Of a stretch of DNA of 57,776 nt, positions 1 to 57,776 are shown in pieces. The notes under the pieces are model-generated. The model was not told the DNA's origin, ran no database searches, and saw only the letters and a list, made by a program, of their open reading frames with translations. Position numbers and translations under genes: made by a program. The stretch comes from an uncultured Halorubrum sp. GTDB taxonomy: Archaea; Halobacteriota; Halobacteria; Halobacteriales; Haloferacaceae. The DNA lies in the NCBI RefSeq assembly GCF_937146585.1, contig NZ_CAKZRO010000140.1:1-57776 (forward strand), written 5' to 3'. Position 1 is the stretch's first letter. Every line of letters begins with the position of its first letter.

Positions 1-175
1 CGACCATCGCGACGTCGACCGCGTTCTTCGACATCCGGGCGATGCCGGTGACGATCCGCGGCCACGCGAGGTCGGTGGTCCTGATCACACGGTGCCGGTC
101 GATCAGCCCGGCGCGCGCGAGGGCGAAGCCGATGTACAAGATCAGCGCACGGAAGGGGTTCGGCAGGCGAGACAC
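1..175 (-). CDS. MATE family efflux transporter, N-terminal fragment
   Basis: The minus strand reads from a GTG at 175 into the window edge with no stop, giving about 58 residues that begin VSRLPNPFRALILYIG and include the segment TDLAWPRIVTGIARMSKN. This resembles the N-terminus of haloarchaeal MATE (multidrug and toxin extrusion) transporters, which start with a short helix and then the first membrane segment. A GGAG ribosome-binding motif lies about 11 bases upstream of the GTG. It follows the EamA gene on the same strand after an 87-base gap. Family assignment rests on recalled similarity of a short fragment, so it is moderate; the gene continues outside the window. Confidence 0.55.
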   Translation of the reverse strand, partial: MSRLPNPFRALILYIGFALARAGLIDRHRVIRTTDLAWPRIVTGIARMSKNAVDVAMV

Positions 176-262
176 GGCAGATGCGCTCCTTTTCTGCTGG
201 CGGCTAAAGGCGTTTCGTCACGCGGCAGTCGGTTCCGGATCGGCGGGGCGCGGCCGGGCGGA

Positions 263-703
263 TCAGGCCCCGGAGACCAGGTAGACGGCCGCGGCGGCGA
301 AGAGGATGCCGACCCCCTTGCGGGCGGTGAACGACTCGCCGAGGAACAGGAAGCCGATCACCGAGGAGAAGACGAGGAACATCGCGAAGATGGGCGTCAC
401 GACGCTCACCGGGCCGAGCGACAGCGAGCGGTACAGCGCGAGGATCCCGATCCCGAGGAACACCCCCGCGGCGAGCACGTACGCGAGCTTCGGCGACCCG
501 AGGTGCGCGGTGAACCCCTGTCCGGTGTACGCGATCACGCCGATCGCCATGGCGACGAGCAGCGTGTTCGAGACGACGACGGCGACGTCGCTCGGGATCG
601 CGTTCGGTCCGGTCGTGGCGACGCGCATCAGCGGAGAGACGAGCGCGTACGCGCCCATGGCGAGCAGCGCGAACGGGAGATACGTCGTGGCCGAGGCGTC
701 CAT
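263..703 (-). CDS. EamA-family small transporter (single EamA domain)
   Basis: The product is 146 residues with five predicted membrane helices, roughly at 8-28, 42-60, 74-92, 98-120 and 129-145. The stretch LYRSLSLGPVSVVTPIF followed by LGESFTARKGVGI is the characteristic end of one EamA (DMT superfamily) domain. Most relatives have two such domains in about 300 residues, so this half-size form would need to pair with itself or a partner. Substrate is not predictable. It runs between the histidine kinase and the MATE gene, all on the minus strand. Confidence 0.75.
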   Translation of the reverse strand: MDASATTYLPFALLAMGAYALVSPLMRVATTGPNAIPSDVAVVVSNTLLVAMAIGVIAYTGQGFTAHLGSPKLAYVLAAGVFLGIGILALYRSLSLGPVSVVTPIFAMFLVFSSVIGFLFLGESFTARKGVGILFAAAAVYLVSGA

Positions 704-791
704 ACTTCGGCGTCGACGGCCGACGGCAAGTGCCTGTCGACCCGGAGTCCCCGCCCCTCCGTCGGTTGGCGGCGGTCCGGTCGAGGACCGT

Positions 792-2492
792 TCAGCGGTC
801 GGTGCCGGGCACTCCCGACCGCTCGACCGGCACGGAGACCGTAACGAGCGTCCCGCGAGGCTCGCGCTCCTCGAAGCTGATCCGCCCGCCGAGGTGGTCG
901 ACGCCCCACTTGACGATCCAGAGGCCGATCCCGCTGCCGTGGCGCAGCGGCGTCTCCGCGCCGCGGTCCAGCACGTCGTACTCGGCCGGGTCGATCCCGG
1001 GACCGTCGTCCGCCACGGTGACGTCGACCCAGGCGTCCGCGACGGTCGCGTCGATCTCTACCCACGGCGACGCCCGGTCGTTGTGGCGGATCGCGTTCGA
1101 GCAGAGGTTCTCCAGCACGACGCGCAACACGACGGAGACCGTGACCTCCGGCACCCGGCCGACCTCGACCCGGGCCCCGGAGTCGATCTCGCGGGCGTCG
1201 GCGACGGCCTCGTCGACGACGTCCGGCAGCGGCGACGACGCGTACTCCTGCGTCGGATCGAACAGCTCCCCGGCGGTCCGGGTGCGCTCGCTGAGCTCGA
1301 GTATCCGCCCCGCGCTCTCTTCGATCACCGACACGGCGCGCTCGTCGCTCGACTCCGCGCACAGCTGTTCGGCGTACCCCTGGATGAGGTTCGTCTCCGT
1401 CCGGACGTCGTGACGGAACACGCGGTTGAGCACGCTGAGCCGCTGCTGTTGGCCGAGGTACGCGCCGACGTCGTGGAAGGTGATGACGCTGGCGCTGGTG
1501 CGGTCGTGGTCGTCGACCACGTCCCGCACCGTCGCCTCGTACGGCCGTCGCCCGTCGCGGCCGACGATCGGGATCGCCCGGGGCTTGTCGTCGCCGTCGG
1601 CGAGGTCCCTGACCGCGTCGTACCGCGGGACGGTCGACGACGCGGGTTTCCCGATGGCCTCGCGGCGGTCGATGCCGAACGCCTCGGCCGCGCTCTCGTT
1701 CAGGTCGACGAGGAGCCCCTCCGTCCCGACGACGAAGACCGGGTCGTGGAGCTGCTCGAAGACGAGCTGGCGGGCGCGCCGCCGCGGCGCCGGCGCGAGC
1801 GTGAGCAGGCGGAACCGCGAGAGCGCGAGGAGGTACGCCACCCCGGAGACCACGAACACCAGCGGCGTGGGGTCGAGCCCGGCGATCGGGATCGCGCCGG
1901 TAATGTAGGCGACGCTGCCGGCCCACGGGGCCGCGGTCCCGACGAGCAGAGCCGCGCTCTGCCCCCGGAACGGCCGCGCGTCGTCGCGGATCAGCTGGAG
2001 CAACGGGACCGACCCGACCGCGCCGAGGAGGTAGGTGTAGCCGGCGATGATGTAGTACAGCGGGCCGGGGACGACTTCGAGGAACGTCCCGACGGCGGTC
2101 TCCCGCACGACCCGTTCGGTCGCGAGGAGGTTCCCCGGGTCGCCGGCGGCGGCGACCGCGACGGTGGCCGCGGGGACGATGGAGACCGCGGCGACGGTGA
2201 AGGGGGTCACGTAGCGGTCGTAGCCGGTGTACGCCAGCGCGAAGAAGAGCCAGCCGACCGGGACGGCGACGACCCCGACCCACTGGACGTCGTACCACAG
2301 CGCCTTCGCCGGCAGCGTCGCCGCCTCGAGTTCGAAGACGAGGAACGTCGCCCACCACACTTGCCCGACCAGCAGCACGGCGAGCCACGTCGCGCCCGGT
2401 TCCGGACGCTCGCGCCACGCGAGTATCGCCGCCGCCAACCCGACGCTCACCGCGACGAGGAGGGCGACGGACAGCGGACTCAGCGCGGCCAT
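792..2492 (-). CDS. Membrane-bound sensor histidine kinase (7TM-PAS-HisKA-HATPase)
   Basis: A 566-residue kinase. Residues 1-230 form about seven hydrophobic helices of the 7TM sensor type that starts many haloarchaeal kinases. Residues 240-350 are a PAS domain (LHDPVFVVGTEGLLVDLNES). The phosphoacceptor is His361 in VFRHDVRTETN. The ATPase domain shows the N box (NLCSNAIRHND), the G1 box DDGPGI and the G2 box GSGIGLWIVKWG. It would sense a membrane signal and phosphorylate an unlinked response regulator, since none is adjacent. The ATG at 2492 is supported by a TATA-like box at 2514-2523. Confidence 0.9.
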   Translation of the reverse strand: MAALSPLSVALLVAVSVGLAAAILAWRERPEPGATWLAVLLVGQVWWATFLVFELEAATLPAKALWYDVQWVGVVAVPVGWLFFALAYTGYDRYVTPFTVAAVSIVPAATVAVAAAGDPGNLLATERVVRETAVGTFLEVVPGPLYYIIAGYTYLLGAVGSVPLLQLIRDDARPFRGQSAALLVGTAAPWAGSVAYITGAIPIAGLDPTPLVFVVSGVAYLLALSRFRLLTLAPAPRRRARQLVFEQLHDPVFVVGTEGLLVDLNESAAEAFGIDRREAIGKPASSTVPRYDAVRDLADGDDKPRAIPIVGRDGRRPYEATVRDVVDDHDRTSASVITFHDVGAYLGQQQRLSVLNRVFRHDVRTETNLIQGYAEQLCAESSDERAVSVIEESAGRILELSERTRTAGELFDPTQEYASSPLPDVVDEAVADAREIDSGARVEVGRVPEVTVSVVLRVVLENLCSNAIRHNDRASPWVEIDATVADAWVDVTVADDGPGIDPAEYDVLDRGAETPLRHGSGIGLWIVKWGVDHLGGRISFEEREPRGTLVTVSVPVERSGVPGTDR

Positions 2493-2513
2493 TGTGATTT
2501 TTTACGCGCATTT

Positions 2514-2523
2514 GATTTATAAC
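2514..2523 (-). promoter_or_regulatory. TATA-like promoter element of the 7TM kinase gene
   Basis: Minus-strand GTTATAAATC lies about 26 bases before the ATG at 2492, fitting archaeal box A spacing for a leaderless transcript. It stands out in a GC-rich setting. Confidence 0.6.
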
Positions 2524-2547
2524 TCATCTGGTCGAATTATCTCATCT

Positions 2548-2553
2548 AAAAAA
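2548..2553 (-). terminator. Oligo-T terminator after the UbiA-like gene
   Basis: On the minus strand a run of six T follows the stop of the prenyltransferase gene after a GC-rich segment with the self-complementary GCCGCTCAGCGG. Archaeal termination is driven by oligo-T runs, and this one separates the gene from the next promoter at 2514-2523. Confidence 0.45.
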
Positions 2554-2592
2554 CCGACCGCTGAGCGGCGCTGATCCGGATTCGCCGCCGTC

Positions 2593-3618
2593 TCAGGGAC
2601 CCAGCGCGAGGAGCACCGCGCCGGCGACGAGGTAGCTACAGTCGGGCGCGACGCCGAGCGTCGAGCCGTCGAGTCGGTCCGCGAGCGCGGTGACGGCCAC
2701 GGAGACGCCGAGACCGGCGGCGAGCGCGGCGACGACGCTCCCCGACGCGGCGTCGGTCGCGACGAGGGCGACGAGGAGTCCCGCGGCGACCCCGTCGACT
2801 GCGAACAGGATCCGACGCGTCTCGGCGACCCCGTACACGACCGGAAGCGTCGACACGCCCTGCGCGGCGTCGGCCGCGACGTCTCTGACGTTCGGCACCT
2901 CGACGTCGACGAACGAGCGGGCCGCGACGTACGCGAACAGCAGCGCGACGGTCGGCGCGTGCGCCGGTTCGACGGGGACGCGGGCGAACGCCAGCGGCGC
3001 GGCGACCACCGCGACCGCCCACGCGAGCGCGACCGCCGCGGAGTTGAGGAGGAACACGTCCTTCAGCCGCGGGACCGAGACCCCTCCGAGCCGCGGGACG
3101 CGGTCGCCGAGCGGCGCGACGAGGCCGCCGACGGTCGGCAGCCAGTCGGTCGCGTAGCCGACCCACACCGCGCCCGGGACGAGGACGAGCGCGAGCGCCG
3201 CGGGACCCGCGCCGACCGCGAGCGCGACCGCGAGGCCGTAGCTCAGGGCGGCGGCGACCATGAGCTGATCGCCGTAGCGTAACGCGAACTGCGCCCGAGC
3301 CGGGGTCGACCCGACGTCGCCCTCGGCGTCCGCGACGTGGTCCGCGGCGTACACCGAGAACGCGACGAGTCCGACCGCGACCGGCGCGGTCGACAGCGGG
3401 ACGCCGAGCGCGGCCGTCGCGATGGCGACCTCGACGGCCGCGACGACCGCGGTGAACGGGGCCGCCGTCGCGAACGCGCCGACCCGTCTGCGGGTCCCCG
3501 CGGCGGCGGTGGTTGCGTGTGAACGAGACTGCTCTGCCGTGCCGTCCGACGTCGACGGCCTGATCGGTCCGTTTGCCATAGTGTCGTCCGCCGCCGGCCG
3601 GCGACGGACGTCCGTCAT
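2593..3618 (-). CDS. UbiA-family prenyltransferase
   Basis: A 341-residue multi-spanning membrane protein with about eight hydrophobic helices. Two aspartate-rich motifs match the UbiA superfamily: YAADHVADAEGD near residue 92 and VPNVRDVAADAAQG near residue 244, which would bind Mg-prenyl diphosphate. Such enzymes prenylate lipids, quinones or carotenoids in haloarchaea, and the acceptor cannot be told here. The first 40 residues are hydrophilic and low complexity, so a start at Met14 is possible. A TATA-like element at 3655-3663 favours the ATG at 3618. Confidence 0.8.
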   Translation of the reverse strand: MTDVRRRPAADDTMANGPIRPSTSDGTAEQSRSHATTAAAGTRRRVGAFATAAPFTAVVAAVEVAIATAALGVPLSTAPVAVGLVAFSVYAADHVADAEGDVGSTPARAQFALRYGDQLMVAAALSYGLAVALAVGAGPAALALVLVPGAVWVGYATDWLPTVGGLVAPLGDRVPRLGGVSVPRLKDVFLLNSAAVALAWAVAVVAAPLAFARVPVEPAHAPTVALLFAYVAARSFVDVEVPNVRDVAADAAQGVSTLPVVYGVAETRRILFAVDGVAAGLLVALVATDAASGSVVAALAAGLGVSVAVTALADRLDGSTLGVAPDCSYLVAGAVLLALGP

Positions 3619-3654
3619 GGGGGATCGATCCGTATCTATCCACGCCGTACGGTG

Positions 3655-3663
3655 TTAATAAAA
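3655..3663 (-). promoter_or_regulatory. TATA-like promoter element of the UbiA-like gene
   Basis: Minus-strand TTTTATTAA lies about 40 bases ahead of the ATG at 3618, giving a predicted leader of around 14 bases. Confidence 0.55.
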
Positions 3664-3758
3664 CGCGAGCGATCGTGGTATCATTCCGCACGGTCCGCCG
3701 GCGAGAGACGGCTTCGGGGTTCAGTACGCTTTTGACCCGAGCGGCCGATCCCTCGCGT

Positions 3759-4529
3759 ATGGACGGAACTTTCGATCACGTGATGATCCGCGTCGAGGAC
3801 CTCGAAGAGAGCCTCGACTGGTACCAGACGCACCTGAACTACGAGGAGAAGGGCCGCTGGGAGGCCGACACGTTCACCAACGTGTTCCTCGGCCCCGAGG
3901 ACGTTCACGAGGACGGCGCGCTCCTCGAGCTCACGTACAACCACGACGGCCGGAGCTACGAGCTCGGCGACGCGTGGGGCCACATCGCGGTCCGCGTCCC
4001 CGAGGACGCGCTCCAGGAGTCGTACGACCAGCTGATGGCTGAGGGCGTCGACGACTACCGCGACCCCGAGTCGTGCGGGAACCGCTACGCGTTCGTGAAG
4101 GACCCCGACGGCCACGAGATCGAGATCGTCAAGCGCGACCAGGGCGCGAAGTGGAGCATCGACCACACGATGATCCGCGTCGAGGACGCCGACGAGGCGC
4201 TCGGCTACTGGACCCGGAAGTTCGAGTACACGGAGCAGCCGAGCGGCCGCTGGGAAGCCGACACCTTCTCGAACTACTTCGTGGCCCCCGAGGACGCGCC
4301 GGAGGAGGCGATGAAGCTCGAGCTCACCTACAACTACGACGGCCGCGAGTACACGATGGGCGACGGCTGGGGCCACGTCGCGGTGCGCGTCGACGACCTC
4401 GACGACGCCTGGGACGACCTGCTGACCCGCGAGGCGCCCGACTACCGCGACCCCGAGTCCTGCGACCACAACTACGCGTTCACGAAGGATCAAGACGGTC
4501 ACGAAGTCGAACTGGTCACGCGGAACTGA
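3759..4529 (+). CDS. Tandem-domain VOC/glyoxalase I-like metalloenzyme
   Basis: The 256-residue protein contains two consecutive VOC domains, about residues 1-126 and 134-256, that clearly descend from one duplication (both contain RWEADTF, RDPESC and LELTYN). Each keeps a full set of likely metal ligands: His in FDHVM/IDHTM, Glu in ELTYN, His in WGHIAV/WGHVAV and Glu in EIEIV/EVELV. Glyoxalase I converts the methylglyoxal hemithioacetal to an S-lactoyl thiol, and haloarchaea use a non-glutathione thiol such as gamma-glutamylcysteine. The ATG at 3759 is preferred over an upstream in-frame start at 3675, because homology begins at MDGTFDHVMIRV and a T-rich box lies near 3728-3734. Confidence 0.85.
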   Translation: MDGTFDHVMIRVEDLEESLDWYQTHLNYEEKGRWEADTFTNVFLGPEDVHEDGALLELTYNHDGRSYELGDAWGHIAVRVPEDALQESYDQLMAEGVDDYRDPESCGNRYAFVKDPDGHEIEIVKRDQGAKWSIDHTMIRVEDADEALGYWTRKFEYTEQPSGRWEADTFSNYFVAPEDAPEEAMKLELTYNYDGREYTMGDGWGHVAVRVDDLDDAWDDLLTREAPDYRDPESCDHNYAFTKDQDGHEVELVTRN

Positions 4530-4587
4530 TCGACCGGTCCGGACGAGATACCGACTGCGGCCGCCTTCTCGCTCGCGCTCGACCCGA

Positions 4588-7299
4588 TCAGTCCGTCGAC
4601 TCGACGCCCGTGACCTCGAAGCGAGCGCCGCCGGCGTCGCTCTCGACCGCGCGCACCGACCACCCGTGGGCGTCGGCCACCTGCTCGACGATCCGCAGCC
4701 CGAACCCGGTGCCCGACTGCGTGGTCGAGTAGCCGGCGTCGAACGCGTCCTCGCGGCGGTCCGGGTCGATCCCCGACCCGTCGTCGGCCACGTAGAAGCC
4801 GTCCGGCAGGCTCCCGACCGTGACCGTCACGTCGTCGCCGGCGTGTTCGACGGCGTTCCGGATCAGGTTCTCCAACAGCTGCCTGAGCCGCCCCTCGTCC
4901 GCGACGATCATCCCCTCGGCCTCGGCGCGGAGCGTCGCGTCCCGGGTGTCGACGGTCCGCCAACAGGAGCCGACGACCTGCCCCAGGTCGACCGGCTCGG
5001 CGTCGGTCACGGGGTCGCCCTCGCGGGCGAGCGTGAGCAGGTCGTCTATCAGTGCCGCCATCCGGTCGTGGGCCCGCTCGACCGCGGGCAGGTGATCGCT
5101 GTCGCACTCCTCGAGAGCGAGCTCGGTCCGCCCCCGGGCGACCTCGAGGGGGTTCCGGAGGTCGTGTGACACCACGCCGGCGAACTCCTCTAGCCGGTCG
5201 TTCTGCCGCTCCAACTCGGCGGTCCGCTCGGCGAGCCGGCGCGTGCGCGCCTCGGTCTGGAACGCCGTCTCGGCCGCGGTCGCGAGGATGCCGGCGAGGT
5301 ACTCGTCGCCGCCGCCGAACACCCCCGGCTCCGTCTCGCCGATCGAGATCGTCCCGTACTCGCCGATGGGGACGACGAGCAGGCTCCGCAGCGCCGTGTC
5401 GGCGTCGAACGCGTCCGTCGTCCGGATGTCGTCGAACTTCCGCGGCTCGCCCGACTCGAACGCCGCCCAGTTGAGGCTCCCGCCGTCCGGCGTGAACGTC
5501 GGGCGCTCCGGCAGTATCTCGGCCGCGGAGTCGGAGACCGCGACCGGCACCAGCCCGCCGGCCTCCTCGTCGTGGAGCCGGACGGTGACGATCGAGAACT
5601 CCAAGACGTCGGTCGCGGCCTCGACCGCCCGCTCGGCGATCTCCTCCCGCGACTCCGCGCGGACGAGAGTCCGCGTCGCGCCGTGGAGCCGCTCGACGCG
5701 ACTCTCCCGCTCGATCCGGTCGAGCGCCGCCTCGAGGTGCCCGGAGAGGATCTCCGCCACGAGGACGTCGGTGTCGGTGAACTCGTGCGGGTTCGGGGAG
5801 GAGACGACGAACAGCCCGTGGTCGCCGATCGGGCGCAACACCAGGCTCTCCGCGGGCGAGGACTCGTCGAGCCGGCCGGACGACGAGAGCTCGTCGATGA
5901 CGACCGACTCCTCGGTCCGGAAGGCGTCCCACGCCAGCGCCGCGCGGGAGCCGGGCGGCGCGTCGCGGTCGTACGACGGCTGCTCCTCGAACATCGTCGG
6001 CACGGAGTCGCCGAGCGCGGCCGGCCGGAGGCTCTCGCCGTCCGCCGACAGCAGGTGGATCCCGCTCAGTCCGGCGTCGACGAGGTCGTCGACCGCCTTC
6101 ACCGCGAGGTCGGCCGCCTCCTCGGTGGTGCGGGTGTAGTTGAGCTCCCGGGTCCAGTTCCGGAGGTGCGAGAGCGTCCGCTCGCGCTCCTTCCGCTCGG
6201 AGACGTCGCGCGTGGTGACGACGTACCCCTCGACGCCGTCCGTCTCCAGCTCGTCGCTGCCAACGGACTCGAGCCACCGGTAATCGCCGTCGGCCGTCCG
6301 GAACCGGTACTCGACGGACGGCGGCCCGTCGGCCTCGTCGACGTCGCTGAACGCCGCCTCGACCGCCGCTCGGTCCTCCGGGTGGACGTAGTCCAGCGCC
6401 CGGTCGCCGAGCAGGTCCGACGGGGTGTAGCCGGTCACGCGCTCGCAGGAGGGGCTCAGATACCGGAGCCGCCAGTCCCGAGACAGCACCGCGACCACGT
6501 CGCTGGCGTGTTCGATGAACGCCCGGTGGCGGTCGCGCTCGCTGTCGTCGCGGACCACGCCGACGAACTGACGCTCCCCGTCGGCGACGAACTCGCCGTA
6601 CGACACCGAGACGGGGACCTCGTGGCCCTCGCGGTGGAGCGCGTTGAACCGAACGTCGGACCAGTCGATGCCGCGTTCGCCGGTGGCGAGGTAGCGCTCG
6701 ACCGCCTCGTCGTGCTCCGTCCGCCGCCGCTCGGGGATCAGCCTCGTCAGTGGCTCGCCTTCGAGCTCGGCGGGATCGTACCCGAACACCGACTCGACCG
6801 CCGGGTTCGCGAACCGGATCTCGCCGTCGGTGTCGACCGACAGGATCGCGTCGGAGGCGCCGTTCGCGACCGCGCGGAACTGCTCGACCGCCTGCTCGGC
6901 CTCCAGCTCGGCCCGCCGCTTCTCGACGGCCTCGACGATCCGGTTCGCCAGCCGCTCGTACCGCTCCGTGCCGCCGCGCTTCTGGAGGTAGTCGGTGACG
7001 CCGGCGGAGATCGCCTCGCTCGCGACCTCCTCGCTCCCCCGGCCGGTGAAGAGGATGAAGGGGAGGTCGGGGTGTCGCTCGCGGACCTCGTCGAGGAACT
7101 CGAGCCCGTCGCGTTCGGGCATCTCGTAGTCGGAGACGACGCACTCGACGTCGCGCTCGGCGAGGACGTCGAGGCCGCCCGCGGGCTCGGCCGCCGTCTC
7201 GACCGCGATCCGGTCGGCCTCGCGCTCCAGGTACGAGGCGGTGACCGCGCGGAGGTCCGGATCGTCGTCGACGAGCAGGACCGGGATGCGGTCGGACAT
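4588..7299 (-). CDS. Hybrid sensor: receiver-PAS-PAS-GAF-GAF-histidine kinase
   Basis: A soluble 903-residue protein. Residues 5-120 are a response-regulator receiver with DDDPDLR and phosphoacceptor Asp57 in VVSDYEMPE. PAS domains follow at about 140-255 and 257-372, ending with the classic TTRDVSERKERE. Two GAF-like domains lie at about 373-530 and 531-690. The kinase core has His712 in VVSHDLRNPLEV, then LIRNAVEH, DDGSGI and GTGFGLRIVEQ. No membrane segment or DNA-binding output is present, so it is likely a cytoplasmic phosphorelay node. The same receiver-first architecture recurs at 19030-21618. It is transcribed alone. Confidence 0.9.
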   Translation of the reverse strand: MSDRIPVLLVDDDPDLRAVTASYLEREADRIAVETAAEPAGGLDVLAERDVECVVSDYEMPERDGLEFLDEVRERHPDLPFILFTGRGSEEVASEAISAGVTDYLQKRGGTERYERLANRIVEAVEKRRAELEAEQAVEQFRAVANGASDAILSVDTDGEIRFANPAVESVFGYDPAELEGEPLTRLIPERRRTEHDEAVERYLATGERGIDWSDVRFNALHREGHEVPVSVSYGEFVADGERQFVGVVRDDSERDRHRAFIEHASDVVAVLSRDWRLRYLSPSCERVTGYTPSDLLGDRALDYVHPEDRAAVEAAFSDVDEADGPPSVEYRFRTADGDYRWLESVGSDELETDGVEGYVVTTRDVSERKERERTLSHLRNWTRELNYTRTTEEAADLAVKAVDDLVDAGLSGIHLLSADGESLRPAALGDSVPTMFEEQPSYDRDAPPGSRAALAWDAFRTEESVVIDELSSSGRLDESSPAESLVLRPIGDHGLFVVSSPNPHEFTDTDVLVAEILSGHLEAALDRIERESRVERLHGATRTLVRAESREEIAERAVEAATDVLEFSIVTVRLHDEEAGGLVPVAVSDSAAEILPERPTFTPDGGSLNWAAFESGEPRKFDDIRTTDAFDADTALRSLLVVPIGEYGTISIGETEPGVFGGGDEYLAGILATAAETAFQTEARTRRLAERTAELERQNDRLEEFAGVVSHDLRNPLEVARGRTELALEECDSDHLPAVERAHDRMAALIDDLLTLAREGDPVTDAEPVDLGQVVGSCWRTVDTRDATLRAEAEGMIVADEGRLRQLLENLIRNAVEHAGDDVTVTVGSLPDGFYVADDGSGIDPDRREDAFDAGYSTTQSGTGFGLRIVEQVADAHGWSVRAVESDAGGARFEVTGVESTD

Positions 7300-7404
7300 A
7301 CGTGCCGAATACCAACGAACTGACTATAATGGTTGCGGCGTTCGTCGGCCGTTCCGACGCGCCGATTGCCGTCACCGGACGCCGGACCCGCTCGTCCGGG
7401 CCCG

Positions 7405-7830
7405 TCAGTCGCCGCCCGCGGGTCGGAAGACGACGAGCCGCTCGCCGTCGGTGGCGCGCTCGCCGACGTCGGCCGCGACCGCGTCTCCGGTGTCGACGGC
7501 CGGCGGTCCGTCCGTCTCGTCGCCGCCGCGGAGGACCCCCGTCAGCCGCGTGGGGCCGAAGTCGACCACCGCGGACACGTACGGCGCGTCGTCGGCGAAC
7601 CGCGGCGACGGGACGTGGACCACGCTGTACGTCTCGACGGTCCCCGTCTCGTCGAGCGCTTCCCGCGAGAGGTCTGACGACCCGCACTCGGGGCAGACGC
7701 GCCGCGGCGGGAGCGAGCCGTGGCCGCGCGGACAGACGAGCGCGAACCCCTCGCCGGCGGCCAGCGCGTCGAGCCACTCGGCGTGGGCGCGGTCCGGCGG
7801 CGGCGCGGCGTCCGCGCCGTCGTCGCTCAT
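7405..7830 (-). CDS. DUF35/OB-fold zinc-ribbon protein partnering a thiolase
   Basis: The 141-residue product has an N-terminal helix, a rubredoxin-like zinc ribbon (CPRGHGSLPPRRVCPECG, with Cys/His ligands near 33-51) and then an OB fold. This is the Zn-ribbon/DUF35 family, often encoded next to thiolase-like enzymes; in archaea it bridges acetoacetyl-CoA thiolase and HMG-CoA synthase or binds acyl-CoA. Its ATG overlaps the stop of the thiolase gene (ATGA), so they are translationally coupled. The first ligand set reads C-x2-G-H rather than C-x2-C, so its metal content is uncertain. Confidence 0.8.
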   Translation of the reverse strand: MSDDGADAAPPPDRAHAEWLDALAAGEGFALVCPRGHGSLPPRRVCPECGSSDLSREALDETGTVETYSVVHVPSPRFADDAPYVSAVVDFGPTRLTGVLRGGDETDGPPAVDTGDAVAADVGERATDGERLVVFRPAGGD

Positions 7831-8993
7831 TCCGCCACCTCCAGCACGTGGACGACGGCGCTGGCGACGGTGCCGCCCGCGTTGTGGGTGACGCCGACCT
7901 CGGCGTCAGAGACGTGGCCGCTGTTGGGGTGGTCGCCCCGGAGCAGGCGCGTCAGCTCCGCGATCTGAGACCCCCCGGTCGCGCCGACGGGGTGGCCCTT
8001 CGCCTTCAGGCCGCCGGAGAGGTTCACGGGGAGGTCGCCGTCGGCGGTCGTGACCCCCTCGCGGGCCGCGGCGATCCCCTCGCCGGGCTCGAACAGCCCC
8101 AGCGACTCGAGCGCCAGCACCTCGGCGATGGTGAAGCAGTCGTGGACCTCCGCGACGTCGACGTCGCCCGGCTCCACCCCCGCGTCGGCGTAGGCCGCGT
8201 CGGCGGCGGCGTCCGCGGCGGGCGTCCGCGCGAGGTGCTCGCGGTCGCCCAGCGCCATCCGGTCGGTCCCCTGCCCGGTCCCGGTCACCGCGACCGGGGC
8301 GTCGAGGTCGTGCTCGGCCGCGTACTCCTCGGAGACTAACACGAGCGCGCTCGCGCCGTCGGTTATCGGGCAGGCGTCGTAGAGGTGGAGCGGCTCCGCG
8401 ACCGGCGGCGCGTCGAGCGCCTCGTCGACGGACACCTCCTTCCGGTACTGGGCGTACTCGTTCGGGACGGCGTTGGCGTGGTTCTTCGACGCGACGTGCG
8501 CGAGGTCGGCCCGCGTCCCGCCGTACGCGTCGAAGTAGGCGGTCGCCATGAGCGCGTAGGCCCCCGGGAACGTGACCCCCGCCCGGGCCTCGAAGAGGTC
8601 GTCTGCGGCGATGGCGAGCCCCTCCGTCACCTCGTCGGTCGGGAGGTTCGTCATGCGCTCCATGCCGCCCGCGAGGACCACGTCGGCGTCGCCCGCCGCC
8701 ACCGTCCGCACCGCCTCGCGGACCGCGACCCCGGCCGACGCGCACGCCGACTCGTAGCGCGTCGCCGGACAGCGGACGCCGGCGGCCTCGGCCATCAGCG
8801 GCGCCTGGTGGCCCTGGTGCTCGGCGAGCGCGCCCATGAAGTTCCCGTAGTTCAGTTCCTCGACGTCGGCCCGGTCCACGGCGGCGTCCTCGAACGCCCG
8901 GAGCGCGGCCTCCGCGAACAGGTCGCGGCCGGTCCGCTCCGGGTGGCTGCCGAAGGGAGTGAGCCCGACCCCGGCGACGCGTACGTCTGTCAT
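7827..8993 (-). CDS. Thiolase-family acyl-CoA acetyltransferase
   Basis: The 388-residue protein matches the thiolase/SCP-x superfamily in length and motifs. The nucleophile region is YESACASAGVAVREA, with the active Cys near residue 85. EVHDCFTIAEVLALE near 280 and the glycine-rich NLSGGLKAKGHPVGATG near 330, which holds the catalytic His, follow. It would condense or cleave acyl-CoA, most plausibly in lipid or isoprenoid precursor metabolism together with the overlapping DUF35 gene. The exact substrate is unknown. The ATG at 8993 sits about 28 bases after a TATA-like box at 9018-9025. Confidence 0.85.
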   Translation of the reverse strand: MTDVRVAGVGLTPFGSHPERTGRDLFAEAALRAFEDAAVDRADVEELNYGNFMGALAEHQGHQAPLMAEAAGVRCPATRYESACASAGVAVREAVRTVAAGDADVVLAGGMERMTNLPTDEVTEGLAIAADDLFEARAGVTFPGAYALMATAYFDAYGGTRADLAHVASKNHANAVPNEYAQYRKEVSVDEALDAPPVAEPLHLYDACPITDGASALVLVSEEYAAEHDLDAPVAVTGTGQGTDRMALGDREHLARTPAADAAADAAYADAGVEPGDVDVAEVHDCFTIAEVLALESLGLFEPGEGIAAAREGVTTADGDLPVNLSGGLKAKGHPVGATGGSQIAELTRLLRGDHPNSGHVSDAEVGVTHNAGGTVASAVVHVLEVAE

Positions 8994-9017
8994 ACACGAA
9001 CGATGATCGGGGATACG

Positions 9018-9025
9018 GTTTATCT
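9018..9025 (-). promoter_or_regulatory. TATA-like promoter of the thiolase-DUF35 operon
   Basis: Minus-strand AGATAAAC lies 25-32 bases before the thiolase ATG, consistent with a leaderless two-gene transcript. Confidence 0.5.
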
Positions 9026-9119
9026 CTGCCGAAAGCCGGGGTCCCGGTCGGTCGACAGGCGCGCGGCGCGTAAGTGAGAAGGAACGAATCGCGGTACGGC
9101 GTCGACGGTCCGTGCGCGC

Positions 9120-9872
9120 TCAGCCGATGTACCGCAGGTCGTCGTCCGGCACGGCGGGGCCCTCCTGCATCTCGCGGATCTTGCCGACGACCTCCTCCAT
9201 CTCCTCGGCGCGGTCCTCCAGGCTCTCGTAGTCGACGGACATTCCGAGGACGGTCTCCAGCGTCTCCAGCACGGCGCGCGCGCTCTTCGGGTCGACGAGG
9301 TAGCCGCTCGTCTCCCCCATGAGGCAGGCGGCGTCGAACCCGCGGCGGCCGCCGAGCCCGAGCACCAACCCGGAGACGCCGACGATGCCGCCGGCCGGCT
9401 CGTCCGCGCGGAACTCCACGCCCGCGTCCTCGAGGTCGGCGGTGAGGTCGCCGTCGGAGACCGCGCCGAGGACGGTGTACTCCTCGACGAGTTCGCCGGT
9501 GGGGACGCCGCCGAGCGCGAACGCCCGCTGGGCGCCGAACTCCTCGGCGACGTCGAGGAACGTCGACGTGAGCCGGTAGTGACCCTCGTTCGACCCAGCC
9601 TGGTGGTCGCCGGTCAACACGAGCAGGTCCGCCCCGTCGGTCTCGACCGCGTGGAACTCGGCGCAGGTGAGCTCAGCGACCCCCTCGTCGTCGACGTTCA
9701 CCTGCGGCGGGAACTCCGTCGCGTACACGCGGCGGACCAGCTCGCCGTCGAACTCCTCCAACAGGTGTTCGGCCGCGAGCTTCCCCACGTGGCCGACGCC
9801 CGGCAGCCCCTCGATCAACACCGGGTCCTCCAGCGCCGGCGTCGCCACCTCGTCGATCTCGATGTCCTCCAT
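9120..9872 (-). CDS. PAC2-family proteasome assembly chaperone-like protein
   Basis: A 250-residue protein with the PAC2 family signature LIEGLPGVGHVGKLAAEHL near residues 18-37 and a glycine-rich central segment (FALGGVPTGELVEEY, IVGVSGLVLGLGG). PAC2 proteins in eukaryotes chaperone 20S proteasome assembly, and archaeal relatives form oligomers of uncertain role. It is the last gene of the ribosomal/translation operon, 76 bases after nop10, an arrangement widely kept in haloarchaea. The C-terminal 60 residues are predicted helical and acidic. Confidence 0.85.
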   Translation of the reverse strand: MEDIEIDEVATPALEDPVLIEGLPGVGHVGKLAAEHLLEEFDGELVRRVYATEFPPQVNVDDEGVAELTCAEFHAVETDGADLLVLTGDHQAGSNEGHYRLTSTFLDVAEEFGAQRAFALGGVPTGELVEEYTVLGAVSDGDLTADLEDAGVEFRADEPAGGIVGVSGLVLGLGGRRGFDAACLMGETSGYLVDPKSARAVLETLETVLGMSVDYESLEDRAEEMEEVVGKIREMQEGPAVPDDDLRYIG

Positions 9873-9948
9873 ACCCCGACCGTCGGGTCGGCGGTCACAA
9901 GAGCGTGGCTATTCCCGCGTCGGATCGCCGGCGCGGCCGCGCGTGCGG

Positions 9949-10128
9949 CTACTCCGACCGTCGCCGCGCCCGCCGGCGATACTCGCCGTACGGGTCCTCC
10001 GGGCCGAACGGGGCCGGCGCGCTGTTCTCGGTCGGCCCGTCGCACTCGGGGCAGCGGTCGCCGAGCGCGTACACCGGCCGGTCGTGGGCGGCCTCCCAGT
10101 TCGCGCAGACGCGGATGTCTGATTTCAC
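9949..10128 (-). CDS. nop10: RNA-protein complex protein Nop10
   Basis: A 59-residue gene, easily missed because it starts with GTG at 10128. The product begins VKSDIRVCANWEAAH and continues with a CPEC ligand pair, then PAPFGPEDPYGEYRR, the strongly conserved C-terminal part of Nop10. Nop10 is the small zinc-binding subunit of the H/ACA RNP, which places pseudouridines with Cbf5, Gar1 and L7Ae. The first ligand pair appears reduced: only Cys8 precedes the CPEC, where relatives often have two. It lies 38 bases after the aIF2-alpha stop, in the classical archaeal gene order. Confidence 0.88.
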   Translation of the reverse strand: MKSDIRVCANWEAAHDRPVYALGDRCPECDGPTENSAPAPFGPEDPYGEYRRRARRRSE

Positions 10129-10166
10129 GGTTGAAAAGGGGTCGTGTGCGGTCGAGTCGGCCGCGG

Positions 10167-10967
10167 TTACTCGTCGTCTTCGCGCCGCTCGCGGTGGAAC
10201 TCGCCGGCGCCGCCGGCGGCCTCGATCGACTCGCGGGCGCGCTCGGCGGCGGACTCCAGCTGCGACTCCGCCGTCTTGTAGTCCGGGGCGCGGACCTTGA
10301 TGCGGTACTCGGGCGAGCCCACGTAGCCGACGTCGAGCTCGACGCCGTCCGGGACCTCGCCGTTCCCCCCGGCGGCGGCGAGCGCGTCGCGCACGTCGTC
10401 GACGCCGTCCGGGGCCGCCGACTCGAGGTCGACGTAGCCGGTCACGTCGACGTACGGGACGGAGACGTTGTCGCGGGCGGCCGTGACGACCGCGTCGACG
10501 GTGTCGGCGTCGACGTCGACGTCCTCGAGGGCCTCGTCGCCGCTGATGGCGGCGGCCTCGAAGGCGTCGTAGAGGCTCTCGTACTCCGCGAGGAGGGCGT
10601 TGGCAACCGAGGTGTAGCGGTCGTCGTCGACGTCCTCGCCGAGCGCGATGAGCATCCAGTTGTCGGCCTTCTGCGCGTTCTTCCAGTCCTGGATCGTCTC
10701 CTTGCGCTGGTGCTCGTTGACGTCTTTGATCGACAGGTCGATCTGGTTCGACGACTTATCGACCTCCAGCACCTTCGCGACGACCGTCTGTCCCTCGCGG
10801 ACGTGGTCGCGGACGTTCTTGATCCAGCCGGAGGCGACCTCGCTGATGTGACAGAGGCCGCGCTTGTCCTCGTACTCGTCCAGATCGACGAACACGCCGA
10901 AGTCGGCGATCTCGTCGACGTCGCCGACCACCAACTCGCCGGGTTCGGGCCAGCCGCTGTACTTCAT
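10167..10967 (-). CDS. eif2a: Translation initiation factor aIF2 subunit alpha
   Basis: The 266-residue length is typical. An N-terminal S1 domain (about 8-85) contains [18 protein letters not shown] and [18 protein letters not shown], followed by a helical domain starting [10 protein letters not shown]. The C-terminal alpha/beta domain, which contacts aIF2-gamma, contains [21 protein letters not shown]. The factor delivers initiator Met-tRNA to the small ribosomal subunit. It follows S27e by 18 bases and precedes nop10. Confidence 0.95.
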
Positions 10968-10985
10968 GACGGAGCGGTGAGGCTG

Positions 10986-11159
10986 TTACCGCGCCTCAAC
11001 GGTTTCGACGATCTCGCCGTGGAGCTCGGCCTCTCCCCCGGTCGGGGTCGCGAGCGTCGTGCCGCAGACCGCGCACGACACCGTCGAGGAAGCCTTGCCG
11101 AAGACGACCTGTTCGTTCTCGCAGTCGCCGCAGGCGACGCGGTGGAAGTCTCCCGCCAT
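10986..11159 (-). CDS. rps27e: 30S ribosomal protein S27e
   Basis: The 57-residue protein begins MAGDFHRVACGDCENEQ and carries four zinc-ligand cysteines in CGDC and CAVCG, the S27e zinc ribbon. An in-frame upstream codon at 11195 would add 12 residues and overlap L44e, but the family start at MAGDFHRV gives the normal length. Only 2 bases separate it from the L44e stop. Confidence 0.95.
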   Translation of the reverse strand: MAGDFHRVACGDCENEQVVFGKASSTVSCAVCGTTLATPTGGEAELHGEIVETVEAR

Positions 11160-11161
11160 GA

Positions 11162-11443
11162 TTACTCCTGGAACGTGAGACGGCCGGCGCGCCATCCCTC
11201 GCGCATGTGGGCCTTCCCGCAGTCGCCGCAGCGGTACTTCAGGTGGGTCTTCTTGGTCGGCTTGTCGCCACCGGGCACCTTCGAGTACCCGCCGGCGTTG
11301 CCGATGGTCGCGAGCGCGCGGCGCCGCTGCCGCGCGTCGCGCTTCATTCCGGTCGCGCGACCCGATCGAACCTTCTCCACCTCGTGCTCGTGATGGGAGT
11401 CACAGTGTGGGCAGTACGTGTTGAAGCGGCGTGGCATTTCCAT
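11162..11443 (-). CDS. rpl44e: 50S ribosomal protein L44e
   Basis: A 93-residue basic zinc-binding ribosomal protein: [20 protein letters not shown] at the start and [18 protein letters not shown] near the end give the two CxxC pairs. The conserved [16 protein letters not shown] segment contacts 23S rRNA and the E-site region. The ATG at 11443 is the first after the TATA-like element at 11478-11487, and family members commonly carry the same extra M-x before MPRR. It heads the five-gene operon. Confidence 0.95.
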
Positions 11444-11477
11444 GGATATCGACCTTATGGCGCGGTTCGTCGCCGAC

Positions 11478-11487
11478 GCTTAAAACG
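11478..11487 (-). promoter_or_regulatory. Promoter of the L44e-S27e-aIF2alpha-Nop10-PAC2 operon
   Basis: Minus-strand CGTTTTAAGC about 35-44 bases before the L44e ATG is a good archaeal box A and implies a leader of roughly 10-15 bases. No other strong box is seen inside the operon. Confidence 0.6.
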
Positions 11488-11539
11488 GGTTTGGTCTGGG
11501 GCGCCCGAGGGCCGGCGCGCGCGGCGGTCCGCGTCCGTC

Positions 11540-12214
11540 TTACTTCTCCCACTCCGCGACCGCCCGCACCGGCGACCCGTCCCCGTCGCGGAGCCGGAGC
11601 GGGAAGGCGTACAGCCGGAAGCGCGTCGGAAGGTCGCCGAGGCCGCGGAGGTTCTCGACGATCGGCAGCGAGTCGCCCAAGAGAACGTCGTGGGCGGGGG
11701 TTCCTTGGGGCTCTCCGTCGCGAGCGGACTCGGGTTCCGCGGTCGGCGCCGGTGGCGTCGGATCCGGCCCGAACGCGTCGAGCCCGACGCCGACGCCCAG
11801 CCCGCGACACCGCTCCGCGGCCGCCGGAGTCAGGTACGGGTGGTCCCGGTACCGCTCGGTCCCCCAGTGAGACGCCCAGCCGGTCCGGAGGACGAGGAGG
11901 TCGGCGTCTCCTTCGAGGGCGTCGGGGGCCGGCAGCGCCTCGGGTTCGATCGCTTCCCGCGGCTCGAGCGGTCGGCAGTCGACGAGGCGAGCGTCGAACG
12001 CGAACCGCTCGACCGGCTGCTCGTCGATCGTCTCTCCGTCCGGGAGCGCGTGCCGCGGCGCGTCAACGTGGGTCCCCGCGTGGGTCCCGCTTCGGAGCTC
12101 GCCCGTCGCGTAGCCGTCGGTCTCGTGGGTCGCGTCGGGCGCGAGCGTCACGTCGGGGTCGCCCGGGTAGGTCGGCATCCCCGTCTCGATCGGGCGCGAG
12201 AGGTCGCGGAACAC
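11540..12214 (-). CDS. Cyclase/kynurenine formamidase-like metal hydrolase
   Basis: Read from the GTG at 12214 the product is 224 residues and begins VFRDLSRPIETGMPTYPGD, where family homology starts. The metal-binding signature H-x-G-T-H-x-D-x-P-x-H is present as THAGTHVDAPRH near residue 49. Members hydrolyse N-formylkynurenine, cyclic amides or related compounds; the substrate here is unknown. A longer reading frame to 12412 exists, but its extra 66 residues translate the 33-bp tandem repeats and the divergent promoter, so I reject it. A TTAAC box lies about 25 bases upstream of the GTG. Residues around 150-170 are a Pro/Glu-rich insertion. Confidence 0.8.
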   Translation of the reverse strand: MFRDLSRPIETGMPTYPGDPDVTLAPDATHETDGYATGELRSGTHAGTHVDAPRHALPDGETIDEQPVERFAFDARLVDCRPLEPREAIEPEALPAPDALEGDADLLVLRTGWASHWGTERYRDHPYLTPAAAERCRGLGVGVGLDAFGPDPTPPAPTAEPESARDGEPQGTPAHDVLLGDSLPIVENLRGLGDLPTRFRLYAFPLRLRDGDGSPVRAVAEWEK

Positions 12215-12270
12215 GGCCGCCGATTGGACCGCGGCGAGGTTAAGTCGGTCGTCCGTCGCCGGTCCCGCTC

Positions 12271-12349
12271 GCGACCCGGGGGGTCGCACGTCGCCAGTTG
12301 CGCGCGACCCGGGGGGTCGCACGTCGCCAGTTGCGCGCGACCCGACGGG
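12271..12349. repeat. 33-bp tandem repeat with internal hairpin, about 2.4 copies
   Basis: Copies start at 12271, 12304 and 12337 (the third breaks off after about 10 bases). Each copy begins with GCGACCC and has GGGTCGC a few bases later, so each unit can fold into a hairpin. The array fills the space between two divergent genes. Confidence 0.85.
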
Positions 12350-12410
12350 CCACGCGCCGTGGGGTTCCGCGTCCCGAACGTATTTCCTCCGCCCGCCGGT
12401 GGATCGGTCC

Positions 12411-14564
12411 ATGTCGGAACTGCCGCTCGACGCGTACTACGACCTGACCCAGATCGGCGAGGTGGCCGTTTCCCCGACCGGCGACCGCGTGGCCTTCGCC
12501 GCGACCGAGTACGACCAGGCCGCCGACGAGGCGGTCTCCTCGCTGTTCGTCGCTCCGGCGGACGGCTCCCGCGAACCGCACCGACTGACCAGCGCGTCGG
12601 GCGCGTCCGCGCCGACGTGGGGACCGGACGGCGACCGTCTCGCCTTCGTGGCCGCCCGGGACCGCGACGCCGAGAACCGGGTCGGCTGGCGGGACCGCGA
12701 CGACGAGGGCGTTGACGACGCGGAGGACGAAGCGAGCGAGGGCGACGAGGACGACGAACCGACCGACGGTGACGGCGAGGACCCCCTCGGCGGGGACGGG
12801 GAACCCAAGCCGCAGGTGTGGGTGTTCGACCTCGCGCTCGGCGGCGACGCGCGGCAGGTCACCGAGCGCGACGAGGGCGTCGCCGGGTTCGACTGGTCGC
12901 CGGACGGCGACCGACTGGTGATCGAGTCGCGCGACCCGACCGACGAGGAGTCCGAGTACCTCGACCAGGTCCGCGAGGAGGGCGGCCCCATCGAGACCAC
13001 TCGCCTCCAGCACAAGGTGAACGGCGCGGGCTGGACCGACGACGTGACGCGGTACCTGTTCGTCGTCGACCTCGAGGACCCCGAGAGCGATCCCCGCCGC
13101 CTCGACGACGCGTACGGCGGCGGCGCGTTCGAGGACATCTCCGGGATGCAGCCGACGTGGGGGCCCGACGACCGGATCGCGTTCACCTCCTGCCGGCTCG
13201 ACCGCCCCGACGACACCACCGTCCGCGACCTCTACGCGGTGTCGGCCGAAGGCGGCGACGCGGAGCGGCTCACGGGCGGTGACCTCAGTCACGGTGCGGC
13301 CGCCTGGCGCCCGGACGGCGAGGCGATCGCCACGGTCGGGAGCGACCCGGACGACCCGCCCGCGCCGTCGGAGGTCTTCCTCATCGACGCCGCGAGCGGG
13401 GGCGCCGACGACCGCGACGACCCGAGCTCGCTCACGGCGGCCCTCGACCGGACGATCGCCCGCGGCAGCGGGGTCGATTGGGTCGACGGGTCGATCTACA
13501 CCCGGATCGCCGACGAGAGCCGCACGCGGCTGGTCCGCGTCGACCCCGACGGCGACGTCGAGCGGATCTTCGAGGCGCAGGGCCGCGACCGCGCGATGGC
13601 CGGCTTCGACGTCGACGACGACGGCGCGACCGCGGTGACGGTCCTCTCGGAGCCGGAGACCGGAACCGACCTGTACCGAGTCGACGTCGCCGACCTCGAC
13701 GCGGCGACCGAGCCGGAGTCGTTCCGGCGACTCACCAGCGTCAACGAGTCGCTCGTCGACGAGTTCGCGATGCCGGAGGCCCGCCGCGTCGAGTGGGAGT
13801 CGGCCGGCTGGACGCTCGACGGCGTGCTCTACCACGACCCCGACGTCGACCCGGAGGACGGCGACCATCCGCTCGTGGTGGCGATCCACGGCGGTCCGAT
13901 GTCGTACGACGAACCCGTCTTCAGCTTCGGGCACGCCGCCCTGACGAGCCGGGGCTACCTCGTCTTCCGGCCGAACTACCGCGGGGGCACCTCCCGCGGT
14001 CGGGAGTTCACCGCGGAACTGACCGGCAAGTGGGGGACCGCAGAGGTCGACGACATCGCCGCGGGCGTCGAGTCGCTCGCGGACCGCGGCTGGGTCGACC
14101 CGGACCGCGTGTTCGGCCACGGCTTCTCGTACGGCGGCATCGCGCAGGGCTTCCTCGTCACGCAGGAGCCGGAACTGTTCACCGCCGCGGCGCCGGAACA
14201 CGGCATCTACGACATCCGGTCGGCGTTCGGCACGGACGACACGCACATCTGGATGGAGGCGGAGTTCGGCCTCCCGTGGGAGAACCCGGAGGCGTTCGAC
14301 GCGTCGTCGGCGATCCTCGACGCCGGGGACATCGAGACGCCGCTGCTCGTGATGGCCGGCGGCGAGGACTGGCGGTGTCCGCCCTCGCAGTCGGAGCAGC
14401 TGTACGTCGCCGCCCGCAAGCAGGGCGTCGACGCCGAACTGGTCGTCTATCCGGACGAGCACCACAACATCGGCGACCCCGACCGCGCGATTCACCGGTT
14501 AGAGAAGATCCTCGGCTGGTACGAGACGCACGACCCGGCGGTCGAGGACGCCGACGGCGAGTAG
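12411..14564 (+). CDS. S9 family (prolyl oligopeptidase-type) serine peptidase
   Basis: The 717-residue protein has an N-terminal WD-like beta-propeller (repeats such as AVSPTGDRVAFA, GFDWSPDGDRLVI and AAWRPDGEAIATV, residues 1-440) and a C-terminal alpha/beta-hydrolase. The nucleophile Ser lies in GHGFSYGGIAQG, the Asp region in AGGEDWRCPPSQSEQL, and the His in YPDEHHNIGD. Such enzymes trim short or acylated peptides. An acidic insertion around residues 95-130 (many Asp/Glu) is a haloadaptation. ATG 12411 is preferred to 12399 because a TATTT box at 12380-12386 gives 28-base spacing to it. Confidence 0.9.
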   Translation: MSELPLDAYYDLTQIGEVAVSPTGDRVAFAATEYDQAADEAVSSLFVAPADGSREPHRLTSASGASAPTWGPDGDRLAFVAARDRDAENRVGWRDRDDEGVDDAEDEASEGDEDDEPTDGDGEDPLGGDGEPKPQVWVFDLALGGDARQVTERDEGVAGFDWSPDGDRLVIESRDPTDEESEYLDQVREEGGPIETTRLQHKVNGAGWTDDVTRYLFVVDLEDPESDPRRLDDAYGGGAFEDISGMQPTWGPDDRIAFTSCRLDRPDDTTVRDLYAVSAEGGDAERLTGGDLSHGAAAWRPDGEAIATVGSDPDDPPAPSEVFLIDAASGGADDRDDPSSLTAALDRTIARGSGVDWVDGSIYTRIADESRTRLVRVDPDGDVERIFEAQGRDRAMAGFDVDDDGATAVTVLSEPETGTDLYRVDVADLDAATEPESFRRLTSVNESLVDEFAMPEARRVEWESAGWTLDGVLYHDPDVDPEDGDHPLVVAIHGGPMSYDEPVFSFGHAALTSRGYLVFRPNYRGGTSRGREFTAELTGKWGTAEVDDIAAGVESLADRGWVDPDRVFGHGFSYGGIAQGFLVTQEPELFTAAAPEHGIYDIRSAFGTDDTHIWMEAEFGLPWENPEAFDASSAILDAGDIETPLLVMAGGEDWRCPPSQSEQLYVAARKQGVDAELVVYPDEHHNIGDPDRAIHRLEKILGWYETHDPAVEDADGE

Positions 14565-14567
14565 GGG

Positions 14568-15125
14568 TCAGACCGCCAGTTCCTGTCGGATCGTGACCGA
14601 GCCCGACGGGACGTGGACGACCCTGACAACGAGTCGGTCGCCCTCGCTCAGCGAACAGCTCTCGTTAGTGAGACGGAACTGAAGGAACGAGCCGGCGGCG
14701 AGGCGGTTCGTCGTCCGCGAGTCCAAGACGCCGAGGTCGACCCGGTTACCGCCGGAGACGATGCTCTCGTCGATCGAGCCGGACGCGACGTTCGAGTCGG
14801 CGAAGCTCCCCGAACTGCTCCCTCCCTCGGGGAGGTCGATCAGTCGCTCTCGCCCGCCGCAGGCGTCCGTCGCGTCGATGGCGATCTCCATCTCCTCGAC
14901 CGGGACGGGGTCGCCGGCGACGTGGGTGATACGGACTATCCCGCCGTCGTAGCCGTCCTGGACCGCGAACTCTCCGCTGGACTGCGAGACGTACGGGCCG
15001 GGGTTCCGGAGGTCGTCCGCGACGCCGAGCGCGAAGACCGAGAGTGTCGCGGAGAGGATCACGACGACCGCGACGAGGAGAATCGTCGAGACCACCGACG
15101 AGACGCCCCGGGAGTGTGTAGTCAC
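14568..15125 (-). CDS. Type IV pilin-like secreted protein
   Basis: A 185-residue protein starting from GTG. Its N-terminus, THSRGVSSVVSTILLVAVVV, fits the archaeal class III signal: a short basic leader, cleavage after the RG region by prepilin peptidase, and then a hydrophobic helix of about 22 residues that forms the pilus core. The remainder is a beta-rich, acidic, serine-rich domain with two cysteines far apart (about residues 89 and 157) that could form a disulfide on the cell surface. It lies 42 bases behind the methylmalonyl-CoA epimerase gene on the same strand, which is probably incidental. Confidence 0.8.
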   Translation of the reverse strand: MTTHSRGVSSVVSTILLVAVVVILSATLSVFALGVADDLRNPGPYVSQSSGEFAVQDGYDGGIVRITHVAGDPVPVEEMEIAIDATDACGGRERLIDLPEGGSSSGSFADSNVASGSIDESIVSGGNRVDLGVLDSRTTNRLAAGSFLQFRLTNESCSLSEGDRLVVRVVHVPSGSVTIRQELAV

Positions 15126-15167
15126 TGTTCCGCCGTTAGCGACGCACTCACGAAAGTCCGGCGTTTA

Positions 15168-15554
15168 TCAGTGCTCGACGAACTCGACGAGCACGCCGCC
15201 GGTGGACCGCGGGTGACAGAACGCGACCTCGTGACCCCACGCCCCGGGGCGCGGCTCCTCGTCGACGAGGTCGATGCCGAGGTCCAGCGCGTGGTCGAGC
15301 GTCGCCGGGAGGTCGTCGACCGCGAGCGCGACGTGGTGCGTGCCCGGGCCCTCGCTGTCGAGGTACTCCGCGATCGTTCCCCCGCCGTCCGGCTGGAGCA
15401 GCTCGAAGTACCCGCCGCCGTCGAGTTCGAGGAAAACGATCCGCATGTCGTCGAACGTCTCCTCGTGGGCGACCGGGGCGTCGAGCAGGCCGCCGAACAG
15501 GTCGGCTAGGTCGGTCGCGTCGCGGGTCGCGACGCCGACGTGGTCGAAGCGCAT
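15168..15554 (-). CDS. mce: Methylmalonyl-CoA epimerase
   Basis: The 128-residue single-domain VOC protein starts MRFDHVGVATRDATDLA and ends GHEVAFCHPRSTGGVLVEFVE. It has the metal ligands expected for the epimerase: His5, His in GTHHVALAVDDL, and Glu in VLVEFVE. It interconverts (R)- and (S)-methylmalonyl-CoA, the step before the mutase whose large subunit is encoded 1 kb away on the same strand. A transporter gene on the other strand lies between them. Confidence 0.9.
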   Translation of the reverse strand: MRFDHVGVATRDATDLADLFGGLLDAPVAHEETFDDMRIVFLELDGGGYFELLQPDGGGTIAEYLDSEGPGTHHVALAVDDLPATLDHALDLGIDLVDEEPRPGAWGHEVAFCHPRSTGGVLVEFVEH

Positions 15555-15666
15555 GCGGTCCAGTTCCGCCGGCGTCGACTTATAATGACCGCGCGGTTCC
15601 CGGTCGCCCTGCCCCTATCCCAAGCTTTGGGTACGTCCCGGCTGTACGCCTCGCTATCTCCCATCC

Positions 15667-16470
15667 GTGAGCGACTCAGAGACAGACGGCTCGACCGAGC
15701 AGATGACCTCGCGGAACATCCTCGGGTCGCTGCTCGAGAGCGGGCTCCACGAGATGAACCGCGAGCGGTCCGGGCTCCTCCTCTCGGGGCTGTCCGCCGG
15801 GCTCGACATCGGGTTCGGGCCGCTGATGATGGCCGTCGTGTTGACCCTCTCTCCGGGGACTTTCGGCGATCTGACGACGGAGCTCCTGTTGGCGTCCGTG
15901 TATTCCGTCGGCTTCATGTTCGTGATACTGGGGCGTTCGGAGCTCTTCACCGAACACACGACGCTGGCCGTGATCCCGGTGCTCGACCGACAGGCGTCGG
16001 TCCGTCAGCTCGGCCGGCTCTGGGGGCTGGTGTACGTCGGGAACATCGTCGGCGGGCTGCTGTTCACGCTGCTCGTGACGCTGCTGATGCCGGAGCTCGG
16101 CGTCGTCGACCCGGCCTCGTTCGAGACCATCGCGCTGAAGCTGGTCGACCACGACCTCCCGTGGCTGTTCGTCGGCGGCGTCTTCGCCGGATGGCTCATG
16201 GGGCTGCTTGCGTGGCTCGTCGCGGCGGCGCAGGACACGACCGCGCGGATCCTCCTCGTGTTGATCGTCACCGGGACGATCGGCCTCCTCCACCTCCCGC
16301 ACTCGATCGCGGGCAACGTCGAGGTGCTGTTCGGGCTGATCGTCTCCTCGGCGATCTCTCCGATGGACTACGTCGCGTTCCTCGCGCTGGCGACGGTCGG
16401 GAACGCCTTCGGCGGCGCGGTGTTCGTCGCGCTGTTGAAGTACGGCCACGTCGTCCGCGGCGCGGACTGA
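15667..16470 (+). CDS. Formate/nitrite transporter (FNT) family protein
   Basis: A 267-residue membrane protein with six helices, begun from GTG at 15667. The N-terminal amphipathic part (LLESGLHEMNRERSGLLLSG) and the segment LGRSELFTEHTTLAVIPVL in the second-to-third helix region match the YfdC-like branch of FNT channels. The conserved LPHSIAGNVEVL carries the histidine that lines the pore in this family. FNT proteins are pentameric channels for formate, nitrite or similar small anions; the substrate of this branch is not established. Confidence 0.85.
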   Translation: MSDSETDGSTEQMTSRNILGSLLESGLHEMNRERSGLLLSGLSAGLDIGFGPLMMAVVLTLSPGTFGDLTTELLLASVYSVGFMFVILGRSELFTEHTTLAVIPVLDRQASVRQLGRLWGLVYVGNIVGGLLFTLLVTLLMPELGVVDPASFETIALKLVDHDLPWLFVGGVFAGWLMGLLAWLVAAAQDTTARILLVLIVTGTIGLLHLPHSIAGNVEVLFGLIVSSAISPMDYVAFLALATVGNAFGGAVFVALLKYGHVVRGAD

Positions 16471-16513
16471 GCCGGTTCGGACCGGACGCGGGGCGAAACC
16501 GGCCCGACTCGGT

Positions 16514-18187
16514 TCACCGCCCGGGCTTGTACTCGCCGAACTCGTCGCGGAGCACGTCCGAGATCTCCTGGACGGTCGCGTACGCCTTCACGGCGTCGAC
16601 GACGTGCGGCATCACGTTCTCCGTCCCCTGCGCGGCCTCGCGCAGCCCGGCGAGCGCCTCGTCGACCGCGGCGTCGTCGCGCTCGGCTTTGACCTCTTTC
16701 AGGCGCTCCCGCTGGTTCTGCTCCTGGTCGGGGTCGACCTCTTCGAGGTCCATCTCCGGTTCTTCGTCGACCTCGAACTCGTTGACGCCGACGATGATCC
16801 GCTCGCCCTCCTCGATCTCCTGTTGGCGCTCGAAGGCGACGTCCTGGATCTGTCGCTGGACCCAGCCGCTCTCGACGGCCTCCAGCATGCCGCCGCGGCG
16901 GTCGACCTCCTCCAAGATCTCGAACGCCTCCTCCTCGATCCCGTCGGTGAGGTCCTCGACGTAGTACGAGCCGGCGAGCGGGTCGATCGTGTCGGCCGCG
17001 CCCGACTCGTGGGCGAGGATCTGCTGGGTGCGCAGCGCGGTCCGGACGGACTTCTCGGTCGGCAGCGCGAGCGCCTCGTCTTTCCCGTTGGTGTGGAGGC
17101 TCTGCGTGCCGCCGAGGACGGCCGCGAGCGCCTGGTAGGAGACGCGGACGACGTTGTTCTCGATCTGCTGGGCGGTGAGCGTCGAGCCGCCGGTCTGGGT
17201 GTGGAACTTCAGCTGCTTCGACTTGGGGCTCTCGGCGCCGAACCGCTCGTCCATGATCTGCGCCCACATCCGGCGGGCGGCGCGGAACTTCGCGGCCTCC
17301 TCGAAGATGTTGTTGTGGGCGTTGAAGAAGAAGGAGAGCTGCGGGGCGAACTCGTCGACGTCGAGCCCGGCGTCGAGGGCGGCCTCGACGTACTCGATGC
17401 CGTCGCCGAGGGTGAAAGCGATCTCCTGGGCCGCGGTCGAGCCGGCCTCCCGGATGTGGTACCCCGAGATGGAGATGGTGTTGAAGTTCGGCGTCTCGGC
17501 CGCGCAGAACTCGAAGATGTCCGTGATGAGCCGCATCGACTCCGTCGGCGGGTAGATGTAGAGGTTCCGCGCGATGTACTCCTTCATGATGTCGTTCTGG
17601 ATCGTCCCGCGGAGCTGCTCGCGCGGGACGCCCTGCTCGTCGCCCATCGCGACGTACATCGCGAGCAGGACCCCGGCGGGGGCGTTGATCGTCATCGACG
17701 TGGACACCTCGTCGAGCGGGATGCCGTCGAACACCGTCTCGAAGTCGTCGAGCGTGTCGATGGCGACGCCGGACCGGCCGACTTCGCCCTCCGCCATCGC
17801 GGCGTCGGAGTCGTACCCCATCTGGGTCGGGAGGTCGAACGCCATCGAGAGGCCCGACGAGCCCTCGTCGATGAGGTACTGGAAGCGCTCGTTCGTCTCC
17901 GCGGCGGTTCCCATCCCGGCGTACTGACGCATCGTCCAGAGCCGCCCGCGGTGCATCGTCGAGTAGACGCCGCGGGTGTACGGCTCCTCGCCGGGGTAAC
18001 CGAGGTCCTCGCGGTAGTCCACCTCGACGTCGGCGGGGGTGTAGAGCGGGTCGACCTCCTGCCCGCCGGTGTCGGTGGTGAACGTCTCTTCGCGCTCGCC
18101 GAACCGGTCGACCGTCTCGCCGTAGGTGCCCGCCTCCCACGACTCCTTGGCCTCCCGGATCTCGGCGAGTTCGTCAGGGTCGTACAT
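16514..18187 (-). CDS. mutA: Methylmalonyl-CoA mutase, catalytic large subunit
   Basis: A 557-residue catalytic chain with the conserved acyl-CoA mutase N-terminal barrel: [37 protein letters not shown], then [17 protein letters not shown] and [13 protein letters not shown]. The B12-binding domain (DxHxxG) is absent, so it must pair with a separate small subunit encoded elsewhere, as is usual in archaea. It isomerises methylmalonyl-CoA to succinyl-CoA. The C-terminal 60 residues are a charged helical extension. A TTAAG box lies about 28 bases upstream of the ATG at 18187. Confidence 0.93.
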
Positions 18188-18210
18188 TATTGAATCGGTC
18201 GCCCGAACGG

Positions 18211-18220
18211 GACTTAACAG
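18211..18220 (-). promoter_or_regulatory. TATA-like promoter of the methylmalonyl-CoA mutase gene
   Basis: Minus-strand CTGTTAAGTC lies 24-33 bases before the ATG at 18187. Confidence 0.5.
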
Positions 18221-18285
18221 TTTTCAGGAGCGGGCGGACGCGGCCCGCGCGGCCGGCGGCGCGACGCCGTCGCGCCCGCCGACCC

Positions 18286-18294
18286 GATTTAAGT
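18286..18294 (+). promoter_or_regulatory. TATA-like promoter of the O-methyltransferase gene
   Basis: Plus-strand GATTTAAGT lies about 27 bases before the ATG at 18317, giving a leaderless transcript. It is divergent to the mutase promoter. Confidence 0.55.
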
Positions 18295-18316
18295 ATCACG
18301 CGTTCGATACGGCCGT

Positions 18317-18982
18317 ATGGACGTGCTCACAGACCCCGCGCGTCGGTTCCTGGCCGCGACGGCACCGGAGCACACGGCGGTCCAAGCCGAGATGGCCGAC
18401 CTCGCCGACGAGTGGGGGTTCCCGATCATCGGGCCCGAGGCGGGCGCGGTCCTCCGGCTGCTCGCGCGGCTGACGGACGCGGACCGCGTCTTCGAGTTCG
18501 GCTCCGGCTTCGGCTACTCCGCGACGTGGTTCCTCCGCGGCGGCGCGGAGCGCGTCGTCTGTACCGAGTTCGACGCCGACGAGGCCGAGCGCGGCGTCGC
18601 GTTCGCCGCGGACCACGGCTACGCCGACAGCGTCACCTTCGAGGTCGGCGACGCGATGGAGACGGTCGACCGCTACGACGGCCCCTTCGACGTGGTCCTC
18701 ATCGACCACCAGAAGGGACGCTACGCCGACGCCTACCGGACCGTCCTACCGAAGGTCCGGTCCGGGGGCGTGATCGTCGCCGACAACATCGCTCGCGGCC
18801 CGATCGACTTCGAGACCCTCGTCGCGCACTTCGAGGCGGGCGAACCGCTCCCGGACGACGCGGTCGACGCGGAGACGCGGGGCATCGGCGAGTACGTGGG
18901 CACCGTGCGTTCCGACGACGCCGTCGAGACGTCGATCCTCCCGGTCGGCTCCGGAATCGCCGTCTCGACCGTCGTCCGGTGA
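18317..18982 (+). CDS. SAM-dependent O-methyltransferase (family 3-like)
   Basis: A 221-residue protein with a Rossmann methyltransferase fold: motif I VFEFGSGFGYSATW (about 57-70), acidic residue in VCTEFDADEA, and FDVVLIDHQKGRYADAY plus GGVIVADN, which is typical of the catechol/caffeoyl-CoA O-methyltransferase family with its metal site. The methyl acceptor is unknown. It is a single gene, with its own box A, divergent from the mutase. Confidence 0.85.
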   Translation: MDVLTDPARRFLAATAPEHTAVQAEMADLADEWGFPIIGPEAGAVLRLLARLTDADRVFEFGSGFGYSATWFLRGGAERVVCTEFDADEAERGVAFAADHGYADSVTFEVGDAMETVDRYDGPFDVVLIDHQKGRYADAYRTVLPKVRSGGVIVADNIARGPIDFETLVAHFEAGEPLPDDAVDAETRGIGEYVGTVRSDDAVETSILPVGSGIAVSTVVR

Positions 18983-19029
18983 CCCCCGAACGAAACCGTT
19001 ACCATGTCGGATAGAAAACACGTACTCAG

Positions 19030-21618
19030 ATGAACGGAGGGATCGAAGGCGACGGGTCGGCGGAGTCGGGGGTGCGATCTGGGGTCCGCGTCCTCGTCGT
19101 CGACGACGAACCGGGCTTCGCGGAGGTCGCGGCCTCGCTGCTGGAGTCCCGGGACGAGCGGATCGACGCGAGCGCGGTCGAGAGCGCCGCGGCGGCGCTC
19201 GACGAGCTCTCCGCGGAGTCGTTCGACTGCGTCGTCTCGGACTACGAGATGCCGGAGACCGACGGGATCGAACTGCTCGAAGCCGTCCGCGATCGACACG
19301 GCGACGTCCCGTTCGTGCTGTTCACCGGCGAGGGGTCAGAGGCGGTCGCCAGCGAGGCGGTCGCCGCGGGCGTCGACGAGTACGTCCGCAAGTGGGCGGG
19401 CGACGACCCGTACGCGCAGCTCACGGCCGCCATCGACCGGAACGCCTCGCGGACGCGGGGCGAGCGTCGGGTCGCCGAGCACTTAGATCGGGTGTCCGAC
19501 GCCTTCTGCGAGGTCGACGGCGACTGGCGGGTGACGTACCTCAACGACCGCGCTGCGGAGATGATCGACCTCGACACGGCCGAACTCCTTGGAGAGCGGC
19601 TCTGGGACCTGTTCCCCGGGACGGTCGACACCGACGGCGAGGCGACCCTCAGGGAGGCCGTCGAGACCGGCGAGCCGGTCCGCTTCGAGCAGCACCTCGA
19701 GCGCCTCGACGCGGACATCGTCGTGAACGCCTACCCCGCCCGCGACGGCGTGGCGCTGTACTTCCGCGACGTGACGGAGCGGAAGCAGCGCGAGCGGCGG
19801 CTCCACGAGCTCTCCGAGCGGCTCCAGCTGGCCGTCGAGGGCGCCGACGTCGGCGTCTGGGACTGGAACGTCGAGACGGGCGAGGTGCGGTTCGACGAGC
19901 GGTGGGCCGGGATGATCGGTTACGACGCCGACGACCTCGCCTTCGACCTGTCGACGTGGGAGGAGCGGGTCCACCCGGACGACCTCGACGACGCGTGGCG
20001 GGCCATCGAGGCCCACTTCGCCGGCGAGACCGACCTCTACCAGTCCGACTTCCGGATGCGGACGAAGTCCGGCGGCTGGCGGTGGATCCGCGACCGCGGC
20101 CGGGTCGTCGAGCGGGACGAGGACGGCGACCCGCTCCGCGCGGTCGGGATCCACATCGACGTCACCGAGGAGAAGGAGCGCGAGCGCGACCTCGAGCGGT
20201 ACCGGCGGCTCGTCAACGAGCTGCCCGACTCCGTCTGCGTGTACGACGCCGACGGGCGGTTCACGCTCGTCAACGACCGCCTCGCCGAAGTGTACGACAC
20301 CACTCCCGAGCGGCTCGTCGGAGAGGAGAGCCGCCTCGGCGACCGGCTCCGCGAGACGACCGGCGGCGACCCGTTCGCGGCCCTCGTCGAGGGCGACCGC
20401 GACTCGATAACCGGGACGACGGACATCGAGCTCCCCACCGGCGAGATGATCGTCGACTACGACCTCACCCGGCTCGTCATCGACGGGGAGTTCGACGGTG
20501 TGCTGTGTATCGCCCGAGACGTGACCGAGGAGCGACGCCGACAGCGGCGGCTCGAACGGACCACGGCCCGGCTGGAGGCGCTGTTCGAGCGCTCCCCGGA
20601 CATGATCGACATCCACGACGAGGGGGGCGAGATCGTCGACGCGAACCGGTCGATGACCCAGGAGCTCGGCTACGACCGCGACGAGGTCGTCGGCATGGAC
20701 GTCTGGGACGTCGACGCCGACCTCGACCCCGACGAGGGGAAGCGGCTCTGGCAGGGCCTCGAGATGGACGAGACGGTCCGGCTGGAAACGACGTTCGCCC
20801 GTGCGGACGGCAGCTCGTTCCCCGCCGAGGTCCACGTCAGGCGGATCGACGTCCAGGGGGAAGACCGATTCCTCGCGAGCAGCCGGGACATCTCCGAGCG
20901 CAAGGCGTACGAGCGCCGGATCGAACGCGAGAACGAGCGGCTCGATGAGTTCGCGTCGATTGTCTCGCACGACCTCCGGAACCCGCTCAACGTCCTCTCG
21001 GGCTACCTCCGGCTCGCCCGCGAGACCGGAGACGACTCGTACTTCGACCGCTGCGAGCGCGCGCTCGACGAGATGGAGCGCCTGATCGAGGACGTGCTGA
21101 CGCTCGCCAAGCAGGGCGAGGCCGTCGGCTCGTTCGAGCCCGTTCACCTCGGCGACCTGGCCGCCCGGTACAGCGACGACGCGTTCGGGTCGGTCGACGG
21201 CGACGACCCCTTCGGCGGCGACGACACCGAGGGAGAGCCCCGCGTCGCGGTCGCGGTCGAGGCCGACGGCGAGATCTGCGCCGACCCCGGGCGAGTCGGC
21301 CAGCTGCTCGGGAACCTGTTCCGCAACGCCGACGAACACGGCGGCGAGCGCGTCGTCGTCGGCGACCTCTCGGACGGGTTCTACGTCGCGGACGACGGGC
21401 CCGGGATCGACGCGGACCACCGCGACGAGGTGTTCGAGAGCGGCTACACGACCTCGGAGACCGGCACCGGGTTCGGGCTCTCCATCGTCCAGCGCATCGC
21501 CGAGGCGCACGGCTGGGAGGTCGCGGTGACCGAGGGCGAGCGCGGCGGCGCTCGCTTCGAGTTCACCGGCGTCGACCGGCCGGAGTCGCCCGCGAAGACC
21601 GCCGAGCCGCAGGACTGA
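19030..21618 (+). CDS. Hybrid sensor: receiver-four PAS-histidine kinase
   Basis: The 862-residue protein has a receiver domain at about 18-135 (VDDEPGF, phosphoacceptor Asp71 in VVSDYEMPE, FVLFTGEGSE). Four PAS domains follow at about 145-255, 265-390, 392-508 and 510-632; several end in DVTE/DISERK. The kinase has His647 in IVSHDLRNPLNVL, then LFRNADEHG, DDGPGI and GTGFGLSIVQR. No membrane segment or DNA-binding domain is seen. It shares the receiver-first design with 4588-7299 but replaces GAF domains with PAS, so both probably feed separate signals into a common relay. Confidence 0.9.
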   Translation: MNGGIEGDGSAESGVRSGVRVLVVDDEPGFAEVAASLLESRDERIDASAVESAAAALDELSAESFDCVVSDYEMPETDGIELLEAVRDRHGDVPFVLFTGEGSEAVASEAVAAGVDEYVRKWAGDDPYAQLTAAIDRNASRTRGERRVAEHLDRVSDAFCEVDGDWRVTYLNDRAAEMIDLDTAELLGERLWDLFPGTVDTDGEATLREAVETGEPVRFEQHLERLDADIVVNAYPARDGVALYFRDVTERKQRERRLHELSERLQLAVEGADVGVWDWNVETGEVRFDERWAGMIGYDADDLAFDLSTWEERVHPDDLDDAWRAIEAHFAGETDLYQSDFRMRTKSGGWRWIRDRGRVVERDEDGDPLRAVGIHIDVTEEKERERDLERYRRLVNELPDSVCVYDADGRFTLVNDRLAEVYDTTPERLVGEESRLGDRLRETTGGDPFAALVEGDRDSITGTTDIELPTGEMIVDYDLTRLVIDGEFDGVLCIARDVTEERRRQRRLERTTARLEALFERSPDMIDIHDEGGEIVDANRSMTQELGYDRDEVVGMDVWDVDADLDPDEGKRLWQGLEMDETVRLETTFARADGSSFPAEVHVRRIDVQGEDRFLASSRDISERKAYERRIERENERLDEFASIVSHDLRNPLNVLSGYLRLARETGDDSYFDRCERALDEMERLIEDVLTLAKQGEAVGSFEPVHLGDLAARYSDDAFGSVDGDDPFGGDDTEGEPRVAVAVEADGEICADPGRVGQLLGNLFRNADEHGGERVVVGDLSDGFYVADDGPGIDADHRDEVFESGYTTSETGTGFGLSIVQRIAEAHGWEVAVTEGERGGARFEFTGVDRPESPAKTAEPQD

Positions 21619-21632
21619 GCGTTCGGCGCGCG

Positions 21633-21637
21633 AAAAA
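21633..21637 (-). terminator. Oligo-T after the OsmC gene
   Basis: Minus-strand TTTTT, 24 bases after the OsmC stop, in the short convergent gap with the hybrid kinase. It is a weak termination candidate. Confidence 0.3.
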
Positions 21638-21660
21638 GAATTCGACCGCGTCGACCCGGC

Positions 21661-22059
21661 TCAGAACGCGCCGGTGTAGACGCTGACGTCGGCGTACAGT
21701 TCCTCGCGGAGCGCGCTGTGGACGTGGCAGATCCCCTCGGCGCGCTCGGCGATGTCGGCGGCGGCCTCGTCGTCGAGGTCGGCCTCGACGTGGACGTCGA
21801 AGGCGATCGACTCGAGGTCGTCGTGGTCGTCCAACTCGGCGCTGGCGTCGATCTGGATCTGGCCGAGATCCTCCTCGCCACGCTGGCTCCCGCCGACGCG
21901 GAACGCCGGCAGGTAACAGGAGGCGTACGTGGCGACGAGCGTGGCGTTCGGGTTCGGGCCCGTCTCGTCGGTCGCGTCGATCTGGAGGTCGAACTCGCCG
22001 ACCTGGCTCGTGCTGGCGTATCCCGATTCGGAAACCGTGGACGTCTCGATGTCTGCCAT
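21661..22059 (-). CDS. OsmC family peroxide-resistance protein
   Basis: A 132-residue protein beginning MADIETSTVSESGYAS. The two active cysteines of OsmC/Ohr proteins are present: the first in TYASCYLPAFR and the second in GICHVHSALREEL, about 55 residues later. These proteins reduce organic hydroperoxides. The ATG at 22059 was chosen because family homology starts there; an upstream start at 22104 would add 15 unrelated residues. It converges with the hybrid kinase gene. Confidence 0.88.
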   Translation of the reverse strand: MADIETSTVSESGYASTSQVGEFDLQIDATDETGPNPNATLVATYASCYLPAFRVGGSQRGEEDLGQIQIDASAELDDHDDLESIAFDVHVEADLDDEAAADIAERAEGICHVHSALREELYADVSVYTGAF

Positions 22060-22166
22060 AGTCGAGTGCCGATTCGTCCTCCCGCCGCTAAAGGCTGCCG
22101 GCACGGGACGCCCCTGCCGTCGGTCGCGGCGGCGCGGCCGGGCGGCTCGGCGGTCGGGAGGCGTCG

Positions 22167-22171
22167 AAAAA
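22167..22171 (-). terminator. Oligo-T after the UPF0173-type hydrolase gene
   Basis: Minus-strand TTTTT about 40 bases after the stop at 22211, following a GC-rich segment. A plausible archaeal terminator before the OsmC promoter. Confidence 0.4.
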
Positions 22172-22210
22172 TCGGGGGAATCACCGGCCCGGTCGCCAGC
22201 GCTCGGCCCG

Positions 22211-22933
22211 TCAGTCCAGGACGTACGTCTCGTCGCCGTCCAGGACGACCGGCTCGGCGGCGGCCCCGGCGGCCTTCACCTCGTTGACGAACTCGCGCGT
22301 CTCCATCTCGATCGGTCCGAAGGTGTCGTAGTGCATCGGGAAGACCACGTCGGCCCCCACCCAGTCGGCGGCGATGCCCGCGCCCGCGGGCCCCATCGTG
22401 AAGTGGTCGCCGGCGGGCAGAGCGGCGGCGTCCGGTTCGAGGTACGGCGCGATCACGTCGACCATCTCGGACATCAGGCCCGTGTCGCCGGCGTGGTAGA
22501 AGGTGGTGCAGTCCGGGTCGGCCTCCTGCGTCGGCTTCTTGTCGCCGATCACGAATCCGGTGGGCATGCCGCCGGCGTAGTCGGGGTCGTTCTCGATGCC
22601 GTTCGAGTGGTCGGCGCGGACCATCGTCACCCACGCGTCGCCGCACTCGACGGTGCCGCCGATGTTCATCCCGCCGGCCGGGACGGTGTCCTCGAGGCCG
22701 AAGTTCTCCTGAACGTAGGCGGTCAGCTCCGGGGTGGCGACCACCGTCGCGTCGGGGAACTCGGCCGCGTCGGCGATGTGGTCCCCGTGTCCGTGGGTCA
22801 GGAGTAGGTAGTCGGGGTCGAGGTCCGCGGGGTCGACGTCGGTCTTCGGGTTGTCGAAGAACGGGTCGACGAGCAGCTCCGTGTCGTCGACGACGACGTG
22901 CCACGTGGAGTGGCCGTGCCAGGTGAGTTCCAT
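22211..22933 (-). CDS. Metal-dependent hydrolase (UPF0173, beta-lactamase fold)
   Basis: A 240-residue metallo-beta-lactamase-fold protein starting [20 protein letters not shown], with the metal motif [13 protein letters not shown], a later His in VRADHSNG, and Asp in [13 protein letters not shown]. This matches the UPF0173 metal-dependent hydrolase family. Physiological substrate unknown. ATG 22933 is chosen over an in-frame start at 23008, which would run through the AT-rich divergent promoter region. It is divergent from the zinc-ribbon gene. Confidence 0.88.
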
Positions 22934-23004
22934 AGTCCGTTCCGTACGTCTCGGCGCGGCGTAATAAAACTCGACGCCGCGGCAGCCGCGGCCCGGCGGC
23001 GAAA

Positions 23005-23013
23005 GCAATTAAC
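23005..23013 (+). promoter_or_regulatory. TATA-like promoter of the zinc-ribbon gene
   Basis: Plus-strand GCAATTAAC gives about 26 bases to the ATG at 23039, consistent with leaderless transcription. Confidence 0.5.
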
Positions 23014-23038
23014 CCGGACCGGCGCGAACGCCGGACGC

Positions 23039-24139
23039 ATGCCCTCCGAGACCAGCGACCCCGGCGGCCCGGCCGCGTGTCCGGCCTGCGGCGAGGCCGT
23101 GCCGGCCGGGGCGAGCTTCTGCCCCGCCTGCGGTGCCGACGTCGGCGACCCCGCCGACCCGAGCTACTGCGCCGAGTGCGGTGAGCGCTTCGACGACGAC
23201 GACCGGTTCTGCTCGAACTGCGGCGCGTCGCGGGCGGCCGGCGACGCGGCCGACGCCGCGCGGTCGACCGGCGCGGCCGGACGGTCGAGCGGGCCGGGCC
23301 GGTCCCCCGCCCGATCGCCGACACCGCGGGAGAGTCCCCGCGCGTTCCGCCGCCGCGTTCAGGACCACCTCGACGCCGGGTGGGACGTCGAGCGAGACGA
23401 CGGCGACCGGGTGGTGCTCGTCGACAGGGGGATCGGCTCCGCGGGCGTCCACATCCTCCTGTTCATCTTCACCAGCGGCATCGGGAACCTGCTGTACGGC
23501 TGGTGGCACTACTCCAAGCTGGCGGAGCGCCGGCGGATCGTGCGCGGCGACGAGACGCCGGTGCGCGCCCCGTCGCGCGCCGAGGAGTCCGGCTGGGCGG
23601 AGACGGCCACCGCGTACGCTCTGACCGCGCTCCTGCTCCTGATCGGCGGGTGGATCGCGTTCCTCTCGCTCGAGTCGGGTTCTCCGCCCGCCGCGCTGAT
23701 CGGTCTCGCGTTCGCCCTCCTCGGCGCGGGGACCGCCCCGCCGGTCCGGCGGCGGCTCGGCCGCCGGCACGGGGTCACGGCGTTCGGCCGTCAGAAGACG
23801 GTCGACCACCGGATAGTCCGGCCGCCGGAGTCCGTCGAGGACCCCTGCGTCGTCTGCGGCGAGTCGTTCGACCGCGGCCTCGTCAGGCGGCGGCGCGACG
23901 AGACGGTCGTCGCCGGCGTCCCGGTCCGGACGCACTCGGTCCGGCACAACCACTACTGCGTCGACTGCGCGCGCTCGGAGGTGTTCGGCGACCGCGACGA
24001 GACGCCGTCGCTCGACGACCTCGCGGCGGGCGGAACCGGGGTCGCGGGCGACTCGGCGACGGACGACCGTGCGGCCGACGACGACCGAGCGACCGGCGAC
24101 CCCGCGACCGACGAGCGGGTCACCGAGTCGACCGAGTGA
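23039..24139 (+). CDS. Zinc-ribbon membrane protein of unknown function
   Basis: The 366-residue product carries two N-terminal zinc ribbons (CPACGEAV..FCPACG and YCAECGERF..FCSNCG, residues 12-65) and a third C-terminal ligand set (CVVCGESF..YCVDC). Between them, a short domain with GWWHYSKLAERRRIV and two membrane segments (about 192-235) anchor it. The last 45 residues are a low-complexity Asp/Ala/Thr tail. It is probably a cytoplasm-facing membrane scaffold or sensor, but I do not recognise a characterised relative. ATG 23039 lies about 28 bases after the AATTAAC box at 23007-23013. Confidence 0.75.
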   Translation: MPSETSDPGGPAACPACGEAVPAGASFCPACGADVGDPADPSYCAECGERFDDDDRFCSNCGASRAAGDAADAARSTGAAGRSSGPGRSPARSPTPRESPRAFRRRVQDHLDAGWDVERDDGDRVVLVDRGIGSAGVHILLFIFTSGIGNLLYGWWHYSKLAERRRIVRGDETPVRAPSRAEESGWAETATAYALTALLLLIGGWIAFLSLESGSPPAALIGLAFALLGAGTAPPVRRRLGRRHGVTAFGRQKTVDHRIVRPPESVEDPCVVCGESFDRGLVRRRRDETVVAGVPVRTHSVRHNHYCVDCARSEVFGDRDETPSLDDLAAGGTGVAGDSATDDRAADDDRATGDPATDERVTESTE

Positions 24140-24216
24140 GCCGTGGTGCGGCCCCGCCCCGGTCGCCGATTGCCTCACCGGGAACGCTTTTCGGGCGGCC
24201 CGCCGTTCGCTGCCGT

Positions 24217-24960
24217 ATGTACCGCGCACGGTTCCGCGACCCGGCCGGATCGATCCGCGAGGGCGAGTACGACCCGGCGACCGACACGGTCGCCTTCGGC
24301 GGCGAGGCGTACGCGCTCTCGGACCCCGCGATCGACGTGCTCGCGCCGACCGAGCCCTCGAAGATCGTGTGTATCGGGCGCAACTACGCCGACCACGCCG
24401 CGGAGCTCGGCAACGACGTCCCCGATCGGCCGCTGCTCTTCCTCAAGCCCCCGAACGCGGTGGCGGGCCACGGCGACACCGTGACCGTCCCGGCCGGGAA
24501 GGACCGGATCGACTGGGAGGCGGAGATCGCGGTCGTGATCGGCGAGCAGTGTAAGGCGGTCGACGCCGCGGACGCGATGGACGTCGTCGCCGGGTTCACC
24601 TGTCTGAACGACGTGTCGAACCGCGACGACCAGAATCGGGAGCAGAACTGGGTTCGCGGGAAGGCGTTCGACGGCGCGGCGCCCATGGGTCCGGTCCTCG
24701 CGACGCCCGACGAGGTCCCGGCGGACGCGGGCGTCGAGCTCCGCGTCAACGGCGAGACGAAGCAGTCGAGCGACCGCGAGCACATGATCTTCGACGTGCC
24801 GACGCTGATCGAGGAGATCACGACGTACCTCACGCTCGAACCCGGCGACGTCATCGCCACGGGAACGCCTGAGGGGGTCGGCGCGCTCGCCGACGGCGAC
24901 ACCGTCGAGGTCGAGATCGAGGGCGTCGGCACGCTGGAACACGACGTTCGCGTGCCCTGA
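24217..24960 (+). CDS. Fumarylacetoacetate hydrolase (FAH) family protein
   Basis: The 247-residue protein matches the FAH C-terminal catalytic fold: VCIGRNYADHAAELGN, PLLFLKPPNAVAGHGD, DWEAEIAVVIGE (metal-binding Glu pair) and the terminal signature GDVIATGTPEGVG. Relatives cleave C-C bonds or decarboxylate/hydrate acylpyruvates and 2-hydroxyhepta-dienedioate-type compounds. Upstream reading through to 23380 overlaps the zinc-ribbon gene and has no homology; homology begins near MYRARFRDPAG. Confidence 0.88.
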   Translation: MYRARFRDPAGSIREGEYDPATDTVAFGGEAYALSDPAIDVLAPTEPSKIVCIGRNYADHAAELGNDVPDRPLLFLKPPNAVAGHGDTVTVPAGKDRIDWEAEIAVVIGEQCKAVDAADAMDVVAGFTCLNDVSNRDDQNREQNWVRGKAFDGAAPMGPVLATPDEVPADAGVELRVNGETKQSSDREHMIFDVPTLIEEITTYLTLEPGDVIATGTPEGVGALADGDTVEVEIEGVGTLEHDVRVP

Positions 24961-25202
24961 CGCGCCGGACCGACCGATCGATCTCGCCGATTCTTGCCGT
25001 TCGGTACCACACCTCGTTTCCGGTGAACGCTTATGTGTGAGCCGCCGGAGTCGGAGGTATGGAGACCAGTTCGTTCGTCGCCGGACTCTGACTGTACCGT
25101 CGCGGCGTGGTTCGAATCGGACCCACCGATCGGACGCGCCGCCGAGACCGCACGCGGAGCGGAGACGCTCCCCTCCCCGGGCCGACGCGAGCGCCCGACC
25201 GA
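24961..25202 (+). other. Intergenic leader before hflX with no detectable gene
   Basis: About 240 bases without a coding region I can support. A CTTATGTG box at 25029-25036 is the likely promoter. The remainder is GC-rich; a TTCGAATC-like stretch at 25112-25119 resembles a tRNA T-loop, but no cloverleaf is formed. Confidence 0.35.
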
Positions 25203-26648
25203 ATGTCACGAGACGACGACGCGACGAACGAACGCGACGCATCGAGCGGGCCAGACGCACGCGAGACCGCGACCCCGCACGCCGACGCGACCAGGGCCGT
25301 GGTCGCGGCGCGGTCCGACGACGGCCCGCCGGACACGGCGGAGATCCGCGAGCTGGCCGCCGCGGCCGGCTACGCGGTGGTCGGCGAGGTCACCCAGCGG
25401 CGGCGCGAGGACCCGACCTACGACCTCGGGCGCGGGAAGGCCGAGGAGCTGATGCGCCTCGCGGCCGACGCCGACGCCGAGGCCGTCGTCTACGACGGCG
25501 GGCTCTCTCCGGGGCAGACGTTCTCCCTCGGCGACCTGCTGCCGACCGGGACCGCGGTCGTCGACCGCCCGCGGCTGGCCCTGGAGCTGTTCGCCGACGC
25601 CGCCGACTCGCGGGCCGCCGACCGACAGCTGGAGCTGGCGCGGCTCCGCTACGAGCTGCCGCGGCTCCGCGAGGCGGTCGCCCGCGACGCGAGCGAGGAC
25701 GTGCGCCTCCAGCCGGAGGGCGACAGCCGCGTCCTCGACGTCGAGAAGCGGATCGAGTCGGCCGAGCGCGCGCTCGACGAGATCGCCGACGAGCGGGCGG
25801 CGCGCCGCGCGGAGCGCCGCGACGCCGGGTTCGACCTGGTCGCGCTCGCTGGCTACACCAACGCCGGGAAATCGACGCTGGCCCGCCGGCTCGCCGACGA
25901 GGTCGACGACCCCGATTTCGACGGGGAGGCTTCGACTCGCTCTGTGGCGCGCGGCGACGCCGACGCTAGAGACCCGGCGGACGACGACGGACCGCTCGCG
26001 GTCGCCGACCGCCCGTTCGAGACGCTCTCGACGACGACGCGCCGCGCGACCGTCGGCGGGCGCCGAACCCTCCTCACCGACACCGTCGGGTTCCTCGACG
26101 GCCTGCCGCACGAGTCGGTGCGCTCGTTCCGCGCGACGATCGGCGCGATCCGGGCCGCGGACTGCGCGCTGCTCGTCGTCGACGCGAGCGACGATCCCGA
26201 CGACCTCCGCCGGAAGCTCCGCGCCTCGCTGTCGGCGATCGAGGCGACCGACGGGCCGGTGATCCCCGTCCTGTCGAAGGCGGACGAGGTCGACGCGGAC
26301 GGGCTCGCGGCCGCCGTCGAGGCGTACGAGACCGCCGTCGACGACCTCGACCCGCGGGACACGCCCGTCGCCGACGCGCTCCGGTCACCGATTCCGGTGA
26401 GCGCCCGCGACGAGTCGGGGCTCGCCGACCTCGCGGACGCGGTGGCGGGCGCGCTGCCGACGGCGACCGCGACCGTCGAGGTCGCGAACGGCGGCGACGC
26501 GCAGGCCGCGCTCTCGTGGGCGTACGACCGGAGCGTCGTGACGGACGTCGAGTACGCCGGCGAGACGATCGCCGTCGACCTGGCGGGACGGCCCGACGTC
26601 GTCGCCGAGGCGGAGCGGCGGCTGCGCGGCGCGGGTTCGCCCCCGTGA
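25203..26648 (+). CDS. hflX: GTPase HflX
   Basis: The 481-residue protein has the HflX N-terminal domain (YAVVGEVTQRRREDPTYDLG, then YDGGLSPGQTFSLGDLLP), a helical linker with RQLELARLRYELPRLRE, and the GTPase domain: P-loop GYTNAGKST at 217-225, G3 DTVGFLDGLPH at 293-303 and G4 as LSKAD at 357-361. The G4 motif has Ser instead of the usual Asn (NKxD). An acidic insertion of about 29 residues (237-265) precedes switch I. HflX binds ribosomes and splits stalled 70S particles in bacteria; an archaeal role is inferred. The leader from the weak box near 25028-25036 is about 140 bases. Confidence 0.9.
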   Translation: MSRDDDATNERDASSGPDARETATPHADATRAVVAARSDDGPPDTAEIRELAAAAGYAVVGEVTQRRREDPTYDLGRGKAEELMRLAADADAEAVVYDGGLSPGQTFSLGDLLPTGTAVVDRPRLALELFADAADSRAADRQLELARLRYELPRLREAVARDASEDVRLQPEGDSRVLDVEKRIESAERALDEIADERAARRAERRDAGFDLVALAGYTNAGKSTLARRLADEVDDPDFDGEASTRSVARGDADARDPADDDGPLAVADRPFETLSTTTRRATVGGRRTLLTDTVGFLDGLPHESVRSFRATIGAIRAADCALLVVDASDDPDDLRRKLRASLSAIEATDGPVIPVLSKADEVDADGLAAAVEAYETAVDDLDPRDTPVADALRSPIPVSARDESGLADLADAVAGALPTATATVEVANGGDAQAALSWAYDRSVVTDVEYAGETIAVDLAGRPDVVAEAERRLRGAGSPP

Positions 26649-26701
26649 GCGCCCCCGACTCCGACCCGGGAGCGCCGTGACCGGCGTCCGTCAAGACCAC
26701 C

Positions 26702-26709
26702 CTTAAGCC
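26702..26709 (+). promoter_or_regulatory. TATA-like promoter of hisC
   Basis: Plus-strand CTTAAGCC gives about 27 bases to the ATG at 26732, so transcription is probably leaderless and extends through the overlapping downstream gene. Confidence 0.5.
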
Positions 26710-26731
26710 CGACCGCCCCCGACCGTCTGGC

Positions 26732-27826
26732 ATGCGACCACGGGATCTCTCCGATCACTCGCCGTACGTGCCCGGGCGGGGCGTCGAGGAGGTCGCCCGC
26801 GAGCGCGGGATCGACCCCGACGACCTCATCAAGCTCTCATCGAACGAGAACCCGCACGGCCCGAGCCCGGCGGCCGTCGAGGCCATTCGCGACCACGCCG
26901 ACCGCGTGAACCAGTACCCGAAGTCCTCGCACACGGACCTCACCGCGAAGATCGCCGAGAAGTGGGGGATCGGTGACGAACAGGTGTGGGTCTCCCCCGG
27001 CGCCGACGGCTCGATCGACTACCTCTCACGGGCCGCGCTGGAGCCGGGCGACGAGGTGCTGGTGCCGAGCCCGGGCTTCGCCTACTACGCGATGTCCTCG
27101 CGGTACCACCACGGCGAGGTGACCGAGTACGAGCTCTCGACCGCCGACGGCTTCGCGCAGGACGCGGAGACGGTGCTGTCCGCCTACGGCGGCGAGCGGA
27201 TCGTCTACGTCACCTCGCCGCACAACCCCTCGGGCTCGACGATGCCGCTCGACGAGGTCGAGGCGATCGCGGACGCGACCGCGCCGGAGACGCTGGTCGT
27301 CGTCGACGAGGCGTACGGGGAGTTCTCGGACGTCGACAGCGCGATCCCGCTCGCCGACGAGCGCGACGACGTGGCGGTCCTTCGCACCTTCTCGAAGGCG
27401 TACGGGCTCGCCGGGCTCCGGATCGGATACAGCGTCGTCCCCGAGGCGTGGGGCGAGGCGTACGCCCGCGTCAACACGCCGTTCGCGGCCAACGAGCTCG
27501 CCTGCCGGGCCGCCCTCGCCGCGCTCGACGACGAGGGGCACGTCGAGCAGTCGGTCGAGTCCGCCAGCTGGGCCCGCGAGTACATCGCGGACGAGCTCGA
27601 CGCGCCCACCGTCGACTCCGCGGGGAACTTCGTTCTCGCCGCGGTCGGCGACGGCGAGCGCGTCGCCGAGGCGGCCCAGGAACGCGGCGTGATCATCCGC
27701 GACTGCACCTCGTTCGGGCTCCCCGAACACGTCCGGATCTCGACGGGGACCCGCGAGGAGACCCGCGAGGCGGTGGCGCTGCTCAACGAGACGCTGGCGG
27801 ACCTCGGACTCGGTGTTCGGGCGTGA
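26732..27826 (+). CDS. hisC: Histidinol-phosphate aminotransferase
   Basis: A 364-residue fold-type I PLP enzyme. It has the HisC N-terminus (YVPGRGVEEVARERG, IKLSSNENPHGPSP), cofactor Asp/Tyr in VVDEAYGEF, and the Schiff-base lysine in RTFSKAYGLAGLRIGY near residue 220. The C-terminal GLPEHVRISTGTREE supplies the phosphate-binding arginine. It makes L-histidinol phosphate. The stop overlaps the next gene's GTG (GTGA). Confidence 0.9.
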   Translation: MRPRDLSDHSPYVPGRGVEEVARERGIDPDDLIKLSSNENPHGPSPAAVEAIRDHADRVNQYPKSSHTDLTAKIAEKWGIGDEQVWVSPGADGSIDYLSRAALEPGDEVLVPSPGFAYYAMSSRYHHGEVTEYELSTADGFAQDAETVLSAYGGERIVYVTSPHNPSGSTMPLDEVEAIADATAPETLVVVDEAYGEFSDVDSAIPLADERDDVAVLRTFSKAYGLAGLRIGYSVVPEAWGEAYARVNTPFAANELACRAALAALDDEGHVEQSVESASWAREYIADELDAPTVDSAGNFVLAAVGDGERVAEAAQERGVIIRDCTSFGLPEHVRISTGTREETREAVALLNETLADLGLGVRA

Positions 27827-28377
27827 CGGCGGGGGCCGACGACGACACGACCCCTGGCCGCGGCCCCGCCGAGTGCGTCGCCGTCACGGGCACGCCCGGG
27901 ACCGGGAAGACGACCGCGACGGCGCTGCTCGAGGGAGAGTACGACGTGATCCATCTCAACGACCGGATCAAGTCGGACGACGGCCTCTGGACCGAGCGCG
28001 ACGACGACCGCGACACGCTCGTCGCGGACCTCGACGCGGTCCGCGAGGAACTCGGCGACTGGTCGGGGATCCTCGACTCGCACCTCGCGCACCGGTTCGA
28101 CGTCGACCGCGTGGTCGTGTTGCGCTGTCACCCCGAAGCGATCGAATCGCGCCTCGAAGCGCGCGGCGAGTCCGCGGAGACCGCAGCCGAGAACGCCGAG
28201 AGCGAGGCGCTCGACGTGATCCTCTCCGAGGCGGTCGCCGAGCACGGCGCGGAGAACGTCTACGAGGTGGACGCCACCGACCGGGACCCCGAGGCGGTCG
28301 CCGACGCGATCCGGGCGGCGGCGGAGGGGGAGCGCGAGCCGAGCGCCGGCACCGTGGACTTCATCGATTATATATGA
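27823..28377 (+). CDS. Adenylate kinase family protein (Fap7/AK6-like)
   Basis: A 184-residue P-loop NTPase starting at a GTG that overlaps the hisC stop by 4 bases. It has AVTGTPGTGKTTATA at about 20-34, the segment DVIHLNDRIKSDDGL, and VVVLRCHPEAIESRLEARG, all typical of the archaeal/eukaryal Fap7 (AK6, CINAP) family. Eukaryotic Fap7 helps mature the 20S pre-rRNA end in the small subunit, and archaeal proteins bind Rps11. Overlap with hisC makes it translationally coupled. Nothing in the sequence ties it to histidine synthesis. Confidence 0.82.
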   Translation: MTAGADDDTTPGRGPAECVAVTGTPGTGKTTATALLEGEYDVIHLNDRIKSDDGLWTERDDDRDTLVADLDAVREELGDWSGILDSHLAHRFDVDRVVVLRCHPEAIESRLEARGESAETAAENAESEALDVILSEAVAEHGAENVYEVDATDRDPEAVADAIRAAAEGEREPSAGTVDFIDYI

Positions 28378-28379
28378 GC

Positions 28380-28401
28380 CGGTCGAGACGGTCGAGACGG
28401 T
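28380..28401. repeat. Short direct repeat between Fap7-like and CDP-alcohol transferase genes
   Basis: The 9-base unit GGTCGAGAC occurs twice in tandem, followed by GGTAG, immediately before the ATG at 28404. It lies where a ribosome-binding site would be expected, so it leaves that gene without a clear Shine-Dalgarno. Confidence 0.6.
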
Positions 28402-28403
28402 AG

Positions 28404-29006
28404 ATGACCCTCGACCAGTATCGCTCGGTGGCCGACCGCCTGCTCGGCCCGTGGGTGTCCGCGGCCGACAGGCTCGGGCTCTCGCCCGACCAGGTGAGCG
28501 TGATCGCCTTCCTCGTCGCGGTCGGGGCCGCCGGGGCGTTCGCCGCCGGATCGACGGCCCTCTACGCGGCCGGCGCGCTGCTCGTCCTCCTCAACGGGTG
28601 GCTCGACCTCGTCGACGGGGCGCTCGCGCGCCACCAGGGGATCGCCTCCGACGGCGGCGACTTCCTCGACCACGTCCTCGACCGCTACGCCGACGTGGCG
28701 GTCATCGCCGGGCTCACGGCGGGGGTGGGGGCGTACGCGCTCGGCTTCGCCGCCGTCACCGGCGTCCTCCTCACCTCCTACCTCGGCACGCAGATCCAGG
28801 CCGTCGGCATCGGCCGCGAGTACGGCGGGCTCCTCGGCCGGGCCGACCGGCTCGCGCTGATCGGCGTCGTGGGCGTCGTCGCCGCGATATACTCCGCACC
28901 GATCGTCGCCGGGCTCAACGTCGTTGGCCTCCTGCTCGCGCTGTTCGCCGTCGTCGGCCACCTGACCGCGGTCCAGCGGTTCCTCGGCGCGTGGAGCGAC
29001 CTCTGA
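28404..29006 (+). CDS. CDP-alcohol phosphatidyltransferase family protein
   Basis: A 200-residue protein with about six membrane helices and the complete CDP-alcohol motif D-x2-D-G-x2-A-R-x8-G-x3-D-x3-D: LDLVDGALARHQGIASDGGD then FLDHVLDR. It should transfer a polar head group from CDP-archaeol or a related donor to an alcohol phosphate; in archaea the archaetidylinositol-phosphate synthase is a possible role. Substrate is inferred only. It follows the Fap7-like gene by 26 bases and may be cotranscribed with it. Confidence 0.85.
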   Translation: MTLDQYRSVADRLLGPWVSAADRLGLSPDQVSVIAFLVAVGAAGAFAAGSTALYAAGALLVLLNGWLDLVDGALARHQGIASDGGDFLDHVLDRYADVAVIAGLTAGVGAYALGFAAVTGVLLTSYLGTQIQAVGIGREYGGLLGRADRLALIGVVGVVAAIYSAPIVAGLNVVGLLLALFAVVGHLTAVQRFLGAWSDL

Positions 29007-29030
29007 GCGTCGGGGTCACCGACCGACGCC

Positions 29031-29453
29031 TCATCGCCGAACCGCGAGTACGGGTGCGTCCGCGCGGCGGACGACCTCGTCTGTGATGCTGCCGAAGACG
29101 ATCCGTTCCGCTCCGCTTCGCCCCTTCGTACTCATCACCACGAGGTCGATCGCGTTCCGGTCGACGTACTCGGTGATCACCCTCGCGGGGCTCCCGAACT
29201 CAACCGCGATCGTCGTCTCGACTCCGTCCGGTTCGGTCTCCGAGACGATCCGCTCGGCGGCCGAGGCGCGCTCGTCACGTCTCTCGTCGAGCGCCGCCCG
29301 CTCTCGACCGGCGGTGCCGAGGCCGCCGGCGACCTCGACGATAGAGAGGACGTGTATCGACGCGTCGTACCGCTCGGCGTGACTGAACGCGTGTTCCGCG
29401 GCGCCGATCGTCGCTTCGCTACCGTCCGTCGGAAAGAGGATCGTGTCGTACAT
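29031..29453 (-). CDS. Universal stress protein (UspA family)
   Basis: A 140-residue protein with the Usp fold: MYDTILFPTDGSEATIGAAE at the N-terminus, and the nucleotide-binding signature VMSTKGRSGAERIVFGSITD near residue 110. Haloarchaea carry many such genes. It is transcribed after the membrane protein gene on the same strand, with a gap of 52 bases, suggesting a two-gene unit. Confidence 0.9.
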   Translation of the reverse strand: MYDTILFPTDGSEATIGAAEHAFSHAERYDASIHVLSIVEVAGGLGTAGRERAALDERRDERASAAERIVSETEPDGVETTIAVEFGSPARVITEYVDRNAIDLVVMSTKGRSGAERIVFGSITDEVVRRADAPVLAVRR

Positions 29454-29505
29454 ATTCGTAAGCCCTCGGGGTCCGTTCTCCGTCGTCGGAACCGCGGTGG
29501 TCGCG

Positions 29506-30153
29506 TCACTGCCGCCGGGCGATGAGCACCGCGTCGGCGAGCACGTCGTGGCCGATCGGAACGAGGTGAGCGGCCGCGCCGATCGCGAAGATGTGTAGCG
29601 TGACGAACGCGCGCAGGGGGCCGAGGCTCCCCGCGAGGAGACCGAGTGTCGCCACGCCCGTCGCGGCGTAGACGATCCGCTCTTGCCGCCGTATCTGCGG
29701 GCTCTCCCAGTCGTACAACGCCGTCACGAGATAGCCGATTCCGATCACCGCCAGCCACGGGTGCCAGTACGCGTACCGTACCGCGCCGGACGGGACGACC
29801 TCGAGGAGGGCGGCGAGGTTGACGAGCGTCGCAGCGAGGTTCAACCCTCCCCAGACCACCCAGACGCGGTTGCGGCGCACGGTCGGCGTGGTGTAGGTCA
29901 CGCCGAAGATGACGATCCCGACGGTCAACACGGCCCAGACGCCGACGATCGACTGGATCAATCCAAACGGGGCGAGGCTCGGATCGCGGCTAAACGCCCA
30001 GGAGAGCCCCCACCCGAGTACCCCCTCGAAGAACCCGAACAACAGCAGTCCGTCTCCCGGGAGCGGGGGCGACAGCAGCCGCCGGAAGTACAGCGTCAAC
30101 GCGGTCCGTGAGCGGTGTAGCCGATCGGACCAGTCCGTCGCCTCACTGGACAT
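29506..30153 (-). CDS. Multi-spanning membrane protein of unknown function
   Basis: The 215-residue product starts MSSEATDWSDRLHRSR and has about six helices, roughly 32-55, 63-88, 100-122, 132-150, 163-181 and 185-212. It has several histidines in or near helices (AHLVPIGHD, TLHIFAIG), which could bind haem or metal, but no known signature is seen. I chose ATG 30153 because a GGGAGGGAG ribosome-binding motif lies 8 bases before it and a TATA-like CATATACG lies at 30242-30249, inside the longer reading frame that starts at 30261. It is likely cotranscribed with the universal stress protein. Confidence 0.7.
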   Translation of the reverse strand: MSSEATDWSDRLHRSRTALTLYFRRLLSPPLPGDGLLLFGFFEGVLGWGLSWAFSRDPSLAPFGLIQSIVGVWAVLTVGIVIFGVTYTTPTVRRNRVWVVWGGLNLAATLVNLAALLEVVPSGAVRYAYWHPWLAVIGIGYLVTALYDWESPQIRRQERIVYAATGVATLGLLAGSLGPLRAFVTLHIFAIGAAAHLVPIGHDVLADAVLIARRQ

Positions 30154-30241
30154 ACGTTCGCTCCCTCCCGAGTTGGCGGTGGTCGACTCTCGTCCCCGCT
30201 CGGAGACACGGACCGGACACACCGGTACGTAGAACGGTAGA

Positions 30242-30249
30242 CGTATATG
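30242..30249 (-). promoter_or_regulatory. TATA-like promoter of the membrane protein-Usp unit
   Basis: Minus-strand CATATACG; predicted start about 25 bases on leaves a leader of about 65 bases with a strong Shine-Dalgarno. It lies downstream of an alternative upstream start codon, which it therefore argues against. Confidence 0.5.
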
Positions 30250-30424
30250 ATCAGGGTTCACTTCCCGAGTGACTCGCGGAGCGCCCTCGCGGGGGCACAG
30301 GTGCCGCGTATCGAGCCACCCGGCCCCGGCGGACCGAGGAGCCCAATCACCGCCCTCGCTCCCGGGGGCCGTCCCGGAGCTGCCCGAGGGAACGATTTAA
30401 AAGCGTCCGGTCGGAACGAGGGGT

Positions 30425-30661
30425 ATGCCCACATTCGAACTGAACCTCTCGGACGACGTGTACGCGGAGTTTCAGCAGCTGGCGGAACAGGAGTTCGTCT
30501 CCGAGGAGCAGGCCGCCGAGGACCTCATCGCGTCCGGCATCGAGGCGTACAACGTGACCGTCGTCGACGAGGAGCCCCGCGACGAGATGCTTGACGGCGC
30601 GGAGAACAACATGTTCGACACCGCGGAAGACCCCGGCAGCCTCGAAGACGACCGGCTCTGA
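30425..30661 (+). CDS. Small acidic protein, ribbon-helix-helix-like N-terminus
   Basis: A 78-residue protein: MPTFELNLSDDVYAEFQQLA then EEQAAEDLIASGIEAYNV, a beta strand followed by two helices like CopG/ribbon-helix-helix families, then an acidic tail ending EDPGSLEDDRL. No arginine or lysine is visible in the N-terminal strand, and the protein is almost devoid of basic residues, so direct DNA binding is doubtful. Similar small proteins are common in haloarchaea. A TTTAAA box at about 30396-30401 lies 24 bases ahead of the ATG. Function unknown. Confidence 0.7.
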   Translation: MPTFELNLSDDVYAEFQQLAEQEFVSEEQAAEDLIASGIEAYNVTVVDEEPRDEMLDGAENNMFDTAEDPGSLEDDRL

Positions 30662-30800
30662 CGCCTTTTCGCTGCCGAACCCGCCTCGACGCCGAACCTG
30701 CCTCGCCGCCGAAATTTTCTCGACCCTGCCGAGTCGCCGACTCGGCGAACCGCGCCGCCGACCGGTCCGCCGGACGGAGTCGGCGATCCGGCTCCGGCAA

Positions 30801-30866
30801 AAGATATATCCGCGTTACGCTCGAAATAGTAAGCGAGAGTATAATTTCATTTCAGGGATATATTTT
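30801..30866. promoter_or_regulatory. AT-rich control region with inverted TATA-like repeats
   Basis: AAGATATATCC at 30801-30811 and GGATATATTT at 30856-30865 form an inverted repeat with arms of about 9 bases, 44 bases apart; each is flanked by CGCG. The right-hand copy (30856-30866) is about 32-42 bases before the GrpB-family ATG and is the likely box A. The left-hand copy could serve a second factor or another start. Confidence 0.45.
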
Positions 30867-30897
30867 TCCGCGTGGGCCGGTTAGCGGTTGGTGACCA

Positions 30898-31434
30898 ATG
30901 GACCCGAAGGAAGACGGACTGTCCCTCGAGCCCGATCCCGTGTGGGACGACCGGTTCGCATCCGTGCGCGACCGCGTGGCGGACGCCTCGGACGACCGGC
31001 TATGCGACGTGTTCCACGTCGGCAGCACCGCTATCGCGGGCGTCCCGGGGAAGCCGGTCTTGGACGTGATGCCCGTGTACGACAGCGCTGCGGGTATGCG
31101 CGCCGCCGCCGACCGGCTCACCGACGGGGAGTTCGAACGGGAACACGACGCCGACGACACGGTCGTCGCGCTGCGGCGGGAGCCGGATCACGTCGTCGCG
31201 GTGCGGATGCACACCGTCGACGCGGACCAGTGGCGACCGATCCTCCTGTTCCGGGAGTACCTCACCGACCACCCCGACGCCCGCGAGGAGTACGCCCGGG
31301 TCAAGCGCGAGGCGGCCGCCGAACACCCGGACGACATGGAGGCGTACACGAACGCCAAGTTCGACCTCGTCCAATCACTGACCGAGGCGGCTCGCGAGGC
31401 GGGGTACGAGGACCGCCTCCCGGCGTTCGCGTAG
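30898..31434 (+). CDS. GrpB family (UPF0157) nucleotidyltransferase-like protein
   Basis: A 178-residue protein with the GrpB signature HVGSTAIAGVPGKPVLDVMP at about 41-60, which in the nucleotidyltransferase superfamily carries the GS motif and catalytic Asp. VVAVRMHTVDADQWR and FREYLTDHPDAREEYARVKR are also family-typical. The biochemical role of the family is poorly defined; related proteins have been linked to CoA biosynthesis fusions. Upstream lies an unusually AT-rich promoter region. Confidence 0.85.
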   Translation: MDPKEDGLSLEPDPVWDDRFASVRDRVADASDDRLCDVFHVGSTAIAGVPGKPVLDVMPVYDSAAGMRAAADRLTDGEFEREHDADDTVVALRREPDHVVAVRMHTVDADQWRPILLFREYLTDHPDAREEYARVKREAAAEHPDDMEAYTNAKFDLVQSLTEAAREAGYEDRLPAFA

Positions 31435-31447
31435 CGTCCCGCGGAGA

Positions 31448-32650
31448 TCAGTACCCCAGGTCCAGCAGCCGGTTCGCCGTCAGCGTCGCCAGTCCGAGCG
31501 CCATCACGCAGGCCAGCAGGCCGAAGGCGACCGCCCAGCCCGCGGCGTCGGAGACGCTGCCGACGACGACGCTGCCTGAGGCCCCGGTCACCATGTACGC
31601 GGTCCGGACGAGCCCGAAGCCGGCACCGCGCTCGGCGTCGGAGAGCAGGTCCATGAACCGCGACTGGATCGGCGCGCCCCACGACATCGCGAGCCCCACG
31701 AGCCCGACGGCGCCGACGGTGACCGGCAGTCCGAGGTCCAGCGCCGCGGCCGCGACGAGCCCCCCGTAGCCGAGGACGCCGGCGGCCATCGTCACCATCG
31801 CGGTGGCGTCGCGGCCGATCCGGTCGGAGATCGACCCGGTGACCGGTTGGGTGCCGCCGTGGACGAGGAAGTACGCCGAGAACAGCAGCGCCGACAGCGC
31901 GCTCGACAGGCCCGTGCCGACCTCGAGGAACGTCGGGAGGAAGGAGGCGGTCGCCTGCCACGTGAACGCGCCCATCGTCGCCAGCGCGGTCGTGTAGAGG
32001 ATCCGCGGCCGCGACAGCAGCTCGGCGAGCGGACCGACCGCGAACCGCTCGCCCATCGGCTGGTCGGGCCGGAGCGGCTCGGTCGGTCTGACCCGCCACG
32101 CGAACAGCGCGAACACGGGCACCGCCACCGCGGCCCCGAGGAGGACGCCGGCGCGCCAGCCGTAGCGCGACCCGACCAGCGCGGCCGCCGGCGGCGCGGC
32201 GAGCCCGGCCAGCGGTCCGCCGGCGACGTGGACGCCGATGGCGCGACCGGTGTCGTCGAACTGCCGCGTCAGGAACGTCGTCGCGACGGAGTAGTGGAGC
32301 CCGGCCCCCACGCCGAGCGCGGCCGCGAACAGTCCGAAGGCGAGGATCGACGGGGACGCGGCGAGGAGCACCGACGCGACCGCGGTCGCGCCCACCGCGG
32401 CGAGGATGACGCGGCGCTCGCCGAAGCGGTCGCCGAGGACGCCGGAGGGGAACTGCGCCAGCGCGTAGGTGAGCCACATCCCGCTGAGCGCGAGCCCGAC
32501 GGTCCCGTTGGTCACGTCGAACTCCGCGGTGATCTCCGGGACCAGCGGGCTGACGACCAGCCGCGCCACCATCGTGCCGGTGAACGCGAGCGTACAGAGC
32601 GCGAGCGCCGTGTGTTCGTACCGCCAGTTCACGGTCGCCGTACCGGACAC
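31448..32650 (-). CDS. Major facilitator superfamily (MFS) transporter
   Basis: A 400-residue protein with twelve predicted helices, and MFS loop motifs such as GDRFGERRVILAA between helices 2 and 3 and SDRIGRDATAMVTM in the second half. It starts with GTG at 32650 (an alternative GTG at 32632 would remove six residues). The substrate is not predictable; the family includes drug and organic-anion exporters. It lies 42 bases behind the Xaa-Pro peptidase gene and is convergent with the GrpB-family gene. Confidence 0.85.
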   Translation of the reverse strand: MSGTATVNWRYEHTALALCTLAFTGTMVARLVVSPLVPEITAEFDVTNGTVGLALSGMWLTYALAQFPSGVLGDRFGERRVILAAVGATAVASVLLAASPSILAFGLFAAALGVGAGLHYSVATTFLTRQFDDTGRAIGVHVAGGPLAGLAAPPAAALVGSRYGWRAGVLLGAAVAVPVFALFAWRVRPTEPLRPDQPMGERFAVGPLAELLSRPRILYTTALATMGAFTWQATASFLPTFLEVGTGLSSALSALLFSAYFLVHGGTQPVTGSISDRIGRDATAMVTMAAGVLGYGGLVAAAALDLGLPVTVGAVGLVGLAMSWGAPIQSRFMDLLSDAERGAGFGLVRTAYMVTGASGSVVVGSVSDAAGWAVAFGLLACVMALGLATLTANRLLDLGY

Positions 32651-32692
32651 GCGTCAAAGCGGCTTCCGGTCGCGGTCAGACGAGCCGGGGAC

Positions 32693-33868
32693 TCACTCCG
32701 CCGCGAACCGGACCGGGTAGTCGGTGAGGTTCTCGTACCCGCCCTCGGTGACGACGACGAGGTCCTCGATCCGGACGCCCCCCACGTCGGGGTCGTAGAG
32801 GCCGGGTTCGACGGTGATCACGTGTCCCGGCTCCAGCTCTCCCCCGCCGTTCGCGAGCCGCGGCGACTCGTGGACGTCGAGGCCGATGCCGTGCCCGGTC
32901 GAGTGGATGAAGCCGGTCTCCGTGTCGGGGTCGGTGCGGAACGTGGGCTCGCCGGCCTCCTCGTACACCTCGCAGGCGGCGGCGTGGACGTCCTCGCCCG
33001 TCGCCCCGGGCTCGACCGCGTCGAGCGCGGCGTCCAGGGCCCGCTCGGTGAGGTCGTACCACTCGCGGAGGGTCTCGCTCGGCTCGCCGACGCAGAACGT
33101 CCGCGTCATGTCGGCGTTGTACTTCGTCGCCTTCGACCGCGGGAAGATGTCGACGATGATCGCCTCGTTCGCCCGGAGCGGGCCCGAGCCGCGGTCGTGG
33201 GGGTCCGCGGCCTGCGCGCCGCCGGCGACGATCGTCTCGTCGAGCGCGCAGCCGTGCCGGAGGAGCGTGACCTCGATCTCCTCGGTCACCCGCTCGCTCG
33301 TGAGCGGCTCCCCGTCGCGGAGCAGGACGCCTGCCTCCGCGTCGTCGGCCTCGGTCGCCACGTCCGCGCCGGCGATCAGGTCCTCCGCAGCGCGCATCGC
33401 CGCCTCGTTCGCCTTCTGGGCGTCCCGGATCGCGTCGACCTCTTCGTCGGTCTTGACCGCCCGGACCTCCTGAAGACGGTCGTCGGCGTCGACGGCCACC
33501 TCGATACCCCGCTCGCGGAGGGCGTCCGCGGTGCCGATCGGGCCGCGCGGCGGCATCGAGACGGACTCGACGCCCTTGTCGCGGAGGAACGCGGCGTACA
33601 TGTCGGTGCGCTCCTCGCGGCCGCCGTACTCGTAGTCGTAGTCGGCGTGGCGCTCCACCGTATCCGCCGTCGCCTCGGTCTGCGCGCGGCCGTACTCCAG
33701 CCCGCTGACGAGGAGGTGGACCTCGCCGTCCGCATACAGCGTGAGGAACGGGTCGGGTCCGGTGAACCCGGAGAGGTACAGCTGGTTTGCGTCCTCCTGC
33801 GAGGCGTCGAGCAGGAAGCCGTCCGCATCGAGGTCGGCCAAGTGGTCGTCGAGTCGGGTTCGGTTCAC
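32693..33868 (-). CDS. M24 family Xaa-Pro peptidase
   Basis: The 391-residue protein has a creatinase-like N-terminal domain (about 1-140) and an M24 catalytic domain with all five metal ligands: Asp in IIVDIFPRS, Asp in YNADMTRTF, His in HSTGHGIGLDVHE, Glu in TVEPGLYDP and Glu in VRIEDLVVV. It would remove N-terminal residues preceding proline. The start is a GTG at 33868 (MNRTRLDDHLADLD region) with GGGAG just upstream; a longer frame to 33994 runs into the divergent gene's promoter. Confidence 0.88.
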   Translation of the reverse strand: MNRTRLDDHLADLDADGFLLDASQEDANQLYLSGFTGPDPFLTLYADGEVHLLVSGLEYGRAQTEATADTVERHADYDYEYGGREERTDMYAAFLRDKGVESVSMPPRGPIGTADALRERGIEVAVDADDRLQEVRAVKTDEEVDAIRDAQKANEAAMRAAEDLIAGADVATEADDAEAGVLLRDGEPLTSERVTEEIEVTLLRHGCALDETIVAGGAQAADPHDRGSGPLRANEAIIVDIFPRSKATKYNADMTRTFCVGEPSETLREWYDLTERALDAALDAVEPGATGEDVHAAACEVYEEAGEPTFRTDPDTETGFIHSTGHGIGLDVHESPRLANGGGELEPGHVITVEPGLYDPDVGGVRIEDLVVVTEGGYENLTDYPVRFAAE

Positions 33869-33958
33869 ACCTCTCCCTGCTCGGGCGACGCTCAAAGCGG
33901 TTGTCCTCGCGGAACCGGCCGGACGAGGAGGGCCCCTTCGAGGCCGGCGCGAGACAAG

Positions 33959-33967
33959 GCATATACG
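33959..33967 (+). promoter_or_regulatory. TATA-like promoter of the small membrane protein gene
   Basis: Plus-strand GCATATACG lies about 27 bases before the ATG at 33994, consistent with leaderless transcription and with that start. Confidence 0.55.
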
Positions 33968-33993
33968 GCTCACGTCGGAATGCGGGCGTTGCA

Positions 33994-34650
33994 ATGTCGG
34001 CTGAGGATAATACTACCCTCCGTTCGCTCCTCAATCTCCCGCCTCGCTGGCTGCCGGTCGCCGTCGCCTGCGGGGTCGGCGCGGCGCTGCTCGGACTGGC
34101 GCTCACCCGGGTCGGACTCGCGGTCGCCGGCGTGTCGCCGGGGGACTCGGACGTCGCCCACTGGATGGTCGGCGGACCGATATCCGCGCTCGAGGGGTCG
34201 ATCTGGTTCCTCTTCGACGCGCACTGGGTCCAGACCCGGACGGGCCCCGGGCTGTCGAACCTCGTCACTTTCGGGCACCCGCTGATACAGTCGGACGCCG
34301 CGCTGTGGCCGCTCCGCGCGGTTCCCCTGACCTTCGGTCTCGGCGCCGCGGCCGCCGTCCGATACCTCGGCATCGACGACCCGCTCGCCGGCGCCGCGAC
34401 CGGCGTGGGCGCGACGCTCGGATACCTCCCGACGATGCTCGCGTTGCGGGCGGTCTCTCGCGTGCCGCTGTCGCGACACGCGACCGACGGCACGGCACCG
34501 ATCTCCGACGGCGACGGGCTCCCGGCGTCTGAGGTCGCCGGCGTCACCGCCGGTCCCGACCTCGCCGCGACCCTGCTACTGGTGACCGGACTGGGCGTCG
34601 TCCTCGGCTTTCTCGCCGGTGCGGGCGCGACGCTCGCGGCCGGGGACTGA
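33994..34650 (+). CDS. Small membrane protein of unknown function
   Basis: A 218-residue protein starting MSAEDNTTLRSLLNLPP with four predicted helices, about 19-48, 108-128, 132-155 and 190-215. Between the first and second is a soluble loop with HWMVGGPISALEGSIWFLFDAHW. No known family is recognised. The start is set by the TATA-like box at 33959-33967; an in-frame upstream reading to 33787 overlaps the divergent peptidase and is not credible. Confidence 0.7.
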   Translation: MSAEDNTTLRSLLNLPPRWLPVAVACGVGAALLGLALTRVGLAVAGVSPGDSDVAHWMVGGPISALEGSIWFLFDAHWVQTRTGPGLSNLVTFGHPLIQSDAALWPLRAVPLTFGLGAAAAVRYLGIDDPLAGAATGVGATLGYLPTMLALRAVSRVPLSRHATDGTAPISDGDGLPASEVAGVTAGPDLAATLLLVTGLGVVLGFLAGAGATLAAGD

Positions 34651-34921
34651 CGGGCGGACCGGTCGCCCCGAACGCCGTCGCCCACGCTCGCGAAACGCCT
34701 ATATATCATATGCCGCGCGATCGCCGTCACGACCGCCCTGAGCGCTGGCTCTCTCGGCCGCTCACTAATACCGAGTTTTACAGGGTTCTACACGTCGTTA
34801 TCGGCCGTGTCAACGCGACGCCAGACACGCGAACATTTAAGTATTTGGGTCACTTACCTGACGGTGAGGAGAACACCGAGATCCGTCCCTCGGTTTCGTC
34901 TTTCCCTCCAGCACAAAACCA
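34651..34921 (+). other. Long upstream region of the tfb gene
   Basis: It holds two AT-rich elements, CTATATATCAT at 34699-34709 and CATTTAAGTATTTGGGTC at 34834-34851. The second, about 85 bases from the TFB ATG, implies a leader near 60 bases. A 71-codon open frame at 34710-34925 overlaps the TFB start in another frame and has no supporting features, so I do not call it a gene. Confidence 0.45.
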
Positions 34922-35899
34922 ATGAGCGAGAACCTTCGAACGTACACGACCGAGAACGTCGACGACGAGCGCGAGACCGAGTCGGAAAGCGAGGAGGAAG
35001 AGCTGCGATGTCCAGAGTGCGGCGGCCAGCTCGCGACCGACACGGAACACGGCGAGACCGTCTGTGTCGACTGCGGGCTCGTCGTCGAGGAGGACGAGAT
35101 CGACCGCGGGCCGGAGTGGCGCGCGTTCGACTCCAAAGAGAAGGACAACAAGTCGCGGGTCGGAGCCCCGACGACGAACATGATGCACGACAAGGGGCTC
35201 TCGACGAACATCGGCTGGCAGGACAAAGACGCCTACGGCAAGTCGTTGTCCGGCCGACAGCGGCGCCGCATGCAGCGACTCCGGACGTGGAACGAGCGGT
35301 TCCGCACCCGCGACTCCAAGGAGCGCAACCTGAAGCAGGCGCTCGGCGAGATCGACCGCATGGCCAGCGCGCTCGGCCTCCCGGACAACGTCCGCGAGAC
35401 CGCCTCCGTCATCTACCGCCGCGCGCTCGACGAAGACCTGCTCCCGGGCCGCTCCATCGAGGGCGTCTCGACGGCCTCGCTGTACGCCGCCGCCCGGCAG
35501 GCGGGCACGCCGCGGAGCCTCGACGAGATCGCCGGCGTCTCCCGCGTCGAGAAAGACGAGATCGCCCGGACGTACCGCTACGTCGTCCGCGAACTCAAGC
35601 TGGAGATCCAGCCCGCGGACCCCGAGAGCTACGTGCCTCGGTTCGCCTCCGACCTCGGCCTCTCCGACGAGGCCGAGCGGCGGGCCCGCAGCCTCCTGAA
35701 CACCGCGAAGGAACAGGGGATCCACTCGGGCAAGTCGCCGGTCGGCCTCGCCGCGGCCGCCGTCTACGCCGCGTCGCTGCTCGTCAACGAGAAGGTGACC
35801 CAGAGCGAGGTCAGCGAGGTCGCGAACATCAGCGAGGTCACCATCCGGAACCGGTACCACGAGCTCCTTGAGGCCGAGGACTCGGTCGCGCTGAACTGA
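34922..35899 (+). CDS. tfb: Transcription initiation factor IIB (TFB)
   Basis: A 325-residue archaeal TFB. The zinc ribbon occupies about 23-50 (LRCPECGGQLATDTEH, VCVDCGLVVEED), followed by the B-finger/linker region (RAFDSKEKDNKSRVGAPT) and two cyclin-fold repeats, with GVSTASLYAAARQAGTPRSL and SPVGLAAAAVYAASLLVNEK as matching elements. The C-terminal helix-turn-helix SEVANISEVTIRNRYHELL contacts the BRE. TFB joins TBP and RNA polymerase at promoters; haloarchaea have several TFBs, so which one this is cannot be said. Long leader upstream. Confidence 0.95.
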   Translation: MSENLRTYTTENVDDERETESESEEEELRCPECGGQLATDTEHGETVCVDCGLVVEEDEIDRGPEWRAFDSKEKDNKSRVGAPTTNMMHDKGLSTNIGWQDKDAYGKSLSGRQRRRMQRLRTWNERFRTRDSKERNLKQALGEIDRMASALGLPDNVRETASVIYRRALDEDLLPGRSIEGVSTASLYAAARQAGTPRSLDEIAGVSRVEKDEIARTYRYVVRELKLEIQPADPESYVPRFASDLGLSDEAERRARSLLNTAKEQGIHSGKSPVGLAAAAVYAASLLVNEKVTQSEVSEVANISEVTIRNRYHELLEAEDSVALN

Positions 35900-35983
35900 C
35901 GCACTCTTCCTGAATCGGTCCCGCGTCGTCTCGGCACCAGCCCGAGCCGAAACCGCGAAGGCGACGCGTCGCCACCCGCGGAC

Positions 35984-36457
35984 ATGGAGACGACGCGCCA
36001 CTTCACGGCGACGACGTACATCGTCAACGACGGGGCGACGGCGCTTCACGAACACGAGCGGCTCGGGATCCGGCTGCCGCCCGGCGGGCACGTCGACCGC
36101 GACGAACTGCCGCACGAGGCCGCGCGCCGCGAGGTCCGAGAGGAGACGGGGCTCGACCCCGACCTCGTCGCCGCCGAGTCGGAGATCACGGGCCCGAACA
36201 CCCGCGGGCTCCCCGAGCCGGCCCACCTCATGCTCCACGACATCAACGTCCACGAGGACGGGTCGGTGGGCCACCAGCACGTCGACCACCTCTACTACGC
36301 CCGGGTCGACTCCCGGGAGATCGCCCCCGACGGCGACGACGAGGTCGACCCGGCGCGCTGGCGCTGGTACACCCCCTCGGAGCTCGCGGCGAGCGACCTC
36401 CCGGACGACGTCGTCGACCTCGGGCGGGAGGCGATCGCCGCCGTCGACGACCGCTGA
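35984..36457 (+). CDS. Nudix hydrolase
   Basis: A 157-residue protein with the Nudix box G-x5-E-x7-R-E-x2-E-E-x-G: GGHVDRDELPHEAARREVRE then ETGLD, at about 34-58. It has a beta-rich start (HFTATTYIVNDGATALHEH). It would hydrolyse a nucleoside diphosphate linked to another group; no motif identifies the substrate. The histidine-rich LMLHDINVHEDGSVGHQHVD loop is a possible extra metal site. Confidence 0.88.
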   Translation: METTRHFTATTYIVNDGATALHEHERLGIRLPPGGHVDRDELPHEAARREVREETGLDPDLVAAESEITGPNTRGLPEPAHLMLHDINVHEDGSVGHQHVDHLYYARVDSREIAPDGDDEVDPARWRWYTPSELAASDLPDDVVDLGREAIAAVDDR

Positions 36458-36550
36458 ACGAGGAGTCGTCCGGGGCGCCAGGCCGCACCGGCGAGCGGCG
36501 GAGCCGAACCGCGAGTCGCGGCGTCAGACGGCCGTCTCACGGTCCGGAAG

Positions 36551-36589
36551 GTATTTGGGTCGGTGTTGGCGAGGTACACCCAAATATGG
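36551..36589. promoter_or_regulatory. Inverted repeat over the start of the three-part protein gene
   Basis: TATTTGGGT at 36552-36560 and ACCCAAATA at 36578-36586 are exact inverted repeats of 9 bases separated by 17 bases; the right arm overlaps the ATG at 36586. The left copy plus flanks (GTATTTGGGTC) recurs as an exact 11-mer at 34841-34851 before tfb. Confidence 0.6.
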
Positions 36590-38865
36590 ACGCACAGCGA
36601 AGGGAAGCGATCGCCGAGTGGGACGACCGCTCGTTCTCCGACGGGTTCGCGGGCCTCCGGCAGGTCGTCGGCGACGGGTTCTCGGGCGCGGCGACCGACG
36701 GGACGGGGTGGCTGTTCTTCGCCGACGGGCGCGTCGTCGGGGTCGTCGACGGGACGCTCGACGCCTTCGCGGACGCCTCGGGGACCGTCTACCGGGCCCC
36801 CGACGAGGCGCTCCCGGTGCTGTTCGCCATGCAGGAGCTCGGCGGCGAGCCGCGGGCGAAGTACTACACCAACGATACGCCGCTGAAGGAGGCCGACAGG
36901 AAGCTCTCGCAGGGCGGGTTCACCGGCTACATCGAGCTGTCGGAGAACGTCCTCTCCGGCGACTACTACGTGGCCTACACGGGCGGCGAGTCGATGGCGG
37001 CGGCGTACGTGGGCAACGCGCGCCGCCTGGAGACCGGCGACGACGCCTTCGGGCTCGCGGCCGACGAGGTCGGCATCTACACGGTGTACGAGGTCGACCT
37101 CGACGTCCGCCCGCTCCCAGACGGCGACGACGCGAGCAACGCCGCAGACCGGGCCGGAGGGACCGACTCGGTCGCCGTCGCCGACGCGGACGACGATCCG
37201 ACCGGAGACGAAGCGTCGGGAGACGAGACGGACGGTCCCGACGAGCCGGCCGGAGACGACGCCGACAGGACACCGGACCCAGTCGACCCCGCGCCGGACG
37301 CCGGCCGAGACGACGGCTCCCGCGCGTCGACGAGCAGGGGCGAGCCGCCGGCGGTCGGTTCGGGGGCGGCCGCGGACGATCACGCCGACGCCGACCCGGG
37401 CGGAGAGGCCGCCGAATCGGAGGACGGCTCGACGCCCGACGCGGTTCGGATCGGAGACGCCGACGCCGCGGAGGCCGAGACCGCGGACCCGGCCACCTCA
37501 GACCGGCGGGAGCGGTCGGCGAGCGGATCCCGCGGAGCGCCCGGCTCGGACGCCGCGGAGACGGACTCCGCGGAGACGGACTCCGCGGACGCGTCGAGCG
37601 CGAAGGTCGACGCCGCCGACGCGCCGGACTCGGAGGACGTCTTCTCCGAGGAGGCCGAGTGGCGGGAACAGAAGTCGATCCCGGCGCTCGACCCGTCCGA
37701 GGCGGGCGGGGAGCCCCGCGGCGACGACCGACGAGCCGGATCCACACAGCGGTCTCGGCCGGGGAGCGACCGCGGCCGAGGCGAGGGCGGCGAGTCGGCT
37801 TCGAACGGCGGGTCGCCGTCGCCGCGCTCGACCGCGCGGTCCGCCTCGAACCCGTCGGCGGTCTCGAAGCGCGACGCGCGCGGGCAGGGGACCGACGCCG
37901 ACCCCGAGCGGCTCCGGAAGCTGGAGGCGGCGCTGGAGGAGGCCGAGACCGAGCGCCGGTCGCTCGCGGACGAGCGGGACCGCCTGGCGGCCGAGCGCGA
38001 CGAGGTCGCCACCGAGCGCGACGAACTGGCCGACGCGGTCGAGCGGCTCGAGTCTGAGGTCGACGAGCTCAGAGACGAGCGCGACCGGCTCCGCCGGGAG
38101 CTCTCGGAGGCGAAGGAGCGGCTGCCGGACGCCGAGCGGACGCTCACGCCCGCGGAGGCGCGGAACGGCACGAACCTGTTCATCCGGTACGACTCGAAGG
38201 AGGGCGCGACCCTCGAGGACGCGCACGACGGGAGCACCGACCGAGAGGCGCTCCGGGAGAACCTCCGCGTCGAACACCACACGAGCTTCGAGACCGACGG
38301 CCTCGCGGTGGAGGGCCGGTCGTTCGACGAGTTCCTCGAGGGCACCATCGAGTACGGCTTCACGCGCTGGCTCGTCGAGGACCTCCCGTTCGAGGTCCGC
38401 GGCACCGGCAACGAGGGGATCCTCCGCGACCTCTACGACGCGCTCCCCGAGGTCGACCGCGCCGAGATCGGCGGCACGGTGTCCGTCGAACTCCGCGAGG
38501 GGGGCGAGGAGGTCCGCGAGCAGCGCGCGTTCGACCTCGTCTTGCGCGACCGCATGGGGCACCCCCTGTTCGTCGCCGACCTGAACGACAGCCGGGACCC
38601 GACGGCGGAGGGGACGCTGGAGTCGCTCGTGGAGAACGGGCGCGACATCGCGAGTTCGAACGAGACGTTCGCGGGGGCGTTCGCGGTGACGGAGAGCTTC
38701 TTCGAGCCGGGCGCGTTGGAGACCGCGAGCGACGCGGTCGGCGGCGGCCTGTTCAGCCGCTCGAAGCGGGCGAGCTTCGTGAAGCTCTCGCGCAAGCGGG
38801 GGTTCCACCTGTGCCTCGTCGAGGCGCGCGACGGCGGGTTCCACATGACGGTCCCCGACCTCTGA
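36586..38865 (+). CDS. Three-part protein of unknown function: N domain, acidic linker, coiled coil, C domain
   Basis: The 759-residue protein has a folded N-terminal domain (about 1-185) with the repeating beta patterns GTGWLFFADGRVVGVVDGTL and GGFTGYIELSENVLSGDYYV. A highly acidic, disordered linker (about 185-440) includes a 15-bp tandem repeat encoding ETDSA. A heptad-rich coiled coil follows at about 441-525 (ERDRLAAERDEVATERDELA). A C-terminal domain (about 535-759) contains HPLFVADLND and FVKLSRKRGFHLCLVEARDG. No catalytic signature is recognised; the C domain loosely resembles a PD-(D/E)XK fold but with no convincing active site. I know of similar haloarchaeal proteins only as unnamed families. 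Leaderless start; an inverted repeat covers the ATG. Confidence 0.75.
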   Translation: MDAQRREAIAEWDDRSFSDGFAGLRQVVGDGFSGAATDGTGWLFFADGRVVGVVDGTLDAFADASGTVYRAPDEALPVLFAMQELGGEPRAKYYTNDTPLKEADRKLSQGGFTGYIELSENVLSGDYYVAYTGGESMAAAYVGNARRLETGDDAFGLAADEVGIYTVYEVDLDVRPLPDGDDASNAADRAGGTDSVAVADADDDPTGDEASGDETDGPDEPAGDDADRTPDPVDPAPDAGRDDGSRASTSRGEPPAVGSGAAADDHADADPGGEAAESEDGSTPDAVRIGDADAAEAETADPATSDRRERSASGSRGAPGSDAAETDSAETDSADASSAKVDAADAPDSEDVFSEEAEWREQKSIPALDPSEAGGEPRGDDRRAGSTQRSRPGSDRGRGEGGESASNGGSPSPRSTARSASNPSAVSKRDARGQGTDADPERLRKLEAALEEAETERRSLADERDRLAAERDEVATERDELADAVERLESEVDELRDERDRLRRELSEAKERLPDAERTLTPAEARNGTNLFIRYDSKEGATLEDAHDGSTDREALRENLRVEHHTSFETDGLAVEGRSFDEFLEGTIEYGFTRWLVEDLPFEVRGTGNEGILRDLYDALPEVDRAEIGGTVSVELREGGEEVREQRAFDLVLRDRMGHPLFVADLNDSRDPTAEGTLESLVENGRDIASSNETFAGAFAVTESFFEPGALETASDAVGGGLFSRSKRASFVKLSRKRGFHLCLVEARDGGFHMTVPDL
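37561..37590. repeat. 15-bp tandem repeat inside the linker of the three-part protein
   Basis: Two copies of the unit ACGGACTCCGCGGAN, preserving the frame and coding for ETDSA twice. An additional degenerate half copy precedes it. Confidence 0.8.
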
Positions 38866-38936
38866 GCGCGACGACGAGGGCTAGGCGGCGAGGGAAAACG
38901 CGGCAGGTACGTCGGCGGGCGAAATCGGAATCCCGG

Positions 38937-39242
38937 TCAGTTCTCGAGTTCCGCTGCGTCGTCGATACGCATGGAGCCGAGCTTGTCGACCGTCTCGTCG
39001 AGCTTCTCGTCGAGCTCGTCGACGAACTCGTGGGTGCGCTCGGTGGTGATGGCGCCCTGGCTGGAGGGTTCGATGAGGTTCTCCTCCTCGAGGACGCGCA
39101 GGGAGTACCGCACCTTGTGATGGGGGTAACCGGTCTCGTTCGACATCTTCACGATGCCGATCGGCTCGTTCTCGATGACCATCCGCAGGACTTGGAGGTG
39201 ACGTTCGAGCATGTCTACCTCTTTCTCTAGTCGGTCTATCAT
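38937..39242 (-). CDS. Small winged-helix DNA-binding protein with coiled N-terminus
   Basis: A 101-residue protein starting MIDRLEKEVDMLERHLQVLR, a helical dimerisation-type segment, followed by a winged helix (EPIGIVKMSNETGYPHHKVR YSLRVL region, about 27-60). The C-terminus is a long acidic helix (EFVDELDEKLDETVDKLG). It resembles haloarchaeal PadR/MarR-like small regulators. ATG 39242 lies about 30 bases after a TTTTAAAC box at 39270-39277; an in-frame start at 39314 would put that box inside the coding region. It is divergent from purA. Confidence 0.75.
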   Translation of the reverse strand: MIDRLEKEVDMLERHLQVLRMVIENEPIGIVKMSNETGYPHHKVRYSLRVLEEENLIEPSSQGAITTERTHEFVDELDEKLDETVDKLGSMRIDDAAELEN

Positions 39243-39536
39243 GCCACATGTTAACTCGTCATGCCCCCGTTTAAAAGTTGCTGTCGACGGCCGCCGAGAA
39301 TCGCTCGAACGCACGCTTTGACGTGGCAGTAGTTAACGTGTTCGATCGCAAGCCGCCCGGCCGCGCCCAGAGCGGAGCGGAGCCGGCAGTGAGCGACCGG
39401 CCGAGGAGACCGCGGCGCAGAATACACGAACGAGCGTATTCGCAGTTACCGGAGCGTTTTCCGATCCACGTCCGTGGTGGTCTCGCCGTCGCAGACCGTA
39501 ATCGGTTTTACCCCCCGCCGGGAACCGGCAGGTCGT
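39243..39536. promoter_or_regulatory. Divergent promoter region between winged-helix gene and purA
   Basis: About 294 bases without a gene. It carries TTTTAAAC (minus strand, 39270-39277) for the regulator and GGTTTTAC (plus strand, 39504-39511) about 26-33 bases before the purA ATG. GTTAAC occurs twice (39250-39255, 39336-39341 region), and GAATAC (39420-39425) with GTATTC (39436-39441) forms an inverted repeat 10 bases apart upstream of purA, a possible operator. Confidence 0.45.
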
Positions 39537-40889
39537 ATGACACTCACCATCGTCGGCTCCCAGCTCGGTGACGAGGGCAAGGGCGCGCTCGTCGACCGGT
39601 GGGGAGGGGACGCGGACGTCGTAGTCCGTTATCAGGGCGGCGACAACGCCGGCCACACCGTCGTCGAAGGCGGCGCGGAGTACAAGCTCTCGTTGGTCCC
39701 GAGCGGCGCGGTCCGGGGGACCGTGGGCATCCTCGGCAACGGCTGCGTCGTCAACCCGAAGACGTTGTTCACCGAGATCGACGACCTGCGCGAGCGCGGG
39801 CTCGACCCCGACGTGCGCGTCGCCCGCCGGGCGCACGTCATCATGCCGTACCACCGCGTGTTAGACGGGATCGAAGAGGAGGTCAAGGCCGACGACGACG
39901 CCGGCGACGCGGTCGGCACCACCGGACGCGGCATCGGCCCCACCTACGAGGACAAGGCCGGGCGGCGCGGGGTCCGGATCGCTGACCTGCTCGACCCCGA
40001 CACGCTCCGCGAGAAGCTCGAGTACGCGGTCCCCCAGAAGCGCGCGCTCGTCGAGGACGTGTACGGGCTCGAACTCGACGACGACGACCGCGCGGCCGCC
40101 TTCGACGTCGACGCGCTCCACGAGGAGTTCGCCGCGATCGGCGAGCGCCTCGCCGACGAGGGGATGACCGTCAACTCCTCCGACTACCTCCACCGCCGCT
40201 TCGAGGCGGGCGACGAGATCCTCTTCGAGGGCGCGCAGGGGACGCACATCGACGTCGATCACGGGAACTACCCGTTCGTCACCTCGTCGAACCCGACCGC
40301 GGGCGGCGCGGCCGTCGGCTCCGGGCTCGGCGTCACGAGGGTCGGCGACGGCGAGGTCGTCGGCATCGTGAAGGCGTACCTCTCGCGGGTCGGCGAGGGG
40401 CCCCTCCCGACCGAGCTCGACGGCGACGCCGACGAGGAGGCGCTCGCCGACGAGATCCGCGAGAAAGGCGGCGAGTTCGGCACGGTCACCGGCCGCCCCC
40501 GCCGGATCGGCTGGCTCGACCTGCCGATGCTCCGCCACGCCGCGCGCGTCTCCGGGTTCACCGGCGTCGCGGTCAACCACGTCGACGTGCTCGCCGGACT
40601 CGACGAGCTGAAGGTGTGTACGGGCTACGAGCTGGACGGGGAGGAGCTGGACACCGTGCCCACCACCACGGACCGCTGGGAGCGCTGCGAGCCGGTGTAC
40701 GAGACGCTCGACACGTGGGAGCCGTTCGACTCCTCGGCTGTCGCCGAGGCGGGCTACGACGCGCTCCCCGAGGCGGCCCGCGACTACCTGGCGTTCCTCG
40801 CCGACGAGATCGACACCCCGATCTACGCCGTCGGCGTCGGCCCCGACCGCGAGGAGACGGTCGAGCTGACGAACCCGTTCGACGAGTAG
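39537..40889 (+). CDS. purA: Adenylosuccinate synthetase
   Basis: The 450-residue protein starts MTLTIVGSQLGDEGKGALVD, with the family-defining GDEGKG P-loop at about 11-16. Other signatures are GGDNAGHTVV, ILGNGCVVNP, GRGIGPTYEDKAGRRG, and EGAQGTHIDVDHGNYPFVTS. It joins IMP and aspartate with GTP to form adenylosuccinate in AMP synthesis. ATG 39537 was chosen over an in-frame start at 39474, which would include the promoter box at 39504-39511. Confidence 0.95.
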   Translation: MTLTIVGSQLGDEGKGALVDRWGGDADVVVRYQGGDNAGHTVVEGGAEYKLSLVPSGAVRGTVGILGNGCVVNPKTLFTEIDDLRERGLDPDVRVARRAHVIMPYHRVLDGIEEEVKADDDAGDAVGTTGRGIGPTYEDKAGRRGVRIADLLDPDTLREKLEYAVPQKRALVEDVYGLELDDDDRAAAFDVDALHEEFAAIGERLADEGMTVNSSDYLHRRFEAGDEILFEGAQGTHIDVDHGNYPFVTSSNPTAGGAAVGSGLGVTRVGDGEVVGIVKAYLSRVGEGPLPTELDGDADEEALADEIREKGGEFGTVTGRPRRIGWLDLPMLRHAARVSGFTGVAVNHVDVLAGLDELKVCTGYELDGEELDTVPTTTDRWERCEPVYETLDTWEPFDSSAVAEAGYDALPEAARDYLAFLADEIDTPIYAVGVGPDREETVELTNPFDE

Positions 40890-40968
40890 CTCGCGAGGGC
40901 CGGTAGCGCCCCGTGCGAACCGCCCCGCCCTCACGCACACTTTTGCGTCCCGGGCGAGACGCACAGCC

Positions 40969-41784
40969 ATGGCCGAGCCCTCCCGCGACCCGCCCGACCG
41001 CGAGCCCCCCCGGACCGAACCGCTCGTCGCACGGACGGCCCGCCACGTCGGTCGGCTGCTCCCGCTCGCGTTGGTCCCGCTCGCGACGGCGCTCCTGCGG
41101 GTCCGCGACCTGCTCGCGGTGTCGCGGACGGACGGCGTCTCGGTCCGCGCGTCGTTCCCCGTCTACCGGTACGACGTCTGGAACTTCCTCGAGGCGCCGC
41201 GCGGGGGCGGGCTGTCCGTGTCGCTCCCGTTCGGGACGCTGGAGCCGCTCACGCTCCTCGTCCCCCTGCTCGGTGCGTACGTCCTCGTCTCGGGGCTCCT
41301 GAGCGCGGGCTACTTCGGGAGCATCGCCGACGGCGTCACAACCGGTCGGTTCGACTTCGTCGCGAACGTCCGCCGGTTCGGCGCCCGGACGGTGACGCTG
41401 GAGGCGCTCGTCGTCCTCGCGCTGGCGGCCGCCTTCCTCCCGCTGGTGATCGTGCCGCCGCTGTTCGTGGCGGCGATACTCGCCGCGCTGGTGCTCTCGT
41501 ACCTCTACTTCCCGACGGTGTACGTCCTCGTCTTGGAGGACCGCGGCGTCGGGTCCGCCCTCGGTCGCGCCCGCGACCTCGTCCGACAGCACCGGCCGAT
41601 CGGGTTCTTCCTCTCCGTCGCGTTCGTCACGGCGCTCTGTTCCGTTCCCCTCAGCCTCGTCGCCCGCATCGGCCCGGTCGGCGGCCTGCTCGCGGCGGTC
41701 GTCGCCGCGCCGCTGGGGCTCGCGTTCAACGTCGCGACCGCGCTGAAGGTCGCCGAGATGGCCGGGATCGAGACAGTCGAGTGA
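40969..41784 (+). CDS. Integral membrane protein of unknown function
   Basis: A 271-residue protein with a proline- and acidic-rich start, then several helices at about 30-47, 95-112, 140-185 (two) and 210-250 (two). The loop VLEDRGVGSALGRARDLVRQ followed by HRPIGFF is like DUF4013-type membrane proteins of Archaea, which have a similar glycine/arginine-rich cytoplasmic loop. That is a weak match by memory. Gene stands alone after purA, spaced by 79 bases, with a CTTTTGCG box about 28 bases before the ATG. Confidence 0.65.
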   Translation: MAEPSRDPPDREPPRTEPLVARTARHVGRLLPLALVPLATALLRVRDLLAVSRTDGVSVRASFPVYRYDVWNFLEAPRGGGLSVSLPFGTLEPLTLLVPLLGAYVLVSGLLSAGYFGSIADGVTTGRFDFVANVRRFGARTVTLEALVVLALAAAFLPLVIVPPLFVAAILAALVLSYLYFPTVYVLVLEDRGVGSALGRARDLVRQHRPIGFFLSVAFVTALCSVPLSLVARIGPVGGLLAAVVAAPLGLAFNVATALKVAEMAGIETVE

Positions 41785-41813
41785 CGGCCCGGGCGGACCG
41801 CCGCCCGACTTCT

Positions 41814-42677
41814 CTACTGCGGGTCGACGGCGTCGAGCGCGGCTCGGTCCTCGTCGGTCAGCGAGAGGTCAGCGGCCGCGAGGTTCGACTCCAGGTGGTC
41901 GACGCTCGACGTCCCCGGGATCGGCAGCGTCACGTCGGAGTGATCGAGCAGCCACGCGAGCGCGACCTGCTGGGGCGTTGCGTCGCGTCGCCCGGCGACT
42001 TCCTCTGTGACCGCGGCGGACTCCCCCTCCTGGACCGCGTACATCGGCCCCCACGGAATGAAGCCCACGCCGTGATCCTCGCAGGCGCGCAGCACGTCCT
42101 CGTCGTCGCGGTGGCCGACGTTGTACCGGTTCTGGACCGTCGCGACGTCGACAATTTCCATCGCGGTCTCCAGCTGCTCGACGGTGACGTTCGAGAGGCC
42201 GACGTGGGCGATCTGGCCGGCGTCTTTCATCTCCGCGAACGCGTGGACCGACGCCTCGAAGTCGGTGTCCGGGTCGGGCCGGTGGAACTGGTAGAGGTCG
42301 ATCGTGTCGGTTCCGAGCCGGTCGAGGCTACACAGCACCTGGTTCTTCAGGAAGTCCGGGTCGCCGTGGGGGAGCCACTCGCCCTCGCGGTTGCGGAGCA
42401 GCCCGGCCTTCGAGGCGATCACCACGTCGTCGGGGTCGCCGAGCGCCTCGCGGATGAGCCGCTCCGAGACGCCCGGCCCGTAGGAGTCGGCGGTGTCGAC
42501 GAAGTCGACGCCGCGGTCGACCGCCCGCCGGAGGACCGCCTTCGCCGCCGCCTCGTCGTCCGGGCGACCGATGATGTCCTCGCCGGTCACCCGCATCGCG
42601 CCGAAGCCGAGCCGGTCGACGGTGAGCTCGCCGCCGATGTCGAACGTGTCGCGTCCGCCGCTGGTGTGGGAAGCCAT
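41814..42677 (-). CDS. Aldo/keto reductase
   Basis: A 287-residue (alpha/beta)8 reductase. The catalytic tetrad is present: Asp and Tyr in DFVDTADSYGPGVSE, Lys in VVIASKAGLLRN and His in YQFHRPDPDTD. The NADP-binding end reads LPIPGTSSVDHLESNLAA. Substrate unknown. ATG 42677 begins MASHTSGGRD; a further upstream start at 42704 adds nine unsupported residues. It converges with the membrane protein gene and is divergent from the lrp gene. Confidence 0.88.
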   Translation of the reverse strand: MASHTSGGRDTFDIGGELTVDRLGFGAMRVTGEDIIGRPDDEAAAKAVLRRAVDRGVDFVDTADSYGPGVSERLIREALGDPDDVVIASKAGLLRNREGEWLPHGDPDFLKNQVLCSLDRLGTDTIDLYQFHRPDPDTDFEASVHAFAEMKDAGQIAHVGLSNVTVEQLETAMEIVDVATVQNRYNVGHRDDEDVLRACEDHGVGFIPWGPMYAVQEGESAAVTEEVAGRRDATPQQVALAWLLDHSDVTLPIPGTSSVDHLESNLAAADLSLTDEDRAALDAVDPQ

Positions 42678-42818
42678 GGTGGCTCCGTCTCGCGCCACGC
42701 CCAAAGCCGTGGGGATGGCGGAAGGGGAGGCGGTCGGCGGCGAGCGGCGCGGTCGCCCGCCGCTCGCTCGTCTTGCGCCCGTCGCTACTCATAAGCCGCC
42801 CCCGGGCAATCGTACGGT

Positions 42819-43307
42819 ATGGACGCCGAGCGCGAGGTACTCGACGTGTTGGCGCGGAACGCCCGCGAGGACATCGACGACATCGCGGCCCAGACGGGCC
42901 TCGACGCGGCGGCGGTAGCGGACGCGATCGACGCGCTGGAGGCGGACGGCGTCGTCCACGGCTACCAGGCGGTCGTCGACTGGGACCGCGTCGACGAGGG
43001 GAAGATCCGCGCAGTCGTCGAGATCAACGTCGAACTCGACCGCGAAACGGGCTACGAGCAGGTGGCGGACCGCATCGCGAAGTTCCCCGCGGTCGACGCC
43101 TTACACCTCGTCTCGGGCGACTACGACTTCGCCGTCGAGGTGCTCGGCGAGAACATGCAGGACGTCTCCGAGTTCATCTCCGAGCAGGTCGCGCCGATGC
43201 CGGCGGTCACCCAGACGGTGACCCACTACATCATGGAGACGTACAAGGACGGCGGGATCCGGTTCGAGGACGGGGACGACGACGACCGCCTCTCCGTGTC
43301 GCCATGA
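42819..43307 (+). CDS. Lrp/AsnC family transcriptional regulator
   Basis: A 162-residue protein with an N-terminal helix-turn-helix (DIDDIAAQTGLDAAAVADAI, about 16-35) and an RAM-type ligand domain (VHGYQAVVDWDRVDEGKI, ALHLVSGDYDFAVEVLGE). The final 20 residues are acidic. Its stop overlaps the aminotransferase start codon (ATGA), so the two are coupled, and it likely regulates amino-acid metabolism, perhaps its own operon. Confidence 0.88.
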   Translation: MDAEREVLDVLARNAREDIDDIAAQTGLDAAAVADAIDALEADGVVHGYQAVVDWDRVDEGKIRAVVEINVELDRETGYEQVADRIAKFPAVDALHLVSGDYDFAVEVLGENMQDVSEFISEQVAPMPAVTQTVTHYIMETYKDGGIRFEDGDDDDRLSVSP

Positions 43308-44443
43308 GGATCTCGGACCGCGCGCGCACCCTCCCCGAGTCGGGGATCCGGAAGTTCTTCGAGCTCGCGGAGGCGCGCGACGACGTCATCTCGCTCGGGG
43401 TCGGCGAGCCCGACTTCTCCGCGCCGTGGAGCGCGCGCACCGCCGCGATCGACTCGCTCGAACGGGGGAAGACCTCCTACACCGCGAACCGCGGCATGGC
43501 GGCGCTCCGCGAGCGGATCGCGGACCATCACGAGCGCTACGACCAGTCGTACGACCCGGCCGAGGAAGTCCTCGTCACCACCGGCGCGAGCGAGGCGGTC
43601 GACCTCGCGTTCCGCGCGCTGGTCGACCCCGGCGACACCGTGGCGGTCCACGAGCCGACGTACATCTCCTACGGACCGGGGATCGAGCTGGCGGGCGGCG
43701 AGCGGCTGACGGTCCCCACGCGCGCCGCGGACGACTTCGCGCTCACCCGGGAGTCGCTGGAAGCGGCGGGCGCGGCCGAGGCGGACCTCCTTGTGTGCTG
43801 TTACCCGAACAACCCCACGGGCGCGACGATGACCGACGAACAGCTCGCCGAGGTCGCGGCGTTCTGTCGCGACAACGAGATCCGCGTGGTGGCCGACGAG
43901 ATATACGCCGCGCTCACCTACGGTGAGGACCACGCGTCGGTCGCGACGCAGCCGGGGATGCGCGAGCGCACCGTCGTCGTCAACGGCTTCTCGAAGGCGT
44001 ACGCGATGACCGGGCTCCGGCTCGGGTACGCGCTGGGGCCGACCGAGGCCATCGACGCGATGAACCGGATCCACCAGTACACGATGCTGTCCGCGCCGAC
44101 GACGCCGCAGTACGCCGCCATCGAGGCCCTCGACCGTTGCGACGACGAGGTCGCGGAGATGGTCGAGGAGTACAACCGCCGGCGGCGGCTGGTCGTCTCG
44201 CGGTTCAACGAGATGGGCCTCGACACGTTCGAGCCCGGCGGCGCGTTCTACGCGTTCCCCGAGTGCGGCGGCGACGACGAGGCGTTCGCGGAGGGACTGC
44301 TGGAGGCGCAGGGCGTCGCGGTCGTCCCCGGCTCCGTGTTCGGCGAGGGCGGCGAGGGCCACCTCCGCGTCTCGTACGCCACCTCGATGCGCGAGCTGAA
44401 GGAGGCGACCGACCGGATCGCGACGTTCGTCGAGGGACGCTGA
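43304..44443 (+). CDS. Class I/II PLP-dependent aminotransferase
   Basis: A 379-residue fold-type I enzyme. Residues include SLGVGEPDFSAP at the N-terminus, LVTTGASEAVDLAFRAL for the phosphate region, YPNNPTGATMTDEQL, VVADEIYAALTYG, and the Schiff-base lysine in VVVNGFSKAYAMTGLRLGY. It resembles aspartate/tyrosine aminotransferases of archaea, and the donor-acceptor pair is not defined. ATG overlaps the Lrp gene stop. Coupling to Lrp suggests amino-acid-responsive control. Confidence 0.88.
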   Translation: MRISDRARTLPESGIRKFFELAEARDDVISLGVGEPDFSAPWSARTAAIDSLERGKTSYTANRGMAALRERIADHHERYDQSYDPAEEVLVTTGASEAVDLAFRALVDPGDTVAVHEPTYISYGPGIELAGGERLTVPTRAADDFALTRESLEAAGAAEADLLVCCYPNNPTGATMTDEQLAEVAAFCRDNEIRVVADEIYAALTYGEDHASVATQPGMRERTVVVNGFSKAYAMTGLRLGYALGPTEAIDAMNRIHQYTMLSAPTTPQYAAIEALDRCDDEVAEMVEEYNRRRRLVVSRFNEMGLDTFEPGGAFYAFPECGGDDEAFAEGLLEAQGVAVVPGSVFGEGGEGHLRVSYATSMRELKEATDRIATFVEGR

Positions 44444-44582
44444 GGCCGCGGTCCCGAATCGGTCCGCGCCGCGGGCCGACCGTCGCGCTCGCGCCGTGAC
44501 CCGCCTCAGGTAAACGGACAACTCGTCGCCAATTGTTCGGCGTTCGCTAACAACTATCACGTATTACCATGATCGTCCCCGT

Positions 44583-45737
44583 ATGGAGTTCCAACTGACC
44601 GACGAGCAACGACAGCTACGCGAGGAGGTGCGGAAGTTCGCCGACGAGGAGATCCGGCCGGTCGCCACGGAGTACGACGTCGACGAGGCGTACCCGCACG
44701 AGGTGATGGACGAGGCCGCCGACATGGGGCTGCTCGCGCCGCACGTGCCGGTCGAGTACGGCGGGATCGGCTACTCGTCGCTGGAGAACGCGATCCTCAC
44801 GGAGGAGCTGTTCGCGGCCGACCCGGGGATCGGCCTCTGTATCTCCAGCGCCGGGTTCGGCGCGGAGGCGCTGATGGAGTTCGGCACGGAGGAACAGAAG
44901 GAGCGCGTCCTGCCCGAGGTGACGGCGGGCGACGCGGTGATGGGCTCGGCCATCTCGGAGCCGCAGGCCGGCTCGGACGTGACCTCGGTCGCGACGCGCG
45001 CCGAGAAGGACGGCGACGAGTGGGTGATAAACGGCTCGAAGATGTGGATCACGAACGGCACCGTCGCCGACTACTTCGTCGTCGTCTGCGAGACGGACCC
45101 CGACATCGACGACCGCTACTCGGGCTACTCGCAGATCCTCGTCGAGGGCGACCGCGACGGGCTCACCCGCGACAAGATCACCGGGAAGCTCGGCATCCGC
45201 GCGAGCGACACCGCGGAGCTTCGCTTCGACGACGTGCGGGTGCCCGAGGAGAACCTCATCGGCCAGCGCGGGATGGGGTTCCTCCAGCTCATGCAGTTCT
45301 TCGACGAGACCCGCACCGCGGTCGCCGCGCAGGGCGTCGGCATCGCCCGCGGCGCGGCCGAGCGCGCGCTGGAGTACGCCGAGGAGCGCGAGCAGTTCGG
45401 CCGCTCCATCTCCGACTTCCAGGCGATCAAACACAAGCTCGCGGAGATGCACACGAACACCGAGGCCGCCCGCTGGCTCACCTACCGCTCCGCGTGGGCG
45501 GTCGACAACGAGGCCGGCGACCTGACCGCGCTCGCGTCGATGGCCAAGGAGTTCGCCTCGCGGACCGCGGTCGAGGTCGCCGACGAGGCCGTCCAGGTCC
45601 ACGGCGGCGCCGGCTTCGTCAACGACCACGACGTCGAGCGGCTCTACCGCGACGCGAAGATCACCCAGATCTACGAGGGGACCACCGAGATCCAGAAGAA
45701 CATCGTCGCCCGCGAGCTGCTCGACGAGGGGATGTGA
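44583..45737 (+). CDS. Acyl-CoA dehydrogenase
   Basis: A 384-residue flavoenzyme. It has the N-terminal helical domain (MEFQLTDEQRQLREEVRKFA), FAD-binding loop GSAISEPQAGSDV, WVINGSKMWITNG, and the C-terminal signatures ARGAAERALEYAEEREQFGR and QIYEGTTEIQKNIVARELL, which holds the glutamate base. It oxidises acyl-CoA to enoyl-CoA in beta-oxidation or branched amino-acid breakdown. A TATTA-type box near 44564-44571 is 15-20 bases ahead of the ATG, rather close, so the true box may be upstream at 44552. Confidence 0.92.
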   Translation: MEFQLTDEQRQLREEVRKFADEEIRPVATEYDVDEAYPHEVMDEAADMGLLAPHVPVEYGGIGYSSLENAILTEELFAADPGIGLCISSAGFGAEALMEFGTEEQKERVLPEVTAGDAVMGSAISEPQAGSDVTSVATRAEKDGDEWVINGSKMWITNGTVADYFVVVCETDPDIDDRYSGYSQILVEGDRDGLTRDKITGKLGIRASDTAELRFDDVRVPEENLIGQRGMGFLQLMQFFDETRTAVAAQGVGIARGAAERALEYAEEREQFGRSISDFQAIKHKLAEMHTNTEAARWLTYRSAWAVDNEAGDLTALASMAKEFASRTAVEVADEAVQVHGGAGFVNDHDVERLYRDAKITQIYEGTTEIQKNIVARELLDEGM

Positions 45738-45804
45738 AGACGGGCCGGACCGGCGCGCGCCCCCAACCGACATCTAAAACCTCCGGCGCGCCTACGTCGT
45801 CGGT

Positions 45805-46557
45805 ATGAACGAGGAGGAGGCCCGAGCGGACCGGGACGACGCGAGGTTCGGCGGCGGCGAGAAGGCGGACCCGGAGGAGCGCCTCAAGCGCCAGCGCGAC
45901 GACCTCCAGCTGCTGAACCAGGTGATGCGACACGACATCCGCAACGACCTCCAGCTCGTCGGCGCGTACGCCGAGCTGCTCGACGAGCACGTCGACGAGG
46001 AGGGGCGAGAGTACCTGGACGTGATCAAGCGGAACACGCAGAGCGCCGTCTCGCTCACCACGACGGTCCGCGACCTCGCGGAGGTGATGCTCCGGGAAGA
46101 CGCCGAACCCAGCCGCGTCGCGCTCGACCGGGTCCTCTCACAGCAGGTCGAGGAAGTGCGCTCCGCGTACTCGGAGGCCGTCTTCACCGTCGAGGGCTCG
46201 TACCCCGAGGTCGAGGTCGTCGGCGACGAGATGCTGAGCTCGGTGTTCCGCAACCTCCTCCGGAACGCGGTCCAGCACAACGACGAGGCCCCGCCGACGG
46301 TGACGGTGTCGGCGTCCGTCGACGAGGGCGAGGGCGTCGCCGAGGTCCGCGTCGCCGACAACGGGCCCGGGATCCCCGAGGACCAGCGCGACGAGGTGTT
46401 CGGCAAGGGGGAGAAGGGCCTCGACAGCCCCGGCGCGGGGATCGGGCTGTACCTCGTCCGGTCGCTCGTCGAGATCTACGGCGGGGACGTGTGGGTCGAG
46501 GACAACGAGCCGAAGGGCGCGGTCTTCGTCGTCAGGCTCCCGCTCTGTACGGAGTGA
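45805..46557 (+). CDS. Small soluble sensor histidine kinase
   Basis: A 250-residue kinase with no membrane segment and no input domain beyond a charged N-terminus. The HisKA helix has His43 in QVMRHDIRNDLQLVG, and the ATPase domain has NLLRNAVQHND, DNGPGIP and GAGIGLYLVRSLVE. Its size and lack of sensor domain suggest it depends on a partner. No response regulator is adjacent. Confidence 0.88.
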   Translation: MNEEEARADRDDARFGGGEKADPEERLKRQRDDLQLLNQVMRHDIRNDLQLVGAYAELLDEHVDEEGREYLDVIKRNTQSAVSLTTTVRDLAEVMLREDAEPSRVALDRVLSQQVEEVRSAYSEAVFTVEGSYPEVEVVGDEMLSSVFRNLLRNAVQHNDEAPPTVTVSASVDEGEGVAEVRVADNGPGIPEDQRDEVFGKGEKGLDSPGAGIGLYLVRSLVEIYGGDVWVEDNEPKGAVFVVRLPLCTE

Positions 46558-46584
46558 CCCTGCGACGCGCCGTGTCGCGGCAGG

Positions 46585-46995
46585 TCACTCGTCGTCGTAC
46601 TCCATCGCGACCGAGTTGATACAGAACCGCTTCCCCGTGGGCTCGGGGCCGTCGTCGAACACGTGTCCGAGGTGCGAGTCGCAGTTCGCGCAGCGGACCT
46701 CGGTGCGGCGCATCCCGTGGCTGGTGTCGACCGTCGTCGTCACCGACTCCTCCTCGGCGGCGTAGAACGCGGGCCAGCCGCAGCCGGACTCGAACTTCGT
46801 CTCGGCCTCGAACAGGACGGTGCCGCAGGCGCGACACTCGTACTCCCCGTCGTCGGGGTGGTGGTCGACGTACTCGCCGGAGAACTTCGCCTCCGTGCCG
46901 CTCTCGCGCAGCACGCGGTACTCCTCGTCGGAGAGTCGCTCGCGCCACTCTTCGTCGGTCAGCTCCGCCGGGTCGCGCTCGCCTGTCTCGCTCAT
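46585..46995 (-). CDS. msrB: Peptide-methionine (R)-S-oxide reductase MsrB
   Basis: A 136-residue protein with the MsrB hallmarks: zinc pairs in ECRACGTVLF and RCANCDSHLGHVF, the GCGWPAF loop, and the catalytic cysteine in RFCINSVAMEY. It repairs methionine R-sulfoxide in oxidised proteins. ATG 46995 (MSETGERDPAELT) matches the family; an upstream frame to 47271 overlaps the CDGSH gene. It converges with the histidine kinase gene. Confidence 0.92.
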   Translation of the reverse strand: MSETGERDPAELTDEEWRERLSDEEYRVLRESGTEAKFSGEYVDHHPDDGEYECRACGTVLFEAETKFESGCGWPAFYAAEEESVTTTVDTSHGMRRTEVRCANCDSHLGHVFDDGPEPTGKRFCINSVAMEYDDE

Positions 46996-47101
46996 ACCAC
47001 CGATACGCGCCCCACGGGCAAGGGGGTTGCGGCGGGCGAGCCGCCTCGCCGGCGCGGTTCGCGCCCCAAACGGTATTCGGTCGGCGGTCCGACTCGCTCT
47101 C

Positions 47102-47338
47102 ATGGCACGCGAAGTCACGCACGAGGAGCGGGGCCCGGCGGTGCTCGACGACGACGACAAGGGCGACGACGGCCTGATCTTCGTCTGTCGGTGCGGCCTG
47201 TCGGACGCGAAGCCGCTCTGTGACGGGTCGCACAAGGCGACGGCCGACGAGGAGGACGGCGTCGTGTACAAGTACGAGGACGACGACCCCGACGGCGAGC
47301 GCCGCGAGGTCGGCGAGCTCGCCGCAGAAGGGGGGTAG
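47102..47338 (+). CDS. CDGSH iron-sulfur domain protein
   Basis: A 78-residue protein containing the full CDGSH motif, CRCGLSDAKPLCDGSHK, with three cysteines and one histidine for a [2Fe-2S] cluster (about 30-46). The remaining sequence is short and acidic. Small archaeal CDGSH proteins are thought to be redox or cluster-transfer proteins. It is divergent from msrB, a plausible shared redox regulation, though this is inference. Confidence 0.88.
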   Translation: MAREVTHEERGPAVLDDDDKGDDGLIFVCRCGLSDAKPLCDGSHKATADEEDGVVYKYEDDDPDGERREVGELAAEGG

Positions 47339-47368
47339 CGGCGGGCCGCCGGAGGCGACGGCGACCGT

Positions 47369-48454
47369 TCAGATCACGCCCATCTCCCCGAGCCGCTCGG
47401 GGAGGTAGGTGTCGGTGACGAAGTCGAGCCCGCGGCTCGCGAGCGACTGCTGCTCGGACTTCTTGCCGATGTCGAGCTGGAGCTCGATCTGCTCTTCCCA
47501 GTAGTCGGTCTGGAACCGCGGGTCCTCCAGCTCGGACTCTAGGGCGTTCACGTCCGAGTCGGAGAGCGGGTCCGAGGGGAGGTCGTACTCGACGATGTCC
47601 TCGGGCTGGATCCCGATGAACCGGGCCTCGGGCGTCGCGAGGTACTTCGAGAGGTGCGCGGACTTGATCGACCCGTACGCGACGGAGCCGTAGATCCGGT
47701 AGGACCACGGATCGCCGTCGGTGAACACCACGACCGGGAGGTCGAGCTCGTCGCGGAAGCGCTTCGTCAGGCGGCGGGTGGCGCGGGCGGGCTGGCCGCC
47801 GAGGTGGACCACGAGCGCGTCGTGCTCCTCGTCGAACCCGTTCTCGACGAGCCGGTCGCGCATCCCGCCGGTCTCGACGCAGAGGACGAACTCCGCGTCG
47901 TTGTCGAGGAACTCGATGGTGTCCGGGTTGTTCGGGATCTGGTAGCCGCCCTGCCCGACGTCGAGCTGGCAGTGGATCTCGCGGTCGCCGCGGTTGGTCT
48001 GCTCGCGGAGCTCCAGGGGCCCCATCACCTTCGCGCCCGACTCCTCCGGGCGCATGTGGAAGTCCTCGCGGGTAACGCCCGTGACGATCTCCAAGTCCTC
48101 CACGAGGTCGTTCGACTCGTCCTGAGAGTTGAACTGGGCCTCGTCGTTGTTCCACGACTCGGAGAGGTAGTACAGCTCACGCAGCGTCGACGAGCGGTCG
48201 TCGTCGAGCTGGTTCGCGAGGAACTCGATGGTGTAGGCGGCCTTCAGCAGCTTGCGCGCGCCCCGCACCGAGTTCGCGCTGCGCGTGGACGTTCGGTCGC
48301 CGTACGTCCAGACGCCGCTCTCCTCGTCGTACTCGATGTTGCTCTTCGTCCGCGTCGGGAGCGTCATCTCCGGGATTGACCCCGCCGCGAACTGGTCGTA
48401 GAAGTCGGCGGCCAGGTCGATCAGCTCGTCTCGTGCGTCGCTTTCGGTCGTCAT
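47369..48454 (-). CDS. top6A: DNA topoisomerase VI subunit A
   Basis: A 361-residue subunit. The DNA-cleaving tyrosine lies in [12 protein letters not shown] within the 5Y-CAP domain, at about residue 94-95. The TOPRIM metal residues are Glu in [13 protein letters not shown] and Asp in [20 protein letters not shown]. It cuts and rejoins both strands in the A2B2 type IIB enzyme and is homologous to Spo11. Start ATG is directly adjacent to the subunit B stop, so the two are coupled. Confidence 0.95.
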
Positions 48455-50902
48455 TTAGTCGTTCACCGTGAGTTTCTCGGTCTCGACGCCGCCGACGCTG
48501 ACCTCGAACTCGGGGTCGCCGTCGACCGCGTACGTCAGTTCCCGCTCGTCGCCCGAGGGGATCTCGGGCTTCCACTGGACGAACCACTCGCCGTCCATGT
48601 CCACCACCGTCCCGTCGGAGAGGTCGGTCGGCTCCGCCGAGACGATGTCGGTGATGTCCAACTGCTCGTTCACGTCCGAGTGGTTCTCGACGACGAGCGA
48701 CACCGTCTCGCCGTTCACCTCGCGCTCGACGCTCACGTTGTTCATGATCCGCGCCAAGGCCCCGTCGATGTCGGGGCGCGGGCGGCCCGTGACCTCCGAG
48801 ACCTTGTCGGCCATCTCCGGGAGGATCCGGCCGAGGACGTCCTGTTTCTCCCGGCGCTGCTGCATCGAGCGCCGCTTGTTGAGGTACGACTTCAGCTCGC
48901 GGGCGGCCTCCCGGACCGCGAGCTCGATCTCGTCTTCGATCTCGGGGACGTTCGCGAGCGCGTCCTTCGACTCGCTCGTGAACGGGACGTTCGTGGAGGC
49001 GACGTGGATGCTGATGACGGCCGGCCCGTTCGGCATCCCCGACCCCCCGGGCTGGTCGAGCCCGTAGTTCCGCCAGCCGATCTGCTTTATTACGTCCGTC
49101 GTCGCGCACGCGCCGCGCTGGTAGACGAGCGGGACGCGGTTCGCGAACCGGAGCAGCTCGACCGACCCCTCGGCGGGGATCTCGCCGCCGTACGCGATCC
49201 CGGCCTCGACGATGAACGGGTCGCCGCCGTGGACCTCGGCGTCGCGGGTCGCCGCCGCGTAGAAGTCGGCGTCGTACTCCTTGCGCAGGCCGGCCTCGAC
49301 CAGCTCCGCCGTGATCGGCGCGAGGCAGTCGGTCGGCGGCGCGAGGATGTCCGTCGTCCGCATCGCCTCGAGCAGGTCCGCGGCGGCGTCGCGGTCGCCC
49401 GCGATCGACTTCACCTTCGGCGGGTCGTCCGGCACGGTCCGGGCGCGGGACCAGAACGCCTCGACGACGTTCTCGCGCGCGGTCTCGCCGAAGGTCGCGT
49501 CGCGCTGCTCGGCGACGAACGAGGCCGCGTCCGCGACGAGGCGCTCGAGGTCGTCGCGGGTCACCCTGAACGCGTCGCCGTCGAGGTTCTCGAACCGGCG
49601 CGCGAGCGCCTCGGCCATCGACTGGACCGCGGCGTCGTCCTTCCGCGTTGACGTGGCCTCGTCGACCAGCGCGTAGACGTCGGGGACGAGCGGCGACTCG
49701 TCCGGTCCGTCGCCCGAGTCAGCCTCCTCGTCGTCCGCGTCGCCGCGGCCGGTGATCGCCCGCCACCCGGCGTCGACCGCGTTCTCGCGGACGGTCCCGC
49801 CGAACGTCTTGCCGGTGTCGCCCTCGACCGTCTCGGCGACGTCGTCGACGATCGCCGCGAGCTCGGAGCGCGTGACTCGGTCGTCGTTCTCGACCGTCTC
49901 GGCGACGCCCTCCGCGAAGGCCGTCGTCGCTTCTGCGCCCTTGTTGGCGACGGCCTCGGAGACCGCGCTCGCGACGTCGCCGTCGTCGTGCGCGCGCGGC
50001 GGCGACCACGACAGCTCGCGGCCGTAGTACACGTCGCGGAAGTTGTCGATCACGCCGTCGGCGGTCTTCTTGCCGACCCGCGTGAACTCCTCTTGGAGGA
50101 ACCCGGAGACGGAGTACGACTCCGTCGCCTCCAGCATCTTGATCAGCGTGCCGAGCTCGACGCCGTGCGGGTGCGGGCGGATCTCCTCCGTCTCAGCCGG
50201 CAGCTCGTCGGTCGCGCGCTCGAACTTCAGCGGCTCGTCGAGCCCCGGCTCGCGCAGTTCGAGCCGCGCGTGGGGGTTGACGACCGCGGTGTGTTTCACG
50301 TAGTCGTGGAGCTGTTGGCGGGCGCGCATGTTCGCCTCCATCTCCAGTTCGATCCGGGTGCCGTGGGGTCGGTCCCACGTCGTCTCCTCGTCCGCACTGA
50401 TCTCCGGCTCGTTCGTGTCGGTGTCGATGATGAGCTCGAAGTACTGCGCCCGCGACTGCCCCTTCGGCCGCGAGGTGATCTTCGCCGGCTGGCCGGAGGT
50501 GAGCTGCGAGTACAGCACCGCCGCCGAGATGCCGATCCCCTGCTGCCCGCGGGACTGCTCGCGGGCGTGGAACCGGCTGCCGTACAGGAGCTTCCCGAAC
50601 ACCTTCGGGAGCTGTTCTTTCGTGATCCCCGGCCCGTTGTCCTCGATGACGAGCCGGTAGTAGTCGCCCACCTCCGTGATCTCGACGTAGATGTCGGGGA
50701 GGATGCCGGCCTCCTCGGTCGCGTCGAGCGCGTTGTCGACCGCCTCCTTGACGGCGGTGACGAGCCCACGCGCGCCCGAGTCGAACCCGAGCATGTGTTT
50801 GTTCTTCTCGAAGAACTCGGCGATGGAGATCTCGCGCTGGCCCTCGGCCAGCTCCTCCGCGATCCCCTCCTCGTCGCCGATCGTCGACTGGAAGGACGTC
50901 AT
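48455..50902 (-). CDS. top6B: DNA topoisomerase VI subunit B
   Basis: The 815-residue ATPase subunit has the GHKL fold ([43 protein letters not shown]), an H2TH/linker region, the transducer domain (SLVVEN region preceded by [20 protein letters not shown]), and a C-terminal Ig-like beta domain (about 730-815). It is longer than Sulfolobus subunit B (about 530 residues). Extra length sits at residues 302-520, where a module of about 65 residues is repeated (318-382 and 422-487). It couples ATP to strand passage. A TTTTTAG box near 50931-50937 precedes the ATG at 50902. Confidence 0.95.
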
Positions 50903-51072
50903 TCGGTACTCACCCCTTTCCCCGAGGCACCTAAAAACGCACCGGCGGCACGGTGAAAGTGTATCCGCGCCGAAGAAGCCGTCTGCGCGGTGCGCGTGTG
51001 GCTCTCTCGCGCGTCAGCCGCGGCGCGCACGTAAACCCAGTCTCTCGACGCACCGTCGGATTCCTCCCCGTC

Positions 51073-51096
51073 GCCAAATTCAAATAATTTAAATTT
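51073..51096. promoter_or_regulatory. AT-rich near-palindrome before the Tat-exported protein gene
   Basis: CAAATTCAAAT, a central A, then ATTTAAATTTG form arms matching at 10 of 11 positions. It is the most AT-rich patch in the neighbourhood and could overlap a box A. Confidence 0.55.
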
Positions 51097-51110
51097 GTTG
51101 ATTAGTGTGG

Positions 51111-51122
51111 CACGGTACCGTG
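51111..51122. promoter_or_regulatory. Perfect 12-base palindrome before the Tat-exported protein gene
   Basis: CACGGTACCGTG is fully self-complementary and lies 15 bases after the AT-rich near-palindrome, before the GGGAGGGAG ribosome-binding site. A candidate operator. Confidence 0.5.
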
Positions 51123-51156
51123 TGACTAGACGACCGTGCCGGGAGGGAGCACGAGA

Positions 51157-52230
51157 ATGACAGACGACGACGCGACGGGCGAGGCGAACCGAGCGCGAAC
51201 CACGACCCGACCGCTCGAGGCGAGCCGACGGGCGGCACTCCGGACCGCGGCCGCGACCGGTGCCGCCCTCGCCTGGGGCACGTCGACCGCCGTCGGCGAA
51301 CCGAGCGGGAGGAACGGGGCCGACGAGTCTTCCGCGAACGCGTTCCCACCGAAGGGGATCACGACCTACGGCCGGAGCGTCGACCTCGGAGACGGCTCGG
51401 TCAGGCCGTTCACCGCCGAGACGCCGTCCGGAGAGCCGAAGTACCATGGGGTGGAGTTCGACCGCGCGGCGCTGGACGGGCTCCCGAGCGCCGGCGACCT
51501 GAAGGCGGCAGACAACCGCGCCGAGACCGACAAGTACCGCGCCGGCGGGCAGGCGACGGCGGTCCACTTCAAGCAGTCGCTCCAGTTCTTCGTCCCGTTC
51601 CCGGCCGCGGAGCGGACGCCGTTCACGTTCCTCGGGCTCAACTGGAACCCGGGCGGCCACTTCGGCGGTGCGGGCGCGTGGCTCGAGCCGCACTTCGACG
51701 TCCACTTCCACATGCTCGACCCGGCGACGGTCGACGCCGTCGAGGGACCGCGACTCCCGCCGTACGACACCGGGAACGGGGAGTACGCGCCCGGCAGTCC
51801 GGATCCGGACCCCGCCGGGGAGGTGACGGAGACGCGGTTCGACGACGATCAGCTCCCCGAGGGGTACGCGCGGTCGCCCGACCCGGTCGCCGACCAGCGG
51901 TACATCACGGACATGGGCGAACACACCGCGCCGCGCGACGCGCCCGAGCTCCCCGACGCGCCGGGGGAGCGGGGGAACCCGGACGCGTTCTCGAACACGC
52001 TCATCCAAGGGTTCATCGCGCCCGACGAGAGCGAGCCGCCGCGGCTGGCGTTCGTCGAGCCGATGCTCACGCGGGAGTTCCTCAGGGGATTCGAGGGGCG
52101 GGAGACGTACGCGGTCCCGCAGCCGAACGCGTACCCGCACGACCGACAGCACCCGACCGAGTACGCGGTCCGGGACGTGCCGTCCGCGGACGCGGTGACC
52201 GTTGTGCTACGCGGGTTCGAGGAGACCTGA
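51157..52230 (+). CDS. Tat-exported histidine-containing protein (DUF5602/TTHB210-like)
   Basis: The 357-residue protein has a twin-arginine signal near residues 24-25 (ASRRAALRT then a hydrophobic AAATGAALAW), so it is probably exported folded. The mature domain contains GLNWNPGGHFGG and PHFDVHFHMLDPATV, and later MGEHTAP, a histidine cluster that suggests metal binding. The motif recalls the DUF5602/TTHB210 family, whose function is unknown. ATG 51157 follows GGGAGGGAG by 8 bases. Two palindromes sit upstream. Confidence 0.72.
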   Translation: MTDDDATGEANRARTTTRPLEASRRAALRTAAATGAALAWGTSTAVGEPSGRNGADESSANAFPPKGITTYGRSVDLGDGSVRPFTAETPSGEPKYHGVEFDRAALDGLPSAGDLKAADNRAETDKYRAGGQATAVHFKQSLQFFVPFPAAERTPFTFLGLNWNPGGHFGGAGAWLEPHFDVHFHMLDPATVDAVEGPRLPPYDTGNGEYAPGSPDPDPAGEVTETRFDDDQLPEGYARSPDPVADQRYITDMGEHTAPRDAPELPDAPGERGNPDAFSNTLIQGFIAPDESEPPRLAFVEPMLTREFLRGFEGRETYAVPQPNAYPHDRQHPTEYAVRDVPSADAVTVVLRGFEET

Positions 52231-52322
52231 TCGCGGAGCGTCGCCGCCGTCCCGGGGCGACGCTCTCGGGCGGCGGTTCGGCCGCCGACAGCTTTCTCCC
52301 CGTGACGCCCCTCCGTCCGAGC

Positions 52323-53282
52323 ATGTCAGGATGGACGGCCGACGAGATGCCGCGGCTGGACGGGAAGACGGTGGTCGTCACCGGGGCGAACAGCGGGCTC
52401 GGCTTCGAGGGGACCCGCGAGTTCGCCGCGAGGGGCGCGACGGTCGTGATGGCGTGCCGGAGCGTCGAGCGCGCCGAGTCGGCGGCCGACGAGATCCGCG
52501 CCGACGCGGGCGGCACGGTCGACGGCGAGCTCGACGTCCGGGAGTGCGACCTCGCGTCGCTCGGCTCGGTCGCGTCGTTCGCCGACGGCCTCGCCGCCGA
52601 CTACGGCGCGGTCGACGTGCTCTGTAACAACGCCGGCGTGATGGCGATCCCGCGCAGCGAGACCGAGGACGGGTTCGAGACCCAGTTCGGCGTCAACCAC
52701 CTTGGCCACTTCGCGCTCACCGGACGGCTGTTCGACCTCCTCGCCGCGGCCGAGGGGATCGACGGCGACGCCCGCGTCGTCACCCAGTCGTCGGGGGCCC
52801 ACGAGCAGGGCGAGATGGACTTCGGCGACCTCAACTGGGAACAGTCCTACGGCAAGTGGAAGGCGTACGGGCGCAGCAAGCTCTCGAACCTGCTGTTCGC
52901 CTACGAGCTACAGCGCCGGCTCGACGCGGCCGGCGACGGGGACGGCGAGCCGGGGATCCGCAGCGTCGCCTGCCACCCCGGCTACACCGACACGAACCTC
53001 CAGATGCGCACCGCGGCCGAGAGCGGCAACCCCCTGATGAAGGTGGGGATGAAGGCCGCCAACGCCGTCCTCGGACAGGAGCCGGAGATCGGCGTCGAGC
53101 CGATGCTGTACGCGGCCACCGTCGACGTCGACGGCGGCGCGTACGTCGAGCCGGGCGGCCTGATGAACATGCGCGGCCACCCGACCGTCGGGCGGTCGAA
53201 CGACGCCTCCTACGACCGCGACGACGCCCGGAAGCTCTGGGAGTACTCGACGGAGGCGACGGACGTCGAGTACCCAGTATAG
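52323..53282 (+). CDS. Short-chain dehydrogenase/reductase (SDR)
   Basis: A 319-residue SDR of the retinol-dehydrogenase-like branch. It has the cofactor motif VVVTGANSGLGFEGTR, LCNNAGVMAIPR, NHLGHFALTG, and the active Ser-Tyr-Lys as VTQSSGAHEQG and YGRSKLSNLL. The C-terminal CHPGYTDTNLQ follows the fold. Substrate unknown. The upstream frame overlaps the Tat-exported gene; ATG 52323 matches the family start. A TATA-like element is not clear. Confidence 0.88.
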   Translation: MSGWTADEMPRLDGKTVVVTGANSGLGFEGTREFAARGATVVMACRSVERAESAADEIRADAGGTVDGELDVRECDLASLGSVASFADGLAADYGAVDVLCNNAGVMAIPRSETEDGFETQFGVNHLGHFALTGRLFDLLAAAEGIDGDARVVTQSSGAHEQGEMDFGDLNWEQSYGKWKAYGRSKLSNLLFAYELQRRLDAAGDGDGEPGIRSVACHPGYTDTNLQMRTAAESGNPLMKVGMKAANAVLGQEPEIGVEPMLYAATVDVDGGAYVEPGGLMNMRGHPTVGRSNDASYDRDDARKLWEYSTEATDVEYPV

Positions 53283-53307
53283 CGCGGACGCGCGCCGGCC
53301 CGCGGCG

Positions 53308-53868
53308 TCAGTGGAGGGTCCCCTCCCGGACGTGCGCGTCGTACGCGAACAGCGCGTACCCCACGTCGACCGGTCGGTGGTCAATCTCGTCGGCGATCGC
53401 GCGGATCGGCTCGATCATCGTCACGTAGTCGGCGGCGTCGAACGACTCCTTGCGCCCGTCGAGGTAGCCCAGCCGCTCCAACGACGCCCAGACCCGCGTG
53501 TCGACGACGGCGTGTCGGTCGCCGTCGAGCGCGGCCAGCACGCACGACGCGGTCGCCGCTTTGAACCCGGCGAGCCCGGTGATGAGAGTGATCGTCGAGA
53601 AGTCGCCGTCGACGGCGCGGACGTTGCGCGTGACTTCCCGGCAGCGCGCCTCGGGATTCTTCTCGACGTGGTACGCGCTCCGGGTGGACGACTCGTAGGC
53701 GATCTCGTACAGCTGCTCGCGCGTCAGGTGCCCCTGCGACCGGTACCGCTCGCCGAACTCGTCGAGCCGGGCGGGGAGGACGCCCTGCGTGTCGGCGTAG
53801 CGGTCGAGGTTCTCGGCGACGAACGCGTCGAGGTCGTCGGGGCGGCTTCGGGAGTCGTCGGGCTCCAT
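53308..53868 (-). CDS. HhH-GPD-fold protein resembling 8-oxoguanine DNA glycosylase
   Basis: A 186-residue protein with a helix-hairpin-helix and aspartate arrangement at 97-127: LITGLAGFKAATASCVLAAL then AVVDTRVWASL. This aligns by eye with the hOGG1 motif in which Asp268 (VPVDVHMW) follows a PGVGTK hairpin; here Asp123. The lysine that attacks the base in OGG1 has no equivalent, and no [4Fe-4S] cysteine cluster is present. Function as a base-excision glycosylase is therefore uncertain; it could be a catalytically altered relative. It converges with the SDR gene. Confidence 0.55.
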   Translation of the reverse strand: MEPDDSRSRPDDLDAFVAENLDRYADTQGVLPARLDEFGERYRSQGHLTREQLYEIAYESSTRSAYHVEKNPEARCREVTRNVRAVDGDFSTITLITGLAGFKAATASCVLAALDGDRHAVVDTRVWASLERLGYLDGRKESFDAADYVTMIEPIRAIADEIDHRPVDVGYALFAYDAHVREGTLH

Positions 53869-53986
53869 GCGGAGGGCTCGTCGCTCGGCGAGTAAAACGG
53901 CGACGCCGTCGCTCGCGGGCGTAATATACGCGGGACGCGTTTCGAGAGCTGTCCGAGTTCGCCGGTAGCGGATGCCGCCGGACGAG

Positions 53987-54181
53987 TTACAGCCGAGTGA
54001 GGTTCGTCGCGCGCGGACCCTTGTCCGCCTCCTCGATCTCGAACTCTACCTCCTGTCCCTCCTCGAGGTCCGGGCCGCCGACGTCTTCCATGTGGAAGAA
54101 CACGTCCTCGTCAGCGTCGTCAGTCTCGATGAATCCGTAGCCGCCGGTGTCGTTGAAGAAGTCGACCTTGCCTGTCGCCAT
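53987..54181 (-). CDS. cspA: Cold-shock domain protein
   Basis: A 64-residue single-domain Csp. It starts MATGKVDFFNDTGGYGFIE, with the RNP1-type KVDFFNDTGGYGF and RNP2-type DVFFHMEDV motifs that bind single-stranded nucleic acid. The bacterial signature KGFGFI is replaced by GYGFI, as is common in haloarchaea. A CTTATATCC box about 27 bases upstream of the ATG gives a near-leaderless transcript. Confidence 0.93.
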   Translation of the reverse strand: MATGKVDFFNDTGGYGFIETDDADEDVFFHMEDVGGPDLEEGQEVEFEIEEADKGPRATNLTRL

Positions 54182-54203
54182 CGCGTCTAGTGCGTCTCCC
54201 GAC

Positions 54204-54216
54204 GTGGATATAAGTG
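54204..54216 (-). promoter_or_regulatory. TATA-like promoter of cspA
   Basis: Minus-strand CACTTATATCCAC, 24-36 bases upstream of the ATG at 54181. One of the clearest boxes in the window. Confidence 0.6.
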
Positions 54217-54329
54217 TTGTGTGCCGTATTCGCGCCGGTATGAACGTGCTGAATTAGCTCTTCTCCGCAGATAGGTTTCGATCCCAAATTTCGGCGCCGC
54301 TTCGGCTTTGGTTTCGAATGGGAAAACGC

Positions 54330-54350
54330 ACTAAGGGAGTATCCCGTAGT
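54330..54350. promoter_or_regulatory. 21-bp near-palindrome just upstream of the copper ATPase
   Basis: ACTAAGGGA, a 3-base centre, then TCCCGTAGT: arms pair at 8 of 9 positions. It ends 10 bases before the ATG at 54361, in the position of an operator over the transcription start. The regulated signal is presumably copper, by gene context only. Confidence 0.6.
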
Positions 54351-54360
54351 AGAAGGTAAG

Positions 54361-57027
54361 ATGAGCACCAGATCCACTCGCCTCGACATCACGGGGATGA
54401 GCTGCGCCAACTGCTCGGCGAGCGTCGGCGACGCCGTGGCGTCGCTCGACGGCGTCGCGCAGGCGGACGCGAACTACGCCACCGACGAGGCGACCGTCGA
54501 GTACGACCCGGAGGCGACCTCGCTCGCCGAGATCTTCGACGCGATCGAGGGCGCCGGCTACGGGGCGGTCTCGGAGACGGCGACCGTCGCGATCACCGAC
54601 ATGTCCTGCGCGAACTGCGCGGACGCCAACCGCGACGCGCTCGAGTCCGTGCCCGGCGTCGTCGAGGCCGACGTGAACTACGCGACCGACGAGGCGCAGG
54701 TGCGGTACAACCCCGCGGAGACCTCGCGGTCTGCGCTGTACGACGCCGTCGAGGACGCCGGCTACTCGCCGGTCCGCGAGGTCGGGGGCGGCGACGCTGG
54801 CGACGCGGACGGGGAGGGCGGCGACGCCGGCGAGAGCGCGCGCGACGCGGCCCGGAACGCGGAGATCCGCAAGCAGCTCCGCCTGACGCTGTTCGGCGCG
54901 GCGCTGTCCGCCCCGCTCCTCTTCATGCTCGTCGACAACTTCCTGCTCGGGGGCGCGGTCGTGCCCGACCGGCTCTTCGGCGTCGGGATCCACTGGGCCG
55001 CGTTCGCGTTCGCCACGCCGGTCCAGGTCGTGCTCGGCCGGCCGTTCTACGTGAACTCCTACAAGGCGCTCGTCACGAACGGGCGGGCCAACATGGACGT
55101 GCTGATCGCCCTCGGCTCGACGACCGCGTACGTCTACTCCGTCGCCGTCCTCCTCGATCTGGTCGCCGGGAGCGTCTACTTCGACACGGCCGCGCTCATC
55201 CTCTTCTTCATCACGCTCGGGAACTACCTCGAGGCGCGCTCGAAGGGGCAGGCCGGCGACGCGCTCCGGAAGCTCTTGGAGATGGAGGCCGACACCGCCA
55301 CCCTCGTCGACGCCGACGGGACCGAACGCGAGGTCCCGGTCGAGGACGTCTCGGTCGGCGACCGGATGAAGGTCCGCCCGGGCGAGCAGGTCCCGACCGA
55401 CGGCGTCGTCGTCGAGGGGCAGTCCGCGGTCGACGAGTCGATGGTGACGGGCGAGTCGGTCCCCGTCGAGAAGACCGAGGGCGACGAGGTCGTCGGCTCC
55501 ACGATCAACGAGAACGGGCTCCTCGTCGTCGAGGCGACGAAGGTCGGCGCGGACACCGCGCTCCAGCAGATCGTCCAGACGGTGAAGGAGGCGCAGTCCC
55601 GCCAGCCCGAGATCCAGAACCTCGCGGACCGCATCTCCGCGTACTTCGTGCCCGCGGTGATCGCGAACGCCCTGCTGTGGGGCGTCGTCTGGTTCCTCTT
55701 CCCCGAGACGCTCGCGGCGTTCGTCGACCGGCTCCCGCTGTGGAGCCAGGTCGCGGGCGGCCCCGCGGCGGTCGGCGGCAGCGTCTCGGTGTTCGAGTTC
55801 GCTGTGGTCGTCTTCGCGTCCGCGGTGCTTATCGCCTGCCCCTGCGCGCTCGGGCTCGCGACCCCGGCCGCGACGATGGTCGGGACCACCATCGGCGCGC
55901 AGAACGGCGTCTTGTTCAAGGGCGGCGACGTCCTCGAGCGCGCGAAGGACGTCGACACGGTCGTCTTCGACAAGACGGGGACGCTCACGCGGGGCGAGAT
56001 GGAGCTTACCGACGTGGTCGCGGTCGGCGAGGTGCCCGACGGGGGCGCCGTCGCCGAGCGCGGCGACGCGGCGGCGACGGACGACCCGGCGACGGCGGAC
56101 GACTCGACGACGACGGCCGAAGACGAGGTCCTCCGCCTCGCCGCGAGCGCGGAGCGCGGCAGCGAACACCCCCTGGCCCAGGCGATCGTCGACGGAGCGG
56201 AGGCGCGCGCGCTCGAACTCGAGGACCCCGAATCGTTCGAGAACGTCCCCGGCCACGGGGTCCGCGCCACCGTGGCGGGCGACGAGGTGCTCGTCGGGAA
56301 CCGGAAGCTGCTCCGCGACGCGGGCGTCGACCCCGCCCCCGCCGCGGAGACGATGGAGCGGCTCGAACGCGAGGGCAAGACGGCGATGCTCGTCGCCCGG
56401 ATCCCCGCCGGTGCGGACGACGGGGAGCTCCTCGGCGTCGTCGCGGACGCGGACACGGTGAAGCCGAGCGCGAAGGACGCCGTGAGCCAGCTCCGCGACC
56501 GCGGCGTCGACGTGATGATGATCACGGGCGACAACGAGCGCACGGCCCGCGCGGTGGCCGAGCAGGTGGGGATCGACCCCGAGAACGTCCGGGCCGGCGT
56601 CCTTCCCGAGGACAAGTCCGACGCGGTCGAGGCGATCCAGAGCGACGGCCGGAAGGCGATGATGGTCGGCGACGGCGTCAACGACGCGCCGGCGCTGGCG
56701 GTCGCGTACGTCGGCACCGCCATCGGCTCCGGGACCGACGTGGCCATCGAGGCCGCCGACGTGACGCTGATGCGCGACGACCCGCTCGACGTCGCGAAGG
56801 CGATCCGCGTCTCCGACGCGACGCTCCAGAAGATCAAACAGAACCTCGTGTGGGCGCTCGGCTACAACACGGCGATGATCCCGCTCGCGTCGCTCGGGCT
56901 CCTCCAGCCGGCCCTCGCGGCCGGTGCGATGGCGATCTCGTCCGTCTCGGTGCTGACGAACAGCCTGCTCTTCCGGCGGTACGACCCCGACCGCGACTAC
57001 GCGCTTCTCGGGTTCCTGCGGCGCTGA
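54361..57027 (+). CDS. copA: Copper-translocating P1B-type ATPase
   Basis: The 888-residue pump has two N-terminal heavy-metal-associated domains, each with the pair of cysteines ([10 protein letters not shown] at about 14-23 and [10 protein letters not shown] at about 80-89). The membrane part has the ion path motif [13 protein letters not shown] at about 491-503, the phosphorylation site [10 protein letters not shown], the actuator TGES, HP motif SEHPLA and the hinge [14 protein letters not shown] ligands indicate a Cu(I)/Ag(I) exporter rather than zinc. An acidic insert of about 25 residues lies after DKTGTLT. A palindrome is positioned directly upstream; no copper regulator is adjacent. 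Confidence 0.93.
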
Positions 57028-57113
57028 GCCCCCGTCACCCGTTTCTTCTCCCCGACACCTCGGCGTCGGCCCACTCCCGAAACCACAAGACGGGCCGGGT
57101 CGTACTCGGTCGT

Positions 57114-57770
57114 ATGTCGACCCTCCTCGTCGTCGGCGGCAGCGGCTTCGTCGGGCGTAACGTCTGCCGGTTCGGCGTCCGCGACGACCACGAGGTCCGC
57201 AGCGTCTCCCGTGGCGGCCGGCCCGACACAGACGACGACTGGGCCGACGCCGTCTCGTGGACGAGCGCCGACCTCTTCCGGCCGAACGCGTGGCGCGACC
57301 GCCTCGACGGCGTCGACGCCGTGGTCCATTCGGTCGGGGCGTTCACCGAGTCGCCGACCGACGGCGAGACCTTCGAACGCGTCAACGGCGACGCGGCGAT
57401 CCTCACGGCCTTGGAGGCCGAGCGCGCCGGCGTCGACACCTTCGTCTTCCTCTCGGCGGCCGCGAAGCCGCCCGGCGTTCGGAACGCGTACCTGACGGCC
57501 AAGCGCCGCGCCGAGTCCTCCATCGCCGACCTCGACTTCGACGCCGTCAGCCTCCGGCCGGGCCCGGTGTACGGCGAGGGGCAGCCGCACCTCCCGGGCG
57601 TCGCCGACCGCGTGCTCCGGTTCGCCGCGAGCGCGCCGCCGATCGCGTCCCGGCTCGGCGAGTCGCGGCCGCTCTCCGTCGACACCGTCGCCCGGGCGAC
57701 CTACCGCGCGGCGATAGACCCGGGAGAGCGGCTGCTCGACGTGTCCGACATCCGCGATCTCGCCGGATGA
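57114..57770 (+). CDS. NAD(P)-binding protein, complex I NDUFA9-like
   Basis: A 218-residue extended-SDR-like protein with VVGGSGFVGRNVC (Rossmann glycine motif), a Y-x3-K pair in NAYLTAKRRAES and RPGPVYGEGQP. This resembles the NDUFA9/atypical SDR branch. It may reduce or bind a nucleotide sugar or quinone-pathway intermediate; nothing ties it to complex I here. The ATG at 57114 lies 86 bases after the copper ATPase. The gene ends 6 bases before the window end, so it is complete. Confidence 0.82.
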   Translation: MSTLLVVGGSGFVGRNVCRFGVRDDHEVRSVSRGGRPDTDDDWADAVSWTSADLFRPNAWRDRLDGVDAVVHSVGAFTESPTDGETFERVNGDAAILTALEAERAGVDTFVFLSAAAKPPGVRNAYLTAKRRAESSIADLDFDAVSLRPGPVYGEGQPHLPGVADRVLRFAASAPPIASRLGESRPLSVDTVARATYRAAIDPGERLLDVSDIRDLAG

Positions 57771-57776
57771 GGGCGG

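Follow-up and report, generated by a model that had tools for sequence, protein, structure and literature searches.

A probable copper-responsive promoter of copA in haloarchaea

In Halobacterium salinarum NRC-1, yvgX depends on the protein VNG1179C for its induction by copper (PMC1779511). The same protein reportedly regulates two HMA chaperones (PMC3551603) and has been published as a copper-dependent activator (PMC1779511, PMC3551603 and PMC3600143, the last of which prints VNG1197C). ChIP-based motif finding for the family of VNG1179C has returned mostly TATA-like elements (PMC4177876), and the motif of VNG1179C is described as unlike those of its paralogues (PMC4236453). In Hfx. alexandrinus the genes copA, lrp and copZ are induced by silver (PMC10694973). 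For Haloferax mediterranei, a published survey mentions no regulator specific to copper in its accessible part (PMC9240420). CopR of Pyrococcus furiosus activates copA in vitro (PMC7830388). For the haloarchaeal core promoter a TATA box of the form TTWT, a BRE proposed to be CGAAA and a WW element at -10 have been described (PMC4983044). The haloarchaeal motif described below was not found spelled out in letters in the accessible text of the open-licence literature.

The region upstream of copA in an uncultured Halorubrum sp. is probably a copper-activated promoter of the CopR type, in which a palindrome close to the start codon is the overlap of a weak box A with a CCSTA element and not the operator of a repressor.

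The copA locus

The window analysed here is a stretch of 57,776 nucleotides (contig NZ_CAKZRO010000140.1), and the features of its copA locus are collected in Table 1. For comparison, the best 80 of 317 copA relatives were fetched together with their loci, and the closest of these, with 88-95% protein identity, are labelled Halorubrum. Upstream regions that were near-identical (95% over 100 nt) were collapsed, which reduced 81 promoters to 62, the window included; the 62 are kin by descent, and the counts given below ignore this kinship. The cold-shock gene is divergent to copA in the window and, by motif search, in 5 of the 80 loci and is therefore placed outside the conserved module.

Table 1. 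Features of the copA locus and its promoter in the window
Feature	Position	Strand	Remarks
Divergent cold-shock protein gene	53987..54181	-	Pfam CSD, 2.7e-20; shares a 179-nt intergenic region with copA
Upstream site 1 (UAS1)	54276..54288	.	TTTCGATCCCAAA; differs from the consensus TTTSGAWTCSAAA at one base
Upstream site 2 (UAS2)	54306..54320	.	CTTTGGTTTCGAATG, degenerate second copy, abuts the BRE
BRE-like element	54320..54327	+	GGGAAAAC; A54324 and A54325 each in 62/62 promoters
Palindrome of the initial annotation	54330..54350	.	Covers both box A and the -10-like element
Putative weak box A	54331..54336	+	CTAAGG, G/C-containing; left arm of the palindrome; T54332 and A54334 in 62/62
Extended -10-like element	54343..54348	+	CCCGTA (consensus CCSTA, core CSTA); right arm of the palindrome; T54347 in 62/62
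Predicted transcription start	54358..54361	+	Leaderless or with a leader of about 3 nt; predicted from the spacing of BRE, box A and TA
copA	54361..57027	+	P1B ATPase for copper export, with 888 aa and two HMA domains; Pfam E1-E2_ATPase, HMA (two stretches), Hydrolase

In L012 (positions 1-9098) and in L013-L026, some 8-9 kb that include the regulator, an HMA chaperone and copA are 97.3-100% identical across loci whose labels name many haloarchaeal genera (14 loci compared with L012; L032 follows at 88-93%). By its sequence, this stretch is apparently a recently spread copper island.

Presence and conservation of the palindrome

The near-perfect palindrome that the initial annotation had described is present: its arms, ACTAAGGGA and TCCCGTAGT, are separated by the spacer GTA, form 8 of 9 complementary pairs and end 10 bases (54351-54360) before the copA ATG. 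It is missing from the repeat listing of the window because its exact runs are shorter than the seed. The exact word has a single match in the window at up to three mismatches where shuffles expect 0.06, a comparison that tests the word of 54330-54350 and not palindromes in general. Inverted repeats as such (8 or more pairs between arms of 9, spacer 0-10) number 452 in the window as against 301-355 in five first-order Markov simulations, and one that is equally good occurs in 11.3% of 1000 simulated copA intergenic regions of the same composition; as a palindrome, the element is not clearly above chance for its region. A role as a repeated operator was rejected as well, since the window holds no second copy and the 7 sites with up to three mismatches in the window's own genome (2.7 Mb, 92% complete) are close to the 5 that a reversed-pattern control gives.

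The palindrome had been read as a copper-responsive operator at which a repressor would block transcription. Such a function would predict symmetry before orthologous copA genes, and this is where the reading fails. Eight of the nine pairs are formed in 5 of the 62 non-redundant promoters, namely the window and four Halorubrum relatives, and seven in six more; the remaining 51 have fewer than seven. All 11 promoters with at least seven pairs are labelled Halorubrum or are the window, and the equivalent site in L139, from a genome of another genus, is ACTAAGGGAGTACCCCGTAGA with 6 of 9 pairs. The pair 54334/54346 is complementary in none of the 62 promoters, and where CCCG of the right arm has become CCCC (12/62) the left arm never compensates, A54334 being invariant. 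In favour of an operator, the pair 54331/54349 is complementary in 28 promoters compared with a column-shuffle mean of 18, an excess that is not taken as evidence of covariation because relatedness alone can produce it. The high pairing among the Halorubrum promoters also fits an operator. So does the position, as a protein bound over box A and near the expected start would stand in the way of transcription. In these close relatives, however, it is the entire stretch from about 54306 onward that is conserved by eye and not the palindrome alone. A repressor that binds the palindrome is thus improbable even within Halorubrum, and the palindrome probably does not serve any regulator as its operator.

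Because the two arms are separately conserved while their symmetry is not, the better reading takes the left arm for a weak box A and sees in the right arm an element of its own, CCSTA. The palindrome looks like a lineage-limited and partly accidental symmetry of these two pieces of the core promoter. Of the earlier proposal of copper control, a conserved region that controls copA is supported, and the palindrome as its operator is not.

A conserved promoter module upstream of copA

In the alignment of the 62 promoters, T54277, C54284, A54324, A54325, T54332, A54334 and T54347 are invariant, A54287, C54345 and A54348 are each present in 61, and T54278 is present in 58. Two of these invariant columns fall into site 1, the best-conserved candidate for a regulator site, whose copy in the window has mismatches in 2 of 6 pairs and whose centre lies 42 or 43 bases from the BRE in all 62 promoters. 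Site 2 follows with its centre 31 bp (35 promoters) or 32 bp (27 promoters) from that of site 1. Its symmetry is weak in copA promoters; in several promoters of copper-chaperone genes the equivalent position is taken by CTTTGGATTCGAAGCAG. Sites 1 and 2 together are a better candidate operator than the palindrome.

The distance from A54324 in the BRE to A54333 in box A is 9 bases, from box A to the TA of CSTA 14 bp and from the BRE to this TA 23 bp in all 62 promoters, the aligned block being gapless there; the ATG follows 11, 12, 14 or 15 bases past the T of the TA. Compared with the haloarchaeal core pattern, GAAA and TA stand at fitting distances, and the putative box A, identified from its position, is CTAAGG, not TTWT. 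The palindrome had been placed between box A and the start codon; given the conserved spacing, its left arm would itself occupy the position of box A. If the haloarchaeal pattern of BRE, TATA box and WW applies, the TA would lie at about -11/-10 and transcription would start at about 54358.

Conservation of this kind could in principle merely reflect the recent horizontal spread of one copper cassette, and stretches of about 8-9 kb with 97-100% identity between loci of many genus labels do exist. This explanation is very improbable: the counts were taken after near-identical promoters had been merged (81 to 62), those that remained differ from one another except in the conserved columns, and the module is also found before other genes.

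Specificity of the module for copper genes

Between -22 and -6, CCSTA is found in 47 of the 62 copA promoters and at 2 of 278 control starts, CSTA in 59 promoters and at 26 control starts; the controls are other gene starts of the same loci, defined mechanically as ORF starts and not as annotated genes. Among the 64 control starts with a TATA-like box, 2 have CCSTA and 8 have CSTA.

The module extends to genes for copper chaperones in the relatives. From 49 small HMA ORFs, 19 in collapsed loci and 1 without the HMA motif were removed, which left 29 promoters to be read, 26 of them non-redundant. When these were scored with a matrix derived solely from copA promoters (54306-54350), 24 of the 26 exceeded 99% of the 278 controls, with the best matches starting at -56 to -49. 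This shows that copA and copper-chaperone promoters of the relatives have an element in common. The signal comes mainly from site 2 and the BRE, which as a part alone suffice in 18/26, and matrices of the downstream part are weak (3/26 for 54329-54350 and 4/26 for 54339-54350 above the 99% control level). By simple counts the chaperone promoters contain CSTA in 22/26 and CCSTA in 14/26. Upstream of the HMA chaperone gene that lies beside the regulator in the window's own genome, no such module was seen by eye.

The two top-scoring controls are genes for an ABC transporter ATPase and for a membrane protein of unknown function. The former (L027:8933-9661) has a partial copper-type module upstream, without CSTA. 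The latter (L065:9478-10116) encodes 213 residues without a Pfam match and is preceded by a near-complete module of the copA type, its ATG lying about 17 nt further away than that of copA; by its promoter, this gene is a candidate for a new copper gene. A copper-type core was also observed upstream of two ArsP_1 permease genes, in L059 (894-2225, also with a YHS domain) and in L138, which are candidates for further members of the regulon.

At the scale of whole genomes, site 1 followed by CCGTA at 45-62 bp gives 26 matches in 23 of 119 family genomes, and site 1 followed by CCSTA at the same distance gives 29 matches in 27 of 145 class genomes, two samples that overlap; the reversed pattern gives 0 in both. 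Among 35 distinct composite sites, 23 precede copA, 5 an HMA chaperone gene, 1 an ArsP_1 permease gene and 1 the gene for a Met-rich SHOCT-domain protein (in L134), while 5 precede nothing related (L132, L133, L141, L164 and L165). The permease and SHOCT assignments, for which the script returned 'none', were made from the reading frames, whose starts lie about 40 nt beyond the element. With the chaperone-like spacing there are 10 matches in the 119 genomes and 0 for the reversed pattern, and 8 of the 10 precede an HMA chaperone gene. As an exact composite match is absent from 96 of the 119 and 118 of the 145 genomes, the window's own included, the search measures specificity and not coverage. 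Places resembling site 1 with up to two mismatches number 22 in the window's own genome compared with 3 for the control. At the 15 of the 22 read by eye the pattern of BRE, box A and CSTA was not seen, copA's own excepted, and two of the other seven overlap site 2 of copA.

The role of the CCSTA element

Haloarchaea have several TFBs. Within a copper-activated promoter, CCSTA might be the contact of one particular general factor of this kind, or an element that controls melting, with the TRASH-Lrp regulator acting from upstream only. As a feature of the core promoter it might ensure that the promoter stays dependent on its activator. The fixed distances of 14 bp from box A and 23 bp from the BRE in all 62 promoters agree with such a role, as do the rarity of CCSTA in other promoters (2/278 and 2/64) and its position, which is that of the haloarchaeal WW element at -10 (PMC4983044). 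A wrapped Lrp octamer would, however, yield the same fixed spacing, and the chaperone promoters keep CSTA better than CCSTA. This role is proposed tentatively.

An equally tentative proposal is that CCSTA serves as a third DNA contact of a regulator octamer, downstream of the TATA box, comparable to Ptr2 and BarR, for which contacts at such a place have been cited (PMC7830388). The centres of site 1, site 2 and CCSTA are about 31 and about 33 bp apart, each distance being near three helical turns, and CopR of P. furiosus is octameric with an extended footprint (PMC7830388). Against a contact by the same protein, CCSTA and the half-site TTTSGA of the upstream sites are dissimilar.

Both proposals would be compatible with a broader idea, which we consider quite conceivable if short of probable: haloarchaeal copper genes may have a special core promoter, in which a weak box A bearing G/C is combined with a regulon-specific CCSTA at a fixed distance. 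This would be read by a wrapped regulator or by a particular TFB, and copper control would then act through the core promoter itself.

The candidate regulator

The initial annotation noted no regulator next to the palindrome, and this holds true. The sole Lrp/AsnC-like match in the window is weak (42825-43169; 25% identity, E 3e-4, residues 5-116, the TRASH part being unmatched). On another contig (C8, 3521-4108), the same genome encodes a TRASH-Lrp regulator with an AsnC-type HTH domain (4.5e-15) and the C-terminal domain PF24273, TRASH_HVO_1752_C (6.1e-24). On this contig (L109:1501-2400) the regulator gene lies together with a divergent HMA chaperone gene, away from copA.

In the relatives the regulator is often a neighbour of copA. 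At least 56 of the 80 loci encode an Lrp-type protein that has a cysteine pattern at its C-terminus, and in at least 47 of them its gene immediately precedes copA in the same orientation; after collapse this is at least 28/61, 19 of the 47 being collapsed copies. These counts are lower bounds because L011 and L038 share the C-terminal codons upstream of copA yet miss the cysteine pattern. In the window and in L001-L009, the gene is not directly upstream of copA. Within the genus, 49 of 52 genomes have a match to the regulator at E 1e-30. Of the three misses, one (G144) has the regulator by TRASH family, directly upstream of copA and with the module present; the other two (G140 and G145) are incomplete (82% and 79%), and their copA hits have 61% identity and no HMA start by motif search. 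The guess of the initial annotation, that a protein of Lrp type or with a TRASH domain is responsible, was thus well aimed: the likeliest regulator combines the two.

A model of copper activation

The order of the module is site 1 (TTTSGAWTCSAAA), 31-32 bp, site 2 abutting the BRE, 9 bp, box A, 14 bp, the TA of CSTA and the ATG. In the model that appears most likely, an Lrp-type regulator with a C-terminal TRASH domain, of the VNG1179C/HVO_1752 type and encoded on contig C8, would bind sites 1 and 2. When loaded with copper, it would recruit TBP/TFB to an otherwise weak box A and thereby switch copA on, and the same regulator would act likewise at the copper-chaperone gene in relatives.

Activation is more likely here than the block by a repressor that had been assumed: the upstream element with the best conservation stands at the position of archaeal Lrp activators, and VNG1179C of Halobacterium is published as an activator. 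The family itself does not settle the sign of regulation, since CopR of Thermococcus onnurineus, as cited in PMC7830388, represses copA.

Comparison with known systems

Like the bacterial operators of the CopY type, the locus has a palindrome before a copper ATPase gene; unlike in those systems, no such repressor gene adjoins it and the symmetry is not conserved. With the copA-lrp-copZ cluster of Haloferax, of the HVO_1752 type, the locus is linked by PF24273, which is found in Haloferax volcanii as well as in the regulator described here. The window's genome differs from it in having the regulator gene on a contig other than that of copA and a divergent cold-shock gene beside copA.

The copA promoter of P. 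furiosus shares with the present one an unusual TATA box enriched in C and, immediately before the BRE, a semi-palindrome that has TT..AA ends (PMC7830388). The motifs differ (TTNNCAWWWTGNNAA in P. furiosus and TTTSGAWTCSAAA here), and copR and copA are divergent in P. furiosus, unlike here. The CCSTA element is not mentioned for the CopR promoter in the accessible text of that study (PMC7830388). The footprint of conservation draws attention to this element, which is unusual and lies after box A and before the start.

The copper genes of H. salinarum NRC-1, yvgX (copA) and those for the HMA chaperones, belong to the same gene families and are governed by VNG1179C, a regulator of the same Lrp-type TRASH class. 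A similar module before chaperone genes and a few others predicts new copper genes in addition to these families. The haloarchaeal copper regulator is known genetically, and the letter-by-letter footprint over 62 promoters complements this knowledge with a candidate binding site that is directly testable.
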